DNA of 64,000 bases from Corynebacterium efficiens YS-314. Lineage in GTDB: Bacteria > Actinomycetota > Actinomycetes > Mycobacteriales > Mycobacteriaceae. The notes below the pieces were generated by a model that saw nothing but the letters and a program-made list of their open reading frames with translations, had not been told where the DNA came from and made no database searches. Of this stretch, positions 1-64,000 are shown one piece after another. Positions within the stretch are counted from its first letter, which is position 1. Each line of letters starts with the position of its first letter. Where the stretch lies: the NCBI RefSeq assembly GCF_000011305.1, contig NC_004369.1, positions 868,001-932,000 of the forward strand, in the 5' to 3' direction. Position numbers and translations under genes: made by a program.

Positions 1-14
1 TTGCTCATGGGAAC

Positions 15-881
15 CTATCCTAGTTCGCCGAGGAGATCGGCGACCTCGGATACCGCCTGAACGTTGCCCGCCACGCACCATTCGACGCCGCCGGCGGTCA
101 CCTTGATCGCCGCGCCGCCGACACCCTCGACGAGTGCGCGGCCGGGCAGCCAGTCCCAGTCGGCGACGGTGTGCTGCATCCACACCCCGCTGGTGCCATC
201 GGCCACGCCACCGAGATCAACGGAGCCGGCACCGAGCATGCGCAGGGCGGCCGCACGGGTGGCCACCGCCTGCCAGGCGGCGCTGACCTGCGGGTCCGCC
301 AGCCAGGTGGGGTGGATGTAGGTGGCCAGGGCGGTGCGGGAGAGGGGTTCGTCGACAAGCATGGAAAGCTCGACCCCGTCGCGGGTGGTGCGGATCCCGG
401 GCCCGCCGAACCACGTGTAACCCATCGCGGGGCGGTGCACCGCGCCGAACCGCAGCCGCTCCGGGCTGGCCGGATCACCCTCGACGAGGGCGAGCGCGCT
501 GCACCAGTAATCCGAGCCGCGGGTGAAGTTGTAGGTGCCGTCGACCGGGTCGACCACCCAGAAACGACCGCTTTGCGACGCCCGGTTGGCACCCTCCTCA
601 CCCACGACACCGTCCTCGGGGCGCAGCGCCTCCAACGCGCCAGCGACAAACGCCTCGGCGGCATGGTCGGCGTCGGTGACCACATCGGAGACCGAGGTCT
701 TGTAATCGGTGCTCAGACCATTTTCCCGCATGCGCCAGGCCAGACGGCCGGCGTTGTAGACGAGGGCCTGCGCCAGGTGCTCATCGGAGTCCTGGTCGTG
801 CGCGATGACGAAGGTCTTGGTGATCGTGGCGATCATGTCATCGAGGGTGGCGGCGGGATGCGACTGCTCAGTATTACTCAT
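15..881 (-). CDS. Inositol monophosphatase-family phosphatase
   Basis: A Mg-dependent phosphatase of the IMPase/FBPase fold, 288 aa. The metal-binding motif WVVDPVDGT lies mid-protein after an EEG stretch, and a C-terminal [16 protein letters not shown] segment matches the second family motif. I start it at the ATG at 881 (MSNTEQ); a longer in-frame reading to 947 would run into the prfB promoter. It is divergent from prfB. In C. glutamicum this neighbourhood holds two family members, one being histidinol-phosphatase HisN, so the substrate (inositol phosphate or histidinol phosphate) cannot be settled from sequence alone. Confidence 0.85.
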
Positions 882-941
882 GTGCTCCATTGTGCATGGT
901 GGCTGCACGGGTTGCTGTCTTTGGGTGGGTGCAGCACCAGG

Positions 942-947
942 TAACAT
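942..947 (+). promoter_or_regulatory. Possible -10 element of prfB
   Basis: TAACAT sits 8 nt before the prfB ATG at 956, with TTGGGT about 15 nt further upstream. With so short a leader the mRNA would be nearly leaderless, which is common in corynebacteria. Spacing is not ideal. Confidence 0.35.
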
Positions 948-955
948 GGTTGACC

Positions 956-2059
956 ATGCGTCCCGAAATCTCTGCAGAACTTTCCGAGCTCGACAGCACC
1001 CTCACCACCATTGAGAAGATCCTCAATCCCGAGGAGCTGTCCGACCGTGTTCGCGAGCTGGAGGCCCAGGCCGCCGATCCGGGGCTGTGGGACAACCCCG
1101 ACCACGCCCAGCAGGTCACCTCCGAGCTTTCCCACGTGCAGGCGGAACTGCGCAAGGTCACCGAACTGCGCCAGCGTCTGGATGATCTGCCGATCATGTA
1201 TGAACTGGCCGAGGAGGAGGGCGATGACACCTCCCTGGTGGATGAGGAACTGGCGGACCTGCGCACCGGCGTCGAGGCCCTTGAGGTCAAGACCATGCTG
1301 TCCGGTGAATACGATGCCCGCGAGGCCGTGATCAACATCCGCTCCGGCGCCGGTGGTGTGGACGCCGCCGACTGGGCCGAGATGCTCATGCGCATGTACA
1401 TCCGCTGGGCGGAGAAGCACGGCCACAAGGTGGATGTCTATGACATCTCCTACGCAGAGGAGGCCGGCATCAAGTCGGCGACCTTCGTGGTCCACGGTGA
1501 CTATATGTATGGCCAGCTCTCCGTGGAGCAGGGGGCCCACCGCCTGGTGCGCATCAGTCCCTTCGACAACCAGGGCCGCCGCCAGACCTCGTTCGCCGAG
1601 GTGGAGGTGCTGCCCGTGGTGGAGCAGGTCGACTCCATCGACATCCCCGATTCGGAGGTCCGCGTGGATGTCTACCGCTCCTCCGGTCCCGGTGGCCAGT
1701 CCGTCAACACCACCGACTCCGCGGTCCGCCTGACCCACATCCCGACCGGCATCGTCGTGACCTGTCAGAATGAGAAATCCCAGATCCAGAACAAGGCCTC
1801 TGCCATGCGGGTGCTCCAGGCGAAACTGCTGGAGAAGAAGCGCCAGGAGGAACGCGCCGAGATGGACGCCCTGGGTGCCGGCGGCAACGCCTCCTGGGGT
1901 AACCAGATGCGCTCCTATGTCCTGCACCCGTACCAGATGGTGAAGGATCTGCGCACCAACTACGAGGTCAATGATCCCTCCAAGGTGCTCGACGGTGACA
2001 TCGACGGTCTGCTGGAGGCCGGCATCCGCTGGCGGATGGCTCAGCAGCAGGAGAGCTAG
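956..2059 (+). CDS. prfB: Peptide chain release factor 2
   Basis: RF2 releases nascent peptides at UGA and UAA codons in the ribosomal A site. The 367-aa protein has the stop-codon recognition tripeptide SPF at residues 201-203 and the catalytic GGQ at 246-248 ([10 protein letters not shown]), both at the spacing usual for RF2. Start is the ATG at 956 (MRPEIS); upstream in-frame codons reach into the divergent gene's promoter. The frame is continuous, with no in-frame UGA near codon 26, so the autoregulatory programmed frameshift known from many bacterial prfB genes is absent. It lies directly upstream of ftsEX. Confidence 0.97.
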
Positions 2060-2134
2060 CTGCAGGTTCCTACCAATACCCGGACAATATGGTCGGAACC
2101 GCCGAAGTCGTTTCACCCGGCATGCGGGGTTGGC

Positions 2135-2140
2135 TAGAGT
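2135..2140 (+). promoter_or_regulatory. Possible -10 for leaderless ftsE transcript
   Basis: TAGAGT ends 7 nt before the ftsE GTG, with TTTCAC about 18 nt upstream of it. No Shine-Dalgarno sequence precedes the GTG, so transcription may start at the start codon. This is inferred from spacing only. Confidence 0.35.
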
Positions 2141-2147
2141 GTGACGG

Positions 2148-2837
2148 GTGATCACGTTTGAGAATGTCACCAAGAGTTACAAGACATCGACGCGCCCGGC
2201 GCTGGATGATGTGTCCCTGACCATCGACAAGGGTGAGTTCGTCTTCCTCATCGGCCCTTCGGGCTCCGGCAAGTCCACCTTCCTGCGGCTGCTGACCCGG
2301 GAGGAGAACGTGACCTCGGGTGATATCCACCTCTCTGATTTCCACGTGAACAAACTCAAAGGTGCGCAGGTGAATAAACTACGCCAGCGCATCGGCTACG
2401 TCTTCCAGGATTTCCGCCTGCTGAAGAACAAGAATGTCTATGACAATGTGGCCTTCGCGCTCGAGGTGATCGGTAAGAAGAAGGACAAGATCTCCGAACT
2501 GGTGCCGGAGACCCTGGAGATGGTTGGACTGGCTGGCAAGGCCAACCGCATGCCCAATGAACTCTCCGGTGGTGAGCAGCAGCGGGTGGCCATCGCGCGC
2601 GCGTTCGTCAACCGGCCGCTGGTGCTGCTTGCCGACGAACCCACCGGCAACCTCGACCCCGACACCTCAGATGAGGTGATGATCCTGCTCAACCGGATCA
2701 ACCGTCTGGGCACCACCGTGGTCATGTCCACCCACAACGCCCGCACCGTCGATGACATGCGTCGCCGCGTGGTGGAGCTGCGGCTGGGCAAACTGGTCCG
2801 CGATGACGCCCACGGCGTCTACGGCGAGATGCGCTAG
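2148..2837 (+). CDS. ftsE: Cell division ATP-binding protein FtsE
   Basis: ABC-type ATPase that pairs with FtsX at the septal membrane and, in the family, transmits ATP hydrolysis to peptidoglycan hydrolases. The 229 aa contain Walker [10 protein letters not shown] (36-44), signature LSGGEQQR (139-146) and Walker B VLLADEP (about 158-164), followed by the switch histidine in MSTHNA. Length is typical. The GTG start at 2148 has no clear ribosome-binding site and may be read from a leaderless message. ftsX follows after 15 nt, forming a two-gene unit. Confidence 0.96.
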
Positions 2838-2852
2838 GGGAGTAAGCACACC

Positions 2853-3755
2853 ATGTCTGTTACCTATGTTCTCCGTGAATCCCTGCGCGGGATGGCCCGC
2901 AATCTCACCATGACGCTCGCCCTGGTGATCACCACCTCCATCTCCCTGGCGCTGCTGGCCACCGGTTTCCTGGTGGCCAACATGACCGAGCGCACCAAGG
3001 ACATCTACCTCGACCGCGTGGAGGTGATGATCCAGTTGGATGAGGACACCTCCGCCAATGATCCCGACTGCGTGGAGGAGGCCTGCGCTGAGGTCCGCTC
3101 CGAACTCGAGGCGCTCGACGGGATCGACTCCATCACCTACCGCTCCCGGGAGCAGTCCTATGAGCGTTTCGTGGAGGTCTTCGAATACACCGATCCGGTG
3201 CTGGTGGCCGAAACCTCACCGGATGCCCTGCCGGCGGCCTTCCATGTGCGACTGGCGGATCCCCTGGCGGTGGACATCCTCGACCCCGTCCGCGAGCTCC
3301 CCCAGGTTGCAGCCGTGATCGACCAGGTCGATGATCTCCGCGGTGCCACCGACAACCTTGACTCCATCCGCAATGCCACCTTCCTCGTCGCCGCGGTGCA
3401 GATCCTCGCCTCCACCTTCCTCATCGCGAACATGGTGCAGATCGCCGCCTATTCCCGCCGGGAGGAAACGGAGATCATGCGTATCGTCGGTGCCTCCCGC
3501 TGGTACTCCGAGGCTCCCTTTGTCCTGGAGGCGGTGCTGTCCACGTTGATCGGTGCGGTGCTGGCGGTTGTCGGGCTGTTCCTGGGCAAGGAACTGGTCA
3601 TCGACAAGGCGCTGCGTGGACTCTATGAATCCCAGCTGATCGCCCCGATCACCAACGCCGATATCTGGACGGTGGCGCCGGTTGTCTCTGTCATCGGTGT
3701 GGTGGTGGCCGGCCTGATCGCGCAGCTGACGTTGCGGTTCTACGTACGTAAATAA
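2853..3755 (+). CDS. ftsX: Cell division membrane protein FtsX
   Basis: Membrane partner of FtsE, 300 aa. One N-terminal transmembrane segment (about 21-43) is followed by an extracellular domain to about 165, then three C-terminal segments (about 170-190, 220-243, 270-295), the standard FtsX topology. The extracellular part holds an acidic stretch with two cysteines (DCVEEAC) that could form a disulfide. GGGGAG precedes the ATG. The basic loop after the second segment (SRREETEIMRIVGAS) is the conserved family motif facing FtsE. Confidence 0.95.
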   Translation: MSVTYVLRESLRGMARNLTMTLALVITTSISLALLATGFLVANMTERTKDIYLDRVEVMIQLDEDTSANDPDCVEEACAEVRSELEALDGIDSITYRSREQSYERFVEVFEYTDPVLVAETSPDALPAAFHVRLADPLAVDILDPVRELPQVAAVIDQVDDLRGATDNLDSIRNATFLVAAVQILASTFLIANMVQIAAYSRREETEIMRIVGASRWYSEAPFVLEAVLSTLIGAVLAVVGLFLGKELVIDKALRGLYESQLIAPITNADIWTVAPVVSVIGVVVAGLIAQLTLRFYVRK

Positions 3756-3776
3756 CCCCGCCACCCGGCCCTGCCG

Positions 3777-3782
3777 TACACT
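3777..3782 (+). promoter_or_regulatory. Possible smpB -10 element
   Basis: TACACT lies 9 nt upstream of the smpB ATG in the 36-nt ftsX-smpB gap. It could give smpB its own start; no matching -35 box is obvious. Confidence 0.25.
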
Positions 3783-3791
3783 GATAAGGCT

Positions 3792-4286
3792 ATGGCCAAG
3801 AAAAAGAAGAAAGTTGATGAGAACAACCAGGTTCTCGCGACTAACCGCAAGGCCCGCCATGACTACCAGATCCTCGATACCTGGGAGGCGGGCGTGGTGC
3901 TGCTGGGCACCGAGATCAAATCCCTGCGCGAGGGCAAGGCATCCCTCGTGGATGCCTTCGCCGTCATCGACAACGGTGAAGTCTGGCTCCACAACCTGCA
4001 CATCCCGACCTATTCGATGGGCAGTTGGACCAACCACAGTCCCAAGCGCACCCGCAAACTCCTCCTGCACCGCCGGGAGATCGACTCCCTGATGGGCAAG
4101 GTCCGCGACGGCAACCGCACCCTCGTGCCGCTGAAGCTGTACCTGGTCAACGGCCGGGTCAAGCTGGAACTGGGGCTGGCGCAGGGTAAACAGGACTACG
4201 ACAAGCGCCAGGACATCAAGCGTCGCACCGAGGAACGCGAGGTCACCCGCGAACTCGGCCGCCGCATCAAGGGCATCAACGCCTGA
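3792..4286 (+). CDS. smpB: SsrA-binding protein SmpB
   Basis: Binds tmRNA and places it in the A site of stalled ribosomes for trans-translation. 164 aa, with a lysine-rich N-terminus, the core containing LLGTEIKSLREGKASL, and a basic C-terminal tail (RTEEREVTRELGRRIKGIN) that mimics an mRNA codon in the decoding centre. Its partner ssrA lies about 420 nt downstream on the same strand, separated by one small gene. The stop overlaps the next start by one base. Confidence 0.97.
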   Translation: MAKKKKKVDENNQVLATNRKARHDYQILDTWEAGVVLLGTEIKSLREGKASLVDAFAVIDNGEVWLHNLHIPTYSMGSWTNHSPKRTRKLLLHRREIDSLMGKVRDGNRTLVPLKLYLVNGRVKLELGLAQGKQDYDKRQDIKRRTEEREVTRELGRRIKGINA

Positions 4287-4645
4287 TGGACATCCACATC
4301 GCGAAGGTCCACGACGTGCTGGCAGGGGAGCAGACCCACGGCACAACGATCCTGGTGGACCGGTTGTGGCCCCGTGGTGTGAGCAAAGACGACCTCCAGC
4401 CCGATCTCTGGCTGAAGGAGGTGGCTCCGTCGACCGAGCTGCGGCGGTGGTTCGGCCACGACCCAGCGCGTTTTGACGAGTTCGCGCGCCGCTACCGGGC
4501 TGAGCTGGGCGGGGCGCGCGTCGATAAGCTTATCGACGCAGCAACCCCCGGCCCCATCACCCTCCTCTACGCCGCCAAAGACCGGCAACACAACCACGCC
4601 GTGGTTCTACGTGACTGGCTTATTGAAACATGCTTGCCAAAATAG
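4286..4645 (+). CDS. DUF488 family protein
   Basis: 119-aa protein of the DUF488 family, recognised by ILVDRLWPRGVSK near residue 25 and the W-L-K-E-V-A-P-S block that follows. Function is unknown in the literature I can recall. The ATG overlaps the smpB stop (TGATG), so the two are translationally coupled. The tmRNA gene starts 63 nt after its stop. Confidence 0.85.
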   Translation: MDIHIAKVHDVLAGEQTHGTTILVDRLWPRGVSKDDLQPDLWLKEVAPSTELRRWFGHDPARFDEFARRYRAELGGARVDKLIDAATPGPITLLYAAKDRQHNHAVVLRDWLIETCLPK

Positions 4646-4708
4646 GGGAGTGTGCAGTAGAGTGGACCTTCCTGCGGGACTCGCACGAGCCCACCGCAGG
4701 CAACCAAC

Positions 4709-5081
4709 GGGGCTGACATGGTTTCGACTACGTTGATTGAGCCAGGGGAAGCGTGCCGGTGAAGGCTGGAGACCACCGTGAGCGTCGCAGCAAACCAATA
4801 AGCGCCGAGAAGACTCAGCGCGACTACGCCCTCGCTGCCTAAGTAGCGACCGCGTGTCTGTCAGCCCGGGGATGTCCCTGCCCCGGATGCTGGCATCGAC
4901 TAAGGGACTTGCTATCCAACCGCGTCAGCGGGGTTGGATGGGACTTCTACCGCTGACTGGGCCCATCATCCGGATGTGTTCGTCCTAGCCGGAGGGCCAA
5001 GCAGAGATCGCTGCACGAACTGCGCACGGAGAAGCCCTGGCAAAGTAGCGTAGGACCCGGGTTCAATTCCCGGCAGCTCCA
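4709..5081 (+). ncRNA. ssrA: Transfer-messenger RNA (SsrA)
   Basis: Rescues stalled ribosomes with SmpB and tags the incomplete protein for proteolysis. The 5' end GGGGCTG (4709-4715) pairs with CAGCTCC (5074-5080) as acceptor stem; the T-arm with TTCAATT is at 5056-5073; the 3' discriminator is 5081. The terminal CCA is not encoded. The 3' part (5060-5082) is the prophage attL core, and the tRNA-like domain is preserved after integration. Length is about 373 nt. Confidence 0.95.
4804..4842 (+). other. tmRNA tag-peptide reading frame
   Basis: Resume codon GCC at 4804 opens AEKTQRDYALAA followed by TAA. The ALAA end is the protease recognition signal. The C. glutamicum tag, as I recall it, is AEKSQRDYALAA, so this tag differs at one residue. 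Confidence 0.92.
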
Positions 5082-5082
5082 C
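5060..5082 (+). other. attL core in tmRNA 3' end
   Basis: A 23-bp segment of the tmRNA T-arm and acceptor stem that recurs exactly at 45414-45436. Left of it is intact tmRNA, right of it prophage DNA. It defines the left prophage end. The 3' end of tmRNA is a classic tyrosine-integrase target. Confidence 0.93.
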
Positions 5083-5091
5083 GAAGCGAAT

Positions 5092-5130
5092 GAAGCCCCA
5101 CGTCACTTGACGTGGGGCTTCTTCGTTTTT
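5092..5130 (+). terminator. Prophage-supplied terminator for ssrA
   Basis: Perfect 14-bp stem (5092-5105 with 5108-5121) with a 2-nt loop, then a T-run. It lies inside the prophage just past the att core and replaces the native terminator now at 45448-45480. Confidence 0.88.
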
Positions 5131-5196
5131 GGGTCCTGACCTGCGCTAAGTGCTAGTGTGCAGTTGCGGGCACTTGCGGGAAAGTGGCCGAGTTCG

Positions 5197-5255
5197 TTAG
5201 TCACGAATTAGTCATACCGTCCCGATTAGTCACGTATTAGTCATGAACAGTCACG
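5197..5255 (+). repeat. Arm-type integrase sites, left end
   Basis: Four copies of TTAGTCA(C/T) at 5197, 5208, 5226 and 5237, plus a shorter AGTCACG at 5249. The copy at 5237-5248 (TTAGTCATGAAC) is identical to 45362-45373 at the right end. Position between core and int, and presence at both ends, suggest integrase arm-binding sites. Confidence 0.65.
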
Positions 5256-5271
5256 GAAAGAAGGCCTCGGG

Positions 5272-6537
5272 ATGGCACGGAAGAAACGCGGATTCGGCAC
5301 CGTCGACCAGCTGCCCTCTGGCAAATGGCGCGCCCGCTACACCGGCCCCGATGGCCAACAGCATAAGGGCCCCCAGACCTGGTTCGATGAGGGCGACGCA
5401 CTGTCCTGGATCCGTGATGAGCAAAAGCTCATCGAGTTCGACGAGTGGAGCCCACCCGCTACCCGCATGACCCGCCGAGAAGACCTTGCACGCACCGTCG
5501 GCTCCTGGATCCTCGAATGGCTCGACCTCCGCTCCCGCGGCACCAACCCACTCGCACAATCCACCCTCGATGACTACCGGCGCACCCTCGACGCCCGTGT
5601 CCTCAAAGTCACCGGCAGAGCCGCCCGCCTCCGTGACATCCCCCTGCTCAAGGTCACGCGCCGAGATGTGGCCACATGGTGGGATGACATCAACCGGCAG
5701 TTCGACAGTCCGCCTTACAACCGCAACGCCTACGCCCGCCTCCGCACAGCCATCCAGGCCGCCGTTGACCGCGACATCATCCCCGGCAACGTCGTCTCCG
5801 TCCCCGACGCCAAGAGCCGCCCGAAGCCCAAGCGCAAGCAACTCCCGGACGGCGAGATCATGCAAGCCATTGTCGACCAGCTCGACCACACTGTTCCCCG
5901 CGTCGACGGCCGCCACAAACTCATCGCCATCCTCACCTTCTTCCACGGCATGCGCATCGGCGAAGCCCTCGGCCTACGCAGAGAGCACATCATCGACACC
6001 GGTGACACCATCTCCATCCGTGTTACCGGCAACGCCTACCGTCGCCCAGGCAAAGGCATGGCCCTCAAAGACACCGCCAAAACCGACGCCGGCACCCGCA
6101 CCGTCCCCGTGTTCCCACACTTCCACAACGATCTCCGCTACCACCTCGATCACTTCACCCCACCACACCCCACCGCCCAACTCTTCCTCTCCGCCCACGG
6201 CCAACTCATCCTCGACACCAGCTACCGCAGCATCCTCCACCGCGCCAAGATCCGCGCCGGGATGGAGGATGTCGAGATCACCCCGCATTACGGACGGGTG
6301 TGGTTGATTACGACACTCGCAGAGCTTGGGATGGTTCCGCCGGCTATCGGTGAGATCCTTGGCCAGGTTGATTTGAAGACCATCACGGAGATCTACATGC
6401 GATCGACGGAAGCCAAGCGCAATGAGATTCTTGGCCAGGTGAATGCTGCGCTCACATCATCGCCGGTAGAGGTGGGGGACCTGGATAAGAAGCGTGCCGA
6501 GAAGAGAAAAACCAGCAGCGGGGAGGCTGCCGGATAA
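5272..6537 (+). CDS. int: Prophage tyrosine integrase
   Basis: Site-specific recombinase catalysing integration and excision at the tmRNA site. 421 aa: an N-terminal AP2-like arm-binding region (RGFGTVDQLPSGKWRARYTG), a SAM-like core-binding domain (about 70-180) and a C-terminal catalytic domain. Catalytic residues visible are Arg228 (HGMRIGEAL), the H-x-x-R pair His339/Arg342 and Tyr375 (ITEIYMRS). The usual second His before the Tyr helix is Gln365 (ILGQVD), and the H-x-x-R context HYGRVWL is atypical. It lies 190 bp from attL, reading inward. Confidence 0.93.
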   Translation: MARKKRGFGTVDQLPSGKWRARYTGPDGQQHKGPQTWFDEGDALSWIRDEQKLIEFDEWSPPATRMTRREDLARTVGSWILEWLDLRSRGTNPLAQSTLDDYRRTLDARVLKVTGRAARLRDIPLLKVTRRDVATWWDDINRQFDSPPYNRNAYARLRTAIQAAVDRDIIPGNVVSVPDAKSRPKPKRKQLPDGEIMQAIVDQLDHTVPRVDGRHKLIAILTFFHGMRIGEALGLRREHIIDTGDTISIRVTGNAYRRPGKGMALKDTAKTDAGTRTVPVFPHFHNDLRYHLDHFTPPHPTAQLFLSAHGQLILDTSYRSILHRAKIRAGMEDVEITPHYGRVWLITTLAELGMVPPAIGEILGQVDLKTITEIYMRSTEAKRNEILGQVNAALTSSPVEVGDLDKKRAEKRKTSSGEAAG

Positions 6538-6546
6538 GTTCAGGAT

Positions 6547-6999
6547 TTATTTGGGGAGAGCGACCTTTTGGTTATCGGAGAGGCGATGAGCAGAGATTGT
6601 TTGTCCGGCCCCATGAGGAGTCAGCTTGACGTGAAAGCGTAGGGGGTCTGAGGCGTTCTCGATTAGATCGACGATGTGGGGGATGGCGATGCTATAGGAG
6701 GCAACCACGACGGCAAGTGATCGGGGACCACGCGCGGCGGGTTCTTTATGCCCGATCCACGATAGGCCCGATTCCTTGAGGGCTTGCAGTTCGTCGTCTC
6801 GTTTTAGTTGCGCTCGGTCTCGGGTGATAAAGGCATCGAAACCTTCGCCGGGAAGTTTAGCAAAGAGCTCAATGTCACTATCGTTGCGTAATCCTAGTGA
6901 ACGGACATGAACAAATTCATGGGTGGGGAAGAGCAGATCCCAGGAGTTGCTAAGGGCGGGGGATTCGTTAGCGTCGATGGCGAACTTCAAGCGACCCAC
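6547..6999 (-). CDS. PIN-like toxin (DUF5615/VapC45-type)
   Basis: 150-aa protein with PIN-like acidic positions: FAIDANES at residues 6-13, DIELFAK in the middle and FDAFITRDRAQL around 75-86. PIN-like proteins of this group are predicted metal-dependent RNases and pair with DUF433 antitoxins. Its start overlaps the end of the upstream antitoxin gene by 13 nt, antitoxin first, which is the usual order and implies translational coupling. It sits in the lysogeny block beside int, where addiction modules stabilise prophages. Family assignment is by resemblance; nuclease activity is inferred. Confidence 0.7.
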   Translation of the reverse strand: MGRLKFAIDANESPALSNSWDLLFPTHEFVHVRSLGLRNDSDIELFAKLPGEGFDAFITRDRAQLKRDDELQALKESGLSWIGHKEPAARGPRSLAVVVASYSIAIPHIVDLIENASDPLRFHVKLTPHGAGQTISAHRLSDNQKVALPK

Positions 7000-7622
7000 C
7001 CCTCGCCGCGTTCAACCTGGTGGTAGAAATCCAGGGCGTCTTTGGCATCAGCAGCAGTGACGTCGGGGAAGTAGAGTTCGACGTCTTTGGGCCTGACTTC
7101 ACCGTCGTAAATGAGATTCGCGATGGTGTCGTAGGCTACGCGCGTTCCTCGGATGGTAGGGAAACCGCCGAGTTTCCCTTCATTGACTTCGAGCCGCTTG
7201 CGGGGATGGAGAAGGTCTACGACGTCTCCCTTGTTGGAGGGATGGCGGAAACCCTTGAGAACATCGTCGAGGTTGGTGATGATTTTCTGGCCGCGTTCGC
7301 GCAGCAGGTCGGTCGCGTTTTTCCCATCATCTTCGACGAGGAACACCGAGGTGCCGTCGCTGGTCAGCGTGTAGGTCGAAGGGTGTTCGGTGAGACTGAG
7401 TTCACGGAGGTTGGTCAGCGCTTTCCTGATGGCCTGCAGGGAGTGATCAGACCTCAGCTTGATGAAGGTTCGGAGCGCGACGATGTCTCTGAACGACCAG
7501 AGGAAGCCTTCAATCCGGTCGGTACTGATTTCGGGGCTAAGCAATCCCTTTTTGTTCCAACTGTAGAGCTGATGTTTTGTGGCACCGGAGAGCGCGACGG
7601 TGAGTTCAATTGGAAAAGCCAT
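6987..7622 (-). CDS. MerR-HTH / DUF433 antitoxin
   Basis: 211 aa. The N-terminal about 75 residues resemble a MerR helix-turn-helix (ALSGATKHQLYSWNKKGLL). The C-terminal part is a DUF433 domain (FPTIRGTRVAYDTIANLI ... FPDVTAADAKDALDFY), as in VapB45-like antitoxins. The ATG at 7622 is chosen because AGGAGGTG (7629-7636 on the complement) lies 6 nt upstream; a GTG at 7631 would lie inside that site. A perfect palindrome at 7636-7657 abuts the ribosome-binding site, fitting autoregulation by the HTH domain. Confidence 0.75.
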   Translation of the reverse strand: MAFPIELTVALSGATKHQLYSWNKKGLLSPEISTDRIEGFLWSFRDIVALRTFIKLRSDHSLQAIRKALTNLRELSLTEHPSTYTLTSDGTSVFLVEDDGKNATDLLRERGQKIITNLDDVLKGFRHPSNKGDVVDLLHPRKRLEVNEGKLGGFPTIRGTRVAYDTIANLIYDGEVRPKDVELYFPDVTAADAKDALDFYHQVERGEGWVA

Positions 7623-7635
7623 GTGGTTCACCTCC

Positions 7636-7657
7636 TAATGGTGGCCTACCACCATTA
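7636..7657. promoter_or_regulatory. Palindromic operator of toxin-antitoxin pair
   Basis: Perfect 9-bp inverted repeat TAATGGTGG / CCACCATTA with a 4-nt spacer, immediately upstream of and touching the antitoxin ribosome-binding site. Likely bound by the MerR-type domain. Confidence 0.65.
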
Positions 7658-7773
7658 TTCAGGGTCGGCCGTCCACACGTCCAGACCCTGGGCGTGTTGA
7701 TGTAATTACGTTGCTAGTACTTTACCGCAATGATGGGCGGTTGCGGGCACTTTCGGGTAGTTGCGGGGGCCGA

Positions 7774-7953
7774 CTATTGGTTGGGCGACATGGTCTCTAA
7801 CCTGATCTCACTGAGTTCGCAGCCGAGGATGGCCACGGCCAGGTGCTTGAGACGCTCGGGTGTCAGAGGCATCTGTAGCTCTCCCAGGATCTGGGTGGCG
7901 ATGTCAACCTCGTCGCCGATGAAAGCGTGATCAGGGGTCCTCAAGATCATCAC
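7774..7953 (-). CDS. Small hypothetical protein in prophage lysogeny block
   Basis: About 59 aa beginning VMILRTPDHAFIGDEV; no recognised domain. A GGAGG (7965-7969 on the complement) lies about 11 nt before the GTG at 7953, and the gene starts 8 nt past the stop of the membrane protein gene at 7962, so the two probably form an operon. The exact start (TTG 7971, GTG 7953 or ATG 7950) is uncertain. The C-terminus MSPNQ is the only tail feature. Confidence 0.5.
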   Translation of the reverse strand: MMILRTPDHAFIGDEVDIATQILGELQMPLTPERLKHLAVAILGCELSEIRLETMSPNQ

Positions 7954-7961
7954 GGATGTCT

Positions 7962-8711
7962 CTACCTCCAACGTGCGCGGTTTTCGCCTGCATCGTAGGT
8001 GCAGGTCATTTGGAGCCCCGTGGTGGTGTAACCGATTGCTCCCTGCTCTATATTTTTGCAGAATGCGCCAGCGGTTACTGTGCGCCCAACCGGTGCAGGA
8101 GCTGGTGCAGGAGCTGGTGCAGGAGCTGGTGCTGGTGCAGGAGCTGGTGCAGGAGGTTGCTCCACTACCGGGGCCGGAGCTGGGACCGGTGCAGGTGGCT
8201 CCTCGACGACGGGCGCAGGGGCTGGTGGTGGATCCTGCGGCAGATCGACGAGGCCCTGTTGAACGGCTGGCTGCTCAGACACTGTAGTGCTGGAAGGCAC
8301 ACTGGAGTTCGTTGACGTCGTTGACGTCGTTGGTTCAGTCGAGCGTGTAGTCGACGCCCTGGACGTAGTCGTCGCTGAAGAGGTGGTGGAAGTCGTAGTC
8401 GCGACTGACGTCGTCGGCGAGGTGGTGGTCTCAGCGGTGGTGTCCGAAGCTGGTAGTGCCACGCTTCCGGCTATGAACGCGGCTACCGACGCGGTGGCCA
8501 CCGTGCCCCAACGCCGTTTAGATGGCCCCGCGCCCTTCTTATCCTGAGCAGTGCACCACAACCACCACGCACCGGGTGCGATGAAGGCCAGGGCAATGAG
8601 GATTCCCGCGAGTACATCTCCCGCCATCAAGGAACCTAGTAAGAAGATGATGCCGATGGCGATGCCTGCCCAGGCGAGGACAGTCTTGATGACTGATGGT
8701 CGACGGTTCAT
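7962..8711 (-). CDS. Membrane protein with Pro-Ala linker and C-terminal Cys module
   Basis: 249 aa. Two hydrophobic segments near residues 8-48 and a third at about 72-86 are followed by a Ser/Thr-rich region, then a (Pro-Ala)n stretch reflecting a 12-bp DNA repeat at about 8094-8156. The last about 35 residues (GAFCKNIEQGAIGYTTTG then CTYDAGENRARWR) resemble a small two-Cys module seen at the end of other actinobacterial surface proteins. The layout is a membrane anchor, a wall-spanning spacer and an exposed head. In the lysogeny block it could alter phage adsorption or DNA entry; that is inference. Confidence 0.65.
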   Translation of the reverse strand: MNRRPSVIKTVLAWAGIAIGIIFLLGSLMAGDVLAGILIALAFIAPGAWWLWCTAQDKKGAGPSKRRWGTVATASVAAFIAGSVALPASDTTAETTTSPTTSVATTTSTTSSATTTSRASTTRSTEPTTSTTSTNSSVPSSTTVSEQPAVQQGLVDLPQDPPPAPAPVVEEPPAPVPAPAPVVEQPPAPAPAPAPAPAPAPAPAPAPVGRTVTAGAFCKNIEQGAIGYTTTGLQMTCTYDAGENRARWR

Positions 8712-8838
8712 TTCCCCTGCACTTCCACGATGTGTTTTCCCTGTGATGCGGGTTGGTTTTTCGTGTGATCGTACAGCAGATGAGCGACTTTGGCGGGCAG
8801 TTACGGGGGAGTGGGGGTGAGACGGGAGAAGGTTTTAC

Positions 8839-9450
8839 TTAGTTCTGGGCTTCCCACGCTGCCCGATACGCCCCGTTTTCACGCGCCGGGCCATTGTCAT
8901 GAAGATGCATCTGGAAGTTGCTGTCACGCAGGATGTTCTCCACACCATCCGGGTTGGCAGAGGAGGCGTTGACTCCCATCTCGGACACGGTTGTACCGAT
9001 AGGGCTGGATTGAACCTCGACCGCTAGGTCCTCTGCAATTGCGCGGAGATCGTCACCCTCCGCTGGGGAGCAGACCGCGAAGAACACTGTAACCATTTCT
9101 TCGTTGTCTCTATCGGTCCCAATGTTTGTGAATTGGACATGCCCCTGCTCGGGAATGTCTACAGCGTCAACAGCCTGTTGAAGCTCCGGGTCGATATCAG
9201 GTTCTCCTGTGCAGAACTCTTGGTAGTTGTCCGTTTCCATCCAAGCGAGGGTCTCTGCCTCATCCAAAGCTTCTTCAGGGGATGGATCTAGCTCTTCGGC
9301 TGGAGGAACTTCTGCTGCGGAAGAAGGTGAAGTGGGGGTGTCCCCGGCAGTTGTGACACTTTCATCGTCCTCGGTTGCAATGGAGCTGATGCCACCGATA
9401 ACAATCAGCGTCCCGACAACGGCTAGGGCAATCTTGGAGCCTTTTTTCAT
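8839..9450 (-). CDS. Secreted or membrane-anchored hypothetical protein
   Basis: 203 aa starting MKKGSKIALAVVGTLIVIGGI, an uncleaved-looking N-terminal signal or anchor without a lipobox, followed by an acidic Ser/Pro/Glu linker (about 28-65) and a globular domain with cysteines at FCTGEPD and FAVCSPAE. I recognise no family. It lies between the phage membrane protein and the ImmA-like gene on the same strand. A role in superinfection exclusion is possible from position only. Confidence 0.6.
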   Translation of the reverse strand: MKKGSKIALAVVGTLIVIGGISSIATEDDESVTTAGDTPTSPSSAAEVPPAEELDPSPEEALDEAETLAWMETDNYQEFCTGEPDIDPELQQAVDAVDIPEQGHVQFTNIGTDRDNEEMVTVFFAVCSPAEGDDLRAIAEDLAVEVQSSPIGTTVSEMGVNASSANPDGVENILRDSNFQMHLHDNGPARENGAYRAAWEAQN

Positions 9451-9541
9451 TTCTCAACCTTAGTTCAGTAAATTCAGTGTGGTTCCTGAGATATTACTGG
9501 CGAAGGTGATTACGCGCTGATGTTTAGTGGCGGGTTAGAAA

Positions 9542-9955
9542 TCACTCGGAAAGTAGACAACTCCACTGTTGACTAGTTCGACCAGCCTCATGAAGGCGCA
9601 TCCATGTGGATAAAAGGTGCGGAGTAATCCCAATTTCAGCGGCAATTGCGGACGGTTGACCCTCGCAACTCTCTGCTGCAGTTTCAACATCGTCTACTGT
9701 AACCAGCTTCATCGCCGCCCATTCATCAGCCAGGCGTTCGGCACCAGGTGTGGAGCAGTCATGTCCATAGTGCTCATGACCGAGTTCATGGGCGATGGCG
9801 CATCGGCGTGTAACGGCATCAAGGCCCCATCTCACAAAAATTTTCCCTGAGGGGTGGTAGACGGCGTTGAGATGACGCCCAAGTTTGCCCGTTTCGACGA
9901 GTTCCACGTCGGCGGCATCGATAAGTTCGGTTAACCGTCGATCAATATTGCTCAC
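9542..9955 (-). CDS. ImmA/IrrE-family metallopeptidase
   Basis: 137 aa with zinc-protease motif HELGH at residues 56-60 and a downstream glutamate in ERLADEWAA (about 73-81), typical of ImmA/IrrE (Peptidase_M78). Such proteins cleave the adjacent phage or ICE repressor upon induction. It is encoded 8 nt downstream of the repressor on the same strand, starting with GTG at 9955 after an AGGA. Regulation of the lysogenic switch by repressor cleavage is inferred from this arrangement. Confidence 0.82.
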   Translation of the reverse strand: MSNIDRRLTELIDAADVELVETGKLGRHLNAVYHPSGKIFVRWGLDAVTRRCAIAHELGHEHYGHDCSTPGAERLADEWAAMKLVTVDDVETAAESCEGQPSAIAAEIGITPHLLSTWMRLHEAGRTSQQWSCLLSE

Positions 9956-9963
9956 GTCAGTTC

Positions 9964-10479
9964 CTATGTCCAGGTCTCATCAAGGGGCTCTGTAGATTCC
10001 TGCGCTGCAAATTTTTCGGTGCCGGCGTTGATTCCATCAAGAATTGCATCGTCATCATCGTATGCATTGCCTTGGGCATCGGGGACATCTTTTTGTTCAA
10101 TACGGCTCGGTAGTTCATGGATCTCTGCGCCAGCCCGGCCTGCGAAGAATCGAGCATCGAATGTTCCTTCAAATAATCCAGATGCATTAACTCGCTTAAC
10201 CAAACTTTCTAGTAATTCAGAGACTCCGGCTTCCTCCAGAGCGCTTTTTAGGGGGATGCGGGTATCTGAAACGTCTTCAGGGGACAAAAATCCGAGCTCC
10301 ACAAGTGCATCTATGGGAGACACCCCGTAGGCCTTCGCAATTTTGATGACATTATCCGCTGTCGTTTTTCCACGCTGGGCATGTCTGATCAAGGTGGGAC
10401 CAGCCAGTCCCGAGTGATTTGCGGCCAATGTGGGCGTGGGAGAACCAGGCAACGAATTAAGCCATTCAATGAAGTTCAT
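9964..10479 (-). CDS. Prophage repressor (XRE-type HTH)
   Basis: 171 aa. The N-terminal about 65 residues form an XRE-type helix-turn-helix (TLAANHSGLAGPTLIRHAQRGKTT...). The C-terminus is acidic (DAQGNAYDDDDAILDG) and lacks a LexA-like Ser-Lys protease domain, so inactivation probably depends on the neighbouring ImmA-like protease. It is divergent from the Cro-like gene across a 120-bp region rich in operator-like palindromes. No ribosome-binding site precedes the ATG, and a -10-like CATAAT ends 6-7 nt upstream, so its mRNA is probably leaderless. Confidence 0.8.
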   Translation of the reverse strand: MNFIEWLNSLPGSPTPTLAANHSGLAGPTLIRHAQRGKTTADNVIKIAKAYGVSPIDALVELGFLSPEDVSDTRIPLKSALEEAGVSELLESLVKRVNASGLFEGTFDARFFAGRAGAEIHELPSRIEQKDVPDAQGNAYDDDDAILDGINAGTEKFAAQESTEPLDETWT

Positions 10480-10496
10480 AACTACATTATGTAGTT
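10480..10496. promoter_or_regulatory. Repressor-side operator and -10
   Basis: Palindrome AACTACATTATGTAGTT abutting the repressor start codon. On the minus strand it contains CATAAT at -10 distance from the ATG. Binding here would shut off repressor transcription (autoregulation). Confidence 0.6.
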
Positions 10497-10534
10497 CATT
10501 TCAACTCCAGTCAATACAAAATGTTCCGCAGGCA

Positions 10535-10589
10535 TTGACAGGATGAAGCCTCAAGTACATAATGAATCTACCGCTACGTAATGTACTTG
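10535..10589 (+). promoter_or_regulatory. Early rightward promoter with flanking operator
   Basis: TTGACA (10535-10540), 17-nt spacer, CATAAT (10558-10563). Inverted arms CAAGTACAT (10552-10560) and ATGTACTTG (10581-10589) overlap the -10 and the start region, as for a lambda-like lytic promoter blocked by repressor. Confidence 0.7.
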
Positions 10590-10599
10590 GAGGTTCGAA

Positions 10600-10821
10600 A
10601 TGAAAGAAGTTCAAATCAAACCGGGGGCCCTTGATGAGATCGCCAACATGATCGATGCGAAGTCTGATGCGGATCTCGCAGGATTCCTCGGCATTACCGA
10701 GAAACAACTGGAGAGTCTCCGGTATGGCGCTGGGCTCGACATCCTCCAGGCGGCGGAAATTGTTAAGCGTCGAGAAGCCCACATCAGAGCAGCCGAGCTG
10801 TTAAACAGGCCTGCCGCGTGA
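10600..10821 (+). CDS. Small Cro-like regulator
   Basis: 73 aa, first gene after the early promoter and divergent from the repressor. Residues about 20-55 (AKSDADLAGFLGITEKQLESLR) look like a helix-turn-helix. GGAGG lies 6 nt before the ATG. Position and size fit a Cro-type switch protein that represses the lysogenic promoter. No family is certain. Confidence 0.65.
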   Translation: MKEVQIKPGALDEIANMIDAKSDADLAGFLGITEKQLESLRYGAGLDILQAAEIVKRREAHIRAAELLNRPAA

Positions 10822-10838
10822 TCGCGCCGGGAGAGGAA

Positions 10839-11150
10839 ATGATGAACATTCGATTGAAGAAGTTTCCAGAGAAGACCACTGACTTTCTCGGCCGTGGCCG
10901 TGTGATCACCGTCGGGGATGTCGAAATTAAGTGGGATGCCGGCATCTGCGCATGGGAGTGCAGCTTGCCAGGTGTCGGCCTGATGAGGTCGTACCTGATC
11001 GGACGTGTCGTCGATGGCGAGGTGCTTGTCACCGAGAACCTCCTCCACGACCGCCCGGCCCAAGGCCCGTTGGCTACCCGGGCGACGGCCGTCCTCGAGG
11101 GACTGCTCGCAGCCGGTGAGGATCTCGGCCAGTGGGAGAGGTGCGAGTGA
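10839..11150 (+). CDS. Early prophage hypothetical protein
   Basis: About 103 aa, starting MMNIRLKKFPEKTTDF with GGGAGAGG just upstream. A GTG at 10818 overlapping the previous stop would add 7 residues but lacks a site of its own. The sequence (WDAGICAWECSLPGVGLMRSYLIGR) suggests a compact beta-rich domain. No known domain seen. Confidence 0.6.
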   Translation: MMNIRLKKFPEKTTDFLGRGRVITVGDVEIKWDAGICAWECSLPGVGLMRSYLIGRVVDGEVLVTENLLHDRPAQGPLATRATAVLEGLLAAGEDLGQWERCE

Positions 11151-11242
11151 TGCCGAATCTGGAAAGCAGGTTAGGGGAAGAAAAAACCCGTCCAGGACGG
11201 CAAATCTCGGGACGGGGAATCCAAGAAAAGAAAGGATCTGAC

Positions 11243-11482
11243 ATGCATGTTACCACGAAGGCTGTCCGCGCTCTTGATGCGGACAAGCTGCAAGCACTCA
11301 TCGATGAGGGGTTCACCTTCGTCACGACTCGGTTCAACCAGGCGATCTCGGAGATCGTCGTTGTGCGGGGTTCCACGGTTGATGTCCAGTTCCCGGAGAC
11401 CGCTTATGCAACTCCGGTGCGTATCGACACGATTACCGCGGTTCATAAGCCAGAGCTCGATGATGACGAGGAGGCAGCGTAA
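11243..11482 (+). CDS. Early prophage hypothetical protein
   Basis: 79 aa from the ATG at 11243, which has AAAGGA 6 nt upstream; the frame is open further left but without a site. It begins MHVTTKAVRALDADKL and ends in an acidic tail (ELDDDEEAA). No domain recognised. The 92-nt gap before it contains CCCGTCC/GGACGGG repeats that could form a weak hairpin. Confidence 0.6.
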   Translation: MHVTTKAVRALDADKLQALIDEGFTFVTTRFNQAISEIVVVRGSTVDVQFPETAYATPVRIDTITAVHKPELDDDEEAA

Positions 11483-11574
11483 TGGGATGGGTCCGGAAAG
11501 ACGCGCTCTTAAAATGGGCGGTCGTCGAGGAGACAACCGCAAGGGTGATCGTTGGTCATAGGCGGTATAAGGCT

Positions 11575-11910
11575 TCAGTCAAGTTCCTTTTCCTCGGGGA
11601 AGTAGATGTCATTGCTATAGACCTCTACAAACCGGTAACCCTTCCGGTTTCCGCTGTGGAAGAAATTAACGAACTCGTCGTACTCATCGTCCGTCATGTG
11701 CTTCGAGATCTCGGGGTGTCGAGGGGTGGGGACTATGAACCTCACGTCAGAGTCAAGCTCAACCCAGATTCGAGGCGCTCCCTCAACGACAAGAATAAAC
11801 GGTACTCCGTCCTCCTGGAGCTGGTTCCAGCATCCGTAGATGAAGGTGTAAGCCCAGTTGTACATCTCGCGCTGGTGTCCGTTGACTTCAAGAATCCACG
11901 ATTCATGCAT
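11575..11910 (-). CDS. Hypothetical protein, antisense to early operon
   Basis: 111 aa, aromatic- and acid-rich (ESWILEVNGHQREMYNWAYT; MTDDEYDEFVNFFHSGNRKG). Codon third positions favour G/C on this strand and the composition is protein-like, so I prefer it over the longer overlapping plus-strand frame (11482-12018), whose translation is basic and repetitive. No ribosome-binding site is clear. A minus-strand gene inside a rightward early operon suggests a moron with its own promoter. No family recognised. Confidence 0.55.
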   Translation of the reverse strand: MHESWILEVNGHQREMYNWAYTFIYGCWNQLQEDGVPFILVVEGAPRIWVELDSDVRFIVPTPRHPEISKHMTDDEYDEFVNFFHSGNRKGYRFVEVYSNDIYFPEEKELD

Positions 11911-12014
11911 GTCCAGAGGATACGACGCAGGCTTCTCAAGCGCAGGCTAATACGAAAAGACCGAGCAAATAAGAGGAATGCAGTCCACGAGCCGGGCCAG
12001 ATGAAGGATATGCC

Positions 12015-12233
12015 ATGACCACCCCATCACGTCACCTGACAACCGAAGAGGCCTGTGACCTCCTGCGTGTTGATGCCTCCACCTTGAGGCGGTACGCCCG
12101 TGAGGGGAAGTTCTCCCGGATCCGGCTTAGCCCTCGGAAGGTGCTCTACATCCGGGATGAGATCGAGGCGTACATCGATGCCCGCACCATCCATGCGCAG
12201 CCCCTGGCGGGGAAGCGGAGGGCCGGTCGATGA
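12015..12233 (+). CDS. Excisionase-like HTH protein
   Basis: 72 aa, almost entirely a MerR/excisionase-type winged helix (LTTEEACDLLRVDASTLRRY then IRDEIEAYIDAR). Family members act as excisionases that direct integrase towards excision, or as AlpA-like activators. AAGGA stands 6 nt before the ATG. Its stop overlaps the antirepressor start (ATGA). Confidence 0.78.
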   Translation: MTTPSRHLTTEEACDLLRVDASTLRRYAREGKFSRIRLSPRKVLYIRDEIEAYIDARTIHAQPLAGKRRAGR

Positions 12234-13018
12234 TCACTCTGCTCAATTTCCATGATCACCAGGTTCGTGTGGTCCAGGTCGCTGGCGAGCCACAGTGGGT
12301 GGCTGCTGATATTGCTGCCGTCCTGGGGCTGGGTAGGACGCATGACATGGTTCGCTCTCTTGATGAGGACGAAAGGGGTGCGGTTACTATCCGCACCCCT
12401 TCCGGGGAGCAAGAGATGACTGTCATTACTGAGTCTGGTCTTTATTCTTGCATCCTCAGGTCTAGGAAGCCGGAGGCGAAGGAGTTCAAGCGGTGGGTGA
12501 CCCGGGAGGTGTTGCCGTCGATTAGGCGTCACGGTGGGTATCTCACGGATCCGAAGATCGAGGAGATCCTCACCGACCCGGACACCATCATCAAGCTGGC
12601 CACCGACCTGAAGCAGGAACGAGCCCGTCGACTGGAGCTGGAACAGCCGGCCAGGTCGTGGGAGCAGCTGGCGGATGCTGCTGGTGATTACTCCGTGGCC
12701 ACCGCGGCGAAAGTGTTGTCCAGGGACCCCTCCATCAAGATCGGGCGCGACCGGCTGTTCGCCGAGATGGCCTCTGCTGGGTGGGTGTTTCGTTCCAAGG
12801 CTCGTCGTGGGCCGTGGGAGGCATCCCAGAAGAAAGCGGTGGACACCGGCCGGCTGGTGCACAAACTCGGGCGCCCGTTCTTCAACGAACGCACCGAGGA
12901 GTGGGAGCAACCCGCCCCGACGATCCGGGTGACCCCGAAGGGTCTGCTGGATCTCCACCGGCTTCTTGGTGGCGCGGATCAGATCGCTTTATTCAACGTG
13001 CCCCAGGAGGCCCAGTGA
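12230..13018 (+). CDS. Phage antirepressor (BRO-N + KilAC-like)
   Basis: 262 aa with two domains. Residues about 1-105 match BRO-N (NFHDHQVRVVQVAGEPQWVA ... VITESGLYSCILRSRKPEAK ... REVLPSIRRHGGY). Residues about 140-258 match an antirepressor KilAC-type DNA-binding domain (YSVATAAKVLSRDPSIKIGR ... IRVTPKGLLDLHRL). Such proteins counter repressors or bind DNA during lytic growth. It is coupled to the excisionase-like gene upstream and a tiny membrane gene downstream. Confidence 0.85.
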   Translation: MITLLNFHDHQVRVVQVAGEPQWVAADIAAVLGLGRTHDMVRSLDEDERGAVTIRTPSGEQEMTVITESGLYSCILRSRKPEAKEFKRWVTREVLPSIRRHGGYLTDPKIEEILTDPDTIIKLATDLKQERARRLELEQPARSWEQLADAAGDYSVATAAKVLSRDPSIKIGRDRLFAEMASAGWVFRSKARRGPWEASQKKAVDTGRLVHKLGRPFFNERTEEWEQPAPTIRVTPKGLLDLHRLLGGADQIALFNVPQEAQ

Positions 13019-13149
13019 CTACATCATCGAGACCCGGCCGGCACCGTCGGCCTCAACCACCGACCTGGGCGGGTATCGCCCCACTCCGGTGGCACCTCAT
13101 CACCATTCTTATCATCCTGCTTGTACTGACCTTGGGAGGTCTGCTGTGA
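13015..13149 (+). CDS. Small membrane protein (44 aa)
   Basis: GTG at 13015 overlaps the antirepressor stop (GTGA) and is preceded by AGGAGG at 13005-13010. The 44-aa product has a basic Pro/Arg-rich head and one C-terminal transmembrane helix (LITILIILLVLTLGGLL). Its stop overlaps the next GTG start in the same way. These couplings support translation. Function unknown. Confidence 0.65.
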   Translation: MTTSSRPGRHRRPQPPTWAGIAPLRWHLITILIILLVLTLGGLL

Positions 13150-13979
13150 CCAATTCACATGATCGCGTCGAACTGCTCGAAGAAGTTGTCGACGCCTCCA
13201 CCCTTCTACTTTCCTTCTTCGCTGCCGAACGCATCGAGATGAAGTCCACCATCGGGATACCCCGCTACCCGCTGATCGATGATGATCCCTCAACTGTGGA
13301 ACTGTCGTTGACAGAACAGTTCCTCTCCGAAGGCTTGAAGGTATCCGAAGAGCGGTTAAGGCAGTCAGAGGCCAAGTGTGAAGCCGCCGAGCGGAACGTA
13401 GCCACCCTTCAGAAAGCCGTGAAAGACCACGCCAAACAGGAGCAGGTCGCCGAGGAGAAGATCGCCTGGCTGGAAAAGGAGCTTGAGCGTCTTCGGCAGG
13501 AAGGTGCTTCGACCAACCTTGATCTGATCAAGATGCAGACCAACGAGATCGACAATCTCCGTAAGGATCTGGCTGATGCCAAGAAGGACTCTAAGACTCA
13601 GGCCACTTCATCGTCCTCGCGAGTCGAGGAGCTCGAAGCAGCCCTCAAGCTCAGCAGGGACCTCCAGGCCGAGGCCACCACCGACCTCGAGCAGACCCGC
13701 GCCGCACTCGTCACCGCGCGCCGGGAGGCTGACGAGTCCGCGCAGAAGGTGGAGGAGCTGACGCGTCAGCTGTCCTCTTATCAAAGCGACTTCGTGGAGC
13801 GGGATAATCAGCTCTCCGCTATGGAAGGCCGTCTCTTCCGTGAGGTGGAGCAGTTGCAGGATAAGCAACGCAAGATCCATGTGCACTTAACGCGAGCTCT
13901 CAGGAAATTTGAGGACGATCCGAACATGACGATCCGGGCTATCGACTCAGCCTTAAAGCTCGCTGGGAAGGCATCATGA
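13146..13979 (+). CDS. Coiled-coil hypothetical protein
   Basis: 277 aa from the GTG at 13146, with GGGAGG upstream and 4-bp overlap with the small membrane gene. From about residue 65 to 240 it is a long coiled coil rich in Glu, Lys, Gln and Ala heptads. No enzymatic motif. It ends in an overlap (ATGA) with a membrane-anchored coiled-coil gene, so the two may form a complex at the membrane. Confidence 0.72.
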   Translation: MTNSHDRVELLEEVVDASTLLLSFFAAERIEMKSTIGIPRYPLIDDDPSTVELSLTEQFLSEGLKVSEERLRQSEAKCEAAERNVATLQKAVKDHAKQEQVAEEKIAWLEKELERLRQEGASTNLDLIKMQTNEIDNLRKDLADAKKDSKTQATSSSSRVEELEAALKLSRDLQAEATTDLEQTRAALVTARREADESAQKVEELTRQLSSYQSDFVERDNQLSAMEGRLFREVEQLQDKQRKIHVHLTRALRKFEDDPNMTIRAIDSALKLAGKAS

Positions 13980-14272
13980 GTGACGTTATGGTCTTGTATG
14001 TGCTGTTGCTGGTGCTCACGGCCTGTTTCTGCGTGATCATTTTCTGGCTGACGGAGTGGGTGATTCGGCTCCGGAAAGCGAATGAGGAGATGGATGCCGA
14101 CCTCTGTGATGCGGAGGAGCAGCTCCATGAGCATGTGGGGATTCTTCGCGATCTGGAGATCATGCGTCGCAAGCTCGAATCGGTGCCCGCCAGGATCACG
14201 GCCTTGGAGGCCCGTAACCGGGTCGTGGCTGCGGAGGGAGGTGAAGACGATGTCGTCTATGTCAGCGGGTGA
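13976..14272 (+). CDS. Membrane-anchored coiled-coil protein
   Basis: 98 aa. One N-terminal transmembrane helix (about 4-28), then a heptad-rich cytoplasmic coil (about 32-85). The topology resembles an inner-membrane spanin, but it lies in the early operon far from the lysis genes. Starts by ATGA overlap with the upstream coiled-coil gene. Confidence 0.65.
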   Translation: MSDVMVLYVLLLVLTACFCVIIFWLTEWVIRLRKANEEMDADLCDAEEQLHEHVGILRDLEIMRRKLESVPARITALEARNRVVAAEGGEDDVVYVSG

Positions 14273-14477
14273 GTATCCAAGCTCTGTTGTTGATGACGCG
14301 ATCTTTGAGTGTGTGGAGAAGATCAGCGGGGTGTGGGAGGCTGCCGGCCTGAATGCGGAATCAGAGGCCGAGATCCTCACACAAGAGCTTCACACCGCGG
14401 TGTCAGATGCATTCGAGCGTCTGTTATTCCGCCGGGGTGTGGCGATTGATCGGCTCAAGCGGGGATCGGGACGCTGA
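14250..14477 (+). CDS. Small early hypothetical protein
   Basis: 75 aa from the ATG at 14250 (MSSMSAGEYPSSVV), preceded by GGAGGGAGGTG. It is predicted mostly helical (DDAIFECVEKISGVWEAAGL). It overlaps the previous gene by 23 nt and its stop touches the next start (TGATG). No domain known. Confidence 0.6.
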   Translation: MSSMSAGEYPSSVVDDAIFECVEKISGVWEAAGLNAESEAEILTQELHTAVSDAFERLLFRRGVAIDRLKRGSGR

Positions 14478-14776
14478 TGGCCTCGGTGCGTCAACTCCTG
14501 GACCCCAGCGGGAAACGCCTCATCCGCCTCGCTGTGGCACCCCTTGACAGTGGCCGGTTGATTGCCCTGGGGGACCTCAATGACCTGATCAAGATCCCGG
14601 TGTGGACCACCGTCATGCGGATCCACGTGGCCAACACCCCGTTGATCCACCGGCAGAGGTTCATTCACGTTGTCACTCTCCGGGAGTGGGTGCGGCAGTT
14701 AGCCGGCCGGGATCACAAGAAATCAGCTGGTGAGCTCGAACGGTTCATCGACTGGATTGTCACCGTCGACCTATAA
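14477..14776 (+). CDS. Early prophage hypothetical protein
   Basis: 99 aa (MASVRQLLDPSGKRLIRLAV...), basic, with IHRQRFIHVVTLREWVRQL suggesting a small nucleic-acid-binding fold, which is speculation. It is translationally coupled to the upstream gene. No motif recognised. Confidence 0.6.
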   Translation: MASVRQLLDPSGKRLIRLAVAPLDSGRLIALGDLNDLIKIPVWTTVMRIHVANTPLIHRQRFIHVVTLREWVRQLAGRDHKKSAGELERFIDWIVTVDL

Positions 14777-14788
14777 GGAGGGAAGAAA

Positions 14789-15115
14789 ATGGCGGAGCAT
14801 TTCTGCAAGTTCTGCGGCGCACCGATCCGGTGGGCCCGCACCCCGGCCGGGCGCATGATTCCCCTTGAGGATTCTTCCGATCAGGCCAAGGGGACGTTCG
14901 CGCTCCGGGTGGTGGATCTCCCAGATGGTACCGCCAAGCGTATGGCTGTGGGATTGACCCGCCATGAACGTATTGAGGCCGATGCCGACGGGGAACTGTT
15001 GTTTCAGGCACACCGGGCGACCTGTGGGGAGGAACGCACTGGGACGGCCATTCCACCTGAGATCCGCGAGAAAGCGAACCTCGTGATTGCTCGATATCAA
15101 AGGAGTTCGCGATGA
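14789..15115 (+). CDS. Small zinc-ribbon-like protein
   Basis: 108 aa, opening with EHFCKFCGAPIRWARTPAG, a CxxC knuckle typical of zinc ribbons in actinophage proteins. A further Cys sits in ATCGEERTG, with an upstream His, as possible ligands. AAGGAGG precedes the ATG at ideal distance. Such proteins are common in early operons; function unknown. Confidence 0.7.
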   Translation: MAEHFCKFCGAPIRWARTPAGRMIPLEDSSDQAKGTFALRVVDLPDGTAKRMAVGLTRHERIEADADGELLFQAHRATCGEERTGTAIPPEIREKANLVIARYQRSSR

Positions 15116-15276
15116 AAATTTCCCCAACTTCATCCGATATTGATGCAGCTAACCGGTGGTGGGATGAGCAGAAGGATCAGCGCAAGGTCACCTTGCATAA
15201 GTGGATGTGTGGAGAGAAAGGGTTTCTCCATCCGGAGATACCTGGACAGCTTGAACTTTTAGAAGGAGAACCTTAA
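15112..15276 (+). CDS. Small hypothetical protein (54 aa)
   Basis: ATG at 15112 overlaps the previous gene's end and is preceded by AAAGGAG. The product begins MKISPTSSDIDAANRWWDEQ and contains KWMCGEKGFLHPE; the TAA overlaps the next ATG (TAATG). Overlap on both sides and a good ribosome-binding site support it. Confidence 0.65.
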   Translation: MKISPTSSDIDAANRWWDEQKDQRKVTLHKWMCGEKGFLHPEIPGQLELLEGEP

Positions 15277-16085
15277 TGGCAACGATGATGAGGCAGTCGA
15301 AGATTATTTGTTATCACGATGAGCTCCAGGCGGCGTTGAGCGCGGCGTTGAAGGTCGCGGATAAGAAGAACTTCGGTTCGATCCAGTTTCGACCAATTCC
15401 AGAAGATGAGGTCATTCAGATTTCGGCACTTAATCCCACCTCGACTTTTATGGCCACGGTGCCTACAGAGATGTGCGATGTGGTCGAGGGGCGCGATGAG
15501 ATCTTTGAGTGTCTCTTGTCCGAGGCCAGCGTGATGGCTCGGTTCCCGGTCAAGATGCCTAAAGGGTCTGATGGGGAAGTTCCGAAGGCTGGGCTGATTA
15601 TCGCGGAATCGTGGATCCAGATTACTGATGAGACTGGTCTGGGTGTCGGTATTCGCCATACCCGGATTAGGCGCAATAGTGAGGTGGAGCTCCCGGGCAC
15701 TCCGGCCCGCACCATTGAGTCGGCACTGGATGCGCAGGAGGACACGGGCGCGATGCTGTATCCCGCCCAGACCGCGTTGGTCGGCAAGGTAGCGGAGATC
15801 ATGGGGCAAAAGCACCGTATCCGGTGTGTGGCATCCCCTGACGGTGTGCTGTCGCGGGTGCTGCTGACGGGCACGATGTACGGGCTGACGGTCACAGAGG
15901 GGCAGGAGCAGACCTCCGAGGACAGTGCTCCAGATGATAAGCCTCTGTCGTTTGATGACGCCGAGCCCCAGGACTACGACGTGCCCATGTTCGACGTCGA
16001 CGAGGAGGAGGACACCGACACCACCCCAGCACCAGCTCCAGGGCTACGGATTGTGGGTGCCCGACCTATGGGCGGTGCGTCATGA
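15276..16085 (+). CDS. Hypothetical protein, possible clamp-like fold
   Basis: 269 aa with no motif I can name with certainty. The first about 210 residues alternate beta strands and short helices; phrases such as DELQAALSAALKVADKK, FMATVPTEMCD and AESWIQITDETGLGVGI recall the topology of one DNA sliding-clamp domain. From about 215 the chain is acidic and disordered (EDSAPDDKPLSFDDAEPQDY), then a Pro-rich end. If clamp-like it would serve phage replication, but this is only a guess. Confidence 0.6.
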   Translation: MATMMRQSKIICYHDELQAALSAALKVADKKNFGSIQFRPIPEDEVIQISALNPTSTFMATVPTEMCDVVEGRDEIFECLLSEASVMARFPVKMPKGSDGEVPKAGLIIAESWIQITDETGLGVGIRHTRIRRNSEVELPGTPARTIESALDAQEDTGAMLYPAQTALVGKVAEIMGQKHRIRCVASPDGVLSRVLLTGTMYGLTVTEGQEQTSEDSAPDDKPLSFDDAEPQDYDVPMFDVDEEEDTDTTPAPAPGLRIVGARPMGGAS

Positions 16086-16555
16086 GCTTGATCGTGGAGA
16101 TGTCTCCGGAGCGACGTGCAGCCCACGAGGCACTCCTGGAGGGCATTGGTATTTGCCAGCAGGCAGAGTACCGACGTAAGCCGGGCGCCCCGGGCTTGTG
16201 GGACTCCATGCATGGGCGGGAGGCCTGGGAAGACGTGCAAAAGCGCCACCGTGAGGCGCGCATCCTTTGCCGGAAGTGCCCTCTGCTGGCCGCATGTGAA
16301 CAGGCCCTGTCTGATTACGAGAAGCACAGCGAGGGTGTCGATGGAGTGATGGCAGCCAGATATAGCGATGTCAGCTATTCCAGCAATGCTCGAGAGCGGC
16401 AGACGCACTGCGCCGGGTGCCAGGTCAGGCTGCATCGCCAGGGTTCAACCCGCACGGTACCGGACAGCCACCGACGCCACGTCGGGGAAGGTCTCTGCAG
16501 CGAGTGCTATCCGCAGTTCGCTACCCACTCCCCAGATCGGAGGACAGCAGCATGA
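16082..16555 (+). CDS. WhiB-like protein with extra zinc-binding tail
   Basis: 157 aa. Cys25, Cys63, Cys66 and Cys72 (LCRKCPLLAAC) give the four-cysteine pattern of WhiB-family [4Fe-4S] transcription regulators, followed by a diverged turn GVDGVMAAR instead of the usual GVWGG. Residues 107-145 add CAGC (110-113) and CSEC (139-142), a likely zinc site not usual in WhiB proteins. Phage WhiB proteins can interfere with host sigma-factor partners. Starts by ATGA overlap. Confidence 0.8.
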   Translation: MSLIVEMSPERRAAHEALLEGIGICQQAEYRRKPGAPGLWDSMHGREAWEDVQKRHREARILCRKCPLLAACEQALSDYEKHSEGVDGVMAARYSDVSYSSNARERQTHCAGCQVRLHRQGSTRTVPDSHRRHVGEGLCSECYPQFATHSPDRRTAA

Positions 16556-16827
16556 CACACGCCCCTATCAAGGACCTTCGGGAGTTCTGGAGAGACCTAC
16601 TTCAACGGTTCCAGCCAGTGGTCGAGGCATGGAAAGAAGCGATAGAAAAGTTCCGGGAGGGACTCGATGAGATCGAAGAGGCCCTGACCACCTATCAGGA
16701 ACGGGAGAAAAAACGTGCATATGAACACATGATTACCCCACCTCTTGACCACACTCTTGCACAGGTCACCCACACCAGATCCAAGCCACCCCGCCCGCAC
16801 CGCACCTACAGGAGACGAACACCATGA
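16552..16827 (+). CDS. Early prophage helical hypothetical protein
   Basis: 91 aa from the ATG at 16552, overlapping the WhiB stop (ATGA). The first 60 residues are one charged amphipathic stretch (FWRDLLQRFQPVVEAWKEAI); the C-terminus is basic and Pro-rich (RSKPPRPHRTYRRRTP). No domain recognised. The end overlaps the next ATG. Confidence 0.6.
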   Translation: MTHAPIKDLREFWRDLLQRFQPVVEAWKEAIEKFREGLDEIEEALTTYQEREKKRAYEHMITPPLDHTLAQVTHTRSKPPRPHRTYRRRTP

Positions 16828-17006
16828 CCAAGTATCAAGGCACGGGCAGAGTCGAGAAGATCGACTGGGAAGCGCCTGCCCGCTACAGCAATCCTCATGC
16901 AGTTGCTGCCCTCATCGCGATACCAGCTGCAGAGTTCGCCGGGCTGGACATAACCCGTCCCTTCACCATCACCCAAGAGGATGAAGAGGACACCGACGAT
17001 GACTAA
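16824..17006 (+). CDS. Small hypothetical protein (60 aa)
   Basis: Begins MTKYQGTGRVEKIDWEAPAR and ends in a strongly acidic tail (TQEDEEDTDDD). The ATGA overlap with the upstream gene supports it. Function unknown. Confidence 0.55.
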   Translation: MTKYQGTGRVEKIDWEAPARYSNPHAVAALIAIPAAEFAGLDITRPFTITQEDEEDTDDD

Positions 17007-17061
17007 CCACATGACAACCCACCACTAGTAAGTAACCCAAACCAGAGGAAGGAGTACCCAC

Positions 17062-18327
17062 ATGGCATGGCTGCGCATCGGCGACAACGTCGCCACGCAC
17101 CCGAAGATGTCTCTCCTCCTCGAGGCATGCGAATTCGACCACTCCCTGAAAAATGAATCCTTTGGACTCATGGTCTCCCTCGCCGCGGTCTCAGCAGCCC
17201 ACCTCACCGACTTCATGGTCGGCCCCGGCCTCGTCGCACAGTTCGCGCCGGGCAGAGAGAAGGTGCTGATCGATATCCTCGTCTCCGCCGGGCTCCTGGA
17301 GCGCGTCAAAGTGGACGAGCGGTGGATGTACAAGCTGTATAACGATGAAGAGTTCATCCACATGCGCACCAAAGCGGAAGTGGAAATCGACCGGGCTCGC
17401 AAGCGCGACAGCCGACGCCACGACCTAATCATTCCCGTCAGGGTCCGCGACGGCGACCAGTGCCGCTGGTGCGGCAAGACGGTGTCCTGGGAGGACCGGA
17501 AATCTGCTCGCGCGGCCACCATTGACAGCCTCACCAGTCACCGCGAGAGTACCGTCGAGACCCTCGTCGTGGCCTGCAATGGTTGCAACTCAGCCGGCCA
17601 TGAAGGCAAGGAACGCACACCCCGCCCAGCACCCACACCCCAGGAGGTCTACTACTCACCAAAGACAATCGCGTGGATCAACAACACCGACTACGCGCAA
17701 GAAAACGGTATTCACCTAACCGATCGGCAGACTCGCCTGGACATCCCAGCAGCGCCGGCAGCAACCACGGTCAAGGCAGCAGCACATAGCGCAGCGCCGG
17801 GAGGTGGATCAGCAGGTATGGCAGCAGACAGTCCTCAGGAGAGCAGCGCCCATGTGGCAGCAGCGCCTGAACGATGTGGAGCGCCGACAGCTGATCACTC
17901 CACGGCAGCAGCATATGGAGCAGCGCCAGACCGCTATCGCAACCAGGCAGCAGCGGGACAAGACCCATGGGAGGACGCCCCGGACTGGGTGACGCAACCG
18001 GCAGAGAAGGTTCTCGGCAGGGCAACCGCGCCAGGAGGTGGATCAGTAGGTATGGCAGCAGACAGTCCTCAGGAGAGCAGCGCCCATGTGGCAGCAACGC
18101 CTGAGGGACGTGGAGCGCCGACAGCTGATCACCCCACGGCAGCGGCGCCGCCGGGCGCCCTACCCAAAGGTAACGATTCGGTAAAACCTAGACCGGATCT
18201 AGATCAGGTGGGTGACAGACCTGGATTGTCCGGGTCGGGACGGGTCGGGTCGGATAGGGCAGGACAGGTGTCGGTTTCTGGTTCTCGCCGTAGGAGAGGC
18301 CGTCGTGGAGGAAAGCGGAAGTCGTAA
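17062..18327 (+). CDS. Phage replication-type protein with HNH-like module
   Basis: 421 aa. Residues 1-115 (MAWLRIGDNVATHPKMSLLL ... VDERWMYKLYNDEEF) match the winged-helix N-terminus of actinophage replication or DnaD-like proteins. Residues 125-176 form an HNH-like zinc module: CRWC at 134-137 and CNGCN at 172-176, with a weak central His/Asp region. The C-terminal 200 residues are low-complexity and include a duplicated block of about 40 residues encoded by two 119-bp repeats. AGGAAGGAG precedes the ATG. Role in replication is inferred. Confidence 0.65.
   Translation: MAWLRIGDNVATHPKMSLLLEACEFDHSLKNESFGLMVSLAAVSAAHLTDFMVGPGLVAQFAPGREKVLIDILVSAGLLERVKVDERWMYKLYNDEEFIHMRTKAEVEIDRARKRDSRRHDLIIPVRVRDGDQCRWCGKTVSWEDRKSARAATIDSLTSHRESTVETLVVACNGCNSAGHEGKERTPRPAPTPQEVYYSPKTIAWINNTDYAQENGIHLTDRQTRLDIPAAPAATTVKAAAHSAAPGGGSAGMAADSPQESSAHVAAAPERCGAPTADHSTAAAYGAAPDRYRNQAAAGQDPWEDAPDWVTQPAEKVLGRATAPGGGSVGMAADSPQESSAHVAATPEGRGAPTADHPTAAAPPGALPKGNDSVKPRPDLDQVGDRPGLSGSGRVGSDRAGQVSVSGSRRRRGRRGGKRKS
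17794..18146 (+). repeat. Two 119-bp direct repeats within the replication gene
   Basis: Copies at 17794-17912 and 18028-18146, 234 bp apart start to start, differing at a handful of positions, and in frame with each other. They encode the repeated GMAADSPQESSAHVAA block. They may be a recent duplication, or act as DNA sites such as an origin. Confidence 0.85.
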
Positions 18328-18947
18328 TGGATGATCAGTTGTTGACTATGTTTAGTCATTCTTTGTTTGACCTGGAGAGTTATTCCCCTTTATTGGATGA
18401 GCTGCTCTTTCCTCGTCAGCCTGCTGCAGGTGAGAATGCGGGTAAGGCTGTGGCGGTGAAGGGGTCGAAGGTGCCGTTGTCGACGTCGATTCTTGATCTG
18501 AAGATTGAGTGTGAGGTGTTGTTGGCGCGGTGGTGTTCCACGGTGTCGCAGTTTGCTGATGTGGGGCAACCTCCGGGTGATCGTGCTATTCATGTCCGGG
18601 CGGCGTGGTTGCAGCAGCAGCTATTCGTCATTGATGAGATGCCGTGGGGTGAGATGTGCGCGGAGGAGGTCATTGCGTCTTCGAGGTTAGTTCGGGATGT
18701 CGTGGTGGACCCGCGGGAATGGGATGACCCGAAGCCAATTGAGATTGGTTCGTGTAGAGAGATCGTGAGTTGGGCTCGGCACCTGGGGGCGCAGGTGTCT
18801 AGGTCAACAGTGCAGCGGTGGATTGACCGAGGAGAGATACCTTCCGAGATTGCGCCGGATGGTCGTGTCCTTATATCGCTGGCCAATGTGCTGGACCACG
18901 CGCGAGCAGGACTTCTTGAGAGTGGGCCACCCCGTGCTGTAAGCTGA
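18327..18947 (+). CDS. Phage protein with C-terminal HTH
   Basis: 206 aa. The C-terminal about 60 residues (CREIVSWARHLGAQVSRSTV QRWIDRGEIPSE split across the helix-turn-helix) look like a DNA-binding HTH with a following wing. The N-terminal part is helical and similar in style to actinophage proteins placed between replication and packaging genes. Starts by TAATG overlap. A terminator follows, so this is the last early gene; a regulator of late transcription is possible. Confidence 0.6.
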   Translation: MDDQLLTMFSHSLFDLESYSPLLDELLFPRQPAAGENAGKAVAVKGSKVPLSTSILDLKIECEVLLARWCSTVSQFADVGQPPGDRAIHVRAAWLQQQLFVIDEMPWGEMCAEEVIASSRLVRDVVVDPREWDDPKPIEIGSCREIVSWARHLGAQVSRSTVQRWIDRGEIPSEIAPDGRVLISLANVLDHARAGLLESGPPRAVS

Positions 18948-18961
18948 CGCTCGATAGATCC

Positions 18962-18995
18962 AACCCCGAAGTTGCCTGGCAACTCTCGGGGTTTT
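18962..18995 (+). terminator. End of early operon
   Basis: AACCCCGA and AGTTGCC pair with the following CAACT and TCGGGGTT, then TTTT. It lies between the HTH gene and the kinase-HNH gene. Confidence 0.75.
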
Positions 18996-20274
18996 GTCGT
19001 GTCTGGAGGTGGTCATCATCCTCACGGTCGTGACAGGTGCTCCAGCGGCGGGGAAGTCCACGTGGGTGGCCACCGTCGCGAAGCCGGGTGATCTACGGTT
19101 TGATTCTGATGCGCTGACCAACACCCTGACGGGTAAGCCTCCGGCGAAGCATTCGCATGCGGCTGCGGTGAAGAAGGTGTCGAAGTCCGCTCGTGAGGCG
19201 GGTATTGAAGAAGCATTGAAGTTGGTGGCCACGCGCGATGTGTGGATCATTCACTCGAATCTCTCGGCTGAACTCGAGCGGAAGTACCGGGCATATGGTG
19301 CTCGGTTTGTGGTGATTGACCCCGGTGAGGCTGTGGCCTTGGAACGGTGTGCTGCTGGTCGCCCTGGGTATCGGAAGAATCAGGTGGCCTCCTGGTACGC
19401 GCGTCGGCATTCGTGGCCACATGATGCGGAGATCATCACCAGCTTTGATCCGGCCACCGCGGGCGTCGACGAGGATGATATTGAGGTATCGGGAGGCCGG
19501 GCCACGTTACATGTGGTCACGGGCCCACCTGCTGCTGGGAAGTCCACCTTCGTCCGTGAGCATGCCCGGCTAGGGGATGTGGTCCTAGACTACGACCTGC
19601 TGGCCAACGCGCTGGCGGGGGAACCTGCTGACAACCATGAGCACACCAGGCAGATCAAGGCGGTGACCAAGGCGGCCAGGCTCGCAGCCCTGGAGGCAGC
19701 GATGAAGCAGGACATCACCGTCTGGCTGATTCACTCAACCCCGGCCGCCTCGACCTTGTCTCGCTACGAGTCGATGGGCGCCACGGTCCATGTGGTCGAC
19801 CCGGGTAAGGACGTGGTGATGAAGCGGGTCAAGCAGATGCGGCCACGGGTGATGCTGCCGGTGGCGGCTGCCTGGTACGACAAGCAGCCGGCGGTGGCCA
19901 CGCCGAAGACCACGACCGAGCGTGGCCTTGGGTGGGATCATCAGAAGCAACGCGCGAACCTCGTCGCGGTCCATGTTGATGGCACACCGTGTTGGTGGTG
20001 TGGCCGGCCGATGTTCTACGACAAGACCCGCAACTTCGATGGTCTGCCGCTGGCTGCTGACCATGAGGATGCCCGAGCAAACGGCGGGGACCGCGCTAAC
20101 CGCCTCTTACACTTCTCCTGCAACTCCTCACGGCAAGCAGGGGCCCGCGACGACCAACGACCAGCCCTGAACCACTCTGAACCGCCTACGGAGCCCACAG
20201 CGCCACCACAGGCCACGCCGGCGGCGTCGGTGTTCGCCTGGCCAGACCTTGAGCCGTCTCGCGCCGGGCCCTAG
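18994..20274 (+). CDS. Tandem P-loop kinase fused to HNH nuclease
   Basis: 426 aa. Two similar halves each begin with a Walker A: TGAPAAGKST at 14-23 and TGPPAAGKST at 176-185, as in polynucleotide-kinase-like AAA_33 enzymes, each followed by DxD-like FDSDAL or YDLLANAL and a W-I/L-I-H-S strand. Residues 333-377 are an HNH module: CWWC (333-336), ADHED with His357, and CN (376-377). HNH proteins beside terminases assist DNA packaging in many phages; the kinase pair suggests DNA end processing. The start is uncertain: TTG 18994 or GTG 19009, after GGAGG-like sequence. Confidence 0.8.
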   Translation: MSCLEVVIILTVVTGAPAAGKSTWVATVAKPGDLRFDSDALTNTLTGKPPAKHSHAAAVKKVSKSAREAGIEEALKLVATRDVWIIHSNLSAELERKYRAYGARFVVIDPGEAVALERCAAGRPGYRKNQVASWYARRHSWPHDAEIITSFDPATAGVDEDDIEVSGGRATLHVVTGPPAAGKSTFVREHARLGDVVLDYDLLANALAGEPADNHEHTRQIKAVTKAARLAALEAAMKQDITVWLIHSTPAASTLSRYESMGATVHVVDPGKDVVMKRVKQMRPRVMLPVAAAWYDKQPAVATPKTTTERGLGWDHQKQRANLVAVHVDGTPCWWCGRPMFYDKTRNFDGLPLAADHEDARANGGDRANRLLHFSCNSSRQAGARDDQRPALNHSEPPTEPTAPPQATPAASVFAWPDLEPSRAGP

Positions 20275-20280
20275 GTCAAA

Positions 20281-20371
20281 TATCTGGCGGTATACGTGCT
20301 GACCCTTCCTCGGCCGCCAGTCAGCCCATTTTTGTGAGTCCTGAAACTGAGAGCGTGCCCACTGCCAGATA
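20281..20371. other. Terminase-proximal inverted repeat, candidate cos/pac region
   Basis: TATCTGGC (20281-20288) and GCCAGATA (20364-20371) form an exact inverted repeat flanking 75 bp without coding sequence, directly upstream of the small terminase. Location is where cos or pac sites often lie. Confidence 0.35.
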
Positions 20372-20380
20372 GGAGCCATG

Positions 20381-20800
20381 ATGACTGAACAACCCCCAAT
20401 TGCCCATGAATCCCTTGGCGCTGGTGCCGATGTCGGGATGGGGCAGGGGCTCCGAGCTCCTGGGCGCGCGGTCTATGAAGCCCTTGTCCAACCGGGCATG
20501 GACTTAGCGGACATCGCCCTGTGTGAGGAAGCCGGCCGTCAGCGTGATCGGCTCGATCAACTGCAGAAGATCATCTCAGGTGATGAAGCAACCTGGGCAA
20601 CCATCGTCGAAAGCTCCGGCGGGACACTCACGCTGCGTATCGACAGCGCAGTCGCGGAAGCCCGCCAGAGCCTCACCGTGTTTCGCCAGCTCATTGGATC
20701 GATCAAAGCGAGGTGGACGGATGCCTACATCACAGCGGATGCAGATGTTCTCGATGGGTTTGGAGAAGTGGCCTACGCTGACGGGCCGCCAGGAACCTGA
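20381..20800 (+). CDS. terS: Terminase small subunit
   Basis: 139 aa, upstream of and overlapping the large terminase. Helical, with DQLQKIISGDEATWATIVES and a run ending ARQSLTVFRQLIGSIKARW, like P27-family small subunits that recognise packaging sites. AGGAG at 20371-20375 suits the ATG at 20381 better than that at 20378. Identification rests mainly on size and position. Confidence 0.7.
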   Translation: MTEQPPIAHESLGAGADVGMGQGLRAPGRAVYEALVQPGMDLADIALCEEAGRQRDRLDQLQKIISGDEATWATIVESSGGTLTLRIDSAVAEARQSLTVFRQLIGSIKARWTDAYITADADVLDGFGEVAYADGPPGT

Positions 20801-22346
20801 GATCCTTGTCATGGCCGACGGCGATGACCGTGAGGGCCGTGAGGTTGTAGAGCTGGGCCGTCGCGCCGGGTCATCATTGCTGCCGTGGCAGTGCGGCAAT
20901 GTCATCGGGATCTCGTTGAAGACTCCGGCCGGCACGTGGGTGCATCAGACCTGCATCCTGATTGTGCCGCGTCAGAACGGTAAGTCAGAGATTCTGGTCG
21001 ACATCATCTTGCACCGGGTGTTTGTCCAGGACGAGACGATCTTGTACACCGCCCATGAGTGGAAGTCCGCGCAACCCATTGCGGAGCGTCTGATCAAGAT
21101 GATCGAGATGCGTCCCTCGCTGGCCAAGCGGGTGAAAAAGATCCTCAACTCCCAGGGTGAAGCCAAGATCATTCTCAAGGGACCACGAGATCCGAAACGT
21201 CCCAAGCTGGATTCCAAGGGCAACCCGAAGGCCGGCCAGGTTGTTTTCCGTACACGCTCACCGAAGGCAGGCCGTGGCCTGGACGAGGTGGACACCCTCA
21301 TCTATGACGAGGCCTTTGACACCACCGACGACGAGGTCGCCTCCATCGGACCAACCCAAGACGTGGCCAAGGACCCGCAGGTGATCTACGCATCCTCTGC
21401 TGTGGATAAGGAATCGGCAGCGCACCAAAACGGTGTGCAGCTGTCCTCCCTGCGCAACTTAGCGTTGTCCGGAGAGGACCCGGGTATCTACCTGGCGGAG
21501 TACCGGGCGCCGGAGAACCACCCCGGCCGGGACAACGTGAAGACGTGGAAGCTGTCGAACCCATCCTTCGGTGTGCTCAAGAATGAACGCAAGATCAAGA
21601 ACCTGATGCGCAATATGAACTCACCGCGTGGCCAGAAGTCTTTCGACGTCGAGGCCCTGGGCATCGGAGACTACTTCGAGTTCAATCAGCTCACTGACGA
21701 TGATCTCCTGGTCATCGATCTTGACCGCTTCGCAGAACTACGTGACCCCCAAGCCGTGGCCACTGGTGAATCCTGCCTGGCGGTGGACTTCTCCAACGAC
21801 CGGGTTGACCGCACCGCCGCGGTAGCCGTCGCGGTCCGCGCCGGGAACCGGATCCATGGGCAGGTGGGATACCACGGGCCAGCCCACATCCCGACACTCG
21901 TTGACTTCATCGTCCAGGCGGTGGAACACAATGACCCACTCGCCGTGGTCATTGACCCGAAGTCGGCGGCGCAAGCGTTGATCAGACCGCTGCAGAAGAA
22001 GGGCATCGAGCCGGAACTCATGACCGCCTCCCGCGTGGTGTCCGGAACCAATGGCCTGTTGCAGCACATCGATGATGGAACGTTCTCCCATGACAACGAT
22101 CCCCGGGTGGCGGACGCCATTGCGGTGGCACGTCTGCGTGAGATCGGTGACGGTGGCATCGCCTGGACACGCAGGAAGTCCGACGGCGACATCACCACGC
22201 TGGTCTCGCTGACCAATGCGGTGTGGGCGCTGGACAATCTCGATCTGCCTGCGCCACCTCCGGCTGATGTCGGTTTCATCGACAGCAATATGCCGGCCGA
22301 CACCATGCTTACCCCCGCTGATGACCTCAGGTCGATCACCTGGTGA
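20721..22346 (+). CDS. terL: Terminase large subunit
   Basis: Packaging motor, 541 aa. ATPase: Walker A variant RQNGKS (84-89), Walker B LIYDEA (193-198). RNase-H-like nuclease: acidic residues Asp356 (LAVDFSNDR), Asp412 (VVIDPKSA) and Asp465 (RVADAIAVAR). The ATG at 20721 has AGGTGGACGG upstream and overlaps terS by 80 nt; a longer in-frame extension lies wholly inside terS. Cuts and translocates concatemeric phage DNA into procapsids. Confidence 0.93.
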   Translation: MPTSQRMQMFSMGLEKWPTLTGRQEPEILVMADGDDREGREVVELGRRAGSSLLPWQCGNVIGISLKTPAGTWVHQTCILIVPRQNGKSEILVDIILHRVFVQDETILYTAHEWKSAQPIAERLIKMIEMRPSLAKRVKKILNSQGEAKIILKGPRDPKRPKLDSKGNPKAGQVVFRTRSPKAGRGLDEVDTLIYDEAFDTTDDEVASIGPTQDVAKDPQVIYASSAVDKESAAHQNGVQLSSLRNLALSGEDPGIYLAEYRAPENHPGRDNVKTWKLSNPSFGVLKNERKIKNLMRNMNSPRGQKSFDVEALGIGDYFEFNQLTDDDLLVIDLDRFAELRDPQAVATGESCLAVDFSNDRVDRTAAVAVAVRAGNRIHGQVGYHGPAHIPTLVDFIVQAVEHNDPLAVVIDPKSAAQALIRPLQKKGIEPELMTASRVVSGTNGLLQHIDDGTFSHDNDPRVADAIAVARLREIGDGGIAWTRRKSDGDITTLVSLTNAVWALDNLDLPAPPPADVGFIDSNMPADTMLTPADDLRSITW

Positions 22347-22360
22347 AAGGAGATTCCACT

Positions 22361-23662
22361 GTGGATACCCAGATTGCAATACCGACACCTCAAGAGGTCG
22401 GGTACGTCAATGGTGGCCAGGAAAATTTTTACACGCATGGCCGCGAACTCGAGAACATCCCCGAGCTCCAGTGGCCACAGTGTCTGAGCGTCTACGACCG
22501 GATGCGCAATGACAGTCAGATCTCTGCCGTGCTCTCCGCAATCGCTCTGCCCATCGAGGCCACCACCTGGCGTCTGGACCCCAACGGTGCATCCGATGAG
22601 GTCACTGAGTTCATCGCCCAGCAGCTTGACCTCCCCATCATCGGTAAGGAAGGCGAGCACAAGAAGAAACGGCGGCGTCGCCGGTTCTCCTGGGCAGAAC
22701 ACCTCCGCCACGCACTCCTGATGGTCCCCTTCGGGGCGATGTTCTTCGAGCAGGTCGTGGAGACTACCCCGGAAGGCATGTGGGGAATCCGCAAGATCGC
22801 ACCGCGTATGCCTGACACCCTCCAAGCCATCAACGTTGCCCGCGACGGTGGCCTGATCAGCATTGATCAGAAACCACCGGGTGATATCGGAGTGATCCGC
22901 GCATCGGATGCCACGAAGACCACCATCCCCATTGACCGCCTGGTGGCGTACTCCTACCGCCGCGAGGGAGGAAACTGGGCAGGTCGGTCAATTCTCAGGC
23001 CCGCCTACCCGCACTGGGCACTGAAACAGCCCCTGCTCAAGATCGAGGCCTTGGCTGTGGAGCGCAACGGAGTGGGCGTTCCGGATTACGAGAACCCACC
23101 AGGCGCAACCCCTGAGCAGATCGAAAAGGGCCGGAAGATGGCCGAGTCCTACCGCGCCGGGTCCTCTGCTGGAATGTCCAGGCCAAGCGGATCTAAATTC
23201 CAGCTGCTGGGCACAACCGGTCAGATCATGTCGGCACGCCCGGTGATTGAATACCACGATTCTCAGATCGCCCGGGTGGCGCTCGCGCACTTCCTCAACT
23301 TGGACGGGAAGGGCGGCAGTTATGCACTGGCCACTACTCACCAGGATCTCTACACCATCGCCGAGAACTCGCTGGGCACCGAGATCGCTGGAACCGCGAA
23401 CCATCACATCGTGGAAGATCTCGTGGATTGGAACTGGGGCCCCGACGAGCCAGCACCTCGTATCGTCTTTGACGATCTTCGGTCTGATTCGCTCTCCATC
23501 GCGAACTCTTTGCGCACCCTGGCTGATGCTGGTCTGATCCGTCCCGACCGCTCGATTGAGGAGTGGTTGCGTCGTGATCTCGGTGCACCTGCCAAGGACA
23601 CCGCCCCACCGGAGCAACCGTGGACCCCCGAGACCGAAACGGAAGGAGGCGCCGAACAATGA
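22361..23662 (+). CDS. Portal protein
   Basis: 433 aa, in the DUF935/Mu gp29-like portal style, forming the dodecameric DNA gate at the capsid vertex. Recognisable stretches are YDRMRNDSQISAVLSAI near 45-60, EATTWRLDP, and LPRQ-type spacing up to the W-x-W region DLVDWNWG. GTG at 22361 is chosen because AAAGGAG lies 8 nt upstream; the ORF's earlier GTG is upstream of that site. Its stop overlaps the protease start. Confidence 0.87.
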   Translation: MDTQIAIPTPQEVGYVNGGQENFYTHGRELENIPELQWPQCLSVYDRMRNDSQISAVLSAIALPIEATTWRLDPNGASDEVTEFIAQQLDLPIIGKEGEHKKKRRRRRFSWAEHLRHALLMVPFGAMFFEQVVETTPEGMWGIRKIAPRMPDTLQAINVARDGGLISIDQKPPGDIGVIRASDATKTTIPIDRLVAYSYRREGGNWAGRSILRPAYPHWALKQPLLKIEALAVERNGVGVPDYENPPGATPEQIEKGRKMAESYRAGSSAGMSRPSGSKFQLLGTTGQIMSARPVIEYHDSQIARVALAHFLNLDGKGGSYALATTHQDLYTIAENSLGTEIAGTANHHIVEDLVDWNWGPDEPAPRIVFDDLRSDSLSIANSLRTLADAGLIRPDRSIEEWLRRDLGAPAKDTAPPEQPWTPETETEGGAEQ

Positions 23663-24948
23663 CCGAGATCATCGCACCGGAGCGACCACAGCTCCGGACC
23701 ATCCCCGGTGTGGAGCTGATCAAGGTGGGGCAGTGGCCAGCATCGACCGGCACCTGGGACGTGACCGCAGAGGATCTCGCTGCCGCAGTGCGTGCAGCTC
23801 AATCCCCGTCGCTGTCCCGACCGGTGATCAAGCTGGGGCACACAGACCCCCGGTTTGATGGGGAACCCGCCGTCGGCTGGGTAGATGCCATCCGACTCTC
23901 CGATGATGGGTCCACCCTGGTCGGTGACCTTAAAGGTCTGCCGGCCTGGTTGGCCGACATCATGCCCTCGGCGTATCCCAATCGCTCCATCGAAGGTGCA
24001 TACAACTACACCGATCAATCTGGAGCCCGCCACGATTTCGCCCTCACTGCTGTGGCCCTGCTCGGCGTGAGTCCCCCGGCGATTGGGCCGCTCGAATCAC
24101 TCCGCGACGTCGCCGCCCTCTACGAGGTCACAGCGTCGGGAAACCAACAGGAAGGATTTTGGATCATGCCGAAAACCATTAACGCATCCACCTCTGTCGA
24201 AGACGTGCGCATGAACTTCTACGAGCAGGGACCAGGCAAGGACACCTACTGGTGGATCGAGGAGTTGTTCCTGGACCCACCCGAAGCCATTGCCATGGAC
24301 GACGAGAACGGCCAGCTCTACCGAATCCCGCTGACCATCTCCGAAGACTCGATCACCTGGGGGGAACCCCAGGCCGTCAAACGGGAATACGTCGCGGCAT
24401 CCAAGAAGGTAGCAGCAGCGTCCTGGACCAAGAACGAATCCCGCAAGAACATCAAGGCCGCGGAAGCGGAAGAAGAGGACACCGATATGGAACTGACCAC
24501 CGAACAGGTCACAGCACTGACCACCGCCCTCGGTCTGGCCGCTGATGCCGACGCCGCAGCGATTGTCACCGCCGTCGAGAAGCTGTCCAAGGACACCACC
24601 TCCCAGGACGACGAACCCGCCGCCACCATCGCAGCCCGCGCGGAGCACCTCGGCATGAAGCTCATCGACGCCGCCGCCTGGGAATCCACCCAGAAGCGCC
24701 TCGGCGAGATGGCCACCCGCGAGAATACTCGTTTGGTCGATGATGCAGTGCGCGCCGGGAAGCTGATGCCGGCCTCTCGCAGTCGCGCGCTTGAGCAGAT
24801 GGAGCGCGGCCTGCTGACCGCCACTGATCTGGATGCGATGAAGCCTCTGGTCACCATGGCCGGCGCTGAGGTTGGCCACAACCACAACCCCGATACCCGA
24901 ACCTCGGACGATGTCCGTGAGTCCGAGATCTACAAGAACTGGAAGTAG
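23659..24948 (+). CDS. Head maturation protease/scaffold (Mu gpI-like)
   Basis: 429 aa, starting at ATG 23659 by ATGA overlap with portal. Residues about 50-150 (PVIKLGHTDPRFDGEPAVGW ... AYPNRSIEGAYN) resemble the Mu gpI prohead protease. From about 270 the chain is helical and acidic (MELTTEQVTALTTALGL...), like a scaffold. Such fusions assemble the procapsid and then process it. A central segment rich in Trp and acidic residues (FYEQGPGKDTYWWIEELF) is unfamiliar. Confidence 0.75.
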   Translation: MTEIIAPERPQLRTIPGVELIKVGQWPASTGTWDVTAEDLAAAVRAAQSPSLSRPVIKLGHTDPRFDGEPAVGWVDAIRLSDDGSTLVGDLKGLPAWLADIMPSAYPNRSIEGAYNYTDQSGARHDFALTAVALLGVSPPAIGPLESLRDVAALYEVTASGNQQEGFWIMPKTINASTSVEDVRMNFYEQGPGKDTYWWIEELFLDPPEAIAMDDENGQLYRIPLTISEDSITWGEPQAVKREYVAASKKVAAASWTKNESRKNIKAAEAEEEDTDMELTTEQVTALTTALGLAADADAAAIVTAVEKLSKDTTSQDDEPAATIAARAEHLGMKLIDAAAWESTQKRLGEMATRENTRLVDDAVRAGKLMPASRSRALEQMERGLLTATDLDAMKPLVTMAGAEVGHNHNPDTRTSDDVRESEIYKNWK

Positions 24949-24952
24949 GAAC

Positions 24953-25345
24953 ATGTCTGCTATCGCAATCAAGTTCGCACAGGGCCCCATCACCTTTGAG
25001 GCCGAAGCCCCCGTCGTCGGCGGCCAGGTCGTCGAGGCTGGTACCACCCCGCGCAGCATCAAACCTGCAGGCGCCGCCTCGGAGACCATTCTCGGTGTCG
25101 CCGTCATCGATGCGGTGCCCAAGGGACAGCCGTACACCGGTAAGCCCAACCATGCGTCGGTGGCGTGTGCCCCCGCCCAGGTGCCGGTCACCGGTGATGG
25201 CACGGCCGGTGTGGGTGATCTCGTCATTGCAGCCGCTGGCGGCACCGTCACCGCGGCCACTGGCACCGAGCCAGCATCCCAGATTGTCGGTCGGGTCATT
25301 GAAGTCCTGTCCAACAACATCGTCAGCATCCGTCTTTACGTCTAA
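24953..25345 (+). CDS. Capsid decoration protein (DUF2190-like)
   Basis: 130 aa, Gly/Ala/Val-rich beta protein (GVAVIDAVPKGQ, VTGDGTAGVGDLVIAAAGG), placed between protease and major capsid gene as usual for DUF2190-type cement proteins. AGGAAC precedes the ATG at 24953. Confidence 0.75.
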   Translation: MSAIAIKFAQGPITFEAEAPVVGGQVVEAGTTPRSIKPAGAASETILGVAVIDAVPKGQPYTGKPNHASVACAPAQVPVTGDGTAGVGDLVIAAAGGTVTAATGTEPASQIVGRVIEVLSNNIVSIRLYV

Positions 25346-25356
25346 GGAGACATCAC

Positions 25357-26286
25357 ATGGCACGTACAGTCATTTCCATTGATGACAACCGCCGGGAAGT
25401 CACCGTCTCGGACCTTCTCGGTAACCCCGAGATTATCCCCACCCGCGCAATCGAACGCCTCAAGAACGAGTTCCCGGCCGAGGACATCCTCACCGATGGC
25501 GGAACCTCAAACTCCCTGGAATTCCAGTTCGAGCGCAATACTCAGTCCTACATGGACTCCGACCCCGAAGTAATCGCTGAGTTCGGTTTCTTCCCCACCG
25601 CCTCCCCCACCTCCGGAGAGCAGGTCATCGGCCGCGCGCAGAAGACCGGCTATAAGATCGAAGTCTCCCGTGAGATGAAGGACTACAACCAGCGACAGGA
25701 AGTTGACAAGCGCCTGGATAAGGCAGTCAACACCTTCCGTCGCTACAACGAACGCCAGCTGTGGGACGCTCTGCTGGATGCCGGCATCCCAGAGATTCCC
25801 GTCTCTGTGGCCTGGAACCAGCAGGGCTCTGACCCCCGCTACGACATCTCCCTGGCAATGGAGACCGTCGCCTCCGGTAACGCCACGAGCATTGAGGATC
25901 TCAACGAACCGTGGGATCCGAACATGATCGTCATGCACAAGGCCCTGGCCCCCGTGCTGGTTGGCTCCGAGAAGTGGAACGATGTTTACACCGGTAACAA
26001 CTCCAGCGAATCCATCCGCTACACCGGGCTGCTTCCCACCAAGCCCATGGGCCTGGATGCTCTCGGCGTTCGCTACCTCAACCGCAACCGCGTGCTGATC
26101 CTGCAGAAGGGCGCACCGGGATTCTTCAAGGATCCTCGTCGCCTCGAAGCCACTCCGATGCGCGGGAACGGTGGCGATCCACTGGGTGGCGACAACGAGT
26201 CCTACAGCTCCCGCATCTCCCAGATCCGATTCATCGGCATCGATGAGCCCTACTCCGCGTGCTGGCTGACAGGGGTGATCTCCTAA
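25357..26286 (+). CDS. Major capsid protein
   Basis: 309 aa, HK97-fold type by position and pattern: a central spine helix with DYNQRQEVDKRLDKAVNTFR, the aromatic E-loop region before it (FGFFPTASPTSGEQ) and the C-terminal strand set. No N-terminal delta scaffold is fused, since the scaffold is in the protease gene. AAGGAG lies upstream of the ATG. Builds the icosahedral head. Confidence 0.85.
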   Translation: MARTVISIDDNRREVTVSDLLGNPEIIPTRAIERLKNEFPAEDILTDGGTSNSLEFQFERNTQSYMDSDPEVIAEFGFFPTASPTSGEQVIGRAQKTGYKIEVSREMKDYNQRQEVDKRLDKAVNTFRRYNERQLWDALLDAGIPEIPVSVAWNQQGSDPRYDISLAMETVASGNATSIEDLNEPWDPNMIVMHKALAPVLVGSEKWNDVYTGNNSSESIRYTGLLPTKPMGLDALGVRYLNRNRVLILQKGAPGFFKDPRRLEATPMRGNGGDPLGGDNESYSSRISQIRFIGIDEPYSACWLTGVIS

Positions 26287-26672
26287 TGCCGATCATCGAA
26301 ATCACCGCCAAGATGTGGGCGCAGCGTCAGCAGGATGGATCGCGGATCCTCCGCTACACCGGTGACGTCCTCGACGCCTCCGATGCGGACGCCAAGCGAC
26401 TGATCTCTGTGAATGCCGCGAAAGCGGTGCGCAAGAAAATCAACGTCGCAGACCAGAAGGGCAACGATGCTCCTCCAACTGATCCACCGGCCGACCCGCC
26501 GGTGGTGATCACCGCTGACGATGAGGACCCTGTGGTTACTCCTCCGGTGGTGGACAAGCCCCGGAAGACCGCCACGGAAGACCAGTGGCGTGCCTATGCA
26601 GTGACACAGGGCATGTCGGAAGAAGAAGCTCAGTCCAAGGATCGCGCTGAGCTGATCGCTGCCTTCGCCTGA
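26286..26672 (+). CDS. Head accessory protein with LEM/HeH-like tail
   Basis: 128 aa from ATG 26286 (TAATG overlap). An N-terminal beta segment, a Pro/Asp linker (DAPPTDPPADPPVVITADDE) and a C-terminal helix-extended-helix style end (DQWRAYAVTQGMSEEEAQSK). Small proteins of this type follow the capsid gene in many siphophages; exact role unknown. Confidence 0.6.
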   Translation: MPIIEITAKMWAQRQQDGSRILRYTGDVLDASDADAKRLISVNAAKAVRKKINVADQKGNDAPPTDPPADPPVVITADDEDPVVTPPVVDKPRKTATEDQWRAYAVTQGMSEEEAQSKDRAELIAAFA

Positions 26673-26686
26673 TGGGAGGCTCCGCC

Positions 26687-27118
26687 ATGATGATGATTGA
26701 TATCAAGGATCTGGAGGTCCGCCTTCCACGCCAGTTGGATGCCGACGAGAAGGATCGCGCAATCGCCCTCCTGGGTGATGCGGTGGCGGAGATTGAAGAT
26801 GCCATCACCGACACCGGGAGGGTTCCCGCGGTATGGATCGCGATTGGGCGAAACCGCCGCCGGGCGGTGAAGGTGGCCCGGGCGATGGTAGCCCAAGCCA
26901 TCCTGATCGGCGAGGACATCGGCAAGTCCTCCTGGAGCACCGGGACGGGCCCGTATAGCGATAGCGCAAGTTACCGCGGTGATATCCCGTTGCCGGAGCT
27001 GTGGGGAGAAGTCGACCTGACTGAGTCTCACCTGGATTACCTCGGGCTTGTCCGGGGTGGCCCGAGGTGGTCTTTCCCACCACCCTTGAGGTATCCGGAG
27101 CGGCCATGGAATCAATAG
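26687..27118 (+). CDS. Head-tail connector (Gp15/Gp19-like)
   Basis: 143 aa from the ATG at 26687, preceded by GGGAGG 7 nt upstream; an in-frame ATG at 26672 overlaps the previous stop but lacks a site. Helical adaptor type (LDADEKDRAIALLGDAVAEI then AVKVARAMVAQAIL). It joins portal to tail. Confidence 0.72.
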   Translation: MMMIDIKDLEVRLPRQLDADEKDRAIALLGDAVAEIEDAITDTGRVPAVWIAIGRNRRRAVKVARAMVAQAILIGEDIGKSSWSTGTGPYSDSASYRGDIPLPELWGEVDLTESHLDYLGLVRGGPRWSFPPPLRYPERPWNQ

Positions 27119-27435
27119 TGTGGAAACCTCGCCCCCGTGAATTCAAGGACCCGCACGGTCGGCTGAAGAAGGAAGTGTTCCCTGATCAATTGATTGATGG
27201 GTGCCTGGTCTCTGAAACTGCCGTGGAGAACCTCACCTCGGTGTCCCGCGACGGCCAGATCACCTCCTGGGATGTGCATATTTCCCGGCAGTTTTTCCCC
27301 ATCAAACGAGGCGACACGGTCATTATCCGTGGCGAGAAGTTCGTGGTGGAGAAGAACTCCTTTGACTGGCAACCGGCCCGCCGTCGTCGTTCCAACTGCG
27401 GGACGATGTTCACCGCGGTGAGATCGGAGGGATGA
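27106..27435 (+). CDS. Head closure / neck protein
   Basis: 109 aa, starting MESIVWKPRPREFKDPHGR with CGGAG 5 nt upstream. Beta-rich (FFPIKRGDTVIIRGEKFVVE), the pattern of gp16/FII-like head closure proteins. Overlaps its neighbours on both sides. Confidence 0.65.
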   Translation: MESIVWKPRPREFKDPHGRLKKEVFPDQLIDGCLVSETAVENLTSVSRDGQITSWDVHISRQFFPIKRGDTVIIRGEKFVVEKNSFDWQPARRRRSNCGTMFTAVRSEG

Positions 27436-27731
27436 TGGCCAAGCCAATCCCGGCCAGTCTCACTATCGGCGCTCCGAACAAAGCCTTCGGTCAGTTCCTG
27501 GCCGAGGGGGTCAAACCTCAGCTCGAGAAAGCAGCGGTGGTCACCCGTGGCCATATCGGTGATCAGCTGCCGGTGAAGATCACCATCCTCAACAACCAGC
27601 AGGGACGCGCGGTGGCACTGCTCACGCTTACCCACCCGTCCGGTATTGCCCGGCAGTTGAAGTCCGGGGTGATGACCAAGGGTGCTGCCAAGGCTGGATT
27701 GGAGGTGCGTCGTGCCCGATTCCGTGTCTAG
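27432..27731 (+). CDS. Neck/tail completion protein (HK97 gp10-like)
   Basis: 99 aa starting MMAKPIPASLTIGAPNKAF, with GGAGGG upstream. Fits the tail-completion slot by order and size; a central helix (FLAEGVKPQLEKAAVVTRGH) and basic end. Assignment is positional. Confidence 0.6.
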   Translation: MMAKPIPASLTIGAPNKAFGQFLAEGVKPQLEKAAVVTRGHIGDQLPVKITILNNQQGRAVALLTLTHPSGIARQLKSGVMTKGAAKAGLEVRRARFRV

Positions 27732-28122
27732 ACGTGGCCCCCGGGTTGCCGGGGACCGGGTCAATGACATCGTCGATCTCATCCGCCGGATCGTGGCTGA
27801 CGTCGACGCTGCGGACTCCCTGCCGGATAGGTGGACCGTTGATGATGGTCCCGTCATCGTGGTGGAGTCGGACGGCACCCCGATAAACACCAGGTCACAC
27901 ACGGTGCAGATAATTCGAGTGAGGGTACATGCACTGGATCGTCCCACAGCGTATGAGCTGATGGATCGCCTGGATGCTCTCCTCTTAGCCCATTCCCGTT
28001 CCGGGGTGGGCTTTCGTATTTCCGAAGGCCAGAACCTACTTGTCGAACGCGACTCTAAGGCCGGCGGTTATGTCGCTGGTGCCGGGTATTCCGTCACCGC
28101 AGAAAAGAAAGGACTTATCTAA
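27712..28122 (+). CDS. Tail terminator-like protein
   Basis: 136 aa from GTG 27712, with GGAGGTG 4 nt upstream. Pattern DRVNDIVDLIRRIVADVDAA then beta strands (VRVHALDRPTAYELMDRLDA) fits lambda gpU-like terminators that cap the tail tube. It is directly before the major tail gene. Confidence 0.65.
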   Translation: MPDSVSRRGPRVAGDRVNDIVDLIRRIVADVDAADSLPDRWTVDDGPVIVVESDGTPINTRSHTVQIIRVRVHALDRPTAYELMDRLDALLLAHSRSGVGFRISEGQNLLVERDSKAGGYVAGAGYSVTAEKKGLI

Positions 28123-28844
28123 TGGATAACACCCAAGTCGATATCTGGGTTGATGCTGAGTGCTACTACTCCCTGAACGAAAGTGCACAGATCAACCAGG
28201 CCACCACCCTGGACGAGATCTTCGGCCCTGAATGGAACCTGGTGGGCCTGCTCGATGGCGCTGCCGGTTTCGGCAACAACCGTGAGGTGCAGTCCGCGAC
28301 TGTCTCCGCGTGGGGTAAGGGCATCGTGGATCAGACCGACCGCGATGTCGCGGTCTCCACCAGCTTCACCTCCCTGGAAAACAACTCCGCCACCCGCTAC
28401 CTGAAGTGGCCAGGATCCACCAAGCATGTCATCGTCGCACCGAAGCCGGTCCGGGTGAAGCTGGCGCAGGCCACCATCAACCAGGACGGCAACCTGGAAA
28501 TCTGGATCACCCGTCGTAAAGCCCGTGTGTTTGCTGCTGGTGATCCCAAGAGCCAGGAAGTCGCTGGCGTGGAATTCCAGGTCACCGTCTTCGCGGATGC
28601 CCGTGGCGCTATTTACGACGTCTACGAGGCGCAGTCCGATGGCACCCTCCAGCAGCTCACGCCGATCAGCATCAAGGATCTCTCCACCCCTGAGACCCCG
28701 CTGGGGCCAGATGGCACCCCTATGACCACTGACCCGGTGGAAGGTGCTGCCGCTGGCCAGTCCATGAGTATCTCCTCCGAGGATTCAGGTGAGGCACCCG
28801 CCTCCTACGGTGTGGAGTCCACCCCCGATGACGACATCTACTGA
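28122..28844 (+). CDS. Major tail tube protein
   Basis: 240 aa, beta-rich (YLKWPGSTKHVIVAPKPVRV, VAGVEFQVTVFADARG), with an acidic Ser/Asp C-terminal extension (ESTPDDDIY). Position after the tail terminator and before the chaperones identifies it. Polymerises to form the tail tube. Confidence 0.8.
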   Translation: MDNTQVDIWVDAECYYSLNESAQINQATTLDEIFGPEWNLVGLLDGAAGFGNNREVQSATVSAWGKGIVDQTDRDVAVSTSFTSLENNSATRYLKWPGSTKHVIVAPKPVRVKLAQATINQDGNLEIWITRRKARVFAAGDPKSQEVAGVEFQVTVFADARGAIYDVYEAQSDGTLQQLTPISIKDLSTPETPLGPDGTPMTTDPVEGAAAGQSMSISSEDSGEAPASYGVESTPDDDIY

Positions 28845-29131
28845 TGGCCAGGGTCCCCACCGACGCTGAGATCAACGCACAGGCAGTCACCCTCGGCCTG
28901 GCTGATAAGAACGGTAAGGCACTGCAATCCCACCGCAGTGCCATCGCCAAAACCCTCATGAGCCAGGCAGAGGCCCCGGCTGAGCCTGTGGAAGATCTCC
29001 ACGACGTCGTCATCCGATTCGACCAGAAACTCTACGACGGCAAGGTGGACAAATTCGTCCGCGCCGCCGCCGTCGGCGCCCTGGTCCACAACCTCACGCA
29101 AGCCGGCGTGGAATACATCAACGAGAAGTAA
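28844..29131 (+). CDS. Small tail-region hypothetical protein
   Basis: 95 aa, acidic and helical (DAEINAQAVTLGLADKNG), coupled to the tail tube gene (TGATGG). It may be an extra assembly factor. No family recognised. Confidence 0.6.
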   Translation: MARVPTDAEINAQAVTLGLADKNGKALQSHRSAIAKTLMSQAEAPAEPVEDLHDVVIRFDQKLYDGKVDKFVRAAAVGALVHNLTQAGVEYINEK

Positions 29132-29145
29132 GGAACGTAACAGCT

Positions 29146-29472
29146 ATGGGTGTGAGCGAGAAAGCCGCCGTCCGCAAGTCCAACGTCGAGATCGCAGCGA
29201 AAGCAGTGGCCGACGAAGAAAAGTACGTCACCTGGACCTCCACCATCTCCGGTGAGGAGCTCGAACTAACTGCCGTCCGAGACCCCCTCGACGGGCCATG
29301 GCAGCTGGTGCGCTTCATCGGCGCGAAAGCCAACAACGACAAGATGGTGTTCATCACCCTCCTGCTCGGTGAAGAACAGTCCGCAAAGCTCGAGGCACTC
29401 GAACCCAGCGGGTACGAATTCCTCCAGATCCTCGACGACTGGTCGAAGGCAACCAAACTCGAGGGGAAATAG
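29146..29472 (+). CDS. Tail assembly chaperone, G-type
   Basis: 108 aa. Together with the downstream -1 frame it forms the classic G/GT pair that wraps the tape measure protein before tube assembly. The sequence ends SKATKLEGK. The last codons GGG AAA precede TAG and sit in GGGGAAA, a slip sequence resembling those used by actinophages. GTAACAGCT precedes the ATG without a strong site. Confidence 0.75.
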   Translation: MGVSEKAAVRKSNVEIAAKAVADEEKYVTWTSTISGEELELTAVRDPLDGPWQLVRFIGAKANNDKMVFITLLLGEEQSAKLEALEPSGYEFLQILDDWSKATKLEGK

Positions 29473-29825
29473 AGTGGCTGCCCGCCGTCCTGCTCTACGA
29501 GGACGAGCTGGCAGCTGACCTCCGCCACTACTTCCCGGGCACCTCACTCACTCAGTGGTGGGCCCGGGAAATCTCCACCTGGGAACTGCTGTGCATGGTC
29601 CAGTGGCTGCCCAAAGGATCGGCCTTCCGCGCCGCCGTCCGCCAGGAAAACCGCATCACCGATGTCGAAGAACGCCTGATGGACATCCCCGAGGCCCTGA
29701 CCGGCAAACCCCATCCCATCCGCAAGCAGGCTCACGACGCGCAACGCGCCAAGCAACGCGCCCCGGCTGCTGACCGGGTCCGCCAACGCATGGCCGCCCG
29801 CGCGAAACGCTACGGCAACAAATAA
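29463..29825 (+). CDS. Tail assembly chaperone, T part (-1 frameshift product)
   Basis: The -1 frame is open from well before the G stop to 29825. After slipping at GGGGAAA (29463-29469) it reads EWLPAVLLYEDELAAD, then WELLCMVQWLPKGSAF and a basic helical end KRYGNK. This conserved T-type sequence has no start codon before the internal ATG at 29595, so expression as a GT fusion is the likely mode. The tape measure gene follows 13 nt later. Confidence 0.72.
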   Translation, partial: GEIEWLPAVLLYEDELAADLRHYFPGTSLTQWWAREISTWELLCMVQWLPKGSAFRAAVRQENRITDVEERLMDIPEALTGKPHPIRKQAHDAQRAKQRAPAADRVRQRMAARAKRYGNK

Positions 29826-29838
29826 ATAGGAGGCACTC

Positions 29839-32800
29839 ATGTCGCTCGTCGGATACGCCACACTCCCCATCGTCCCCAGCCTCCGGGGCGTCACCAAGGA
29901 ACTCTCCGATCAACTCGAAAAGCCCACCGCGGCCGCCTCAAAGCGCGCCGGGGATGCTATTGAGTCGGCAATGGCGAATGCCGCTGAGCGTGCCGCAACC
30001 GCGGTGTCGAAGGCGAAGAAGACTGAGCAGGCCGCGATTGAGGATGCGACTGCCGCTGAGAAGCGGTTGACGGATGCTCGTGATGATCAGCGGTTGAAAG
30101 CTCAGGCGATTGGTCCTCTTGAGGAAAAGCTGAAGAAGGCCCGTCTGGACGCCGCGGCCGCGGTGGCCAAGGCGGAAGCTGATGTGGAGAAGGCCAGGCA
30201 GGATGGCACGAAGACCGTGGCTGAAATCGAGACGCTGGAAAAGCGCCTTGAGTCAGTCCGTGCTGGTGCCGCGGCGAAAGAGCAGTCTGCCCAGAACTCT
30301 CTGGATGCCGGGAAGATCAAGCTTCGCAAGTCCACGGAGAAGCTCACTGATGCCTCTCAGGCGTATGACCGGGCACAGGATCGGGCGAAGGATGCCACCG
30401 ATAATGTGACCGCTGCTCAGTCCCGTCTGGAAGCTCAGCAGGGGATGACAACGAAGGAGTTCAAGAAGTCCCAGAAGGGCGCTGCTGACCTGGCATCTGA
30501 GCTGGGTGTGATGGAGGATTCCGCCCAGGGGCTGGGTTCTGTCCTGGATGGGATGCCCGGCAAGCTGGGTGCCTTTGCTCTGGCGATGGGTGGTGCCGCA
30601 TCGATTGGCTCTCTCATCGAGGAGGGCATGGATGTCTCCGGTGCTGTGGCGAAGATGAATCGTCAGCTCGGTGCCACCGGACCTGTGGCTGAGCAGTATG
30701 CCGACGAGGTGGCCACCACGATGGCGGGTGGTGTTGCCTCTGGTGCAGAGGAGGCTATCGAGGCTGTTCGTGCCCTCAATTCCCAGATCGACTGGTTGGG
30801 TTCTGAAGGGGAGCAGACGGCCTCGGAGCTTGCCGATAACTTCCTCGGGTTCACCAAGACCTTCGACGCTGATATGTCGGAGGTGACCCAGACCGCTGGC
30901 CAGCTGCTGCATACCGGGCTGGTTGGCGATATGGAGTCTGCGGTTGACCTGATGACCGCGGCATACCAGCGGGTCCCGGTGGCCATGCAGGATGAACTTC
31001 CTGAAATCCTCCAGGAGTATTCCGTCAACTTTGCCAACCTTGGCCTGGATGGGGAAGAAGCCTTCTCCCTTCTGGTTAACCAGGCAGACAAAGGAAAGTT
31101 TGCGCTGGATAAGACTGGCGACAGTCTAAAAGAATTCGCCAACATTGCCGTTGACCCAGGCAAAGCGGAAGCATTCGAGGAACTAGGCTTCAACGCCCAG
31201 CAGATGGCCGCCTCCGTGGCATCTGGTGGAGACGAGGCACGGGAAAGCCTCGAGGAGGTCGCGCAGCGACTCCTGGCGATGGAGGATCCCGGGGCGCGGG
31301 CGGCAAAGGCCATCGAGCTTTTCGGCACCCCGATGGAGGACCTGGGCATCCATGAGATTCCCGGATTCTTGGAGGGCCTGACTGATCTGAGTAATACCCT
31401 CGGTGAGACCGAGGGGGCCTCTCAGTCACTTGCCGACGAGATGGCTAATTCACTTGAGGGGCGGATGAACTCACTTAAGGGCACGGTGTCAAGCCTGGCC
31501 GCCGAGGGGTTCATGTCTGCCTGGGATGCCGCGCTGAAGCTATCTGAATGGGCCAAGGAAAACAAGACGTGGTTGCTGCCCCTGGCTGTGGGTATCGGTG
31601 GATTGACCACAGCAATCACGCTGTGGACCTTGGCGACGAAAGGCTATACCGCTGCCACGACCCTGGCAAAGACGGCTACCGATGCTTTCAATAAGGCCTC
31701 GAAGGCATCGATCTGGGGGTTGGTGGCCACCGCGATCATCGGTGTGGTCACCGCTCTGACCTGGTTCTTCACAGAGACCGAGACAGGTCAGGAAATCTGG
31801 GGCAAATTCACTGATTTCCTGAAATCTGCGTGGGAATCGGTATCTGCGAAATTCTCCGAGATCTGGTCATCCATCACCGGAATTTTTGATTCTTTCGGTT
31901 CCAAGATCGGGGAGTTAAGCTCCTGGTGGTCTGACACGACCTCATCCATGGGGGCAGCTTGGCAAAGCTTCAAAGATCATCTGGCCGGAATCTATGAAAA
32001 TATCCGCTCTGCGGTATTTGACGCCTGGAACTCTTACGTTGCTCGGGTACAGGAAAACTGGGCTCTGGTCACCGGCGCTTTATCTTCCGCGTGGTCGTGG
32101 ACACGAGATACTTTCGTTTCAATCTACGAAAATATACGTTCATCTGTATTTGACGCTTTCAATTCGGCTATCCAATTCGCACAGGATAAGTTTTCCCAGG
32201 TCACCACAGCCCTATCCAACTCCTGGACCTGGCTTAAAGACACCCTAGGTGCTGGTTGGGATTGGATCCGGGATAACGTCTTCTCGAAATTCACGGACAC
32301 CATCGGATCAGCGAAGGACCGGTTCTTCGGTTTCGTCGACTCCCTGGGCGATAAATGGTCTGGGCTGAAGTCACTGCTGGCAAAACCGGTAAATTTCATG
32401 ATCAACACGGTCTATAACGAGGGCATCCTTCGAGCTTGGAATGTGATCGCAGGTATCCTCCCCGGCCTCAATACGGGTTCTCCACTTTCTGGTATCCCTG
32501 AGCATGCTACCGGTGGCCGGATCTCCGGCCCTGGCACCGGCACCTCAGATGATGTCCTGATGTGGGGTTCCAATGGCGAGCACATGTGGACCGCCCGCGA
32601 AACGCAGCTGGTGGGTGGCCATGGTGCCATGTATTCCATGCGTGATGCGGTCACTACTGGCCGCCCGTTCGTATTTGACGGTAAGGGCGGCGTGGCCATC
32701 CTGCCCCAGACGGACGAGCGCGCCGGAGATCTCGCTGGTGCCGCACCGGGACTAATGATTCCGGGATACAAGGATGGCGGCGAGATCCGCCCGATGTGGG

Positions 32801-34470
32801 AAATCCAGCTGGAAAATGGGCACAGAGCGGCAAAGATGCGTGATGGTAATGCCTACACGTGGGCGCACGAGGACTGCTCAGGGTATATGTCGATGATTGC
32901 CGACGCCATCATCAATGGCGGCGACGGCGTCAGACGCTGGGCGACGAGCTCGTTCCCCGGTGGGCAGCCGTGGGTGCCGGGCCTGGGGCCTGGTTTCTCA
33001 GTGGGCGTTCACGATAATCCCGGCGGCCCGGGCGGTGGCCACACTTCCGGCACCTTGACCGGGGTGGGGCCATACATGACCACCAATGTGGAATCCGGTG
33101 GTGCACATGGATACGTCGCTTATGGTGGCCCCGCTGTCGGAGCTGATTCCCCTCAGTGGGTTGGCGTGCACCCTGGACAGTTCCATCTGGCGATTGGTGC
33201 CGATGGCGCTTTCGAGTCGGGTGGGTCCGTCGATCCCTCGGCGATGCGTAACTGGATCTCGGACAAATTGGGTGGCGTGGTCGATACGATCATGGACCCA
33301 TTGGTGTCTCTGCTGCCGTCTCCACCCCCACAATGGATGGGCATCCCGCGTGGTGTCTACGACACCGGTCGGGACAAGATGGTGGAGGGCATCGCTGATG
33401 GCGTGGCTGGTCTGACTGATGGTCTGGCAACTGTGTGGAATGCGGTGCGCAACATCCCGGATCTGATCCGTGAATCGCTTGAGGGCGGCGATGATGTGGC
33501 CCGGGCCGCGGGGGAGGGCTACCACAAGGGTGGCCTTGCTGGCCGTGGCCAGGGGATCATCAACAAGACGGCGATTGAACCAGAAATGGTTCTCTCGCCG
33601 CCGGCCACCGCGGCATTCATTGATTGGATGTCGGGTGTCCCGCAGGCGGAATCCGCGTCGGTCATCGCCAAGGAAATCACGGAGGCTTTCCGCGGTGGTG
33701 ACTGGGGTTACGGTGAGCTGGCTAGCCGGGTGGGTAGTGAAGATCTGGCTCACCTGATTGTGGACTCCGTGGCCGCTGCTGGGTTTGTCCAGCGCGGTGA
33801 GTTCGATGAGTACACCCACGCACGGTTTGGTGATGTGTGGAACCTTGGGGCGTCTCTGCAGGAGATCGCCCGGGGTGGCCCCAGGGCGTGGCGGGAAACC
33901 GCAGCGCACCTGGCGCACATTTCCCAGACGGGCGACTACCTGGCTAATGAGTGGTTCTCCGAGGATTCCCCGCTCACGGTTGCGGCCTTGGCTGCAAACG
34001 CGGCCACGATCCGGTTGGCGGATCACGTGTCCGGGTTTGAGATCAACGAGCAGGGTGAACGTGTCCAGACCCGTGGTCGAATCGGCACTCCCGAGGAGAT
34101 CGCCCGTGATGCCGGAACGATGATGCTGGAGGATCTCGGCAACGAGGCCCTAGGCTTCATCGGTCTGGGCGGGTCGTTGTCCCTACCTCGGTTCCTGGGT
34201 GAGGACCTCCGGACCCCGTTCGAGAAGGACACAGGTGGAACCTCCACAGCGGTGGCCACGAAGGAACCTGAGTCGGTGGCCACCCAAGCCACGGAATCAT
34301 CCACCGGTGGCAACACCTTCCACCTGTATGGCACTGCCACCAACAACGATGATCTTCAGTCCGCTCTGGAAGAGATCGGACAGAAGGTCGAACGCCACAA
34401 TGAGGAACTCTCCGATATCAACCGCGAACGCCGCGGCCCGGGAGCAACCTCACGCGGCGGCAATCTTTAG
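29839..34470 (+). CDS. Tape measure protein
   Basis: 1543 aa, sets tail length. The first about 200 residues are Ala/Lys/Glu coiled coil (KRAGDAIESAMANAAERAAT). Hydrophobic stretches lie around 575-640. A Trp/Phe-rich region at about 650-850 holds 44-residue repeats (YENIRSAVFDAWNS, YENIRSSVFDAFNS) and is lower in GC than its surroundings. The C-terminal half is Gly-rich (GGRISGPGTGTSDD; GPGGGHTSG), with an HEDCSGYMS segment that might be a degenerate peptidase-like site. Longest gene of the prophage, as expected. Confidence 0.9.
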   Translation: MSLVGYATLPIVPSLRGVTKELSDQLEKPTAAASKRAGDAIESAMANAAERAATAVSKAKKTEQAAIEDATAAEKRLTDARDDQRLKAQAIGPLEEKLKKARLDAAAAVAKAEADVEKARQDGTKTVAEIETLEKRLESVRAGAAAKEQSAQNSLDAGKIKLRKSTEKLTDASQAYDRAQDRAKDATDNVTAAQSRLEAQQGMTTKEFKKSQKGAADLASELGVMEDSAQGLGSVLDGMPGKLGAFALAMGGAASIGSLIEEGMDVSGAVAKMNRQLGATGPVAEQYADEVATTMAGGVASGAEEAIEAVRALNSQIDWLGSEGEQTASELADNFLGFTKTFDADMSEVTQTAGQLLHTGLVGDMESAVDLMTAAYQRVPVAMQDELPEILQEYSVNFANLGLDGEEAFSLLVNQADKGKFALDKTGDSLKEFANIAVDPGKAEAFEELGFNAQQMAASVASGGDEARESLEEVAQRLLAMEDPGARAAKAIELFGTPMEDLGIHEIPGFLEGLTDLSNTLGETEGASQSLADEMANSLEGRMNSLKGTVSSLAAEGFMSAWDAALKLSEWAKENKTWLLPLAVGIGGLTTAITLWTLATKGYTAATTLAKTATDAFNKASKASIWGLVATAIIGVVTALTWFFTETETGQEIWGKFTDFLKSAWESVSAKFSEIWSSITGIFDSFGSKIGELSSWWSDTTSSMGAAWQSFKDHLAGIYENIRSAVFDAWNSYVARVQENWALVTGALSSAWSWTRDTFVSIYENIRSSVFDAFNSAIQFAQDKFSQVTTALSNSWTWLKDTLGAGWDWIRDNVFSKFTDTIGSAKDRFFGFVDSLGDKWSGLKSLLAKPVNFMINTVYNEGILRAWNVIAGILPGLNTGSPLSGIPEHATGGRISGPGTGTSDDVLMWGSNGEHMWTARETQLVGGHGAMYSMRDAVTTGRPFVFDGKGGVAILPQTDERAGDLAGAAPGLMIPGYKDGGEIRPMWEIQLENGHRAAKMRDGNAYTWAHEDCSGYMSMIADAIINGGDGVRRWATSSFPGGQPWVPGLGPGFSVGVHDNPGGPGGGHTSGTLTGVGPYMTTNVESGGAHGYVAYGGPAVGADSPQWVGVHPGQFHLAIGADGAFESGGSVDPSAMRNWISDKLGGVVDTIMDPLVSLLPSPPPQWMGIPRGVYDTGRDKMVEGIADGVAGLTDGLATVWNAVRNIPDLIRESLEGGDDVARAAGEGYHKGGLAGRGQGIINKTAIEPEMVLSPPATAAFIDWMSGVPQAESASVIAKEITEAFRGGDWGYGELASRVGSEDLAHLIVDSVAAAGFVQRGEFDEYTHARFGDVWNLGASLQEIARGGPRAWRETAAHLAHISQTGDYLANEWFSEDSPLTVAALAANAATIRLADHVSGFEINEQGERVQTRGRIGTPEEIARDAGTMMLEDLGNEALGFIGLGGSLSLPRFLGEDLRTPFEKDTGGTSTAVATKEPESVATQATESSTGGNTFHLYGTATNNDDLQSALEEIGQKVERHNEELSDINRERRGPGATSRGGNL
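31990..32253 (+). repeat. 132-bp coding repeats in tape measure gene
   Basis: Units beginning at 31990 and 32122 encode the IYENIRS(A/S)VFDA(W/F)NS motif with 44-residue period. The repeat step matches tape-measure logic, where repeat number changes tail length. Confidence 0.7.
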
Positions 34471-34485
34471 AAAGGAGGTACCCGC

Positions 34486-35286
34486 ATGGGACGGATGCTT
34501 GATGGGCGCCCAACCTATGACTGGTGGGTCATCGACCACACCGGGAAAAGGTGGAATATCTACGGCGACGTCCAGGGCCAGGAGGGCGTGCACATGACCA
34601 TGATCGATCAGGTGGAAGCCACCGTGGAACGTGCTGCGTCCGCCACAGCCACACAGGTGGGCCAACGCCCCGGTGGTGGCACCTACGGCAAGCTCAGCCC
34701 CGTGCTCTCCGTCTACATCCAGGAGGAGGACCGACCGGGGGCATTCGAGAAATGGACGAAGGCATGGTCCCAACACCTGGGGTACGAGAACACCCTGTAC
34801 TGCCAATCCCCACGCAGGCGCCACCCCAAGCGCCTGGAGGTCCTACGCGCTGCCGGACGTGCCAGCCCCACCGGTGACCCCGGGGTGGTCGGCGGTGTCG
34901 AACAGACCCTCTCCCTGGACGCCTGGGGAGGGGTATGGATCGGCGAACCCATCACCCTCGGCAACAATGACCAGTGGACCAACGACGGTGATCTCTACCC
35001 ACTGATCACCTACAAACCCGGCACCACCCCGGGCACCGTCGGCCTGAGCGTCGACACGCACTCATGGTCAGCCACCCACCCAGCCATGCCACCAGGCACC
35101 ACTGTCGACCTGGACCCCGACCAACGGATGAAAACCTACGTCGACGGCGTGGCCACCCCTGAATTCTGGTCCACGTGGCGCAACCACTGGAACCCGCTGC
35201 AGGTCGCGCCGGGTGAGTCGGTGGTGGCCACGGTGCCGGATGGTGGGGTGCTGGAGATCATTCCGAGGTATGAGACCCCGTGGTAG
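34486..35286 (+). CDS. Distal tail (Dit-like) minor tail protein
   Basis: 266 aa following the tape measure gene, with AAAGGAGG upstream. Sequence features DWWVIDHTGKRWNIYGDVQG and later DLDPDQRMKTYVDGVATPEF are typical of actinophage minor tail proteins in the Dit slot. Forms the baseplate hub. Confidence 0.7.
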   Translation: MGRMLDGRPTYDWWVIDHTGKRWNIYGDVQGQEGVHMTMIDQVEATVERAASATATQVGQRPGGGTYGKLSPVLSVYIQEEDRPGAFEKWTKAWSQHLGYENTLYCQSPRRRHPKRLEVLRAAGRASPTGDPGVVGGVEQTLSLDAWGGVWIGEPITLGNNDQWTNDGDLYPLITYKPGTTPGTVGLSVDTHSWSATHPAMPPGTTVDLDPDQRMKTYVDGVATPEFWSTWRNHWNPLQVAPGESVVATVPDGGVLEIIPRYETPW

Positions 35287-35295
35287 GAGGTAGCG

Positions 35296-36915
35296 ATGTG
35301 GAGTGAAGCTGATTGGCAGAAGTGGCAGTCCGATATTGGCCTGTCGGCGTTGGCGTTTGGTCGCGCGATCTGGCTGATTGACCGTGATGGGGTTCCATAC
35401 TCTGAGGTCCGTGGGTGGATTACCCATGATTTCGGTGAGTCCGCGCTCGATGTGGCTACCGGGTCGGTGACGATTTTCGCTGACAATGAGGTGGTTACGT
35501 GGCTGTTGGCCCGTCGGGATCAGGGGCTCATTGGTGGGGATGCCCCGGATATGGATGCTGTGCTGCATGAGGCTGTGCACATGGTGGTCCAGGAGCCTGA
35601 TGGCACGCAGTGGGGTTACCGGGTCCATGAGCTCTCCATCGAGATCGGTGGTTCTCATGGTGGCACGGTGGAGATTATCGGGTTGCGTCCGCTGGAACAT
35701 TGGAAGCATATGGTGCTGAAAAGCAATCCGAATTCCCCCAATGAGTTTCAGCTGCTGTGGTCGGATATCCGCCAGGGGCAGTCGATGAAGATCATCAAGG
35801 AGTACATCCACCGCAATCTTGAGCGTGAGATGCAGCCCCTGGTGCTGTTGGGACAGTGGGATGTATCGCAACCATCAGCCTGGTCGGGTGTGGATACCTC
35901 CCGTTGGCCGGTGATTATGAATCCCCGGATCCCTCCGGAGGCCACGGAGTGGGCCGTGATTGAGGCCAGGTATGACAATGCCTGGGATGCACTGCATGCC
36001 ACAGCCACCGCTGCCGGTCTGATCTTGAAGGCTGAGTATTGGTTCCCCGGACAGCCTCAACCAGCCCCGGATTTCTGGACGCTTACCCAGCCAACCATTG
36101 TTCTGGATGTGGTGGATCGGTCGATCCACCGTGGTGCCACCGGTGATATCCGTGAGCCCCTCCGCACATTGAAACGGATGTTCCTGTCCCCGGGGGAAGG
36201 CGAGCTGGCGGATCTCGTCCAGTTCGATCCTGGTGCCGCGGCGACCGAATCTGGGTTGCAGCCGTGGGTGGTGTGGAAACCAACCGAGTATCAGGCGATC
36301 TCGCGCTTTGTGATCTCCAAGTCCACGGACTCGAAATTCACCATCGGCGGTCAATCCCCGGCCGCACTCAACACGGTGCTGGGCACGGGGATCCGGGCGC
36401 TGGCTGCGGGCATTGGTTCCCTTTTTCCCGGCATTGGTCCTGCGCTGGCCGTCATCGTGGGGGACATTGGATCGGAGATGATCAAGGACCGGATCCTGGC
36501 ATTCCAGTCCTTCGATCACCACCGGCGCCGCGCGCACCACGGGCGCCTGCGCTACCGGGAGATCTCCAAACCAGGTGAGGCCTATTCCATCTCCGCTGTA
36601 CAGCAAGGGGTGGCCGCCATGGAGGAAACCGGCGGTGGCATCTCATTCGAGATCGCCGTGGTCGACGATGCTCCCTACAAGCTGGACCGGGACTACGCCG
36701 TCGGAGACCAGGTCGGCGTGGAGGTCCTCGGCATCATCCTGGCCTCCTATGTCTCAGAAGCACACCGCATCGGTGCCCGTGGAGAACTCGGTGTCACCGT
36801 CGGCATCGGGGATCCCCGGGCCCGTGAATCCCCCACCGCCATGCTCAACCGGAACCTGGACAACATCTCCGGGATCCTCGGCCGACTGAAATCGTATGTA
36901 GGAGCTACATCATGA
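35296..36915 (+). CDS. Minor tail protein, Gp37-like (Tal)
   Basis: 539 aa of the ReqiPepy6 Gp37-like type: SALAFGRAIWLIDRDGVPYS, VTIFADNEVVTWLL and the FDHHRRRAHHGRLRY region. A hydrophobic stretch around 355-395 (GIRALAAGIGSLFPGIGPAL) may interact with the membrane during DNA injection. It lies between Dit and fibre genes, as tail-associated proteins do. Confidence 0.75.
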   Translation: MWSEADWQKWQSDIGLSALAFGRAIWLIDRDGVPYSEVRGWITHDFGESALDVATGSVTIFADNEVVTWLLARRDQGLIGGDAPDMDAVLHEAVHMVVQEPDGTQWGYRVHELSIEIGGSHGGTVEIIGLRPLEHWKHMVLKSNPNSPNEFQLLWSDIRQGQSMKIIKEYIHRNLEREMQPLVLLGQWDVSQPSAWSGVDTSRWPVIMNPRIPPEATEWAVIEARYDNAWDALHATATAAGLILKAEYWFPGQPQPAPDFWTLTQPTIVLDVVDRSIHRGATGDIREPLRTLKRMFLSPGEGELADLVQFDPGAAATESGLQPWVVWKPTEYQAISRFVISKSTDSKFTIGGQSPAALNTVLGTGIRALAAGIGSLFPGIGPALAVIVGDIGSEMIKDRILAFQSFDHHRRRAHHGRLRYREISKPGEAYSISAVQQGVAAMEETGGGISFEIAVVDDAPYKLDRDYAVGDQVGVEVLGIILASYVSEAHRIGARGELGVTVGIGDPRARESPTAMLNRNLDNISGILGRLKSYVGATS

Positions 36916-37493
36916 CCTTCTCAAGAATCAACGGGTACGGGGCACCACCCACCGCACACCGGTGGGCCCCGCTCCTGGTCCACGCCGGTGGCATGACTTT
37001 TGATGCTGACGCCATCAACGTCCTCTGCGAACACATCGAGCAGGTGGGCTTCATCCACAACGGTGACACCGAGATCCGCCGAGAACTACTGATCAATATC
37101 GGGATGCCCGACAGAGAGGCACACATCCTGGCACAACCCGGGGAACCCGTGCGGTGGGAGATCCCCGACGGGAACACGTCCTACTGCTGGGTGGCCGGGG
37201 ATTTACCTCCCGGCTTGGCCATCGAGGATGGCCACATTGTCGGGGTGTGCAACGTCTCCGGGTTCTGGCCAGTCGAGATCATCGTAGGTCCGGCCATCCA
37301 CTACGACGCCCTCGGCAGTGGGGGAGCACCCCTGGAACCGGGGGAGTGGAAACCCATTGACGAACCCATCTCGACACCCGTCCGCGCGGCCGCCGGCATC
37401 CGCCTCGATGAGCTCAATCCCACCGAGCTCGATGACATCATCGCCCAGGCGCTCGCAGCTAAAGCCGATAAGGAGGCCCCCGATGAGCGTTGA
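36912..37493 (+). CDS. Minor tail protein
   Basis: 193 aa, ATGA overlap with the Gp37-like gene. A beta-rich domain (VRWEIPDGNTSYCWVAGDLP) looks like a putative-Ig or carbohydrate-binding fold, then a helical end (LNPTELDDIIAQALAAKADK). Function by context only. Confidence 0.6.
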   Translation: MTFSRINGYGAPPTAHRWAPLLVHAGGMTFDADAINVLCEHIEQVGFIHNGDTEIRRELLINIGMPDREAHILAQPGEPVRWEIPDGNTSYCWVAGDLPPGLAIEDGHIVGVCNVSGFWPVEIIVGPAIHYDALGSGGAPLEPGEWKPIDEPISTPVRAAAGIRLDELNPTELDDIIAQALAAKADKEAPDER

Positions 37494-38301
37494 TCCCACA
37501 CGAAGAACCTACGCACCCGTGCCATCCCACGGGTTCCAGGATCTCGGGGCAGCCGTCGGCGGGATCTTCCACGGACTGATCGAAGGCATCGGAAGGATCC
37601 TCGGCGGCGCGGTGGACCTCGGAGTCGGGGTGCTGTCATGGATCGTCGACGGTGTCACCTCCCTCCTCGGCGGCATCGCCGACGCTATCCGAGGTGTCCT
37701 CCCCGGTGGGTCCCCTTGGACCCCGGTGCAGGATGCGTTCCGTGATCAGCAACTCGACCTGAAAAACCGCACCGATCTCATCCCGATCGGGTACTGCGCG
37801 GCCTACATGGACCGCAACGTCAACCTCGAATGGAGCGGCGGGGAAAGACGCCTGCCGTTCCGCGCCCAGCTCGGCCCCGCCCAGGGCGCGCACGTCGACG
37901 AAGAACGCGAACGCATCGTCTTCGACATCACCGGCACCTGGACCATCCACGTCCTCACCTCCTATAACGGAACCATCTTCACCGGCGACCCCCGCGTCCA
38001 CATCGACATCTTCGTCCGAAATCCCGACGGCACCCTCTACTCCCGCTGGCGAGTCCGCGACGCGCCGGGTGACGAAGAGGGATCACTGACGTGCTCGAAA
38101 CCGGTGGTGATTGACGAGCCTGGCATGTGGGTGGATGTGGTGTGTCGGTCTGGACGGTGGCGGTGGTGGCCCGGCGGTACCCGCTACTCCGGCCTGGCCG
38201 TGGTCCGGTCTGCCCTGGGCACAGACCACAGGGGCACTGATGAGGTACCTGATGAGCCGGCCCCGCCTGAGCCTGATCCACCGGTGACCCCGGACCCTTA
38301 A
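37483..38301 (+). CDS. Minor tail protein with hydrophobic segment
   Basis: 272 aa from ATG 37483, with AAGGAGG upstream. A glycine-rich hydrophobic region (about 15-75: AAVGGIFHGLIEGIGRILGG) precedes a beta domain (LPFRAQLGPAQGAHVDEERE). The C-terminus is Pro/Asp/Glu-rich. Possibly part of the adsorption apparatus. Confidence 0.6.
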   Translation: MSVDPTRRTYAPVPSHGFQDLGAAVGGIFHGLIEGIGRILGGAVDLGVGVLSWIVDGVTSLLGGIADAIRGVLPGGSPWTPVQDAFRDQQLDLKNRTDLIPIGYCAAYMDRNVNLEWSGGERRLPFRAQLGPAQGAHVDEERERIVFDITGTWTIHVLTSYNGTIFTGDPRVHIDIFVRNPDGTLYSRWRVRDAPGDEEGSLTCSKPVVIDEPGMWVDVVCRSGRWRWWPGGTRYSGLAVVRSALGTDHRGTDEVPDEPAPPEPDPPVTPDP

Positions 38302-38325
38302 CCCCACACAGACGTGTGGGGTCTT
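38301..38325 (+). terminator. Hairpin before fibre gene
   Basis: ACCCCACAC pairs with GTGTGGGGT, 4-nt loop, followed by a short CTTGTG without a strong T-run. May be a partial terminator or mRNA stabiliser. Confidence 0.45.
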
Positions 38326-38345
38326 GTGATGAAAGGACTTTAGAT

Positions 38346-40622
38346 GTGACCACTCTCAAGATTGATATCCGGAACATGGGTGCGAGCGCGCACCCTGATG
38401 ATCGGGTGATTCTCTACGCCCCGGAGATCCGCGCCCGTATTGGCGGTGGACTGGTCTCCACTGCTCCCCTGGAGGTGGAGCTGGTCGACGGTCAGGCCAC
38501 CGTCGAGAACGTCGAACCCGGGCCGATCATCGTACGCTTTGAGTGCCTCGGCATCGCGGACACCACCGAAAAGCGTGGCATTGTCCCCGATTCCGGTGTC
38601 GTCACCCTCGACGATGTCCTGGAGCTGAAACACACCTGGACTCCACCGGTGCTGAGTTTTGGGCTGAAGATGATCATCGACGCCATGAACACGGCCTTGA
38701 TCGCGGTTAACTCCTCAGTTAACGAGGCAATTACTCAGGCTGTCGAAAGCCAGTTCGGTGGGTTGGTGCGCGCCGCGGAGGACGCAGCCCAGGAAGCCTC
38801 AGCATCTGCGAGCGCTGCCCACGGGGCTGCCTTGAGTGCAAACGTCCGCGCAACCGCAGCCGAGAGCGCCTATGCAGGGATCCGCACCCGAGTCGAAGCG
38901 ATCGAAGCCCTGGCAAGCTTATCTCCTGGCACGCCAGCTGATGGCCAGACCGCCACGCTGGTGTCCCAGGTAGGAAGCTTGACGAGAAAGGCTATCAACG
39001 CAGTTCTCTCTGTCACGTCGCCGGGAATAATTAATGCAGCGAACCCGCCGGCGGGGCTTACCCCGGTGGTGGCAGACGGACACTATTACGACCCCGCTCG
39101 GTTTAAGTATTTCCAGGACGCGGAGATGACAATCCCGGCAACCGATAACGCCCCAGCGCTGCAGGCCCTGGTGGATTACACCCACAATATCGGTGGTGGG
39201 ACCATCGAACTGCCCCGTGGCAAGATCGTGACACGGAAGGCAGTGCTCTGGAAAACAGGGGTGTCGATGCGCGGGGCCGGCAAGGTTGTGACCAGGGTCT
39301 GCGCTGAAGGGGTCCTTTTCTCCGTGTTTACCTACGACACGTCACTGCCATCGTCAGGAGCCGGTGGTGATGATCCCAATACCCAATGGCTGGAAAATGT
39401 GAAATTTACCGATTTCGCCGTGGACAACCGTGGCCTATCGTCTCCCGATCCAAGTGTATCGGGCAAAGCATTTTTCCTGCTGTATATGAAGCAACCAGTG
39501 TTCCGCGACCTGGTGATCGTCAACACTATTGGAACCGGGTTGGGCTGTGACTTCCTCATCGACGCCACGGTCGATTCCATAGTGGTCCGTAATGCTGGAC
39601 GCAATACCCGTACCGGCTACGGAGGTAACTCCGGTATTGGTATTGGCACCGCGGCCCGGTCAAAGGAGCCGTTGGTCGTCTCGAACTGTTTTGTCTATGA
39701 CTGCGGAAATTACGGGATCTTCGTGGAGACACAGAACAACCCGGATAACCCGTATCGCTCCGCGTACGCCAAGATTGTCAATTGTCATGCAGAGCGAAAC
39801 TATAGGGGGTTTGGGAATAAAGGCTCGGGTCCGACGCAGTGGATTGGATGCACCGCGGTCGAGAACACCACCTACGGGTTCGAGCTGCTTCAGGGTGCCT
39901 ATGGAGACAAGGTGCTGGGGTGTGTGGCCAGCAGGAATGGGTACACCGGAATTGCTGTTTCTGCTCCGTACACAGGAGACATCATGATTGATGCGACTGA
40001 AGCGAACGAGAACGGTAATTACGGCATGCTCATTAACCTGGGTGGTTCTACTAATCGGATGAAAAATGTTGCGGTGACCGGGTGTGAAACAGCACGTAAT
40101 GGGTGGTCTGGGATCGCAACTGGCGGTCCGATTTCCAACCTGACGGTGGCGAACTGCCGGGCTTTTTCCAATGGCCATAAAGCAACAATTTCAGCACACC
40201 GTCGTGGGCTTTTCCTGAACGGCGGGCATGACATTGTCACGCTGACAGGGAACACCGTTTTTGATGACCAGGAGACAAAGACCCAGGATGTGGGAATCCA
40301 GGTAGATACCGCAGCTAATCGAGTGGTGATGTCTGGTAATAACGCCCCGGGGTATTCATTAGCTAATGCGTATCAGTACCCGGCGGAGAAGACAGTCTTT
40401 GAGGCTAATTCCCCTTCTTCGAGGATTCGGGGTACTGCCACATTCACTGAGGGTGCACAGCTGCTGTGGGTCACTCACAATCGTGGGCGGGCACCGGCAG
40501 AGATCGCGTTGACACCGCTGGGTAATGCGCGAGTGTGGGTGGTATCAAGCGAGCCGAATCGAATGCGAATCAGTAGGGAGAGCACTGGTGGCCAGCTTGA
40601 CGTGATGTGGGCTGTGTCGTGA
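38346..40622 (+). CDS. Tail fibre / receptor-binding protein with beta-helix
   Basis: 758 aa from GTG 38346, with AAAGGA upstream; the earlier in-frame start overlaps that site. The N-terminal about 100 residues are beta-rich, then an Ala-rich coil (AEDAAQEASASASAAHGAAL), then from about 250 a right-handed beta-helix of pectate-lyase type (repeats such as VVSNCFVYDCGNYGIFVETQ and AVTGCETARNGWSGIATGGP). A C-terminal beta domain ends LDVMWAVS. Probably binds or cleaves cell-envelope glycans such as arabinogalactan; substrate unknown. Confidence 0.78.
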   Translation: MTTLKIDIRNMGASAHPDDRVILYAPEIRARIGGGLVSTAPLEVELVDGQATVENVEPGPIIVRFECLGIADTTEKRGIVPDSGVVTLDDVLELKHTWTPPVLSFGLKMIIDAMNTALIAVNSSVNEAITQAVESQFGGLVRAAEDAAQEASASASAAHGAALSANVRATAAESAYAGIRTRVEAIEALASLSPGTPADGQTATLVSQVGSLTRKAINAVLSVTSPGIINAANPPAGLTPVVADGHYYDPARFKYFQDAEMTIPATDNAPALQALVDYTHNIGGGTIELPRGKIVTRKAVLWKTGVSMRGAGKVVTRVCAEGVLFSVFTYDTSLPSSGAGGDDPNTQWLENVKFTDFAVDNRGLSSPDPSVSGKAFFLLYMKQPVFRDLVIVNTIGTGLGCDFLIDATVDSIVVRNAGRNTRTGYGGNSGIGIGTAARSKEPLVVSNCFVYDCGNYGIFVETQNNPDNPYRSAYAKIVNCHAERNYRGFGNKGSGPTQWIGCTAVENTTYGFELLQGAYGDKVLGCVASRNGYTGIAVSAPYTGDIMIDATEANENGNYGMLINLGGSTNRMKNVAVTGCETARNGWSGIATGGPISNLTVANCRAFSNGHKATISAHRRGLFLNGGHDIVTLTGNTVFDDQETKTQDVGIQVDTAANRVVMSGNNAPGYSLANAYQYPAEKTVFEANSPSSRIRGTATFTEGAQLLWVTHNRGRAPAEIALTPLGNARVWVVSSEPNRMRISRESTGGQLDVMWAVS

Positions 40623-40636
40623 CAAGGGAGGTTATT

Positions 40637-40831
40637 GTGATCAATCTGAGTGAGCTTAGTGATGAAGAGTTTGAAGACTACCGCGTTGGTGTGGAGGTTG
40701 AACGGAAAAGGCGGGATGATTTACAGCGGATTCCGCACGATATGCGGGCGCTTGCTGATGCGTATACCGAATCCGGTGGTAACCGTGCTGACCTGATCCA
40801 AGTACTCACCGACACCCCTGACCCCGAGTAA
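40637..40831 (+). CDS. Small hypothetical protein after fibre gene
   Basis: 64 aa from GTG 40637 (MINLSELSDEEFEDYRVGVE), with AAGGGAGG 5 nt before; helical and acidic. Possibly a fibre assembly factor. A terminator follows. Confidence 0.6.
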   Translation: MINLSELSDEEFEDYRVGVEVERKRRDDLQRIPHDMRALADAYTESGGNRADLIQVLTDTPDPE

Positions 40832-40849
40832 GCATCCTTAACTGACATC

Positions 40850-40879
40850 ACCCCGCAGCCGTCCTGGTCGCGGGGTTTT
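40850..40879 (+). terminator. Terminator after tail genes
   Basis: ACCCCGC pairs with GCGGGGT across an imperfect inner stem, followed by TTTTCTC. Confidence 0.75.
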
Positions 40880-40905
40880 CTCATACCTCCAGAAAGGAGG
40901 AAACC

Positions 40906-42405
40906 GTGAAGATCCTCGATTTCTCTGCAGGCCCACCCACCGCGCAAGCCCTCAAGGCTGACGGTGTGGACGGTGTCATGCTTTATGTCTCACCACCGCG
41001 TGAGCCGTGGATGACCGGCAAGTCTCCATCACGCGCCTACCTCGACTCCCTCGACGATGCCGGCATCAAGTACGGCTTCGTCTGGCAGTTCCGTAAGGGC
41101 GGATCCATCAACGCTGGTGACGCCGGCCGTGGTTACGACGGTGGATACGCTGACGCCGCCGAGGCCCTGGCCAAGCTCAACGAGCTGCGGTGCTCCGCAT
41201 TCCCGGTGTACTTCGCCGTGGACTGGGACATCACCCTGCCCGAGTGGAACACCCGCGTGGTCAACTACTTCAAGGGTGCGGTTGCCAAGCTTGGCCTGAA
41301 CCGCGTCGGTATCTACGGTCACTCCCGCGTGATCCACTGGGCGATGGAAGACAAGGTCGTCGCCGAGGTCGCCCTCGGGCGAGTCCTCGGGTGGCAGACC
41401 CGCTCCTGGTCCAAGGGTGTCATCGCCCGGGACTACGCCACGCTGCACCAGCACACTCACGACGTACCCGGGCCTGGTGGTGTGCAGGTCGACATTAATG
41501 AGGTGTTCCACGATCACTGGGGCTGGCGCGGTGTACCCGACCAACGCACCCGCCCCGGTACCACGCCTGTGCAGATCACCGGCGTGGAGTTCCCCTGTGA
41601 CATTACGATCGACACCCCGGACTCCGGATGGCGTGACCCGCACAAGACGCAGGCCTCGGTCATCCACACCACCGAGAACAGTGACACCACCCCGCCTGAG
41701 AATGTCGCCAACTGGCAGAAGAACCCAGCGAACCAGTCCTCCTACAACGTCCTGGTCGGGGCGGATGCCACCGGTGCGAAAACCATCCGCGCCAACCCGG
41801 ATGACCGCCGATCCTGGTCTGCCGGTGAACCCGGCAACACCGACGCGATCCACCTCTCCAACGTAGGGCGGGCCGCCCGCTCCCGCCAAGGCTGGTTCAA
41901 CAACCCAAAGCAGCTGGAGCAGAACGCCCGCTGGGCCGCTGACCAGCACCTGCGGTACGGCCGCCCTCTCGTGTGGCTCGAACCCCACGACGTTGCCGCC
42001 GGACGCCGAGGGTTCACCTCCCACGGCAACTGGTTCCACGGCAGGGGCGGCCCGGCATACCGGTCCGACCCGGGCGATCACTACCCCCACGACTGGGTAC
42101 TCAACCGCGCCCAGGAACTCATCAATGAAGGAGAAACCATGTCATTCACCGACGAAGACCGTAGGAAGCTCAACGAAATCCACGCTGAGCTGACCAAGAA
42201 GTTCCCGTCCCGCTCCGCCTACCGCACCTCTGATGATCTGGTCGACACGTTCGCGGGTTTCGTCCTCAACGTCGATGGCCGCCAGCATGAGGAGGCCGTG
42301 ATCAGCGCGGCGAAGGACACCGGCCTGACACCAGAGCAGGTCGTGGAGAAGCTGCGTGAGGGTAAAAATTTCGCCCAGATTCGCAAGGAGGCCACCGATG
42401 TTTAG
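40906..42405 (+). CDS. Endolysin with GH25-like (DUF1906) and amidase domains
   Basis: 499 aa. Residues 1-205 match the DUF1906/Rv2525c-like glycoside-hydrolase-like barrel (ILDFSAGPPTAQALKADGVD, FAVDWDITLPEW). Residues about 235-405 form an Amidase_2 domain cutting MurNAc-L-Ala bonds, with likely zinc His254 (SVIHTTEN) and a distal HYPHDW. The last 90 residues are helical (EQVVEKLREGKNFAQIRKE) and may bind the wall. Starts at GTG 40906 after AAAGGAGG. Lyses the host at the end of the lytic cycle. Confidence 0.9.
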   Translation: MKILDFSAGPPTAQALKADGVDGVMLYVSPPREPWMTGKSPSRAYLDSLDDAGIKYGFVWQFRKGGSINAGDAGRGYDGGYADAAEALAKLNELRCSAFPVYFAVDWDITLPEWNTRVVNYFKGAVAKLGLNRVGIYGHSRVIHWAMEDKVVAEVALGRVLGWQTRSWSKGVIARDYATLHQHTHDVPGPGGVQVDINEVFHDHWGWRGVPDQRTRPGTTPVQITGVEFPCDITIDTPDSGWRDPHKTQASVIHTTENSDTTPPENVANWQKNPANQSSYNVLVGADATGAKTIRANPDDRRSWSAGEPGNTDAIHLSNVGRAARSRQGWFNNPKQLEQNARWAADQHLRYGRPLVWLEPHDVAAGRRGFTSHGNWFHGRGGPAYRSDPGDHYPHDWVLNRAQELINEGETMSFTDEDRRKLNEIHAELTKKFPSRSAYRTSDDLVDTFAGFVLNVDGRQHEEAVISAAKDTGLTPEQVVEKLREGKNFAQIRKEATDV

Positions 42406-42661
42406 CAGCCAGTTCATCAAGGATGCCGCCGAACGCGCCACCAAGACCGCCGCGCAGGCCATCCTCGCGGTCTTCGTAGCCGGGGTGACCATCATGTCCG
42501 TCGACTGGGTCGACACCCTGGCCATCGGTGCGACCGCTGCTCTGGTCTCGGTGCTCACCTCGATCGCGTCCGCTGGTGTCCGGAACCCGGAGTCCGCGTC
42601 GTTGGTGGCACCACGCCCGGATTATGTGGGTGAGCACCGGGCCCCCGAACCGGGAGAGTAA
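42398..42661 (+). CDS. Holin
   Basis: 87 aa from ATG 42398, overlapping the lysin by 8 nt. Two hydrophobic helices (QAILAVFVAGVTIMSVDWVD; LAIGATAALVSVLTSIASAG) and a hydrophilic tail give small holin topology. Permeabilises the membrane so that the lysin can reach the wall. Confidence 0.78.
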   Translation: MFSSQFIKDAAERATKTAAQAILAVFVAGVTIMSVDWVDTLAIGATAALVSVLTSIASAGVRNPESASLVAPRPDYVGEHRAPEPGE

Positions 42662-42664
42662 GCC

Positions 42665-43123
42665 ATGCCGATTGATCACCTCCCCGTGAGGTTACGGTCC
42701 CCAGCTGAAAGGGTCCGCAATGTGATGATGACGGATGCGGGGGTGATGCTCATTCTCGGTGTCACCATGATCATCCGTGGCATCTCGTATTGGTCGCTCG
42801 GTGCGCATGTTCTAGTTAACCCGCTGGACACCAGCCTGCCCAGTGCAATGACGAGCGGGTGGTGGATCAGCGTGGGTGTGGCCCTGGTGGTGGCATCAAA
42901 GTGGCAGGCCACCGCACCCGCCAGGGTGATCCTCATGCTCGGCATCGGCACCCTCGCCGCCTGGGGCAGCTTGTTTCTTTTCGCCCCGCCGGCGGCGTTC
43001 GCACAGCGAGGCATTGTCTATCTCGCGCTGGCCACCGTGATCGTGTGGTCAGTGTGGCGTGGTAGGCGCGGTGAGGTCAGGGTGAGGACGGAGGCAGTCT
43101 ATGGACCCCCTGCAGGCCAGTGA
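42665..43123 (+). CDS. Four-helix membrane protein of lysis cassette
   Basis: 152 aa with about four transmembrane helices (GVMLILGVTMIIRGISYWSL, WWISVGVALVVASKW, VILMLGIGTLAAWGSLFLFA, GIVYLALATVIVWSVW). Starts 4 nt after the holin. It may be a second holin or an antiholin; family not recognised. Confidence 0.65.
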   Translation: MPIDHLPVRLRSPAERVRNVMMTDAGVMLILGVTMIIRGISYWSLGAHVLVNPLDTSLPSAMTSGWWISVGVALVVASKWQATAPARVILMLGIGTLAAWGSLFLFAPPAAFAQRGIVYLALATVIVWSVWRGRRGEVRVRTEAVYGPPAGQ

Positions 43124-43445
43124 TGGGTGGTCGCTTGCTGGCGCCCTGGGGGCGCTTCTGATCACCAGTTACTTCGGGTATCTGGCTGTCAAGGTGAAAT
43201 CCTCATCGGACAAAAAAGACGAGGACGTCAAACCTGTCCTGGAGAAAGTTGAACAAGCCGTCAATCTGCAACCGGCGGTGGATGCGTTGTCAGCGCGAGT
43301 GGTTGCATGTGAGGCTGAGCTCGCTGAATATCGACCAATCGCCAAGTTCAAATACCCGCTCGCGCTCAACACCATCGCAAGTTTCCGACAGGCTCACCCG
43401 TCCTCGACGGTGTTCATTCCTCACCAGATCCAAGAAGATCTCTAA
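43101..43445 (+). CDS. Membrane-anchored lysis-cassette protein
   Basis: 114 aa, one N-terminal transmembrane segment (LAGALGALLITSYFGYLAVK), then a charged helix (DEDVKPVLEKVEQAVNLQPA). The layout fits a spanin-like or lysis accessory protein. Overlaps the previous gene by 23 nt. Confidence 0.6.
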   Translation: MDPLQASDGWSLAGALGALLITSYFGYLAVKVKSSSDKKDEDVKPVLEKVEQAVNLQPAVDALSARVVACEAELAEYRPIAKFKYPLALNTIASFRQAHPSSTVFIPHQIQEDL

Positions 43446-43449
43446 ACCG

Positions 43450-43487
43450 CCCCCACCTGGCCATGTGCCAGGTGGGGGCTTTTTTGC
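43450..43487 (+). terminator. Terminator of lysis cassette (copy 1)
   Basis: 11-bp stem CCCCCACCTGG / CCAGGTGGGGG with CCATGTG loop, then CTTTTTT. A near copy is at 44476-44512, beyond the HEPN-motif gene. Confidence 0.88.
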
Positions 43488-43488
43488 T

Positions 43489-43791
43489 TTCCTTATGTGG
43501 GGTGCTTGTGGTTGATCACGGCGCTGGCAGAACCGGGGATGGTCTCGCAGGCTAGGGTGGATCATCCTCATCTGCTCCCGGTGGCTGGCAAAGTTGCTAC
43601 CATTCAGGGTGAAGTGCCGTAGAACAGTGAACTGCGTCTGGATCCCGATTCAGTCAGGAGCTGCAGAAGGGCACATAAGTGACTTCTACGTTGTTGGACG
43701 CAGCCCACCGCCCGGCGAGAGCTAACAAAGCACTACTAGGAGGATCGTTGAACCAACCAGCCCCAATTGTTCTCAGGAGGTCATTTCACCG
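43489..43791 (+). other. Leader of HEPN-motif gene (303 bp, no gene seen)
   Basis: No convincing ORF. It must contain the promoter of the next gene, since a strong terminator precedes it. AGGAGG lies about 11 nt before the ATG at 43792. No tRNA-like or repeat structure was seen. Confidence 0.5.
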
Positions 43792-44328
43792 ATGGAATTA
43801 ATGCTGATGCGCATGTTCCAGCGACAAGTCGCTGATCAGTGCAAGGTCACGTTGCACGGAGTTAGTCTCCTGAACCATGGCCTTCAGAACGATAACGACG
43901 ATACGGTCTGGATCGGGGTGCAGGTGCTCCTTACCGGGGCTGCGAATACTTCCAAGGCCTTGTGGGGAGGGGGACGGGAAAGGGATAAAATTTCGGCGGA
44001 GCGTGAGCCGTTGCGGCGCTCGTTGCAGGTGGAGGATTCTTCCCCCCTTAGCGACGTGAGGATGCGGAACAACTTCGAGCACTACGATGAACGACTCGAC
44101 AAGTGGTGGCAAGAATCGCCTCAGCGCCTTTACTTGGACCGATTATTAGGGCCTCCCGATAGCGTAAGCGGATTTAATGACATCGATCGTTTTCGTGTCT
44201 ATGACCCAACTACCCACGATATCGTGTTCTGGAGTGAACGATTTAACGTACAGGCGATCGCCACAGCCGTGAGTGAATTGCTACCGCGTGCCGAAGCTGA
44301 AATGAATAAGCCGCACTGGGAAACCTGA
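43792..44328 (+). CDS. Right-end accessory protein with HEPN-like motif
   Basis: 178 aa, helical. Arg92-Asn-Asn-Phe-Glu-His97 (RMRNNFEHYDER) matches the HEPN RNase signature R-x4-6-H with a polar residue after Arg, in a helix. HEPN proteins are frequent RNase effectors in phage defence and toxin systems. The gene stands alone between two near-identical terminators at the prophage right end, the usual place of morons expressed in lysogens. The C-terminal half (DIDRFRVYDPTTHDIVFWSE) is beta-rich. No partner antitoxin is visible. Defence function is inference. Confidence 0.6.
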   Translation: MELMLMRMFQRQVADQCKVTLHGVSLLNHGLQNDNDDTVWIGVQVLLTGAANTSKALWGGGRERDKISAEREPLRRSLQVEDSSPLSDVRMRNNFEHYDERLDKWWQESPQRLYLDRLLGPPDSVSGFNDIDRFRVYDPTTHDIVFWSERFNVQAIATAVSELLPRAEAEMNKPHWET

Positions 44329-44475
44329 CAGCTTACGTCCGTCCCACAGCTGTCAGTAACCCAAACGCAGCCTTGTGACATCCCGACCATAAAGTAACAC
44401 TTGTCGATTAGTAATAAGTTCGTTTTCAAGCCTGTTTCCCGACATGATGCCCCTTCTGTTACAGAGGAAATCTAA

Positions 44476-44512
44476 GCCCCCACCTGGCCATCGCGCCGGG
44501 TGGGGGCATTTT
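44476..44512 (+). terminator. Terminator after HEPN-motif gene (copy 2)
   Basis: GCCCCCACCTGG pairs with CCGGGTGGGGGC, loop CCATCGCG, then ATTTTCC. The 5' arm and loop start are the same as in copy 1 at 43450. Confidence 0.85.
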
Positions 44513-44556
44513 CCGTTCCCAGGGAACCTTTCGGCTCCGGGTGAAGTCCCAAATGA

Positions 44557-44575
44557 GTTCAATTCCCGGCAGCTC
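44557..44575 (+). repeat. Third partial copy of att core
   Basis: 19 bases identical to positions 2-20 of the 23-bp core (GTTCAATTCCCGGCAGCTC), after which the sequence diverges (TAAG). It sits 857 bp inside attR and suggests an older or tandem integration at tmRNA. Confidence 0.8.
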
Positions 44576-44756
44576 TAAGTCCTTTGACTTCTTAGGGCAG
44601 GGTAGCGATTATGGGGTTTCGGGCCGGCCTTTTTGGCTCATTTTTGGCTCAGCTACTTGCAGCATGCCCCATGAAACCGCAGGATAAGGCAGGATGTATA
44701 GATGAAGAAAATCCCACCCATCAGGCACTATCCGTGCTGGTGGGCAGGGTTTTCTG

Positions 44757-44805
44757 CGTTGTGCCCTGGAGAGGAATCGAACCTCCGACACCCGCTTTAA
44801 CGAAA
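44757..44805 (-). other. tRNA 3'-end-like remnant
   Basis: On the minus strand GGAGGTTCGATTCCTCT forms a T-arm, followed by CCAGGGCAC as an acceptor-like 3' strand; an imperfect hairpin with a T-run lies just beyond (about 44752-44704). No 5' half of a tRNA exists upstream, so this is at most a fragment, perhaps another element's att site. Confidence 0.4.
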
Positions 44806-44843
44806 TAATATGAGGGGAGAGCTCGCTTCAAATAAGGACACAG

Positions 44844-45287
44844 CTAATGGTCGGTGAGCATTTCGTATGCATTCACGAAGATGTACTTGAAAGCTGCATC
44901 TCGCGGACTGTTTCTAAATGTGAATTGGTCGCGCCGACCTTGTGTTCTAGATGCGCCCACTTCAGCCCATATACTTCCATCTTCGAGAACGAGAGCTGCG
45001 ATGCTATGAGGGTCCTCGCCTTGTGCCGAAATTTGAGCTGCCCAGTTTGCAAGATGAGTAGGATCACCGTTGAACTCTGCTTCTTCTAGGATGCTCTGGG
45101 CGCGCATCTTAAGGGGATCAGGTGTTTGAGATTTCAATCTGCGCGGACGCTGATCTCCGCAGATTGTGCAGGCTTCGTCGCCTGTCCCAGATCCTAGATG
45201 GTGCTCTCGAACATAGTGATGCTTATGTTCTGGAGACCCGTTTTCCTTGTGGGCTTGTTCAAGCTTGAGACTGTCTTCAAATTGCAT
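44844..45287 (-). CDS. Orphan hypothetical protein at prophage right end
   Basis: 147 aa, in the interval between the partial core at 44557 and attR. An N-terminal His/Cys cluster (HKHHYVREHHLGSGTGDEAC then TICGDQRPRR) could bind zinc; the rest is mixed (SIAALVLEDGSIWAEVGASR). Base composition is lower in GC than the structural genes. Not recognised. It could belong to a separate small element or be a moron of this phage. Confidence 0.6.
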   Translation of the reverse strand: MQFEDSLKLEQAHKENGSPEHKHHYVREHHLGSGTGDEACTICGDQRPRRLKSQTPDPLKMRAQSILEEAEFNGDPTHLANWAAQISAQGEDPHSIAALVLEDGSIWAEVGASRTQGRRDQFTFRNSPRDAAFKYIFVNAYEMLTDH

Positions 45288-45349
45288 AGTGGATACTCTA
45301 CTGCCCCGGACAGGTTCAGCGATTCAAAGTCCATATTATTAATGATCGC

Positions 45350-45373
45350 TTAAGTCATAAATTAGTCATGAAC
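45350..45373 (+). repeat. Arm-type integrase sites, right end
   Basis: TTAAGTCAT (45350-45358) and TTAGTCATGAAC (45362-45373); the second is identical to 5237-5248. They lie about 40 bp inside attR. Confidence 0.6.
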
Positions 45374-45413
45374 CTTACAACAGGATGTTTATGACCATTT
45401 GAATGCACTATTA

Positions 45414-45436
45414 GGTTCAATTCCCGGCAGCTCCAC
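45414..45436 (+). other. attR core
   Basis: Exact 23-bp copy of 5060-5082. To its right the original tmRNA flank continues with CCGAAGAGGG, so the uninterrupted tmRNA end can be rebuilt by joining 5082 to 45437. Confidence 0.92.
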
Positions 45437-45447
45437 CGAAGAGGGAG

Positions 45448-45480
45448 ACCCCAGACCATCACTGGTCTGGGGTTTTCCTC
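45448..45480 (+). terminator. Native ssrA terminator, displaced by prophage
   Basis: ACCCCAGACCA pairs with TGGTCTGGGGT, 4-nt loop, then TTTTCCTC. It lies directly after attR, 40 kb from the tmRNA it used to end. It may also serve the minus-strand deaminase gene that stops at 45483. Confidence 0.85.
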
Positions 45481-45482
45481 TT

Positions 45483-45800
45483 TTACACTGCCGGTGTCAC
45501 CCAGTAGTCGAGGTGAACGTCCTTGAGCCTCTTCCACGTCGGGGTCGTGGGATCGTCCGGGTGTGCCACGGCGACCATGAGGCCCGGACCGTGGATCGCG
45601 AGACGCTCCCGGCAGACCCCGCAGGGGTTGAGAACCAGGTACCGGCCGTCAGGGTGCCGAGCCAGGCAGATTGACGCCACGAGGCGCTGGCCCATGCGGT
45701 AGGCGGCGCAGAAAGGCTCGGTCTCATGGCACAACTCCACACCGGCGTTGAGGACCTCGGGGGCGGTGCCGACCAGCACGGTGTCGTCGGCAAGCAGCAT
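45483..45800 (-). CDS. Cytidine deaminase-like protein, start unclear
   Basis: Zinc deaminase of the cytidine/blasticidin deaminase group. Active-site CHE (ELCHETEP) supplies the first Cys ligand and catalytic Glu; PCGVC supplies the other two ligands. The only in-frame ATG near the domain is at 45800 (MLLADDTV), but family-like sequence (LFDECQASIESGFPAAGGF) continues upstream to about 45867, where no start codon exists until an ATG at 46013 inside the divergent gene. Either the protein is shorter than usual or its 5' end has been damaged. Confidence 0.65.
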   Translation of the reverse strand: MLLADDTVLVGTAPEVLNAGVELCHETEPFCAAYRMGQRLVASICLARHPDGRYLVLNPCGVCRERLAIHGPGLMVAVAHPDDPTTPTWKRLKDVHLDYWVTPAV

Positions 45801-45866
45801 CGCCGCGGCGCCCGGAAAGCCCCCAGCGGCGGGGAAACCCGATTCGATGGAGGCCTGGCATTCATC

Positions 45867-45897
45867 AAAAAGCCCGGGCCCAGAGGGCTCGGGCTTC
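45867..45897 (-). terminator. Terminator-like hairpin before deaminase gene
   Basis: On the minus strand, AAGCCCGAGCC pairs with GGCCCGGGCTT and is followed by TTTTT. It lies upstream of the deaminase coding region in the divergent intergenic space, an odd place; possibly an attenuator or a remnant. Confidence 0.5.
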
Positions 45898-45934
45898 CCC
45901 GGCGCAACGTCGGTTGCGGTGTTAAGTTCTGGAC

Positions 45935-46456
45935 ATGCAGAAGCCTTTCGAGGATCTGTCCCGGGAGTTTGCCGCGTCCATCGCCGAGGTGGTGGACGCC
46001 CACGCCGGGACATTCGACGGGCAAAAGGTCACGGGACTGGCGCTGTGCCCCGCCGATGACCACCTGGTGCCGTACCTGGGTGTGGTGTTCGCCGGGGACA
46101 CGGATGACCCGGACGCCCCGATCGAAGAGGTCTATGGCCAGTGGAGCCCGGAGGAATCCGGGGAGGAGATCAGCAACGAGCGCCTGGATGCTGCCAGCAA
46201 CAGCACCAATGATCTCGCGTCGGCCTGGCCGGAGGAGGGCTGGGCCAGCTTCGGCCCGCTGCTCCGCCAGGCTCTGGTGGAGGCCCTCGGTGCCCCGGCG
46301 GTGCGGGAGGCACTCACTCGCAACGGGTGGGACTCGTTCCTGTACCTGTTCCTGGCGGGTGAAGGTGTGGTGGATGGGGAATCGCTGCCCGTGCTCAACC
46401 CCGGTCGCCAGGCGGATCCGGATTACCGGGCGCTCGAGCGCCTGACGGGCGTCTAA
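45935..46456 (+). CDS. DUF4303-like hypothetical protein
   Basis: 173 aa, soluble, acidic (LYLFLAGEGVVDGESLPVLN; MQKPFEDLSREFAASIAEVV). It resembles DUF4303-type proteins of unknown function. Divergent from the deaminase gene. The ATG has no strong ribosome-binding site. Confidence 0.65.
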   Translation: MQKPFEDLSREFAASIAEVVDAHAGTFDGQKVTGLALCPADDHLVPYLGVVFAGDTDDPDAPIEEVYGQWSPEESGEEISNERLDAASNSTNDLASAWPEEGWASFGPLLRQALVEALGAPAVREALTRNGWDSFLYLFLAGEGVVDGESLPVLNPGRQADPDYRALERLTGV

Positions 46457-46474
46457 TTACCGGCACCGGGCACA

Positions 46475-46552
46475 CGGACTGCGCAAGAGTAGTAAAGATC
46501 AGGGTTTACGGGGCCCGAATTCGGACCATCTTCACTACTCTTGCGCAGTCCG
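46475..46552. repeat. 25-bp inverted repeat between convergent genes
   Basis: Arms 46475-46499 and 46528-46552 match at 24 of 25 positions (CGGACTGCGCAAGAGTAGT and its complement, plus AAAGAT/ATCTTC), around a 28-nt loop containing GAATTC. It lies between the DUF4303-like gene and the convergent permease gene. It could be a bidirectional terminator, though T-runs are absent, or a dispersed palindromic element. Confidence 0.8.
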
Positions 46553-46632
46553 CGCCCCTGATCACTCAGGGACGCGGCGGGTGGTGCCATTACTCCCGGT
46601 GCCCAAGGGGTGCGGCACCGGGAGCGGACGGG

Positions 46633-47523
46633 CTATCCCTTCACCGCACCGGTGATGCCGGAGACGATGTAGCGCTGCAGGATGATGAACAGCAGCACGA
46701 CGGGGGCGGCGGCGATGACGGCGCCGGCGGTGAACACGCCCCAGTTCTCGCCGAACTGGACGGAGACGAACTGGTAGAGGCCGACGGCCAGGGTCCACTT
46801 CTGGGGATCCTGCAGGACGATCTGCGCCATGAGGAAGTCGGAGAAGCTGGCCACGAAGGCGAGCATGCCGACGACCACGAGGGACGGGGTGATCAGGGGC
46901 AGGACGATGCGCCAGTAGACCTGGGCGTGGGAGGCGCCGTCGATGACGGCGGCCTTGTCGATCTCGGTGGGCACGGTGTTGAAGAAGCCGAACATGAGGA
47001 ACGTGTTCGAGCCGAGGGAGCCGCCGAGGTAGATGAGGATGAGGCCGGGCAGTGAGTTCAGGCCCAGCCCCGGGTAGACGGACTTGATGGAGAACATGAG
47101 CAGGAAGATCGCCACGAAGGCGAGCAGCTGCGGGAACATCTGCACGATGAGCAGGGCGATGAGGCCCGGGCGGCGGGCCTTGAAGCGGTAGCGCGAGAAG
47201 GCGAACGCCGCCGCGGCACCCATGAGGACGGTGCCGACGGCCGTCACGGAGGAGACGATCATCGAGTTGATGAACCAGCGCATGTAGGGGTGCTGTTCGT
47301 CGGTGAGCAGGTTCTGGTAGTTCTCCGGCCCGATGGACTGGAAGAGCTGGTTGGATCCGGTCAGGGTGCCCTCGGAGGACAGGGACGCGGAGACCACGTA
47401 GAGGATGGGGAACAGGGCGTAGACGATGATGAGCCACGCCACGATGTGGCGCCAGCCGCCCCGTTTGAACTGCAGCCAGGGAGAGCGGCGGTTGACCTCG
47501 AAGTCGGTGACTTGTTGGGACAT
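46633..47523 (-). CDS. Maltose-type ABC transporter permease (MalG-like)
   Basis: 296 aa, six transmembrane helices, with the EAA loop DKAAVIDGASHAQVYWRIVL contacting the ATPase. Partner of the larger permease upstream; the two genes overlap by one base. It is the last gene of the four-gene minus-strand operon. The system imports maltose, maltodextrin or a similar glucoside across the cytoplasmic membrane; C. glutamicum MusG is the likely counterpart, sugar unproven. Confidence 0.87.
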   Translation of the reverse strand: MSQQVTDFEVNRRSPWLQFKRGGWRHIVAWLIIVYALFPILYVVSASLSSEGTLTGSNQLFQSIGPENYQNLLTDEQHPYMRWFINSMIVSSVTAVGTVLMGAAAAFAFSRYRFKARRPGLIALLIVQMFPQLLAFVAIFLLMFSIKSVYPGLGLNSLPGLILIYLGGSLGSNTFLMFGFFNTVPTEIDKAAVIDGASHAQVYWRIVLPLITPSLVVVGMLAFVASFSDFLMAQIVLQDPQKWTLAVGLYQFVSVQFGENWGVFTAGAVIAAAPVVLLFIILQRYIVSGITGAVKG

Positions 47524-49103
47524 CAGTCGATCTCCTTCAGGGAATTGGAGCGGACGAGGGTGATGGCGGAGACGATGGCGACCATGATGAAGATCATCAG
47601 GGAGATGGCGGAGGCGACGCCGTACTGGTTCTCACCCGAGGCGAACGCGATCTTGTAGACGAAGCTGATGAGGATGTCCGTGGCGCCGACGCCGGTGGGG
47701 GAGTCAAGGTCGCGGGGTCCGCCGCCGGTGAGCAGGTAGATCACGTTGAAGTTGTTGAAGTTCATCGCGAAGCTGGCCACGAGCAGCGGGCCGACGGCGA
47801 CCATGAGCAGCGGCAACGTGATCTTCCGGAAGGTGGTCCACGCCCCGGCGCCGTCGATCCTGGCGGCCTTGTACACGTCGTCCGGGATGGACTGCAGCGC
47901 ACCGGTGGTGACGAGGAACATGTAGGGGAATCCCAGCCACAGGTTGACCATGACGGCGGAGAAGCGGGCGAGCCAGGGGTCGCCGAGCCAGTTGATATCC
48001 GCGCCGCCGAAGAGGATCTGGTTGAAGAAGCCGAAGTCGGTGTTGAGCAGACCGGCCCAGATGAGGATCGACAGGAAGGCGGGGAAGGCGTACGGCATGA
48101 TGACCAGCGCGCGGTAGAAGCCGCGGAACTTCATGTTCGGGTCGTTGAACAGCAGCGCCATGAGCAGGCCGGCGAAGAAAGTCAGGGCGACGGAGAGGAA
48201 CGCGAAGACGAACGTCCAGGCGGTGACCTTCATGAAGGGGCCCGCGTAGGTGGAGTCGGCGAAGACCTGCGTGAAGTTGGACAGGCCGACGTTGACGCGC
48301 CAGCCGGGGAGGAGTTCCTCGCCGGACTCGGAGGCGAAGCTGCCGGTGTCGTTGGGGGTGTAGACGGTGCCGTCGGCGGCGATCATGGCGTCCTGCGCCT
48401 CGTCGTAACGCATCGTCGAGATGTAGGTGGTGGCGGTGCGCGCGTCGTTGGTGCGCACGACATCGCCCTCGTCGGGGGACAGCACGCGGACGTCGAGGAC
48501 CTCCTGCTGGCGGGCCATGGCGTCCTGCGCGCTGAGGACCTCGTAGCCCTCGACGGCGGTGACCTGCCCGTCCTCGACGGTGGCCTCGACGGGGGTCAGT
48601 TCTTCACCGGTGGTGGCGGCGAGGACCCGGTCGTCGTCGTGAAGCACGGCGAGGCCGAGGCCGTCGTCGCCGGAGATGACGGCGACGGGGCGGGACGGGG
48701 CGTCGGGAACGGGCTCGTCGTACTTGAGCTCGATCGCCGTGATGGCGTCGTCCTTGGTGGAGTTGTGGCCGTCGCCGTAGTTGGTGAACGCGATGCCCGC
48801 GGTGTAGATCACCACGAACACCTGGAAGATGAGTAGCATGACGGCTGCCGGGTAGAGGTACTTCCAGGGCAGGGTGCGGCGATCATTCCAGAAGTAGATG
48901 ACGTTCGCGCCGATGAGCGCGACGACGAGGAAGGCCAGCATGCCCCACTGCCCGGCGAGCCACGAGGCGGCGATGCCGTAGAAGCCGAAGGCGTTGATGG
49001 CCGCCATGATGAGGAGCTTGATCGCCAGACCGGCTCCTGCTTGACGACGCCGCGGGGCCGGCGCCTCATCCGCCACTGGGCGGGTGTCCAGTGTGGTGGT
49101 CAC
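47523..49103 (-). CDS. Maltose-type ABC transporter permease (MalF-like)
   Basis: 526 aa, long for a sugar permease: after three N-terminal helices there is a large extracytoplasmic insert (about 105-270, acidic, with EDGQVTAVEGYEVLSAQDAM), comparable to the P2 loop of E. coli MalF, which touches the binding protein. The EAA loop reads DVYKAARIDGAGAWTTFRKI. Overlaps both neighbours, so translation is coupled. Confidence 0.87.
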   Translation of the reverse strand: MTTTLDTRPVADEAPAPRRRQAGAGLAIKLLIMAAINAFGFYGIAASWLAGQWGMLAFLVVALIGANVIYFWNDRRTLPWKYLYPAAVMLLIFQVFVVIYTAGIAFTNYGDGHNSTKDDAITAIELKYDEPVPDAPSRPVAVISGDDGLGLAVLHDDDRVLAATTGEELTPVEATVEDGQVTAVEGYEVLSAQDAMARQQEVLDVRVLSPDEGDVVRTNDARTATTYISTMRYDEAQDAMIAADGTVYTPNDTGSFASESGEELLPGWRVNVGLSNFTQVFADSTYAGPFMKVTAWTFVFAFLSVALTFFAGLLMALLFNDPNMKFRGFYRALVIMPYAFPAFLSILIWAGLLNTDFGFFNQILFGGADINWLGDPWLARFSAVMVNLWLGFPYMFLVTTGALQSIPDDVYKAARIDGAGAWTTFRKITLPLLMVAVGPLLVASFAMNFNNFNVIYLLTGGGPRDLDSPTGVGATDILISFVYKIAFASGENQYGVASAISLMIFIMVAIVSAITLVRSNSLKEID

Positions 49104-50362
49104 GATTCAATCGCCCTCTCGATGTTGGTGATCATGTTGTCCCACAGCTGCTCGGGGTCGCGGGCACCGGTGACGATGCCGTTCTGCGTGGTGCCCCAGA
49201 AGTTCCACACCGCACCCATCTGCGGGATGGACGGCATGGGGGCGCCGTCCTCCTGGGCGATGCGGGCGTACTCGGCGAGCACGGGATCGCCCATGTTGTC
49301 GAGTGCCTCCTTGTTGGCGGGGGGACGTTGGTTGTTGGAGAACAGCTCGAGCTGGACCTCGGGCTGCGACAGGTAGTTGAGCGCCAGGTCCCGCGCCGCG
49401 AGCGGGGAGGAGGAGTTGGCGTTGATCATGAAGGAGGACACGCCGACGAACGGGATCGCGGGCTGCCCACCGGCCGAGGGCACGGAGAGGACCTCGATGT
49501 CCATGTCGGCGGCCTGGATGTCCGGCAGGTTCCAGGGGCCGGCGATGAAGTAGGGGGACTCGCCGTCGATGAAGGCCTGCTTGGAGATGTCCGGGGTCAT
49601 CGTGACGATGAGGTCGCGGTTGGCACCCATCTCGGCGAGGTAGTTGGCGAAGGCGCGGCCCTCGTCGCCGCCCATGCCCAGCTCGGCGGTGTAGGCGCCG
49701 TCGGCGTCGCGCTCGAAGACCTCGGCGCCGAAGGAGGACTGGATGGGGTAGAGGTGGTACGGATCGCCGGAGGCCTCGGACTGGCTGGTGGTGAAGGGAT
49801 ACTTCGCGACGCCCTCGTCCATGAGCCGGTGGCCCTCGGCGAGGAGATCGTCGAAGGTCTCCGGGGTGTGATCGGTCATCGCGTTGTTCCGGAGGAGGGC
49901 GACATTCTCGATGATGAAGGGCACGCCGTAGTAGCGGCCGTCGTAGGTGACGGCCTGCAGGGCGATGTCGACGAAGTTGTCCTCCGGGTCGATGAGGTCG
50001 ACGGGGGAGACGGCACCGTTGTTGACCACCTGGCCGAGCACGTCGTGCGGGGCCACGATGATGTCGGGGCCCTCCCCGGTGGGGACCTGGGTGAGGAAGT
50101 CGGAGAGCATCTGGCCGTTGTAGTTGCGCTGGATGACGCGGATGCTCACACCCGTGTCCTCCTGGAAACGCTCGGCGACCTTCTCCAGTCCGGGGACCTC
50201 GTACTGGGAGGCCCAGATGGTCAGGGGGCGGGGACCGCCGAGGAGGGCACCGGAGCCGGCGGCCTGACCGCCACCGCTGCCGCAGGCAGCGAGTGCTCCA
50301 CCCGCGACGAGCAGTCCGGCCGCGCCGAGGAACCGGCGGCGCGAGATTCTCAGGCCACTCAC
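49100..50362 (-). CDS. Maltose-type substrate-binding lipoprotein (Tat)
   Basis: 420 aa. The N-terminus has a twin-arginine motif SRRRFLGAAG and lipobox LAAC with Cys27, so it is probably exported folded by Tat and lipidated. The mature part is a type I periplasmic-binding-protein fold (IWASQYEVPGLEKVAERFQE; FTTSQSEASGDPYHLYPIQS). It hands the sugar to the MalF/MalG-like pair. Overlaps both neighbours by 4 nt. Confidence 0.88.
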   Translation of the reverse strand: MSGLRISRRRFLGAAGLLVAGGALAACGSGGGQAAGSGALLGGPRPLTIWASQYEVPGLEKVAERFQEDTGVSIRVIQRNYNGQMLSDFLTQVPTGEGPDIIVAPHDVLGQVVNNGAVSPVDLIDPEDNFVDIALQAVTYDGRYYGVPFIIENVALLRNNAMTDHTPETFDDLLAEGHRLMDEGVAKYPFTTSQSEASGDPYHLYPIQSSFGAEVFERDADGAYTAELGMGGDEGRAFANYLAEMGANRDLIVTMTPDISKQAFIDGESPYFIAGPWNLPDIQAADMDIEVLSVPSAGGQPAIPFVGVSSFMINANSSSPLAARDLALNYLSQPEVQLELFSNNQRPPANKEALDNMGDPVLAEYARIAQEDGAPMPSIPQMGAVWNFWGTTQNGIVTGARDPEQLWDNMITNIERAIES

Positions 50363-51540
50363 TGGACTGCCACCTCATCCCTGCGGAGCGCGTCGCCGGT
50401 CTCACCGTCGAAGAGGTAGAGGGATTCGGGGCTGAACCACAGGTCCATGGTGTCGCCGGTGACCACGCGGGTGGCGTTGGTCAGGCGGGCGACGAGTTCG
50501 CCGCCGAGCTCATCGACGCCGGCCTCCCGGGCGGCCTCGCGGGCGGCCTCGCTGGGCTGCTCCTTCTCCGTCGGGGAGAAGTACACGAAGCGGTCGGCGC
50601 CGGTGGATTCCACCAGGCTGAGGGTCGCGGAGATGGTCAGGCCCTGGTCGCGCTTCTCCGGGGCGACGAGGTAGGCGTCGTCGAAGGCCTCCGGGCGCAG
50701 GCCGAGAATGACAGATTCGGAGGTGGCGCGGGAGGCGGCGTCGATAAGCACGTCCGGGAGGTGGATGTCACCGAAACCGGTGGAGACGACCGTGCCGCGC
50801 AGGCGGCCGGGCATGAAGTTCATCGACGGCGAGCCGATGAAGCTGGCCACGAAGAGGTTGGTGGGGGAGGCGTACAGCTCATCGGGGGAGCCGGCCTGCT
50901 GGATGACGCCCTTGCGCATGACCACGACGCGGTCGCCGAGGGTCATGGCCTCGGTCTGGTCGTGGGTGACGTAGACGGTGGTGACACCGAGGTCCTGCTG
51001 GAGGCGGGCGATCTCGGCGCGCATCTGGACGCGGAGCTTCGCGTCGAGGTTGGACAGCGGCTCATCCATGAGGAAGACCTTCGGGCGGCGGACGATGGCG
51101 CGGCCCATGGCCACGCGCTGGCGCTGACCGCCCGAAAGCTGCGCGGGCTTGCGGTCGAGGTACTCGTCGAGGCCGAGGGAGGCGGAGACCTCCGCGACCT
51201 TGTCCTGGATCTCGCTTTTGGGCATGCGGGAGAGCTTGAGCGGGAACTCGATGTTCTCGCGGACCGTCATGTGCGGGTAGAGGGCGTAGGACTGGAAGAC
51301 CATGGCGATGTCGCGGTCGCGGGCGGAGAGGTCGTTGACGACCTGGTCGTCGAAACGCAGCTCGCCGCCGGTGATGTCCTCGAGCCCGGCGATCATGTTG
51401 AGCAGCGTGGACTTTCCGCATCCCGACGGCCCGACGAGGATGACGAACTCGCCGTCACGGATGTCGAGGTTGGCGTCGGTGATGGCGTGGTAGCCGCTGG
51501 GGTACAGCTTGTCCACGTGGTCCAGGGTGATGGTGGCCAT
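50359..51540 (-). CDS. Sugar ABC transporter ATPase (MsiK/MalK-like)
   Basis: 393 aa. Walker A GPSGCGKST (37-45), signature LSGGQRQR, Walker B VFLMDEP and an H-loop VTHDQTEAM, followed by C-terminal OB/TOBE domains (about 240-385) typical of MalK/UgpC/MsiK ATPases. First gene of the operon. In actinobacteria MsiK-type ATPases may serve several sugar permeases; here it is encoded with its own set. A TAGACT about 40 nt upstream may be its -10 box. Confidence 0.92.
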   Translation of the reverse strand: MATITLDHVDKLYPSGYHAITDANLDIRDGEFVILVGPSGCGKSTLLNMIAGLEDITGGELRFDDQVVNDLSARDRDIAMVFQSYALYPHMTVRENIEFPLKLSRMPKSEIQDKVAEVSASLGLDEYLDRKPAQLSGGQRQRVAMGRAIVRRPKVFLMDEPLSNLDAKLRVQMRAEIARLQQDLGVTTVYVTHDQTEAMTLGDRVVVMRKGVIQQAGSPDELYASPTNLFVASFIGSPSMNFMPGRLRGTVVSTGFGDIHLPDVLIDAASRATSESVILGLRPEAFDDAYLVAPEKRDQGLTISATLSLVESTGADRFVYFSPTEKEQPSEAAREAAREAGVDELGGELVARLTNATRVVTGDTMDLWFSPESLYLFDGETGDALRRDEVAVQ

Positions 51541-51823
51541 TCGATATTCTTTCTGTGGGGGAAGTGCGAACCAATGAGCCCTAGTCTATCTGTGAGGACT
51601 GACCGTCGGGAGTGTTTGATGTGGTCTACGCCGCAGTGTTTGACGTGCCATCATCGCTCGGTTATGTTGTGGATACGTCAACAACAGGAAAAGGGGAACC
51701 CAATGTCCCTTGGATTCTAGGGTTCGATACCGCGGGGGAGATTGGCGGAACCGCAGCCTATACTGCTGTTCTTCGCAGATTTCCCGGTAGCAGTTCTTGG
51801 ACTCCAGAGGTACGGTAAAGCCT

Positions 51824-52054
51824 ATGGATAAAAGGGATGAACCTGGGAAAACCGGCAGTTTCAGTTCGGGATTGTTCAAATTCGGGGTGTTCATCGTCCT
51901 GGCAGGATCCCTGCTCCTGGTGCTGCGACTCATTCTGGGAGTAACCTCCACCCTTGGAATCGTCTCCAATCTTCTGCTTATTCTCTCGGGGGTGTTCCTT
52001 GCCTGGAAACCTTTTATGGACAACCGAAAACGAGGACAGCTATCGCAGGACTAG
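51824..52054 (+). CDS. Small two-helix membrane protein
   Basis: 76 aa. A charged Ser-rich head and two transmembrane helices (FGVFIVLAGSLLLVLRLILG; GIVSNLLLILSGVFLAW), then a basic tail. The ATG at 51824 has only a weak upstream site. Stands alone between the sugar operon and the arsenic genes. Unknown function. Confidence 0.6.
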   Translation: MDKRDEPGKTGSFSSGLFKFGVFIVLAGSLLLVLRLILGVTSTLGIVSNLLLILSGVFLAWKPFMDNRKRGQLSQD

Positions 52055-52108
52055 TAAAGGGGCTTCTGGCAGGTCACAGTTCCTGCAGAGCGCTCCCTGA
52101 GGTGAATT

Positions 52109-52133
52109 GCCCACGGGAAGCCCGTGGCATTTT
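52109..52133 (+). terminator. Terminator of small membrane gene
   Basis: CCACGGG, AAG loop, CCCGTGG, then CATTTT. Lies between convergent genes. Confidence 0.75.
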
Positions 52134-52162
52134 CCATCCGTGAGTGACCAGGATTCGAGAAG

Positions 52163-53155
52163 TTATTTCACCACCTTGCCCACCGACTCCGCGATCTCCC
52201 GGGCAGCCTGCTTGGCGTAGGGGCCCACTCCGGTGATGGTGGCCGCGCCGGGGCCTGTCCAGTCTCCGTAACCGACCAGGTGGAGGGCTGAATAGCGGGG
52301 GGTGGTGCCGTCGAGAAGCCGGCGCACCGGGCCAAGGGCGGGGCGGAACCCGGTGCACCAGATCAGGTGATCGGCATCAACCTCATCGAGTGAGGTGAAC
52401 ATGGGCGTGGCCTGTAGGCGTCCGGTGTCGCGGGCATCGCGGACCTCGGGGAGGGCCACGATATCGCCCAGGTCGGAGTCCGCGCCGGGGTCGGGTTCCC
52501 CGCGCTGGATCGCCAGGGCGCGCAGGCGGTTGCGGCGGAACAGCACCCGGCCGTCGACCTCATCGGGCATCCAGCGTGGGGGTCGGCGGGTGTACCAGGT
52601 GACCTCGGCAACGCGGGTGAGTTCCGCTGCGATCTGGGCACCGGAGTTCGCCCCACCGACCACCGCGACGCGTGTACCCCGGAAAGGCTCGATGCCGGGA
52701 TAGTTGGCCGAATGCCAATGGGTTCCGCGGAAGGTGCCCGGGTAGTTCGGCACGAAGGGAGCGGACCAGGTACCGGTCGCAGCAACGACATTCTGCGCTG
52801 ACCAGACCTTATTACCCGCCCGGACGCGGAAGATCCCCTCCTCGTGCTCGATGCGATCCACCCGGACGGGGCGTTCCACGGGGATTTTGTAGCGCTGCTC
52901 GTAGGCGGTGAGGTAATCCACCACGTGTTGGGCTGGGGGGAAACCGTCGTAAAGCGGCATGGGCCAACCCGGAAGGTTGGAGAATTCCGCGGTGGAGAAC
53001 AGCGTCATCGACGGCCAGACGTGCAGCCAGGCGCCGCCGGGTGCCGGCTGGTCATCGAGGACCAGCGTGTCCACCCCTGCCCTGAGCAGGTAGTAGGCGG
53101 TGGCCAGTCCGGACTGACCACCGCCGATGATAATCGCCTCGTGCTCGCTGCGCAT
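52163..53155 (-). CDS. Flavin monooxygenase of ars cluster (ArsO-like)
   Basis: 330 aa. FAD-binding GGGQSG (11-16) near the N-terminus and a second Rossmann motif VVGGANSG for NADPH in the middle, plus a WCTGFRPALGP stretch near the end, as in flavin-containing monooxygenases. Such genes are often found in ars operons (ArsO), activity not established by sequence. I choose ATG 53155, which has GGGAG 5 nt upstream; an ATG at 53182 is possible. Follows arsR and is likely cotranscribed. Confidence 0.78.
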   Translation of the reverse strand: MRSEHEAIIIGGGQSGLATAYYLLRAGVDTLVLDDQPAPGGAWLHVWPSMTLFSTAEFSNLPGWPMPLYDGFPPAQHVVDYLTAYEQRYKIPVERPVRVDRIEHEEGIFRVRAGNKVWSAQNVVAATGTWSAPFVPNYPGTFRGTHWHSANYPGIEPFRGTRVAVVGGANSGAQIAAELTRVAEVTWYTRRPPRWMPDEVDGRVLFRRNRLRALAIQRGEPDPGADSDLGDIVALPEVRDARDTGRLQATPMFTSLDEVDADHLIWCTGFRPALGPVRRLLDGTTPRYSALHLVGYGDWTGPGAATITGVGPYAKQAAREIAESVGKVVK

Positions 53156-53191
53156 ACCGTCTCCCGTCATTTCATCCATCATGCCGGTTGC

Positions 53192-53539
53192 CTAACCGAT
53201 CTGCAGGACGGTGCGCAGCTCGGCGAACAGCTCCGGTTTGACCCGGTGGATGACGCTTCGTCCCTCGCGGGTGCGTTCCAGCAGGCCGGCCTCGGTCATC
53301 TTCTTCAGATGGTGGGAGATGGTCGGTTGACTCAGGCCCATCATCTCGGTGAGCTCGTTGACGCTGACCGGCCCGCAGCCCCCGGCGGCCAGTTGGGAAA
53401 GGATCCGCAGGCGCATCGGTTCGGCCAGCACCTTGAACAGGGTGGCGTAGCGGTCGGCCTCGTCGTCATCGAGTGGACCGGTGCCCAGTGAACAGCAGTC
53501 GGAGAGGTCGGTGAGGGGGAGTATCTGCGCGGAGGTCAT
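53192..53539 (-). CDS. arsR: Arsenic-responsive repressor ArsR
   Basis: 115 aa ArsR/SmtB winged-helix repressor. HTH at about 65-85 (MGLSQPTISHHLKKM). Cys15-Cys16 (SDCCSLG) and Cys55 (GGCGPVS) occupy the same positions as the As(III)/Sb(III) ligands described for C. glutamicum ArsR. Start is ATG 53539; the frame continues upstream but over the operator region. Divergent from acr3; arsenite binding would derepress both directions. Confidence 0.93.
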   Translation of the reverse strand: MTSAQILPLTDLSDCCSLGTGPLDDDEADRYATLFKVLAEPMRLRILSQLAAGGCGPVSVNELTEMMGLSQPTISHHLKKMTEAGLLERTREGRSVIHRVKPELFAELRTVLQIG

Positions 53540-53551
53540 GTGCCCCATCCT

Positions 53552-53603
53552 ATATTGACAGTCATCAATATTGGAAGTACCGTCAATATTGATAACAATC
53601 AAT
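53552..53603. promoter_or_regulatory. ArsR operator region
   Basis: ATATTGA/TCAATAT inverted repeat (53552-53571) and ATTGAT/ATCAAT (53588-53603) in the arsR-acr3 intergenic region. AT-rich against a GC-rich background and typical of ArsR sites. Confidence 0.75.
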
Positions 53604-53621
53604 ACGACGAGAAGGTGACGC

Positions 53622-54755
53622 ATGACTGCACCCACCCAGACCCGGGCCGTACCCGCCCGGATCTCCTTCCTCGACAGATTCCTCCCCATTTGGATCATCC
53701 TGGCCATGGCCACAGGCCTGATCCTGGGCAGGTCACTGCCCGGGCTGGCACCCTTCCTCAACTCCCTCGAGGTCGGCGGGATCTCCCTGCCGATCGCCCT
53801 CGGCCTGCTGGTGATGATGTACCCGCCACTGGCCAAGGTCCGTTATCACAAGACCAAGGAGATCGCCGCCGACAAACGCCTGATGACGGTCTCCCTCCTC
53901 CTCAACTGGGTGGTCGGGCCGGCCTTCATGTTCGCCCTGGCCTGGATCTTCCTGCCCGACCAGCCGGAGCTGCGCACCGGTTTGATCATCGTCGGCCTGG
54001 CGCGGTGTATCGCCATGGTGCTGGTCTGGTCGGATATGTCCTGCGCCGACCGCGAGGCCACCGCCGTGCTGGTTGCCATCAACTCGATCTTCCAGGTCCT
54101 CATGTTCGGTGTCCTCGGCTGGTTCTACCTGCAGGTGCTCCCGTCCTGGCTGGGGCTGGAGACCACCTCCGCAGAGTTCTCCTTCTGGGCGATCGTCAGC
54201 TCCGTGCTCGTCTTCCTCGGCATCCCGCTGCTGGCCGGTGCGGCATCCCGGATCATCGGTGAGAAGGTCAAGGGACGCGACTGGTACGAGAACAAGTTCA
54301 TCCCCGCCATCTCCCCACTGGCGCTGATTGGCCTGTTGTACACCATCGTCCTGCTGTTCTCCCTGCAGGGCGAGGCGATCACCTCCCAGCCCCTGACCGT
54401 GGCCCGCATGGCTGCGCCACTGCTGATCTACTTCGTGGGCATGTTCTTCATCTCCCTGGCCGCCTCCAAGGCATCCGGCATGAACTACGCACAGTCCGCA
54501 TCCGTGTCCTTCACCGCCGCGGGCAACAACTTCGAGCTGGCCATCGCCGTCTCGATCGGTACCTTCGGTGCGACCTCCGCCCAGGCGCTGGCCGGCACCA
54601 TCGGACCGATGATCGAGATCCCCGTGCTGGTCGGCCTGGTCTACACCATGCTGTGGCTGGGCCCGAAGCTCTTCCCCGGTGATCCGACCCTGCCCGCCAC
54701 CACCCGCCCCACCACTCAGCACCTCGCATCTGACAAGGAGACCATCCAATCATGA
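53622..54755 (+). CDS. acr3: Arsenite efflux permease Acr3
   Basis: 377 aa, about ten transmembrane helices, exports As(III). Cys129 ([12 protein letters not shown]) and Glu305 ([10 protein letters not shown]) match the two residues reported as essential in the C. glutamicum protein. ATG 53622 follows GAGAAGGTGACGC. First gene of the rightward arsenic operon, ending in an ATGA-type overlap with the first arsC. Confidence 0.95.
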
Positions 54756-55171
54756 GCACCACCCCTTCCGTCCTGTTCGTCTGCGTCGGCAACGGCGGCA
54801 AGTCCCAGATGGCCGCAGCGCTCGCCGAGAAGCACGCCGGCGACCAGCTCACCATCCACTCCGCCGGCACCAAGCCGGGTAGCAAACTCAACGCCCAGTC
54901 CGTCGAGGCGATCGCCGAGGTGGGCGCCGATATGTCGAAGGGCCACCCCAAGGGCATCGACCCGCAGCTGCTGCGCGAGGTCGACCGCGTCGTGATCCTC
55001 GGAGCCGACGCAGAGCTGGAGATGCCTGACGACGCCCGCGGCACCCTCGAGCGGTGGGTCACCGATGAGCCGTCGGAACGCGGCATCGAAGGTGTCGAGC
55101 GCATGCGCCTGGTGCGCGACGACATCGATGCCCGCGTGCAGAAGCTTGTCGACGAACTGACCCACTCATAG
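54752..55171 (+). CDS. Mycothiol-type arsenate reductase ArsC1-like
   Basis: 139 aa of the low-molecular-weight phosphatase fold. The active-site loop is CVGNGGKS (Cys11), with Lys where phosphatases and the following two paralogues have Arg. This resembles C. glutamicum ArsC1, which couples arsenate to mycothiol for reduction by mycoredoxin. Overlaps acr3 by 4 nt, so As(III) produced is close to its exporter. Confidence 0.87.
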
Positions 55172-55183
55172 GCATTCGACATC

Positions 55184-55600
55184 ATGACCACCTCTTCTGA
55201 CACCCAGCCCAGCGTGTTGTTCGTCTGCGTCCACAACGCAGGCCGCTCCCAGATGGCCGCCGCCTACCTCACTGAACTCTCCGGCGGACGTATCACCGTC
55301 CGTTCAGCAGGATCGGAGCCCCGCGATCAGCTCAACCCCGTCGCCGTGGCGGCCATGGCTGAGGATGGCATCGACATGACCTCCGCCAGCCCGAAGATCC
55401 TCACCACCGAGGCGGTCCAGGCTTCCGACGTGGTGATCACCATGGGCTGCGGGGACACCTGCCCGATCTTCCCCGGCAAGCGCTATGAGGACTGGGAGCT
55501 AGAGGATCCGGCGGGGAAGGGCATCGACGATGTCCGCCGCATCCGCGACGACATCAAGCACCGGATCACCGTGCTTGTCGACGAGCTCCTCCCTTCCTGA
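55184..55600 (+). CDS. Arsenate reductase ArsC2-like
   Basis: 138 aa, same fold, with the canonical loop CVHNAGRSQ (Cys15) and a general-acid region with Asp in DWELEDPAGKG. A CGDTC motif follows the ITMGCGDTCPIF strand. Resembles ArsC2 of C. glutamicum. Second in line in the arsenic operon, 12 nt after the first. Confidence 0.88.
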   Translation: MTTSSDTQPSVLFVCVHNAGRSQMAAAYLTELSGGRITVRSAGSEPRDQLNPVAVAAMAEDGIDMTSASPKILTTEAVQASDVVITMGCGDTCPIFPGKRYEDWELEDPAGKGIDDVRRIRDDIKHRITVLVDELLPS

Positions 55601-55647
55601 TCCCCCTACGATCCGGTTTCTGCATTCCCCGAAAGGAACGCCCCGTC

Positions 55648-56277
55648 ATGACAACCCAGACCCCGCCCCTGCACACCAATCTCCTGAAGCGCATCTCCGG
55701 CGAACTCGCCAGTACCTACCAGGGGGTGTTCTCCCCGGAGACCATCGAACGCTATATCTTCGAGTCCTACACCAGCCTGGCACGTACCGCGAAGGTGCAT
55801 GATTACCTCCCGGTGCTGGCGGAACGTTTCGCCAAGGACCGACTCCGGGCACTGGCGCTGGCCGAGGGGAAGATCGCCACCCCGGCTCCCCAGGTCCTCT
55901 TCGTGTGTGTCCACAACGCCGGACGATCTCAGATCGCCGCGGCTCTGCTGTCGTCCTATGCCGGTGATGCGGTTGAGGTCCGTTCCGCAGGCTCCCTGCC
56001 CAGCTCCGAGATTCCAGATGTTGTGGTCGATGTCCTCGCCGAACGAGGCATTGATCTCGCCGGTGCCTTCCCCAAACCACTGACCGATGATGTGGTCCGC
56101 GGCGCGGATTACGTCATCACCATGGGCTGCGGGGACGTATGTCCCATCTACCCCGGTAAGCACTACCTGGACTGGGACCTGGCTGACCCCAAGGATGAAA
56201 CCCCTGAGCGGGTGCGTGCCATTGTTGACGAGGTCGATGAGCGAGTGCGCGGGCTGTGGGAGACCATCCAGCGCTGA
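55648..56277 (+). CDS. Arsenate-mycothiol transferase-like protein with N-terminal domain
   Basis: 209 aa. The C-terminal 130 residues repeat the ArsC fold with CVHNAGRSQ and MGCGDVCPIY. The first about 75 residues are a helical extension (LLKRISGELASTYQGVFSPE), as in C. glutamicum ArsC4 and mycobacterial relatives. GAAAGGAA precedes the ATG. Last gene of the operon; a terminator follows. Confidence 0.85.
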   Translation: MTTQTPPLHTNLLKRISGELASTYQGVFSPETIERYIFESYTSLARTAKVHDYLPVLAERFAKDRLRALALAEGKIATPAPQVLFVCVHNAGRSQIAAALLSSYAGDAVEVRSAGSLPSSEIPDVVVDVLAERGIDLAGAFPKPLTDDVVRGADYVITMGCGDVCPIYPGKHYLDWDLADPKDETPERVRAIVDEVDERVRGLWETIQR

Positions 56278-56300
56278 CCATAAGATCCACGAAAAGAGCA

Positions 56301-56352
56301 AACACCCCCGACCGCAGCCTTCCCATGAAGGAGGACGCAGTCGGGGGTGTTG
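56301..56352. terminator. Bidirectional terminator between ars operon and nrdF
   Basis: AACACCCCCGAC pairs with GTCGGGGGTGTT around an imperfect inner region. Serves two converging genes. Confidence 0.8.
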
Positions 56353-56367
56353 TCTAGCTGTGGGAGG

Positions 56368-57369
56368 TTAGAAGTCCCAGTCCTCGTCGCTGGTCGCCTC
56401 CACGTCACCGATGACGTAGGAGGAGCCGGAACCACTGAAGAAGTCGTGGTTCTCATTGCTGGAGGGGTCGAGGGAGGTCATGACACCCGGGTCGAACTTG
56501 CACTGGTCGACCGGGAAGATGGATTCATACCCGAGGTTCTGCATGGCCTTGTTGGCGTTGTAGCGCAGGAACGCGGAGACGTCCTCGCTCCAGCCCAGGT
56601 CATCGTAGACGTGGCGGGTGTACTCCAGCTCGTTGTCGTACAGGTCCAGCAGCAGTTCCACCGCCTCATCGTGGTTGGTGGCCTGCTTCTCGGGGGAGAG
56701 GGTGGCGATGTGCTTCTGGTACTTGTACCCGATGTAGTAACCGTGGATCGCCTCATCGCGGATGATCAGACGGATGACATCGGCGGTGTTGGTGAGTTTG
56801 CCGATCGACGCCATGCGCAGCGGCAGGTAGAAACCACTGTAGAACAGCAGTGATTCCAACATGACGCTAGCGATCTTCTTGCGCGCCGGGGTGGAATCCT
56901 GCTGGTAGTAGTCGAGGATCCGCTTGGCCTTGTACTGCAGGTGCTCGTTGTGCCTGGACCACCGAAAGGCCTCGTTGATCTCCGGGGTGGAGGCCAGGGT
57001 CATGAAGATATTGGAGTAGGACTTGGCGTGGACCGACTCCATGAAGGAGATGTTGGTCAGCACCGCCTCCTCATGGTGGGTGGTGGCATCCGGGATCATG
57101 GAGACCGCACCGACGGTTCCCTGGATGGTGTCCAGGAGGGTCAGGCCGGTGAACACCCGCAGGGTGGCCAGGTGCTCCGCCTCGGACATGCTGTTCCACT
57201 TCTGAATGTCATTGGACACCGGGATCTTCTCCGGGAGCCAGAAGTTGGTGGTCAGGCGGTTCCAGATGTCCATGTCGACCTGGTCGGGGATGTGATCCCA
57301 GTTGATGCCCTCAATGGGGAATACATCACCGGCGGCATATTCCGCGGGGGTGAGCAGTTGGTTGGTCAT
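56368..57369 (-). CDS. nrdF: Ribonucleotide reductase class Ib beta subunit
   Basis: 333 aa, provides the tyrosyl radical and dimetal (Mn or Fe) site for dNTP synthesis together with NrdE. Recognisable are DIQKWNSMSEAEH, FMESVHAKSYSNIF (Glu-His metal ligands and radical Tyr region) and RDEAIHGYYIGYK; the C-terminal SDEDWDF is the tail that docks to NrdE. ATG 57369 has GGAAGAGGAAACC upstream; an upstream ATG at 57387 lies before that site. nrdE is not in this window. Confidence 0.95.
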   Translation of the reverse strand: MTNQLLTPAEYAAGDVFPIEGINWDHIPDQVDMDIWNRLTTNFWLPEKIPVSNDIQKWNSMSEAEHLATLRVFTGLTLLDTIQGTVGAVSMIPDATTHHEEAVLTNISFMESVHAKSYSNIFMTLASTPEINEAFRWSRHNEHLQYKAKRILDYYQQDSTPARKKIASVMLESLLFYSGFYLPLRMASIGKLTNTADVIRLIIRDEAIHGYYIGYKYQKHIATLSPEKQATNHDEAVELLLDLYDNELEYTRHVYDDLGWSEDVSAFLRYNANKAMQNLGYESIFPVDQCKFDPGVMTSLDPSSNENHDFFSGSGSSYVIGDVEATSDEDWDF

Positions 57370-57540
57370 GGTTTCCTCTTCCTTCATCGAACACGTCGCC
57401 AGGCAGGCTTGGCGACGGCGTCCCGAACCACCTTAGCCGTCCCCGCCCGAAAGCCTCATAACACGAGCTCCCCGCCACCCGGGGGCCGTGAGGCCCGCTG
57501 GTGACGGGGAGTGGGGGAGGGGTGGGGCGTCGATAAGCGC

Positions 57541-58152
57541 CTAGAAGTAGAAGCGGAACTGCCAGGCCGCTATGGCGGCGATGACCAGCAGCCAACCCAC
57601 GGCGATGGCGGCCTGGGATTTGTAGAGGCCGCGGACCGCGCCGTTGTCATAACCGCTGTAGGTTTTCACATTCCAGGCGGTCACGATGACGAACATGATG
57701 ATGGTGACGGCCCAGACGACCATGCAGTACGGGCACAGCGCGCGGATGACGAACATGGACTGATACGCCAGCCAGTGGACGAACAGGGTGGCCAGGAGCA
57801 GGCCGATCTCGGCGAGGAACCAGAACCAGCCACGGAACCGGGCCCCGGCAAGGATGCTGGCCCCGATGCCGGCGACGACCGCGAAACCGGCGATGCCGAA
57901 CAGTGGGTTGGGGATGCCGAAGGCGGAGGCCTGGCCGGACTTCATCACGCTGCCGCAGGAGATGACCTCATTGATGTCGCAGCTGGTGACATAGTTGGGG
58001 TTTTCCAGCAGGGTGAGCTTCTCAGCCATGATGATCACCGAACAGATCAGGCCGATGATGCCTCCGATGAGCAGCACCCAGCCCAGCCAGGTGGGGGGCT
58101 TGGGGGGCTGGGGCTGGTGAGATGACACGGTGGCGGGTGCTGGGGTGGACAC
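57541..58152 (-). CDS. Vitamin K epoxide reductase-family membrane protein
   Basis: 203 aa with about five transmembrane helices. The VKOR pattern is visible: two loop cysteines (TSCDINEVISCGSVM) and the redox CxxC in a helix (ALCPYCMVVW). In actinobacteria VKOR reoxidises DsbA-like proteins using quinones, supporting disulfide formation in exported proteins. Stands alone, divergent from the siderophore genes. Confidence 0.9.
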   Translation of the reverse strand: MSTPAPATVSSHQPQPPKPPTWLGWVLLIGGIIGLICSVIIMAEKLTLLENPNYVTSCDINEVISCGSVMKSGQASAFGIPNPLFGIAGFAVVAGIGASILAGARFRGWFWFLAEIGLLLATLFVHWLAYQSMFVIRALCPYCMVVWAVTIIMFVIVTAWNVKTYSGYDNGAVRGLYKSQAAIAVGWLLVIAAIAAWQFRFYF

Positions 58153-58670
58153 GGATGGAGACCTTCCGACGTGATGAAAAGACGGTGACAGGAAAGGTTC
58201 GGGGAAACTTCTGCCGCCATCCGGTGATGCGGGCTTTCGGAGGATCAGTTTAGGCCCCCGGGTCCGCGTGGCGGTGGGGTAGGGGCAATGTCACAGCCAC
58301 ATGGCGATGATTTTTCAGCTAGCGTGCCACCGCTGAAACTGGTTTCTCCGGAAAGGAGCAGTGTGGGTCACACCGCGGGGGCGGGTGTGCCCCATCTGGG
58401 GTGTGACGTGCTCGTTTTGAAGTTTGGGTGTGATGTATTTCGCAAAGGTTTGGCTAAGTTAAATCCCTATGTTAGCTTTCTTCTTTAGGTACCCTAACCT
58501 CACTAAGGGCAGCCTATTGTTCCGTGGATCGATCCGCGGTGCGGTGGGTGCCCGGGGTGGCATGTCGGGGGAATGCCTACAACAAACTGCGGGCCTCAAC
58601 CGGCCCTTTACTTAAAACCGTTCAGGTCATCGAACTGATGGCCCGCGCATGTAAAACCGAAAAGGACGTC
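58153..58670 (+). promoter_or_regulatory. Regulatory region before siderophore-binding gene
   Basis: 518 bp without a convincing gene. Holds a DtxR-like box at 58485-58503; an open frame to the left of the start at 58671 lacks coding signs. The first half is the VKOR promoter side. Confidence 0.6.
58485..58503. promoter_or_regulatory. DtxR-like iron box 1
   Basis: TTAGGTACCCTAACCTCAC resembles the DtxR consensus TTAGGTTAGGCTAACCTAA, allowing iron-dependent repression of the lipoprotein gene 168 nt downstream. Confidence 0.75.
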
Positions 58671-59678
58671 ATGGTCAACTCTCGTTTCAAGCTCGTCTCC
58701 ATCGCCACCGTCGCAGCACTGGCACTGGTTGGCTGTTCCTCCTCTGCTGAAGAGACCACCGGGGAGACCACCGCGGCCGCCGCCGCTGAGGTCATCACCA
58801 TCGAGGACAACCACGGCCCCAAGGAGATCACCTCCACCGAGACCGTCGCCGCCACCGATAACCGCGCATTCGAGCTGCTGGACCGCTGGGGTGTTGACCT
58901 GGTGGCTGCGCCGGTCCCCCTGGTTCCGTTCACCGTGACCAACTACAAGGAGAACCCTGAGATCGCGGACCTGGGTACCCACCGCGAACCGGACCTTGAG
59001 GCACTGGCCGCGGCCCAGCCCGACCTGGTGATCAACGGTCAGCGCTTCGCCCAGTACTACGACGACATCGTCTCCCTGGCCCCGGGTGCCACCGTGGTCG
59101 AGCTCGACCCACGTGACGGCGAGCCGCTCGACCAGGAGCTCATCCGTCAGGCGGAGACCCTCGGCCAGATCTTCGGTGAGGAAGAGGACGCAGCCACCCT
59201 GGTGGAGGACTTCAATACGGCCCTCGAGCGCGCCAAGAGCGCCTACGCCGAGATCTCCGATCAGACTGTCATGGCTGTCAACGTCTCCGGCGGCAACATC
59301 GGCTACATCGCCCCATCCGTCGGCCGTACCTTCGGCCCGATCTTCGACCTGGTCGGCCTGACCCCGGCACTCGAGGTGGCAAACGCCTCCAACGATCACG
59401 AGGGCGATGACATCAACGTCGAGGCAATTGCCCAGGCCAACCCGGACATCATCCTGGTCATGGACCGCGATGCCGGCACCGAAACCCGCAACGAGGCTGA
59501 CTTCACCCCGGCTGAGCAGATCATCACCAACAGTGAGGTCATGGCCAACGTCACCGCCATCAAGGACGGCAAGGTCTTCATCGCACCGGCCGACACCTAC
59601 ACCAACGAGAACATCATCACCTACACCGAGATCCTCAACGGCATGGCAGATCTCTTCGAGGAAGCCGCCCAGAAGTAA
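58671..59678 (+). CDS. Siderophore-binding lipoprotein
   Basis: 335 aa. Signal peptide with lipobox LVGC (Cys22), then a class III binding-protein fold (PDLEALAAAQPDLVINGQRF; VEAIAQANPDIILVMDRDAG) for ferric siderophore capture at the outer membrane face. ATG 58671 has AAAGGA 4 nt upstream; earlier in-frame codons overlap the promoter. Corresponds to the cg0924 type in C. glutamicum. Feeds the permeases downstream. Confidence 0.92.
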   Translation: MVNSRFKLVSIATVAALALVGCSSSAEETTGETTAAAAAEVITIEDNHGPKEITSTETVAATDNRAFELLDRWGVDLVAAPVPLVPFTVTNYKENPEIADLGTHREPDLEALAAAQPDLVINGQRFAQYYDDIVSLAPGATVVELDPRDGEPLDQELIRQAETLGQIFGEEEDAATLVEDFNTALERAKSAYAEISDQTVMAVNVSGGNIGYIAPSVGRTFGPIFDLVGLTPALEVANASNDHEGDDINVEAIAQANPDIILVMDRDAGTETRNEADFTPAEQIITNSEVMANVTAIKDGKVFIAPADTYTNENIITYTEILNGMADLFEEAAQK

Positions 59679-60080
59679 GGCGGGCTTGCACCACAGGTGG
59701 GTGAGGGAGGCGTCGACAAGCGTGGGGCATCAGCCCCTCGCACACGTGCCAGATGCCACCCCCACCGGACCGCAGGCAATCGGAAATCCGCACCACAAAC
59801 CCCAGCCTGGAACCGGAACCAGGGATCCGGGGGAGAAACCGGGAATGGATTTCTTAGGTTAGCCTTTAATATGAAAGGCTGTCTTGTAGAAACAGGGCAG
59901 CCTTTACCCCTATGTACCGCCCATATATACCGGTTCGGATTTGATGGAAGACCCCGGCACCCACCCTTGTTTGTCTTCCCGGAGAGTTTGAGCTGTCAAC
60001 CAGACCCCGCTAGAAATCAGGTAACCACCCATGTTGAACGCACCAGCCGGTGCACAACGCGGAAGGAGAGGACGACACTG
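59679..60080 (+). promoter_or_regulatory. Intergenic region with second iron box
   Basis: 402 bp between lipoprotein and first permease. Contains a DtxR-like box (59854-59872); the open frame through it shows no coding character. Indicates a separate, also iron-controlled promoter for the permease genes. Confidence 0.6.
59854..59872. promoter_or_regulatory. DtxR-like iron box 2
   Basis: TTAGGTTAGCCTTTAATAT; the left half fits the consensus perfectly and the right half partly. Confidence 0.7.
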
Positions 60081-61106
60081 ATGTCCAGTGCCATCAACAC
60101 ATCCTCATCCGCCACCACCGGGACACCAAACACCGACGCGCGCAGGAAACGCACCCGTGCCAAGCTCTTCGACTGGAAACTGATCCTCGGTTTCATCGCC
60201 GTCAGCGCACTGGTGGTGCTGTCTCTGTTCACCGGCCAGTACGACATCTTCGGCGGTGACGACGGCACGCTGATGTTCGAGGCGGTCCGCATTCCACGCA
60301 CCGTCTCCCTCATCCTGGCCGGTGCCGCCATGGCCATGTCGGGTCTGGTGATGCAGCTGCTCACCCAGAACAAATTCGTGGAGCCCACCACCACGGGAAC
60401 CACCGAATGGGCCGGCCTGGGCCTGTTGGCCGTCATGTACTTCATTCCCGCGGCCACCATTCTCGACCGCATGGTCGGTGCCGTGCTGTTCTCCTTCATC
60501 GGCACCATGGTGTTCTTCATGTTCCTCAAGCGGGTGACGCTGCGGTCCTCCCTGATCGTGCCGATCATCGGCATCATGCTCGGTGCCGTGGTCAGTTCCG
60601 TCTCCACCTTCTTCGCACTGCAGACCGACATGCTCCAGCAGCTGGGCATCTGGTTCGCCGGCTCCTTCAACACGGTGTACCGCGGACAGTACGAGGTGTT
60701 GTGGATCATCGTGTTCATCGTCATCGCCGTGTTCTTCTTCGCCGACCGCCTCACCGTCGCCGGCCTGGGTGAGGAGATCGCCACCAACGTCGGGCTGAAC
60801 TACAACCGCATGATCCTGATCGGCACCGGACTCATCGCGGTGGCCACCGGTGTGGTCACCGTGGTGGTCGGCAGCCTGCCGTTCTTGGGACTGATCGTGC
60901 CGAATATCGTCTCCATGCTCCGCGGCGATGATCTGCGGTCGAACCTGCCGTGGGTCTGCCTCGTCGGCGTGGCCGTGGTGACCATCTGTGATCTGATCAG
61001 CCGCACCATCATCGCGCCGTTCGAGATCCCCGTGTCGGTTGTCCTCGGCATCATCGGTGCCGTCGTCTTCGTGTACCTGATTGTGAGGAAGCGTAACCGT
61101 GGATAG
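60081..61106 (+). CDS. Ferric siderophore ABC permease (FecCD family), first
   Basis: 341 aa, about nine helices. Family pattern: RIPRTVSLILAGAAMAMSGL near 70-90 and GSLPFLGLIVPNIVSMLRGD near 265-285, the latter contacting the ATPase. ATG 60081 follows GGAGAGG; the frame's upstream extension is in the promoter region. Pairs with the next permease, with which it overlaps by 8 nt. Confidence 0.92.
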   Translation: MSSAINTSSSATTGTPNTDARRKRTRAKLFDWKLILGFIAVSALVVLSLFTGQYDIFGGDDGTLMFEAVRIPRTVSLILAGAAMAMSGLVMQLLTQNKFVEPTTTGTTEWAGLGLLAVMYFIPAATILDRMVGAVLFSFIGTMVFFMFLKRVTLRSSLIVPIIGIMLGAVVSSVSTFFALQTDMLQQLGIWFAGSFNTVYRGQYEVLWIIVFIVIAVFFFADRLTVAGLGEEIATNVGLNYNRMILIGTGLIAVATGVVTVVVGSLPFLGLIVPNIVSMLRGDDLRSNLPWVCLVGVAVVTICDLISRTIIAPFEIPVSVVLGIIGAVVFVYLIVRKRNRG

Positions 61107-62210
61107 GCACATCGGAACCGAACCAACCCACCTCGCCCGCCTGGAGACCCTGCATGAATCCGCGGACGTCGAGGGACATGTGGGCACCAACCTGGCGAAC
61201 CCCGTGGGCGCCAACCGCACCTCCGGTCCCTTCCAGACCGCGATGGCCAGGCGCAAATACTGGATCATCATGGCCGCGCTGTTCATCGCCGCACTGGCGT
61301 TCACCTGGGGTCTGATCTGGTACAAGAACCCCATGCCCGTCGGGCACCCCTCGTTTGCGGTCATCGCAGAACGACGCATGGAGAGCGTGTTCGTCATGCT
61401 CATCGTGGCGGTGTGTCACGCCCTGGCCACCGTTGCCTTCCAGACGGTGACCAACAACCGCATCATCACCCCGTCGATCATGGGTTTCGAGTCGCTCTAC
61501 ACCGTGATCCACACCGCCACGGTGTTCCTCTTCGGCACCACCGCGCTGCTGGCCACCCGGAACCTCGAGATGTTCGTGGGCCAGCTGGTGGTGATGATCC
61601 TGCTGACGCTGGTCCTCTACACCTGGCTGCTCACCGGCAAACGGGGCAACATGCACGCCATGCTGCTGGTCGGCATCGTCATCGGGGGTGGCCTGGGGTC
61701 GGTGTCCACATTCATGCAGCGCATGCTCACCCCGTCCGAATTCGATGTTCTCTCCGCGCGCCTCTTCGGATCCGTCAACAACGCCGAGACCGAGTACTTC
61801 CCGATCGCGGTGCCCCTGATCGTCGTGGCGGCTGTCCTGCTGGTTGCGTTCTCCCGGAAACTCAACGTGGTCGCCCTCGGTAGGGATGCGGCCACCAACC
61901 TCGGCATCAACCACCGCGCCGCCTCGATCTACACCCTCATCCTCGTCTCCATCCTCATGGCGGTGTCCACCGCGCTGGTCGGACCGATGACCTTCCTCGG
62001 ATTCCTCGTGGCCACCCTGGCCTACCAGTTCGCCGATACCTACGACCACCGCTATATCTTCCCGATGGCCGCCCTCATCGGTTACCTCGTCCTCACCGGT
62101 GCGTACTTCATCATGAACCATGTGTTCCGCGCACAGGGCGTGGTCTCGATCATCATCGAGCTGGTCGGCGGCACCGTATTCCTCATCGTCATCCTCAGAA
62201 AGGGCAGACT

Positions 62211-62214
<4 letters not shown>
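61099..62214 (+). CDS. Ferric siderophore ABC permease (FecCD family), second
   Basis: 371 aa, start GTG 61099, with an unusually long hydrophilic N-terminus of about 50 residues (THLARLETLHESADVEGHVG) before the first helix. Conserved permease motif VGPMTFLGFLVATLAYQF near 290-310. A shorter start further in cannot be excluded. Overlaps the ATPase gene by 4 nt. Confidence 0.9.
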
Positions 62215-62966
<752 letters not shown>

Positions 62967-62973
62967 CCGTATA

Positions 62974-63004
62974 CCCCGGGAACCTGATTGGTTCCCGGGG
63001 TTTT
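62974..63004 (+). terminator. Terminator of siderophore operon
   Basis: CCCCGGGAACC pairs with GGTTCCCGGGG, loop TGATT, then TTTTCT. Confidence 0.9.
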
Positions 63005-63195
63005 CTGCGCTTTGCGACGAAACCCCCGCCCACCTCTGCCTAGGTTGGGGTGGCAGGCGGTGGGGAAGTGGTTGAGAAAGCGCTTCTAGCTGGTGATTTG
63101 GCAGAAAGATGAACCATGGGTAAATTAATGAGCACACCAGCAAGGCAGCCACGAGGTTGCCAGGCGGTGAGACAGAAAAGAGCGTCAGTGAGTTT

Positions 63196-63224
63196 TTGAC
63201 TCCTGGTTGCCAACAATGTACTGT
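63196..63224 (+). promoter_or_regulatory. rRNA operon promoter
   Basis: TTGACT (63196-63201), 17-nt spacer, TACTGT (63219-63224), about 440 nt before 16S. Good -35 and spacing for a strong rrn promoter. Confidence 0.65.
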
Positions 63225-63659
63225 CGATCAAGCTGCCAACGAGCACCAACCACCATACAACGGTTGCGGGTTCGGGGTGTGCGAATGTTGTTTGAGAACT
63301 CAATAGTGTGCCATTTATTTTATGTTTGTCGTACCCCACCATACGTGGTGGGGTGGTCATGCCGGGTGGTGGGGGAGCATTACCTCCTACCACTGTAAAT
63401 AATGGACCAGGCCCCATCGGGGTGTCTGGTTGATTGTGTGCATGGTTATATTTTTTACGACACACCGGTTCCCATGCTGCTTTTCCCCGTCGGGACAAGC
63501 GGGAACCGGAAAATTGTTTTAGATTTATTTAACCATTATTTTTGGTTGAACAAGCCAGACCGCATTCTTACTCCTTTGTGGAGTGGGTGTGGTTGTTTGT
63601 TTGGCTGGGTTATCGGGCTTTTCACGCCCTGGCACACACACGTTTATGTGTGTGTCGTC
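63225..63659 (+). other. rRNA leader
   Basis: No gene. TTGTTTGAGAACTCAATAGT (about 63289-63308) resembles the conserved boxA-like antitermination and processing block of actinobacterial rrn operons. Further hairpins include ACTCC/GGAGT around 63570-63585 and AACCA/TGGTT near 63531-63547, probably for RNase III processing of the 16S precursor. Confidence 0.6.
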
Positions 63660-64000
63660 TTTTGTGGAGAGTTTGATCCTGGCTCAGGACGAACGCTGGC
63701 GGCGTGCTTAACACATGCAAGTCGAACGATGAAGCCCTGCTTGCAGGGTGGATTAGTGGCGAACGGGTGAGTAACACGTGGGTGATCTGCCCCGCACTTC
63801 GGGATAAGCCTGGGAAACTGGGTCTAATACCGGATACGACCCCCTGGTAGGTCAGGGGGTGGAAAGATTTTATCGGTGTGGGATGAGCCTGCGGCCTATC
63901 AGCTTGTTGGTGGGGTAATGGCCTACCAAGGCGTCGACGGGTAGCCGGCCTGAGAGGGTGATCGGCCACATTGGGACTGAGACACGGCCCAGACTCCTAC
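63660..64000 (+). rRNA. rrs: 16S ribosomal RNA, 5' part
   Basis: Starts near TTTGTGGAGAGTTTGATCC, the universal 5' region with the 27F primer site, and continues through GGCGTGCTTAACACATGCAA and GGCGAACGGGTGAGTAACAC to the window end. Only about 340 of roughly 1520 nt are present; the exact 5' end may differ by a few bases. Confidence 0.97.

Follow-up and report, generated by a model that had tools for sequence, protein, structure and literature searches.

What does a solitary 178-aa gene with an R-x4-H motif do at the right end of a prophage? The question is raised by a stretch of 64,000 nucleotides of Corynebacterium efficiens YS-314, hereafter called the window, which lies on one contig in a 3.2-Mb genome. 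A first-pass annotation, made from the nucleotide sequence without database searches, had proposed that the gene is a candidate defence gene of the HEPN type, inserted as a cassette. The ORF and its RNNFEH motif were borne out by the ORF list and the translation. Here the gene is placed in its prophage, its relatives are compared, and the possible functions are weighed.

Position of the gene at the right prophage end

Homologues at 24–58% identity indicate that the ORF is a real gene and not a chance reading frame. It is unbroken over the length of the family, keeps the core residues and has a good ribosome-binding site (Table 1). A scan for the sigma-70 consensus, which actinobacterial promoters may escape, found no promoter-like site upstream. 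The gene lies right behind the late genes and on the same strand.

Table 1. Features of the window at the two prophage ends and around the 178-aa gene
Feature	Position	Strand	Basis
attL, 3' end of tmRNA gene	5060..5086		tmRNA at 4709-5082
Late gene, 152 aa, in the module by which related prophage ends were found	42665..43123	+	homologues in L086, L087, L088, L089
Last late gene, 114 aa (holin region)	43101..43445	+	homologues in four genomes
Terminator-like hairpin T1, after late genes	43449..43479	+	13-pair stem, then TTTTTT
Decayed IS630-type transposase fragment	43560..43752	-	DNA and protein matches
AGGAGG, likely ribosome-binding site	43775..43780	+	read from sequence, 11 nt before ATG
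178-aa solo HEPN-like gene	43792..44328	+	ORF and translation, homologues, model pLDDT 94.4
R92-N-N-F-E-H97 motif codons	44065..44082	+	R and H in 10/10 members not picked by motif, window included
Terminator-like hairpin T2, after 178-aa gene	44476..44507	+	13-pair stem, then ATTTTCC
Internal att core copy, 19 nt	44557..44575		100% to tmRNA end
147-aa ORF, convergent with 178-aa gene, between internal att copy and attR	44844..45287	-	ORF list
Possible integrase arm-type repeat	45353..45373		18/21 nt as at 5228-5248, weak (E 0.095)
attR, right prophage end	45414..45441		longest match to tmRNA end: 28 nt, 96%

The att core occurs three times in the window, once at the left prophage end and twice at the right. 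The attR is better placed at 45414 because this copy has the longest att match, because the sequence from 45414 to 45486 is 81% identical to the right prophage junction in the related genome G509, and because the possible arm-type repeat, which weakly resembles the repeats beside the integrase, sits just ahead of it. The copy at 44557 was rejected as attR since it matches over 19 nt only, compared with 28 nt at 45414. With attR at 45414 one further ORF follows the 178-aa gene, which is thus probably the penultimate prophage ORF and not the last. Searches with this 147-aa ORF found nothing in phages, and in 241 other genomes of the genus they returned a single weak match (E 8.9e-4). The two att copies suggest that the right end is composite and was built by more than one recombination.

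The gene lies between two terminator-like hairpins, T1 and T2, in a region that has 6 such sites compared with 2.6 ± 1.7 expected from shuffled sequences. The hairpins had been described as near-identical. This is true of the left arm, a 16-nt string (GCCCCCACCTGGCCAT) that occurs in exact form only twice in the 3.2-Mb genome, each time here, but over 44 nt T1 and T2 are 73% identical. T2 shares 87% identity across 45 nt with the terminator that follows the homologous late gene in the related genome G490. The proposal that the gene and one terminator were inserted as a cassette in one step was abandoned, as the likeness of T2 to the G490 terminator defines no single event. The arrangement of T1 and T2, together with this likeness, fits recombination between related phage ends.

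The 303 bp ahead of the gene had been taken for its own leader. About two thirds of this interval proved to be a relic of an IS630-type transposase gene, and the reading of the 303 bp as a regulatory leader was rejected. At the DNA level the relic shows 70% identity over 149 nt (E 8e-13). At the protein level the match (combined E 3e-11) is split into two pieces that lie in two frames, with a stop codon in frame. Relatives are annotated as IS630 family transposases. In an Actinomycetota MAG a transposase-like ORF (L003 6798-7754) lies immediately ahead of a relative of the 178-aa gene, a second mobile-element neighbour.

Homologues of the 152-aa and 114-aa late genes stand side by side in four other genomes of the genus, and the 114-aa protein is present in 5 of 242 genomes, its own included. 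Prophage ends were located in the G509 and G539 comparison, and in G534 and G490 the spot directly after the late genes was taken as the cargo site. In G509 an att sequence follows the last late gene at about 80 bp. In G539 a sequence resembling a tRNA 3' end lies within about 190 bp of the last late gene, a site at which ARAGORN reports no whole tRNA. Neither end holds cargo. In G534 the gene after the hairpin encodes a 252-aa protein on the opposite strand with the motif R-N-R-A-S-H. This protein matches the PADLOC model of PD-T4-5 (E 2e-11) and, weakly and under the family cut-off, Pfam Abi_2 (E 0.0015). The two ORFs that follow it are reminiscent of a Panacea-type toxin-antitoxin pair; the PD-T4-5-like gene and these ORFs lie at L087 4881-7059. 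G490 has a 110-aa ORF of unknown kind at the corresponding spot.

Of the four related right ends, two are empty, one is occupied by a PD-T4-5-like gene and one by the ORF of unknown kind. This result shows that the spot holds optional cargo. By position and by comparison with these relatives, the 178-aa gene is itself optional cargo (a moron) between the late genes and attR of a tmRNA-integrated prophage. The right end had been called a hot spot for defence genes. As a spot for optional cargo it stands, but one recognizable defence gene was found in the four relatives.

Distribution, conservation and neighbours of the family

Relatives were found by tblastn in three phage records, and a search via one relative added two further Gordonia phages (four records). 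Eight plasmid records contained relatives at E≤1, four of them representing one Alteromonas plasmid type. Two species genomes also contain relatives, and a search of 396 genomes of the phylum found them in 13, among them the genome from which the window comes. Viral contigs yielded 0 with the single protein, 6 with A1, 34 with A4 and 4 with A5, counts that include repeats. Of 61 genomes of relatives, only its own has the gene. By these searches the 178-aa protein is a member of a divergent, widespread and unnamed family of phages, plasmids and chromosomes. The family is not described in the open-access literature searched, in which the string EHFDER does not occur. The family is real and under-described.

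The window protein was compared with nine relatives at a mean pairwise identity of 23%. Only L74, R92, H97 and D99 are invariant. The nine relatives were taken from tblastn or profile searches and not from motif patterns, although such searches still score the motif. Retention of R and H in 10/10 sequences while nearly all else changes is a pattern typical of an active site. R-x4-H is the most conserved part of this widespread family. The invariance of R and H in A6 was set aside as evidence because most A6 contigs were found by that motif.

Motif conservation breaks down in one lineage. In a tree of 42 proteins the ten Rubrobacter-type members form one clade (support 100/99) in which R is lost in 10/10 and H in 7/10. 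The other family members tested keep both residues, so that the expected conservation holds outside this clade and fails within it. L029, a duplicate of L007, was excluded from the tree and from the conservation count, and the tree also excludes further near-duplicates and short members. Loss of R, and in seven members of H too, implies that the scaffold remains useful when the active site is gone. The sequences look as if the scaffold had been taken over for another role. One member of the clade is on a named Rubrobacter plasmid and the other nine are in genomes of one family. A genome of the same family (G446) has a motif-bearing copy with an internal stop (TGA; L020). Within the clade (L022-L031, L007) 48 invariant columns are common to the ten members. 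In Mycolicibacterium palauense a relative (L002 8010-8381) looks broken and ends after about 124 aa.

In the Gordonia phages Ohgeesy and Madeline the relative lies within the run of genes from immunity repressor to integrase. In Samba it points against the tail genes and has one co-directional neighbour. The layout in ZiggyZoo is similar, with an additional small ORF ahead of the relative, and in BIM BV-113 the relative stands alone, against its flanking genes and near tail genes. On a Rhodococcus plasmid a distant member adjoins AbiD (PADLOC E 3.4e-64) near a RelE/ParE-type toxin, and on the Alteromonas plasmid the relative is near an LA2681-type HEPN gene and a polymorphic toxin. The annotated neighbours on the Rubrobacter and Thiodictyon plasmids are ordinary. 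By genomic context the 178-aa gene may have a defence role.

Neighbouring ORFs of at least 45 aa within 5 kb were compared at E≤1e-6 in 41 loci, which cover the neighbours of a Tritonibacter relative. No group of neighbours recurred in more than 4 of the 41 loci, and none of the groups listed includes the window. The absence of an adjacent partner, claimed from the window by itself, is thus borne out in the sense that no neighbour is widely recurrent. A toxin-antitoxin pair with a neighbour was rejected for the same reason.

Relatives are slightly closer to integrases than random positions are. The distance was at most 1 kb in 2 of 23 records (random mean 1.4). It was at most 4 kb in 8 of 23 (random mean 4.9, p 0.08) and at most 7 kb in 13 of 23 (random mean 7.9, p 0.015), values to be read with the records not being independent. 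Nine of 32 records were left out of this test, eight because they had no match and G677 because its match was below the cut-off.

Predicted fold and profile searches

Structure prediction from 32 sequences gave a helical bundle with high confidence (pLDDT 94.4, pTM 0.88), in agreement with a first model from 9 sequences (pLDDT 88.9). A helical hairpin (3-32 and 36-58) is followed by a helical insert at 61-77 (61-70, 72-77). The next helix, 90-96, breaks at H97 and resumes at 98-108, which places the motif at a predicted helix end. A beta-rich insert (115-152) precedes the last helix (153-171).

HEPN domains are described in PMC3710099 as four-helix up-down bundles in which an insert separates helices 2 and 3 and the motif closes helix 3. 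Both the insert and the position of the motif are found in the predicted model, and R92-x4-H97 is an instance of the HEPN motif Rx4-6H. A polar N, D or H after the motif R is described as well (PMC3710099). This residue is N, D or H in 10/10 sequences, the window protein and the nine relatives not picked by motif. The same review reports an acidic residue in helix 2 that is present in many HEPN families and not required (PMC3710099); no conserved one is evident in the alignment of the family. The model departs from the plain HEPN layout chiefly in the beta-rich insert that lies between the motif helix and the last helix.

Structural alignment joined the model end to end with 3jrt, an integron-cassette HEPN protein (Z 7.2, rmsd 3.5, 125 residues), and over 110 residues with the HEPN-MNT protein 8xeh_B (Z 5.9). 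FliS and designed bundles scored above both (Z 8.0-8.1). With unrelated bundles at Z up to 8.1, the fold search agrees with HEPN without deciding for it. Foldseek searches of the PDB with both models returned no match at E≤0.001. Among viral structures one match was obtained at E≤0.001, the family member of Gordonia phage Madeline. The four-helix fold is predicted, yet HEPN does not stand out from other bundles in the search of the PDB. HEPN kinship of the family is well supported by the motif and its placement in the predicted model, and is not established by the fold.

A profile search against HEPN families had been proposed as a check. The window protein matches 0 families in Pfam, PHROGs and PADLOC at E≤10. 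Twenty members (A2) were compared with Pfam, NCBIfam, PHROGs and PADLOC, and 32 members (A6) with Pfam, PADLOC and PHROGs. Scattered matches were obtained, nearly all to a single member. The best was PDC-M07B (E 0.0032), followed by Pfam, NCBIfam and PADLOC matches at 0.0063-0.0082 that include Cas13-ApeA (0.0068), and phrog_13826 matched two members (E 0.14). These matches were taken as chance. Of two PDB profile searches, one gave three unrelated weak matches and the other zero. PADLOC 2023 misses Tha-1 too, so the absence of a PADLOC match is no argument against defence.

Proposed function and comparison with known systems

The reading we prefer, to which we give about an even chance, is that the gene encodes a solo HEPN-type RNase, made in the lysogen as prophage cargo, that aborts infections by other phages and is Tha-like without being Tha. 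The product would be a small stand-alone HEPN-type protein, most likely a metal-independent RNase that probably acts as a dimer. In the lysogen it would stay inactive, to be released on infection by another phage. The released RNase would then cut RNA, and the infection would abort. By its position only, the convergent 147-aa ORF is a candidate for sparing the prophage on induction. Here we infer HEPN membership by fold, RNase activity, dimerization, trigger and defence role. With Tha, a HEPN RNase carried by a prophage is already known to act in defence (PMC11087260).

The same sequences could describe a whole family, a reading we hold more tentatively and at somewhat below an even chance. 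The family would be an undescribed single-gene anti-phage system of about 180-aa HEPN proteins of the R[ND]xxEH[FY]DER type with a beta-rich insert after the motif, carried as lysogen-expressed cargo of temperate phages and plasmids in many hosts and adopted, with the active site lost, in one Rubrobacter-type lineage. If so, sensor and effector must share one small domain. A compact one-protein RNase defence would then exist in many temperate phages while being unmodelled in the libraries used. Its small size makes the protein a good case for studying what keeps a solo HEPN inactive before infection. The Rubrobacter-type lineage raises the question of why a scaffold is kept when its active site is dropped.

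An active HEPN RNase need not serve defence. It might be a stand-alone toxin or a regulator that keeps the prophage or tunes host RNA in lysogeny, to which the evidence from motif and model applies equally, and plasmid relatives with ordinary neighbours suit it. We consider this unlikely, given that no antitoxin-like neighbour recurs in the 41 loci and that defence-type genes occur near some relatives and at the G534 spot. Less likely again is that the product is HEPN-like without catalytic activity and binds RNA or protein, for example as a regulator, the motif being structural. The Rubrobacter-type clade, which keeps the fold region with R lost in every member and H in most, shows what such a protein could look like, but outside that clade both residues are kept in 10/10 sequences while nearly all else varies.

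Two further readings are very improbable. The gene could be decaying cargo with no present function, as the IS relic directly upstream, the lack of a promoter-like site in the sigma-70 scan, the repeated att cores at the right end and the shortened or stop-bearing relatives (L002, L020) would allow. The ORF is intact over the family length, keeps its core residues and is preceded by a good ribosome-binding site, which speaks against decay. Least probable of all is a phage accessory that is expressed together with the late genes and acts on the lysis side or in counter-defence. Its place right behind the late genes on their strand, and the relatives near tail genes in Samba, ZiggyZoo and BIM BV-113, speak for such a role. 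Hairpin T1, however, parts the gene from the late genes, those same three relatives oppose the late genes that flank them, and the relatives in Ohgeesy and Madeline sit among lysogeny genes.

The preferred reading, a solo HEPN-type RNase with a defence role, was compared with four known systems. As in the HEPN-MNT (type VII) systems, the window protein is small and of probable HEPN type, and its model aligns with 8xeh_B, but HEPN-MNT needs an adjacent nucleotidyltransferase antitoxin and no neighbour recurs here. The integron-cassette protein 3jrt, listed in PMC3710099, is likewise a small stand-alone HEPN on a mobile element and aligns end to end. It differs in having no sequence match and a Z score not above that of unrelated bundles.

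PD-T4-5, described in PMC9519451 as a distant relative of AbiF/D, belongs with AbiD and AbiF (Abi_2) among HEPN-type defence proteins with R-x4-H, one of which occupies the G534 spot. The window protein matches none of their Pfam or PADLOC models at E≤10 and was not filed with them. No profile similarity was seen between the window protein and the PD-T4-5-like protein of G534, in a weak single comparison.

Tha is a prophage-encoded HEPN RNase of Staphylococcus, an anti-phage protein activated by phage tail proteins, and its motif R265NSIMH270 (R-[N]-x3-H) is required for protection (PMC11087260). At 301 aa, Tha-1 includes an additional N-terminal portion, and an antisense gene, ith, encodes its inhibitor (PMC11087260). 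The window protein has 178 aa and no extra N-terminal domain, no ith-like gene was found beside it, and it was not filed under Tha because length and architecture differ. Alignment with one Tha sequence by hhalign gave a probability of 0.3%, a weak test as a single-sequence comparison; hhalign also missed the Abi_2-like G534 protein, so this comparison cannot detect distant HEPN kinship. The likeness to Tha lies in a prophage-borne gene, a motif of the form R-[N]-x3-H and a single effector protein.
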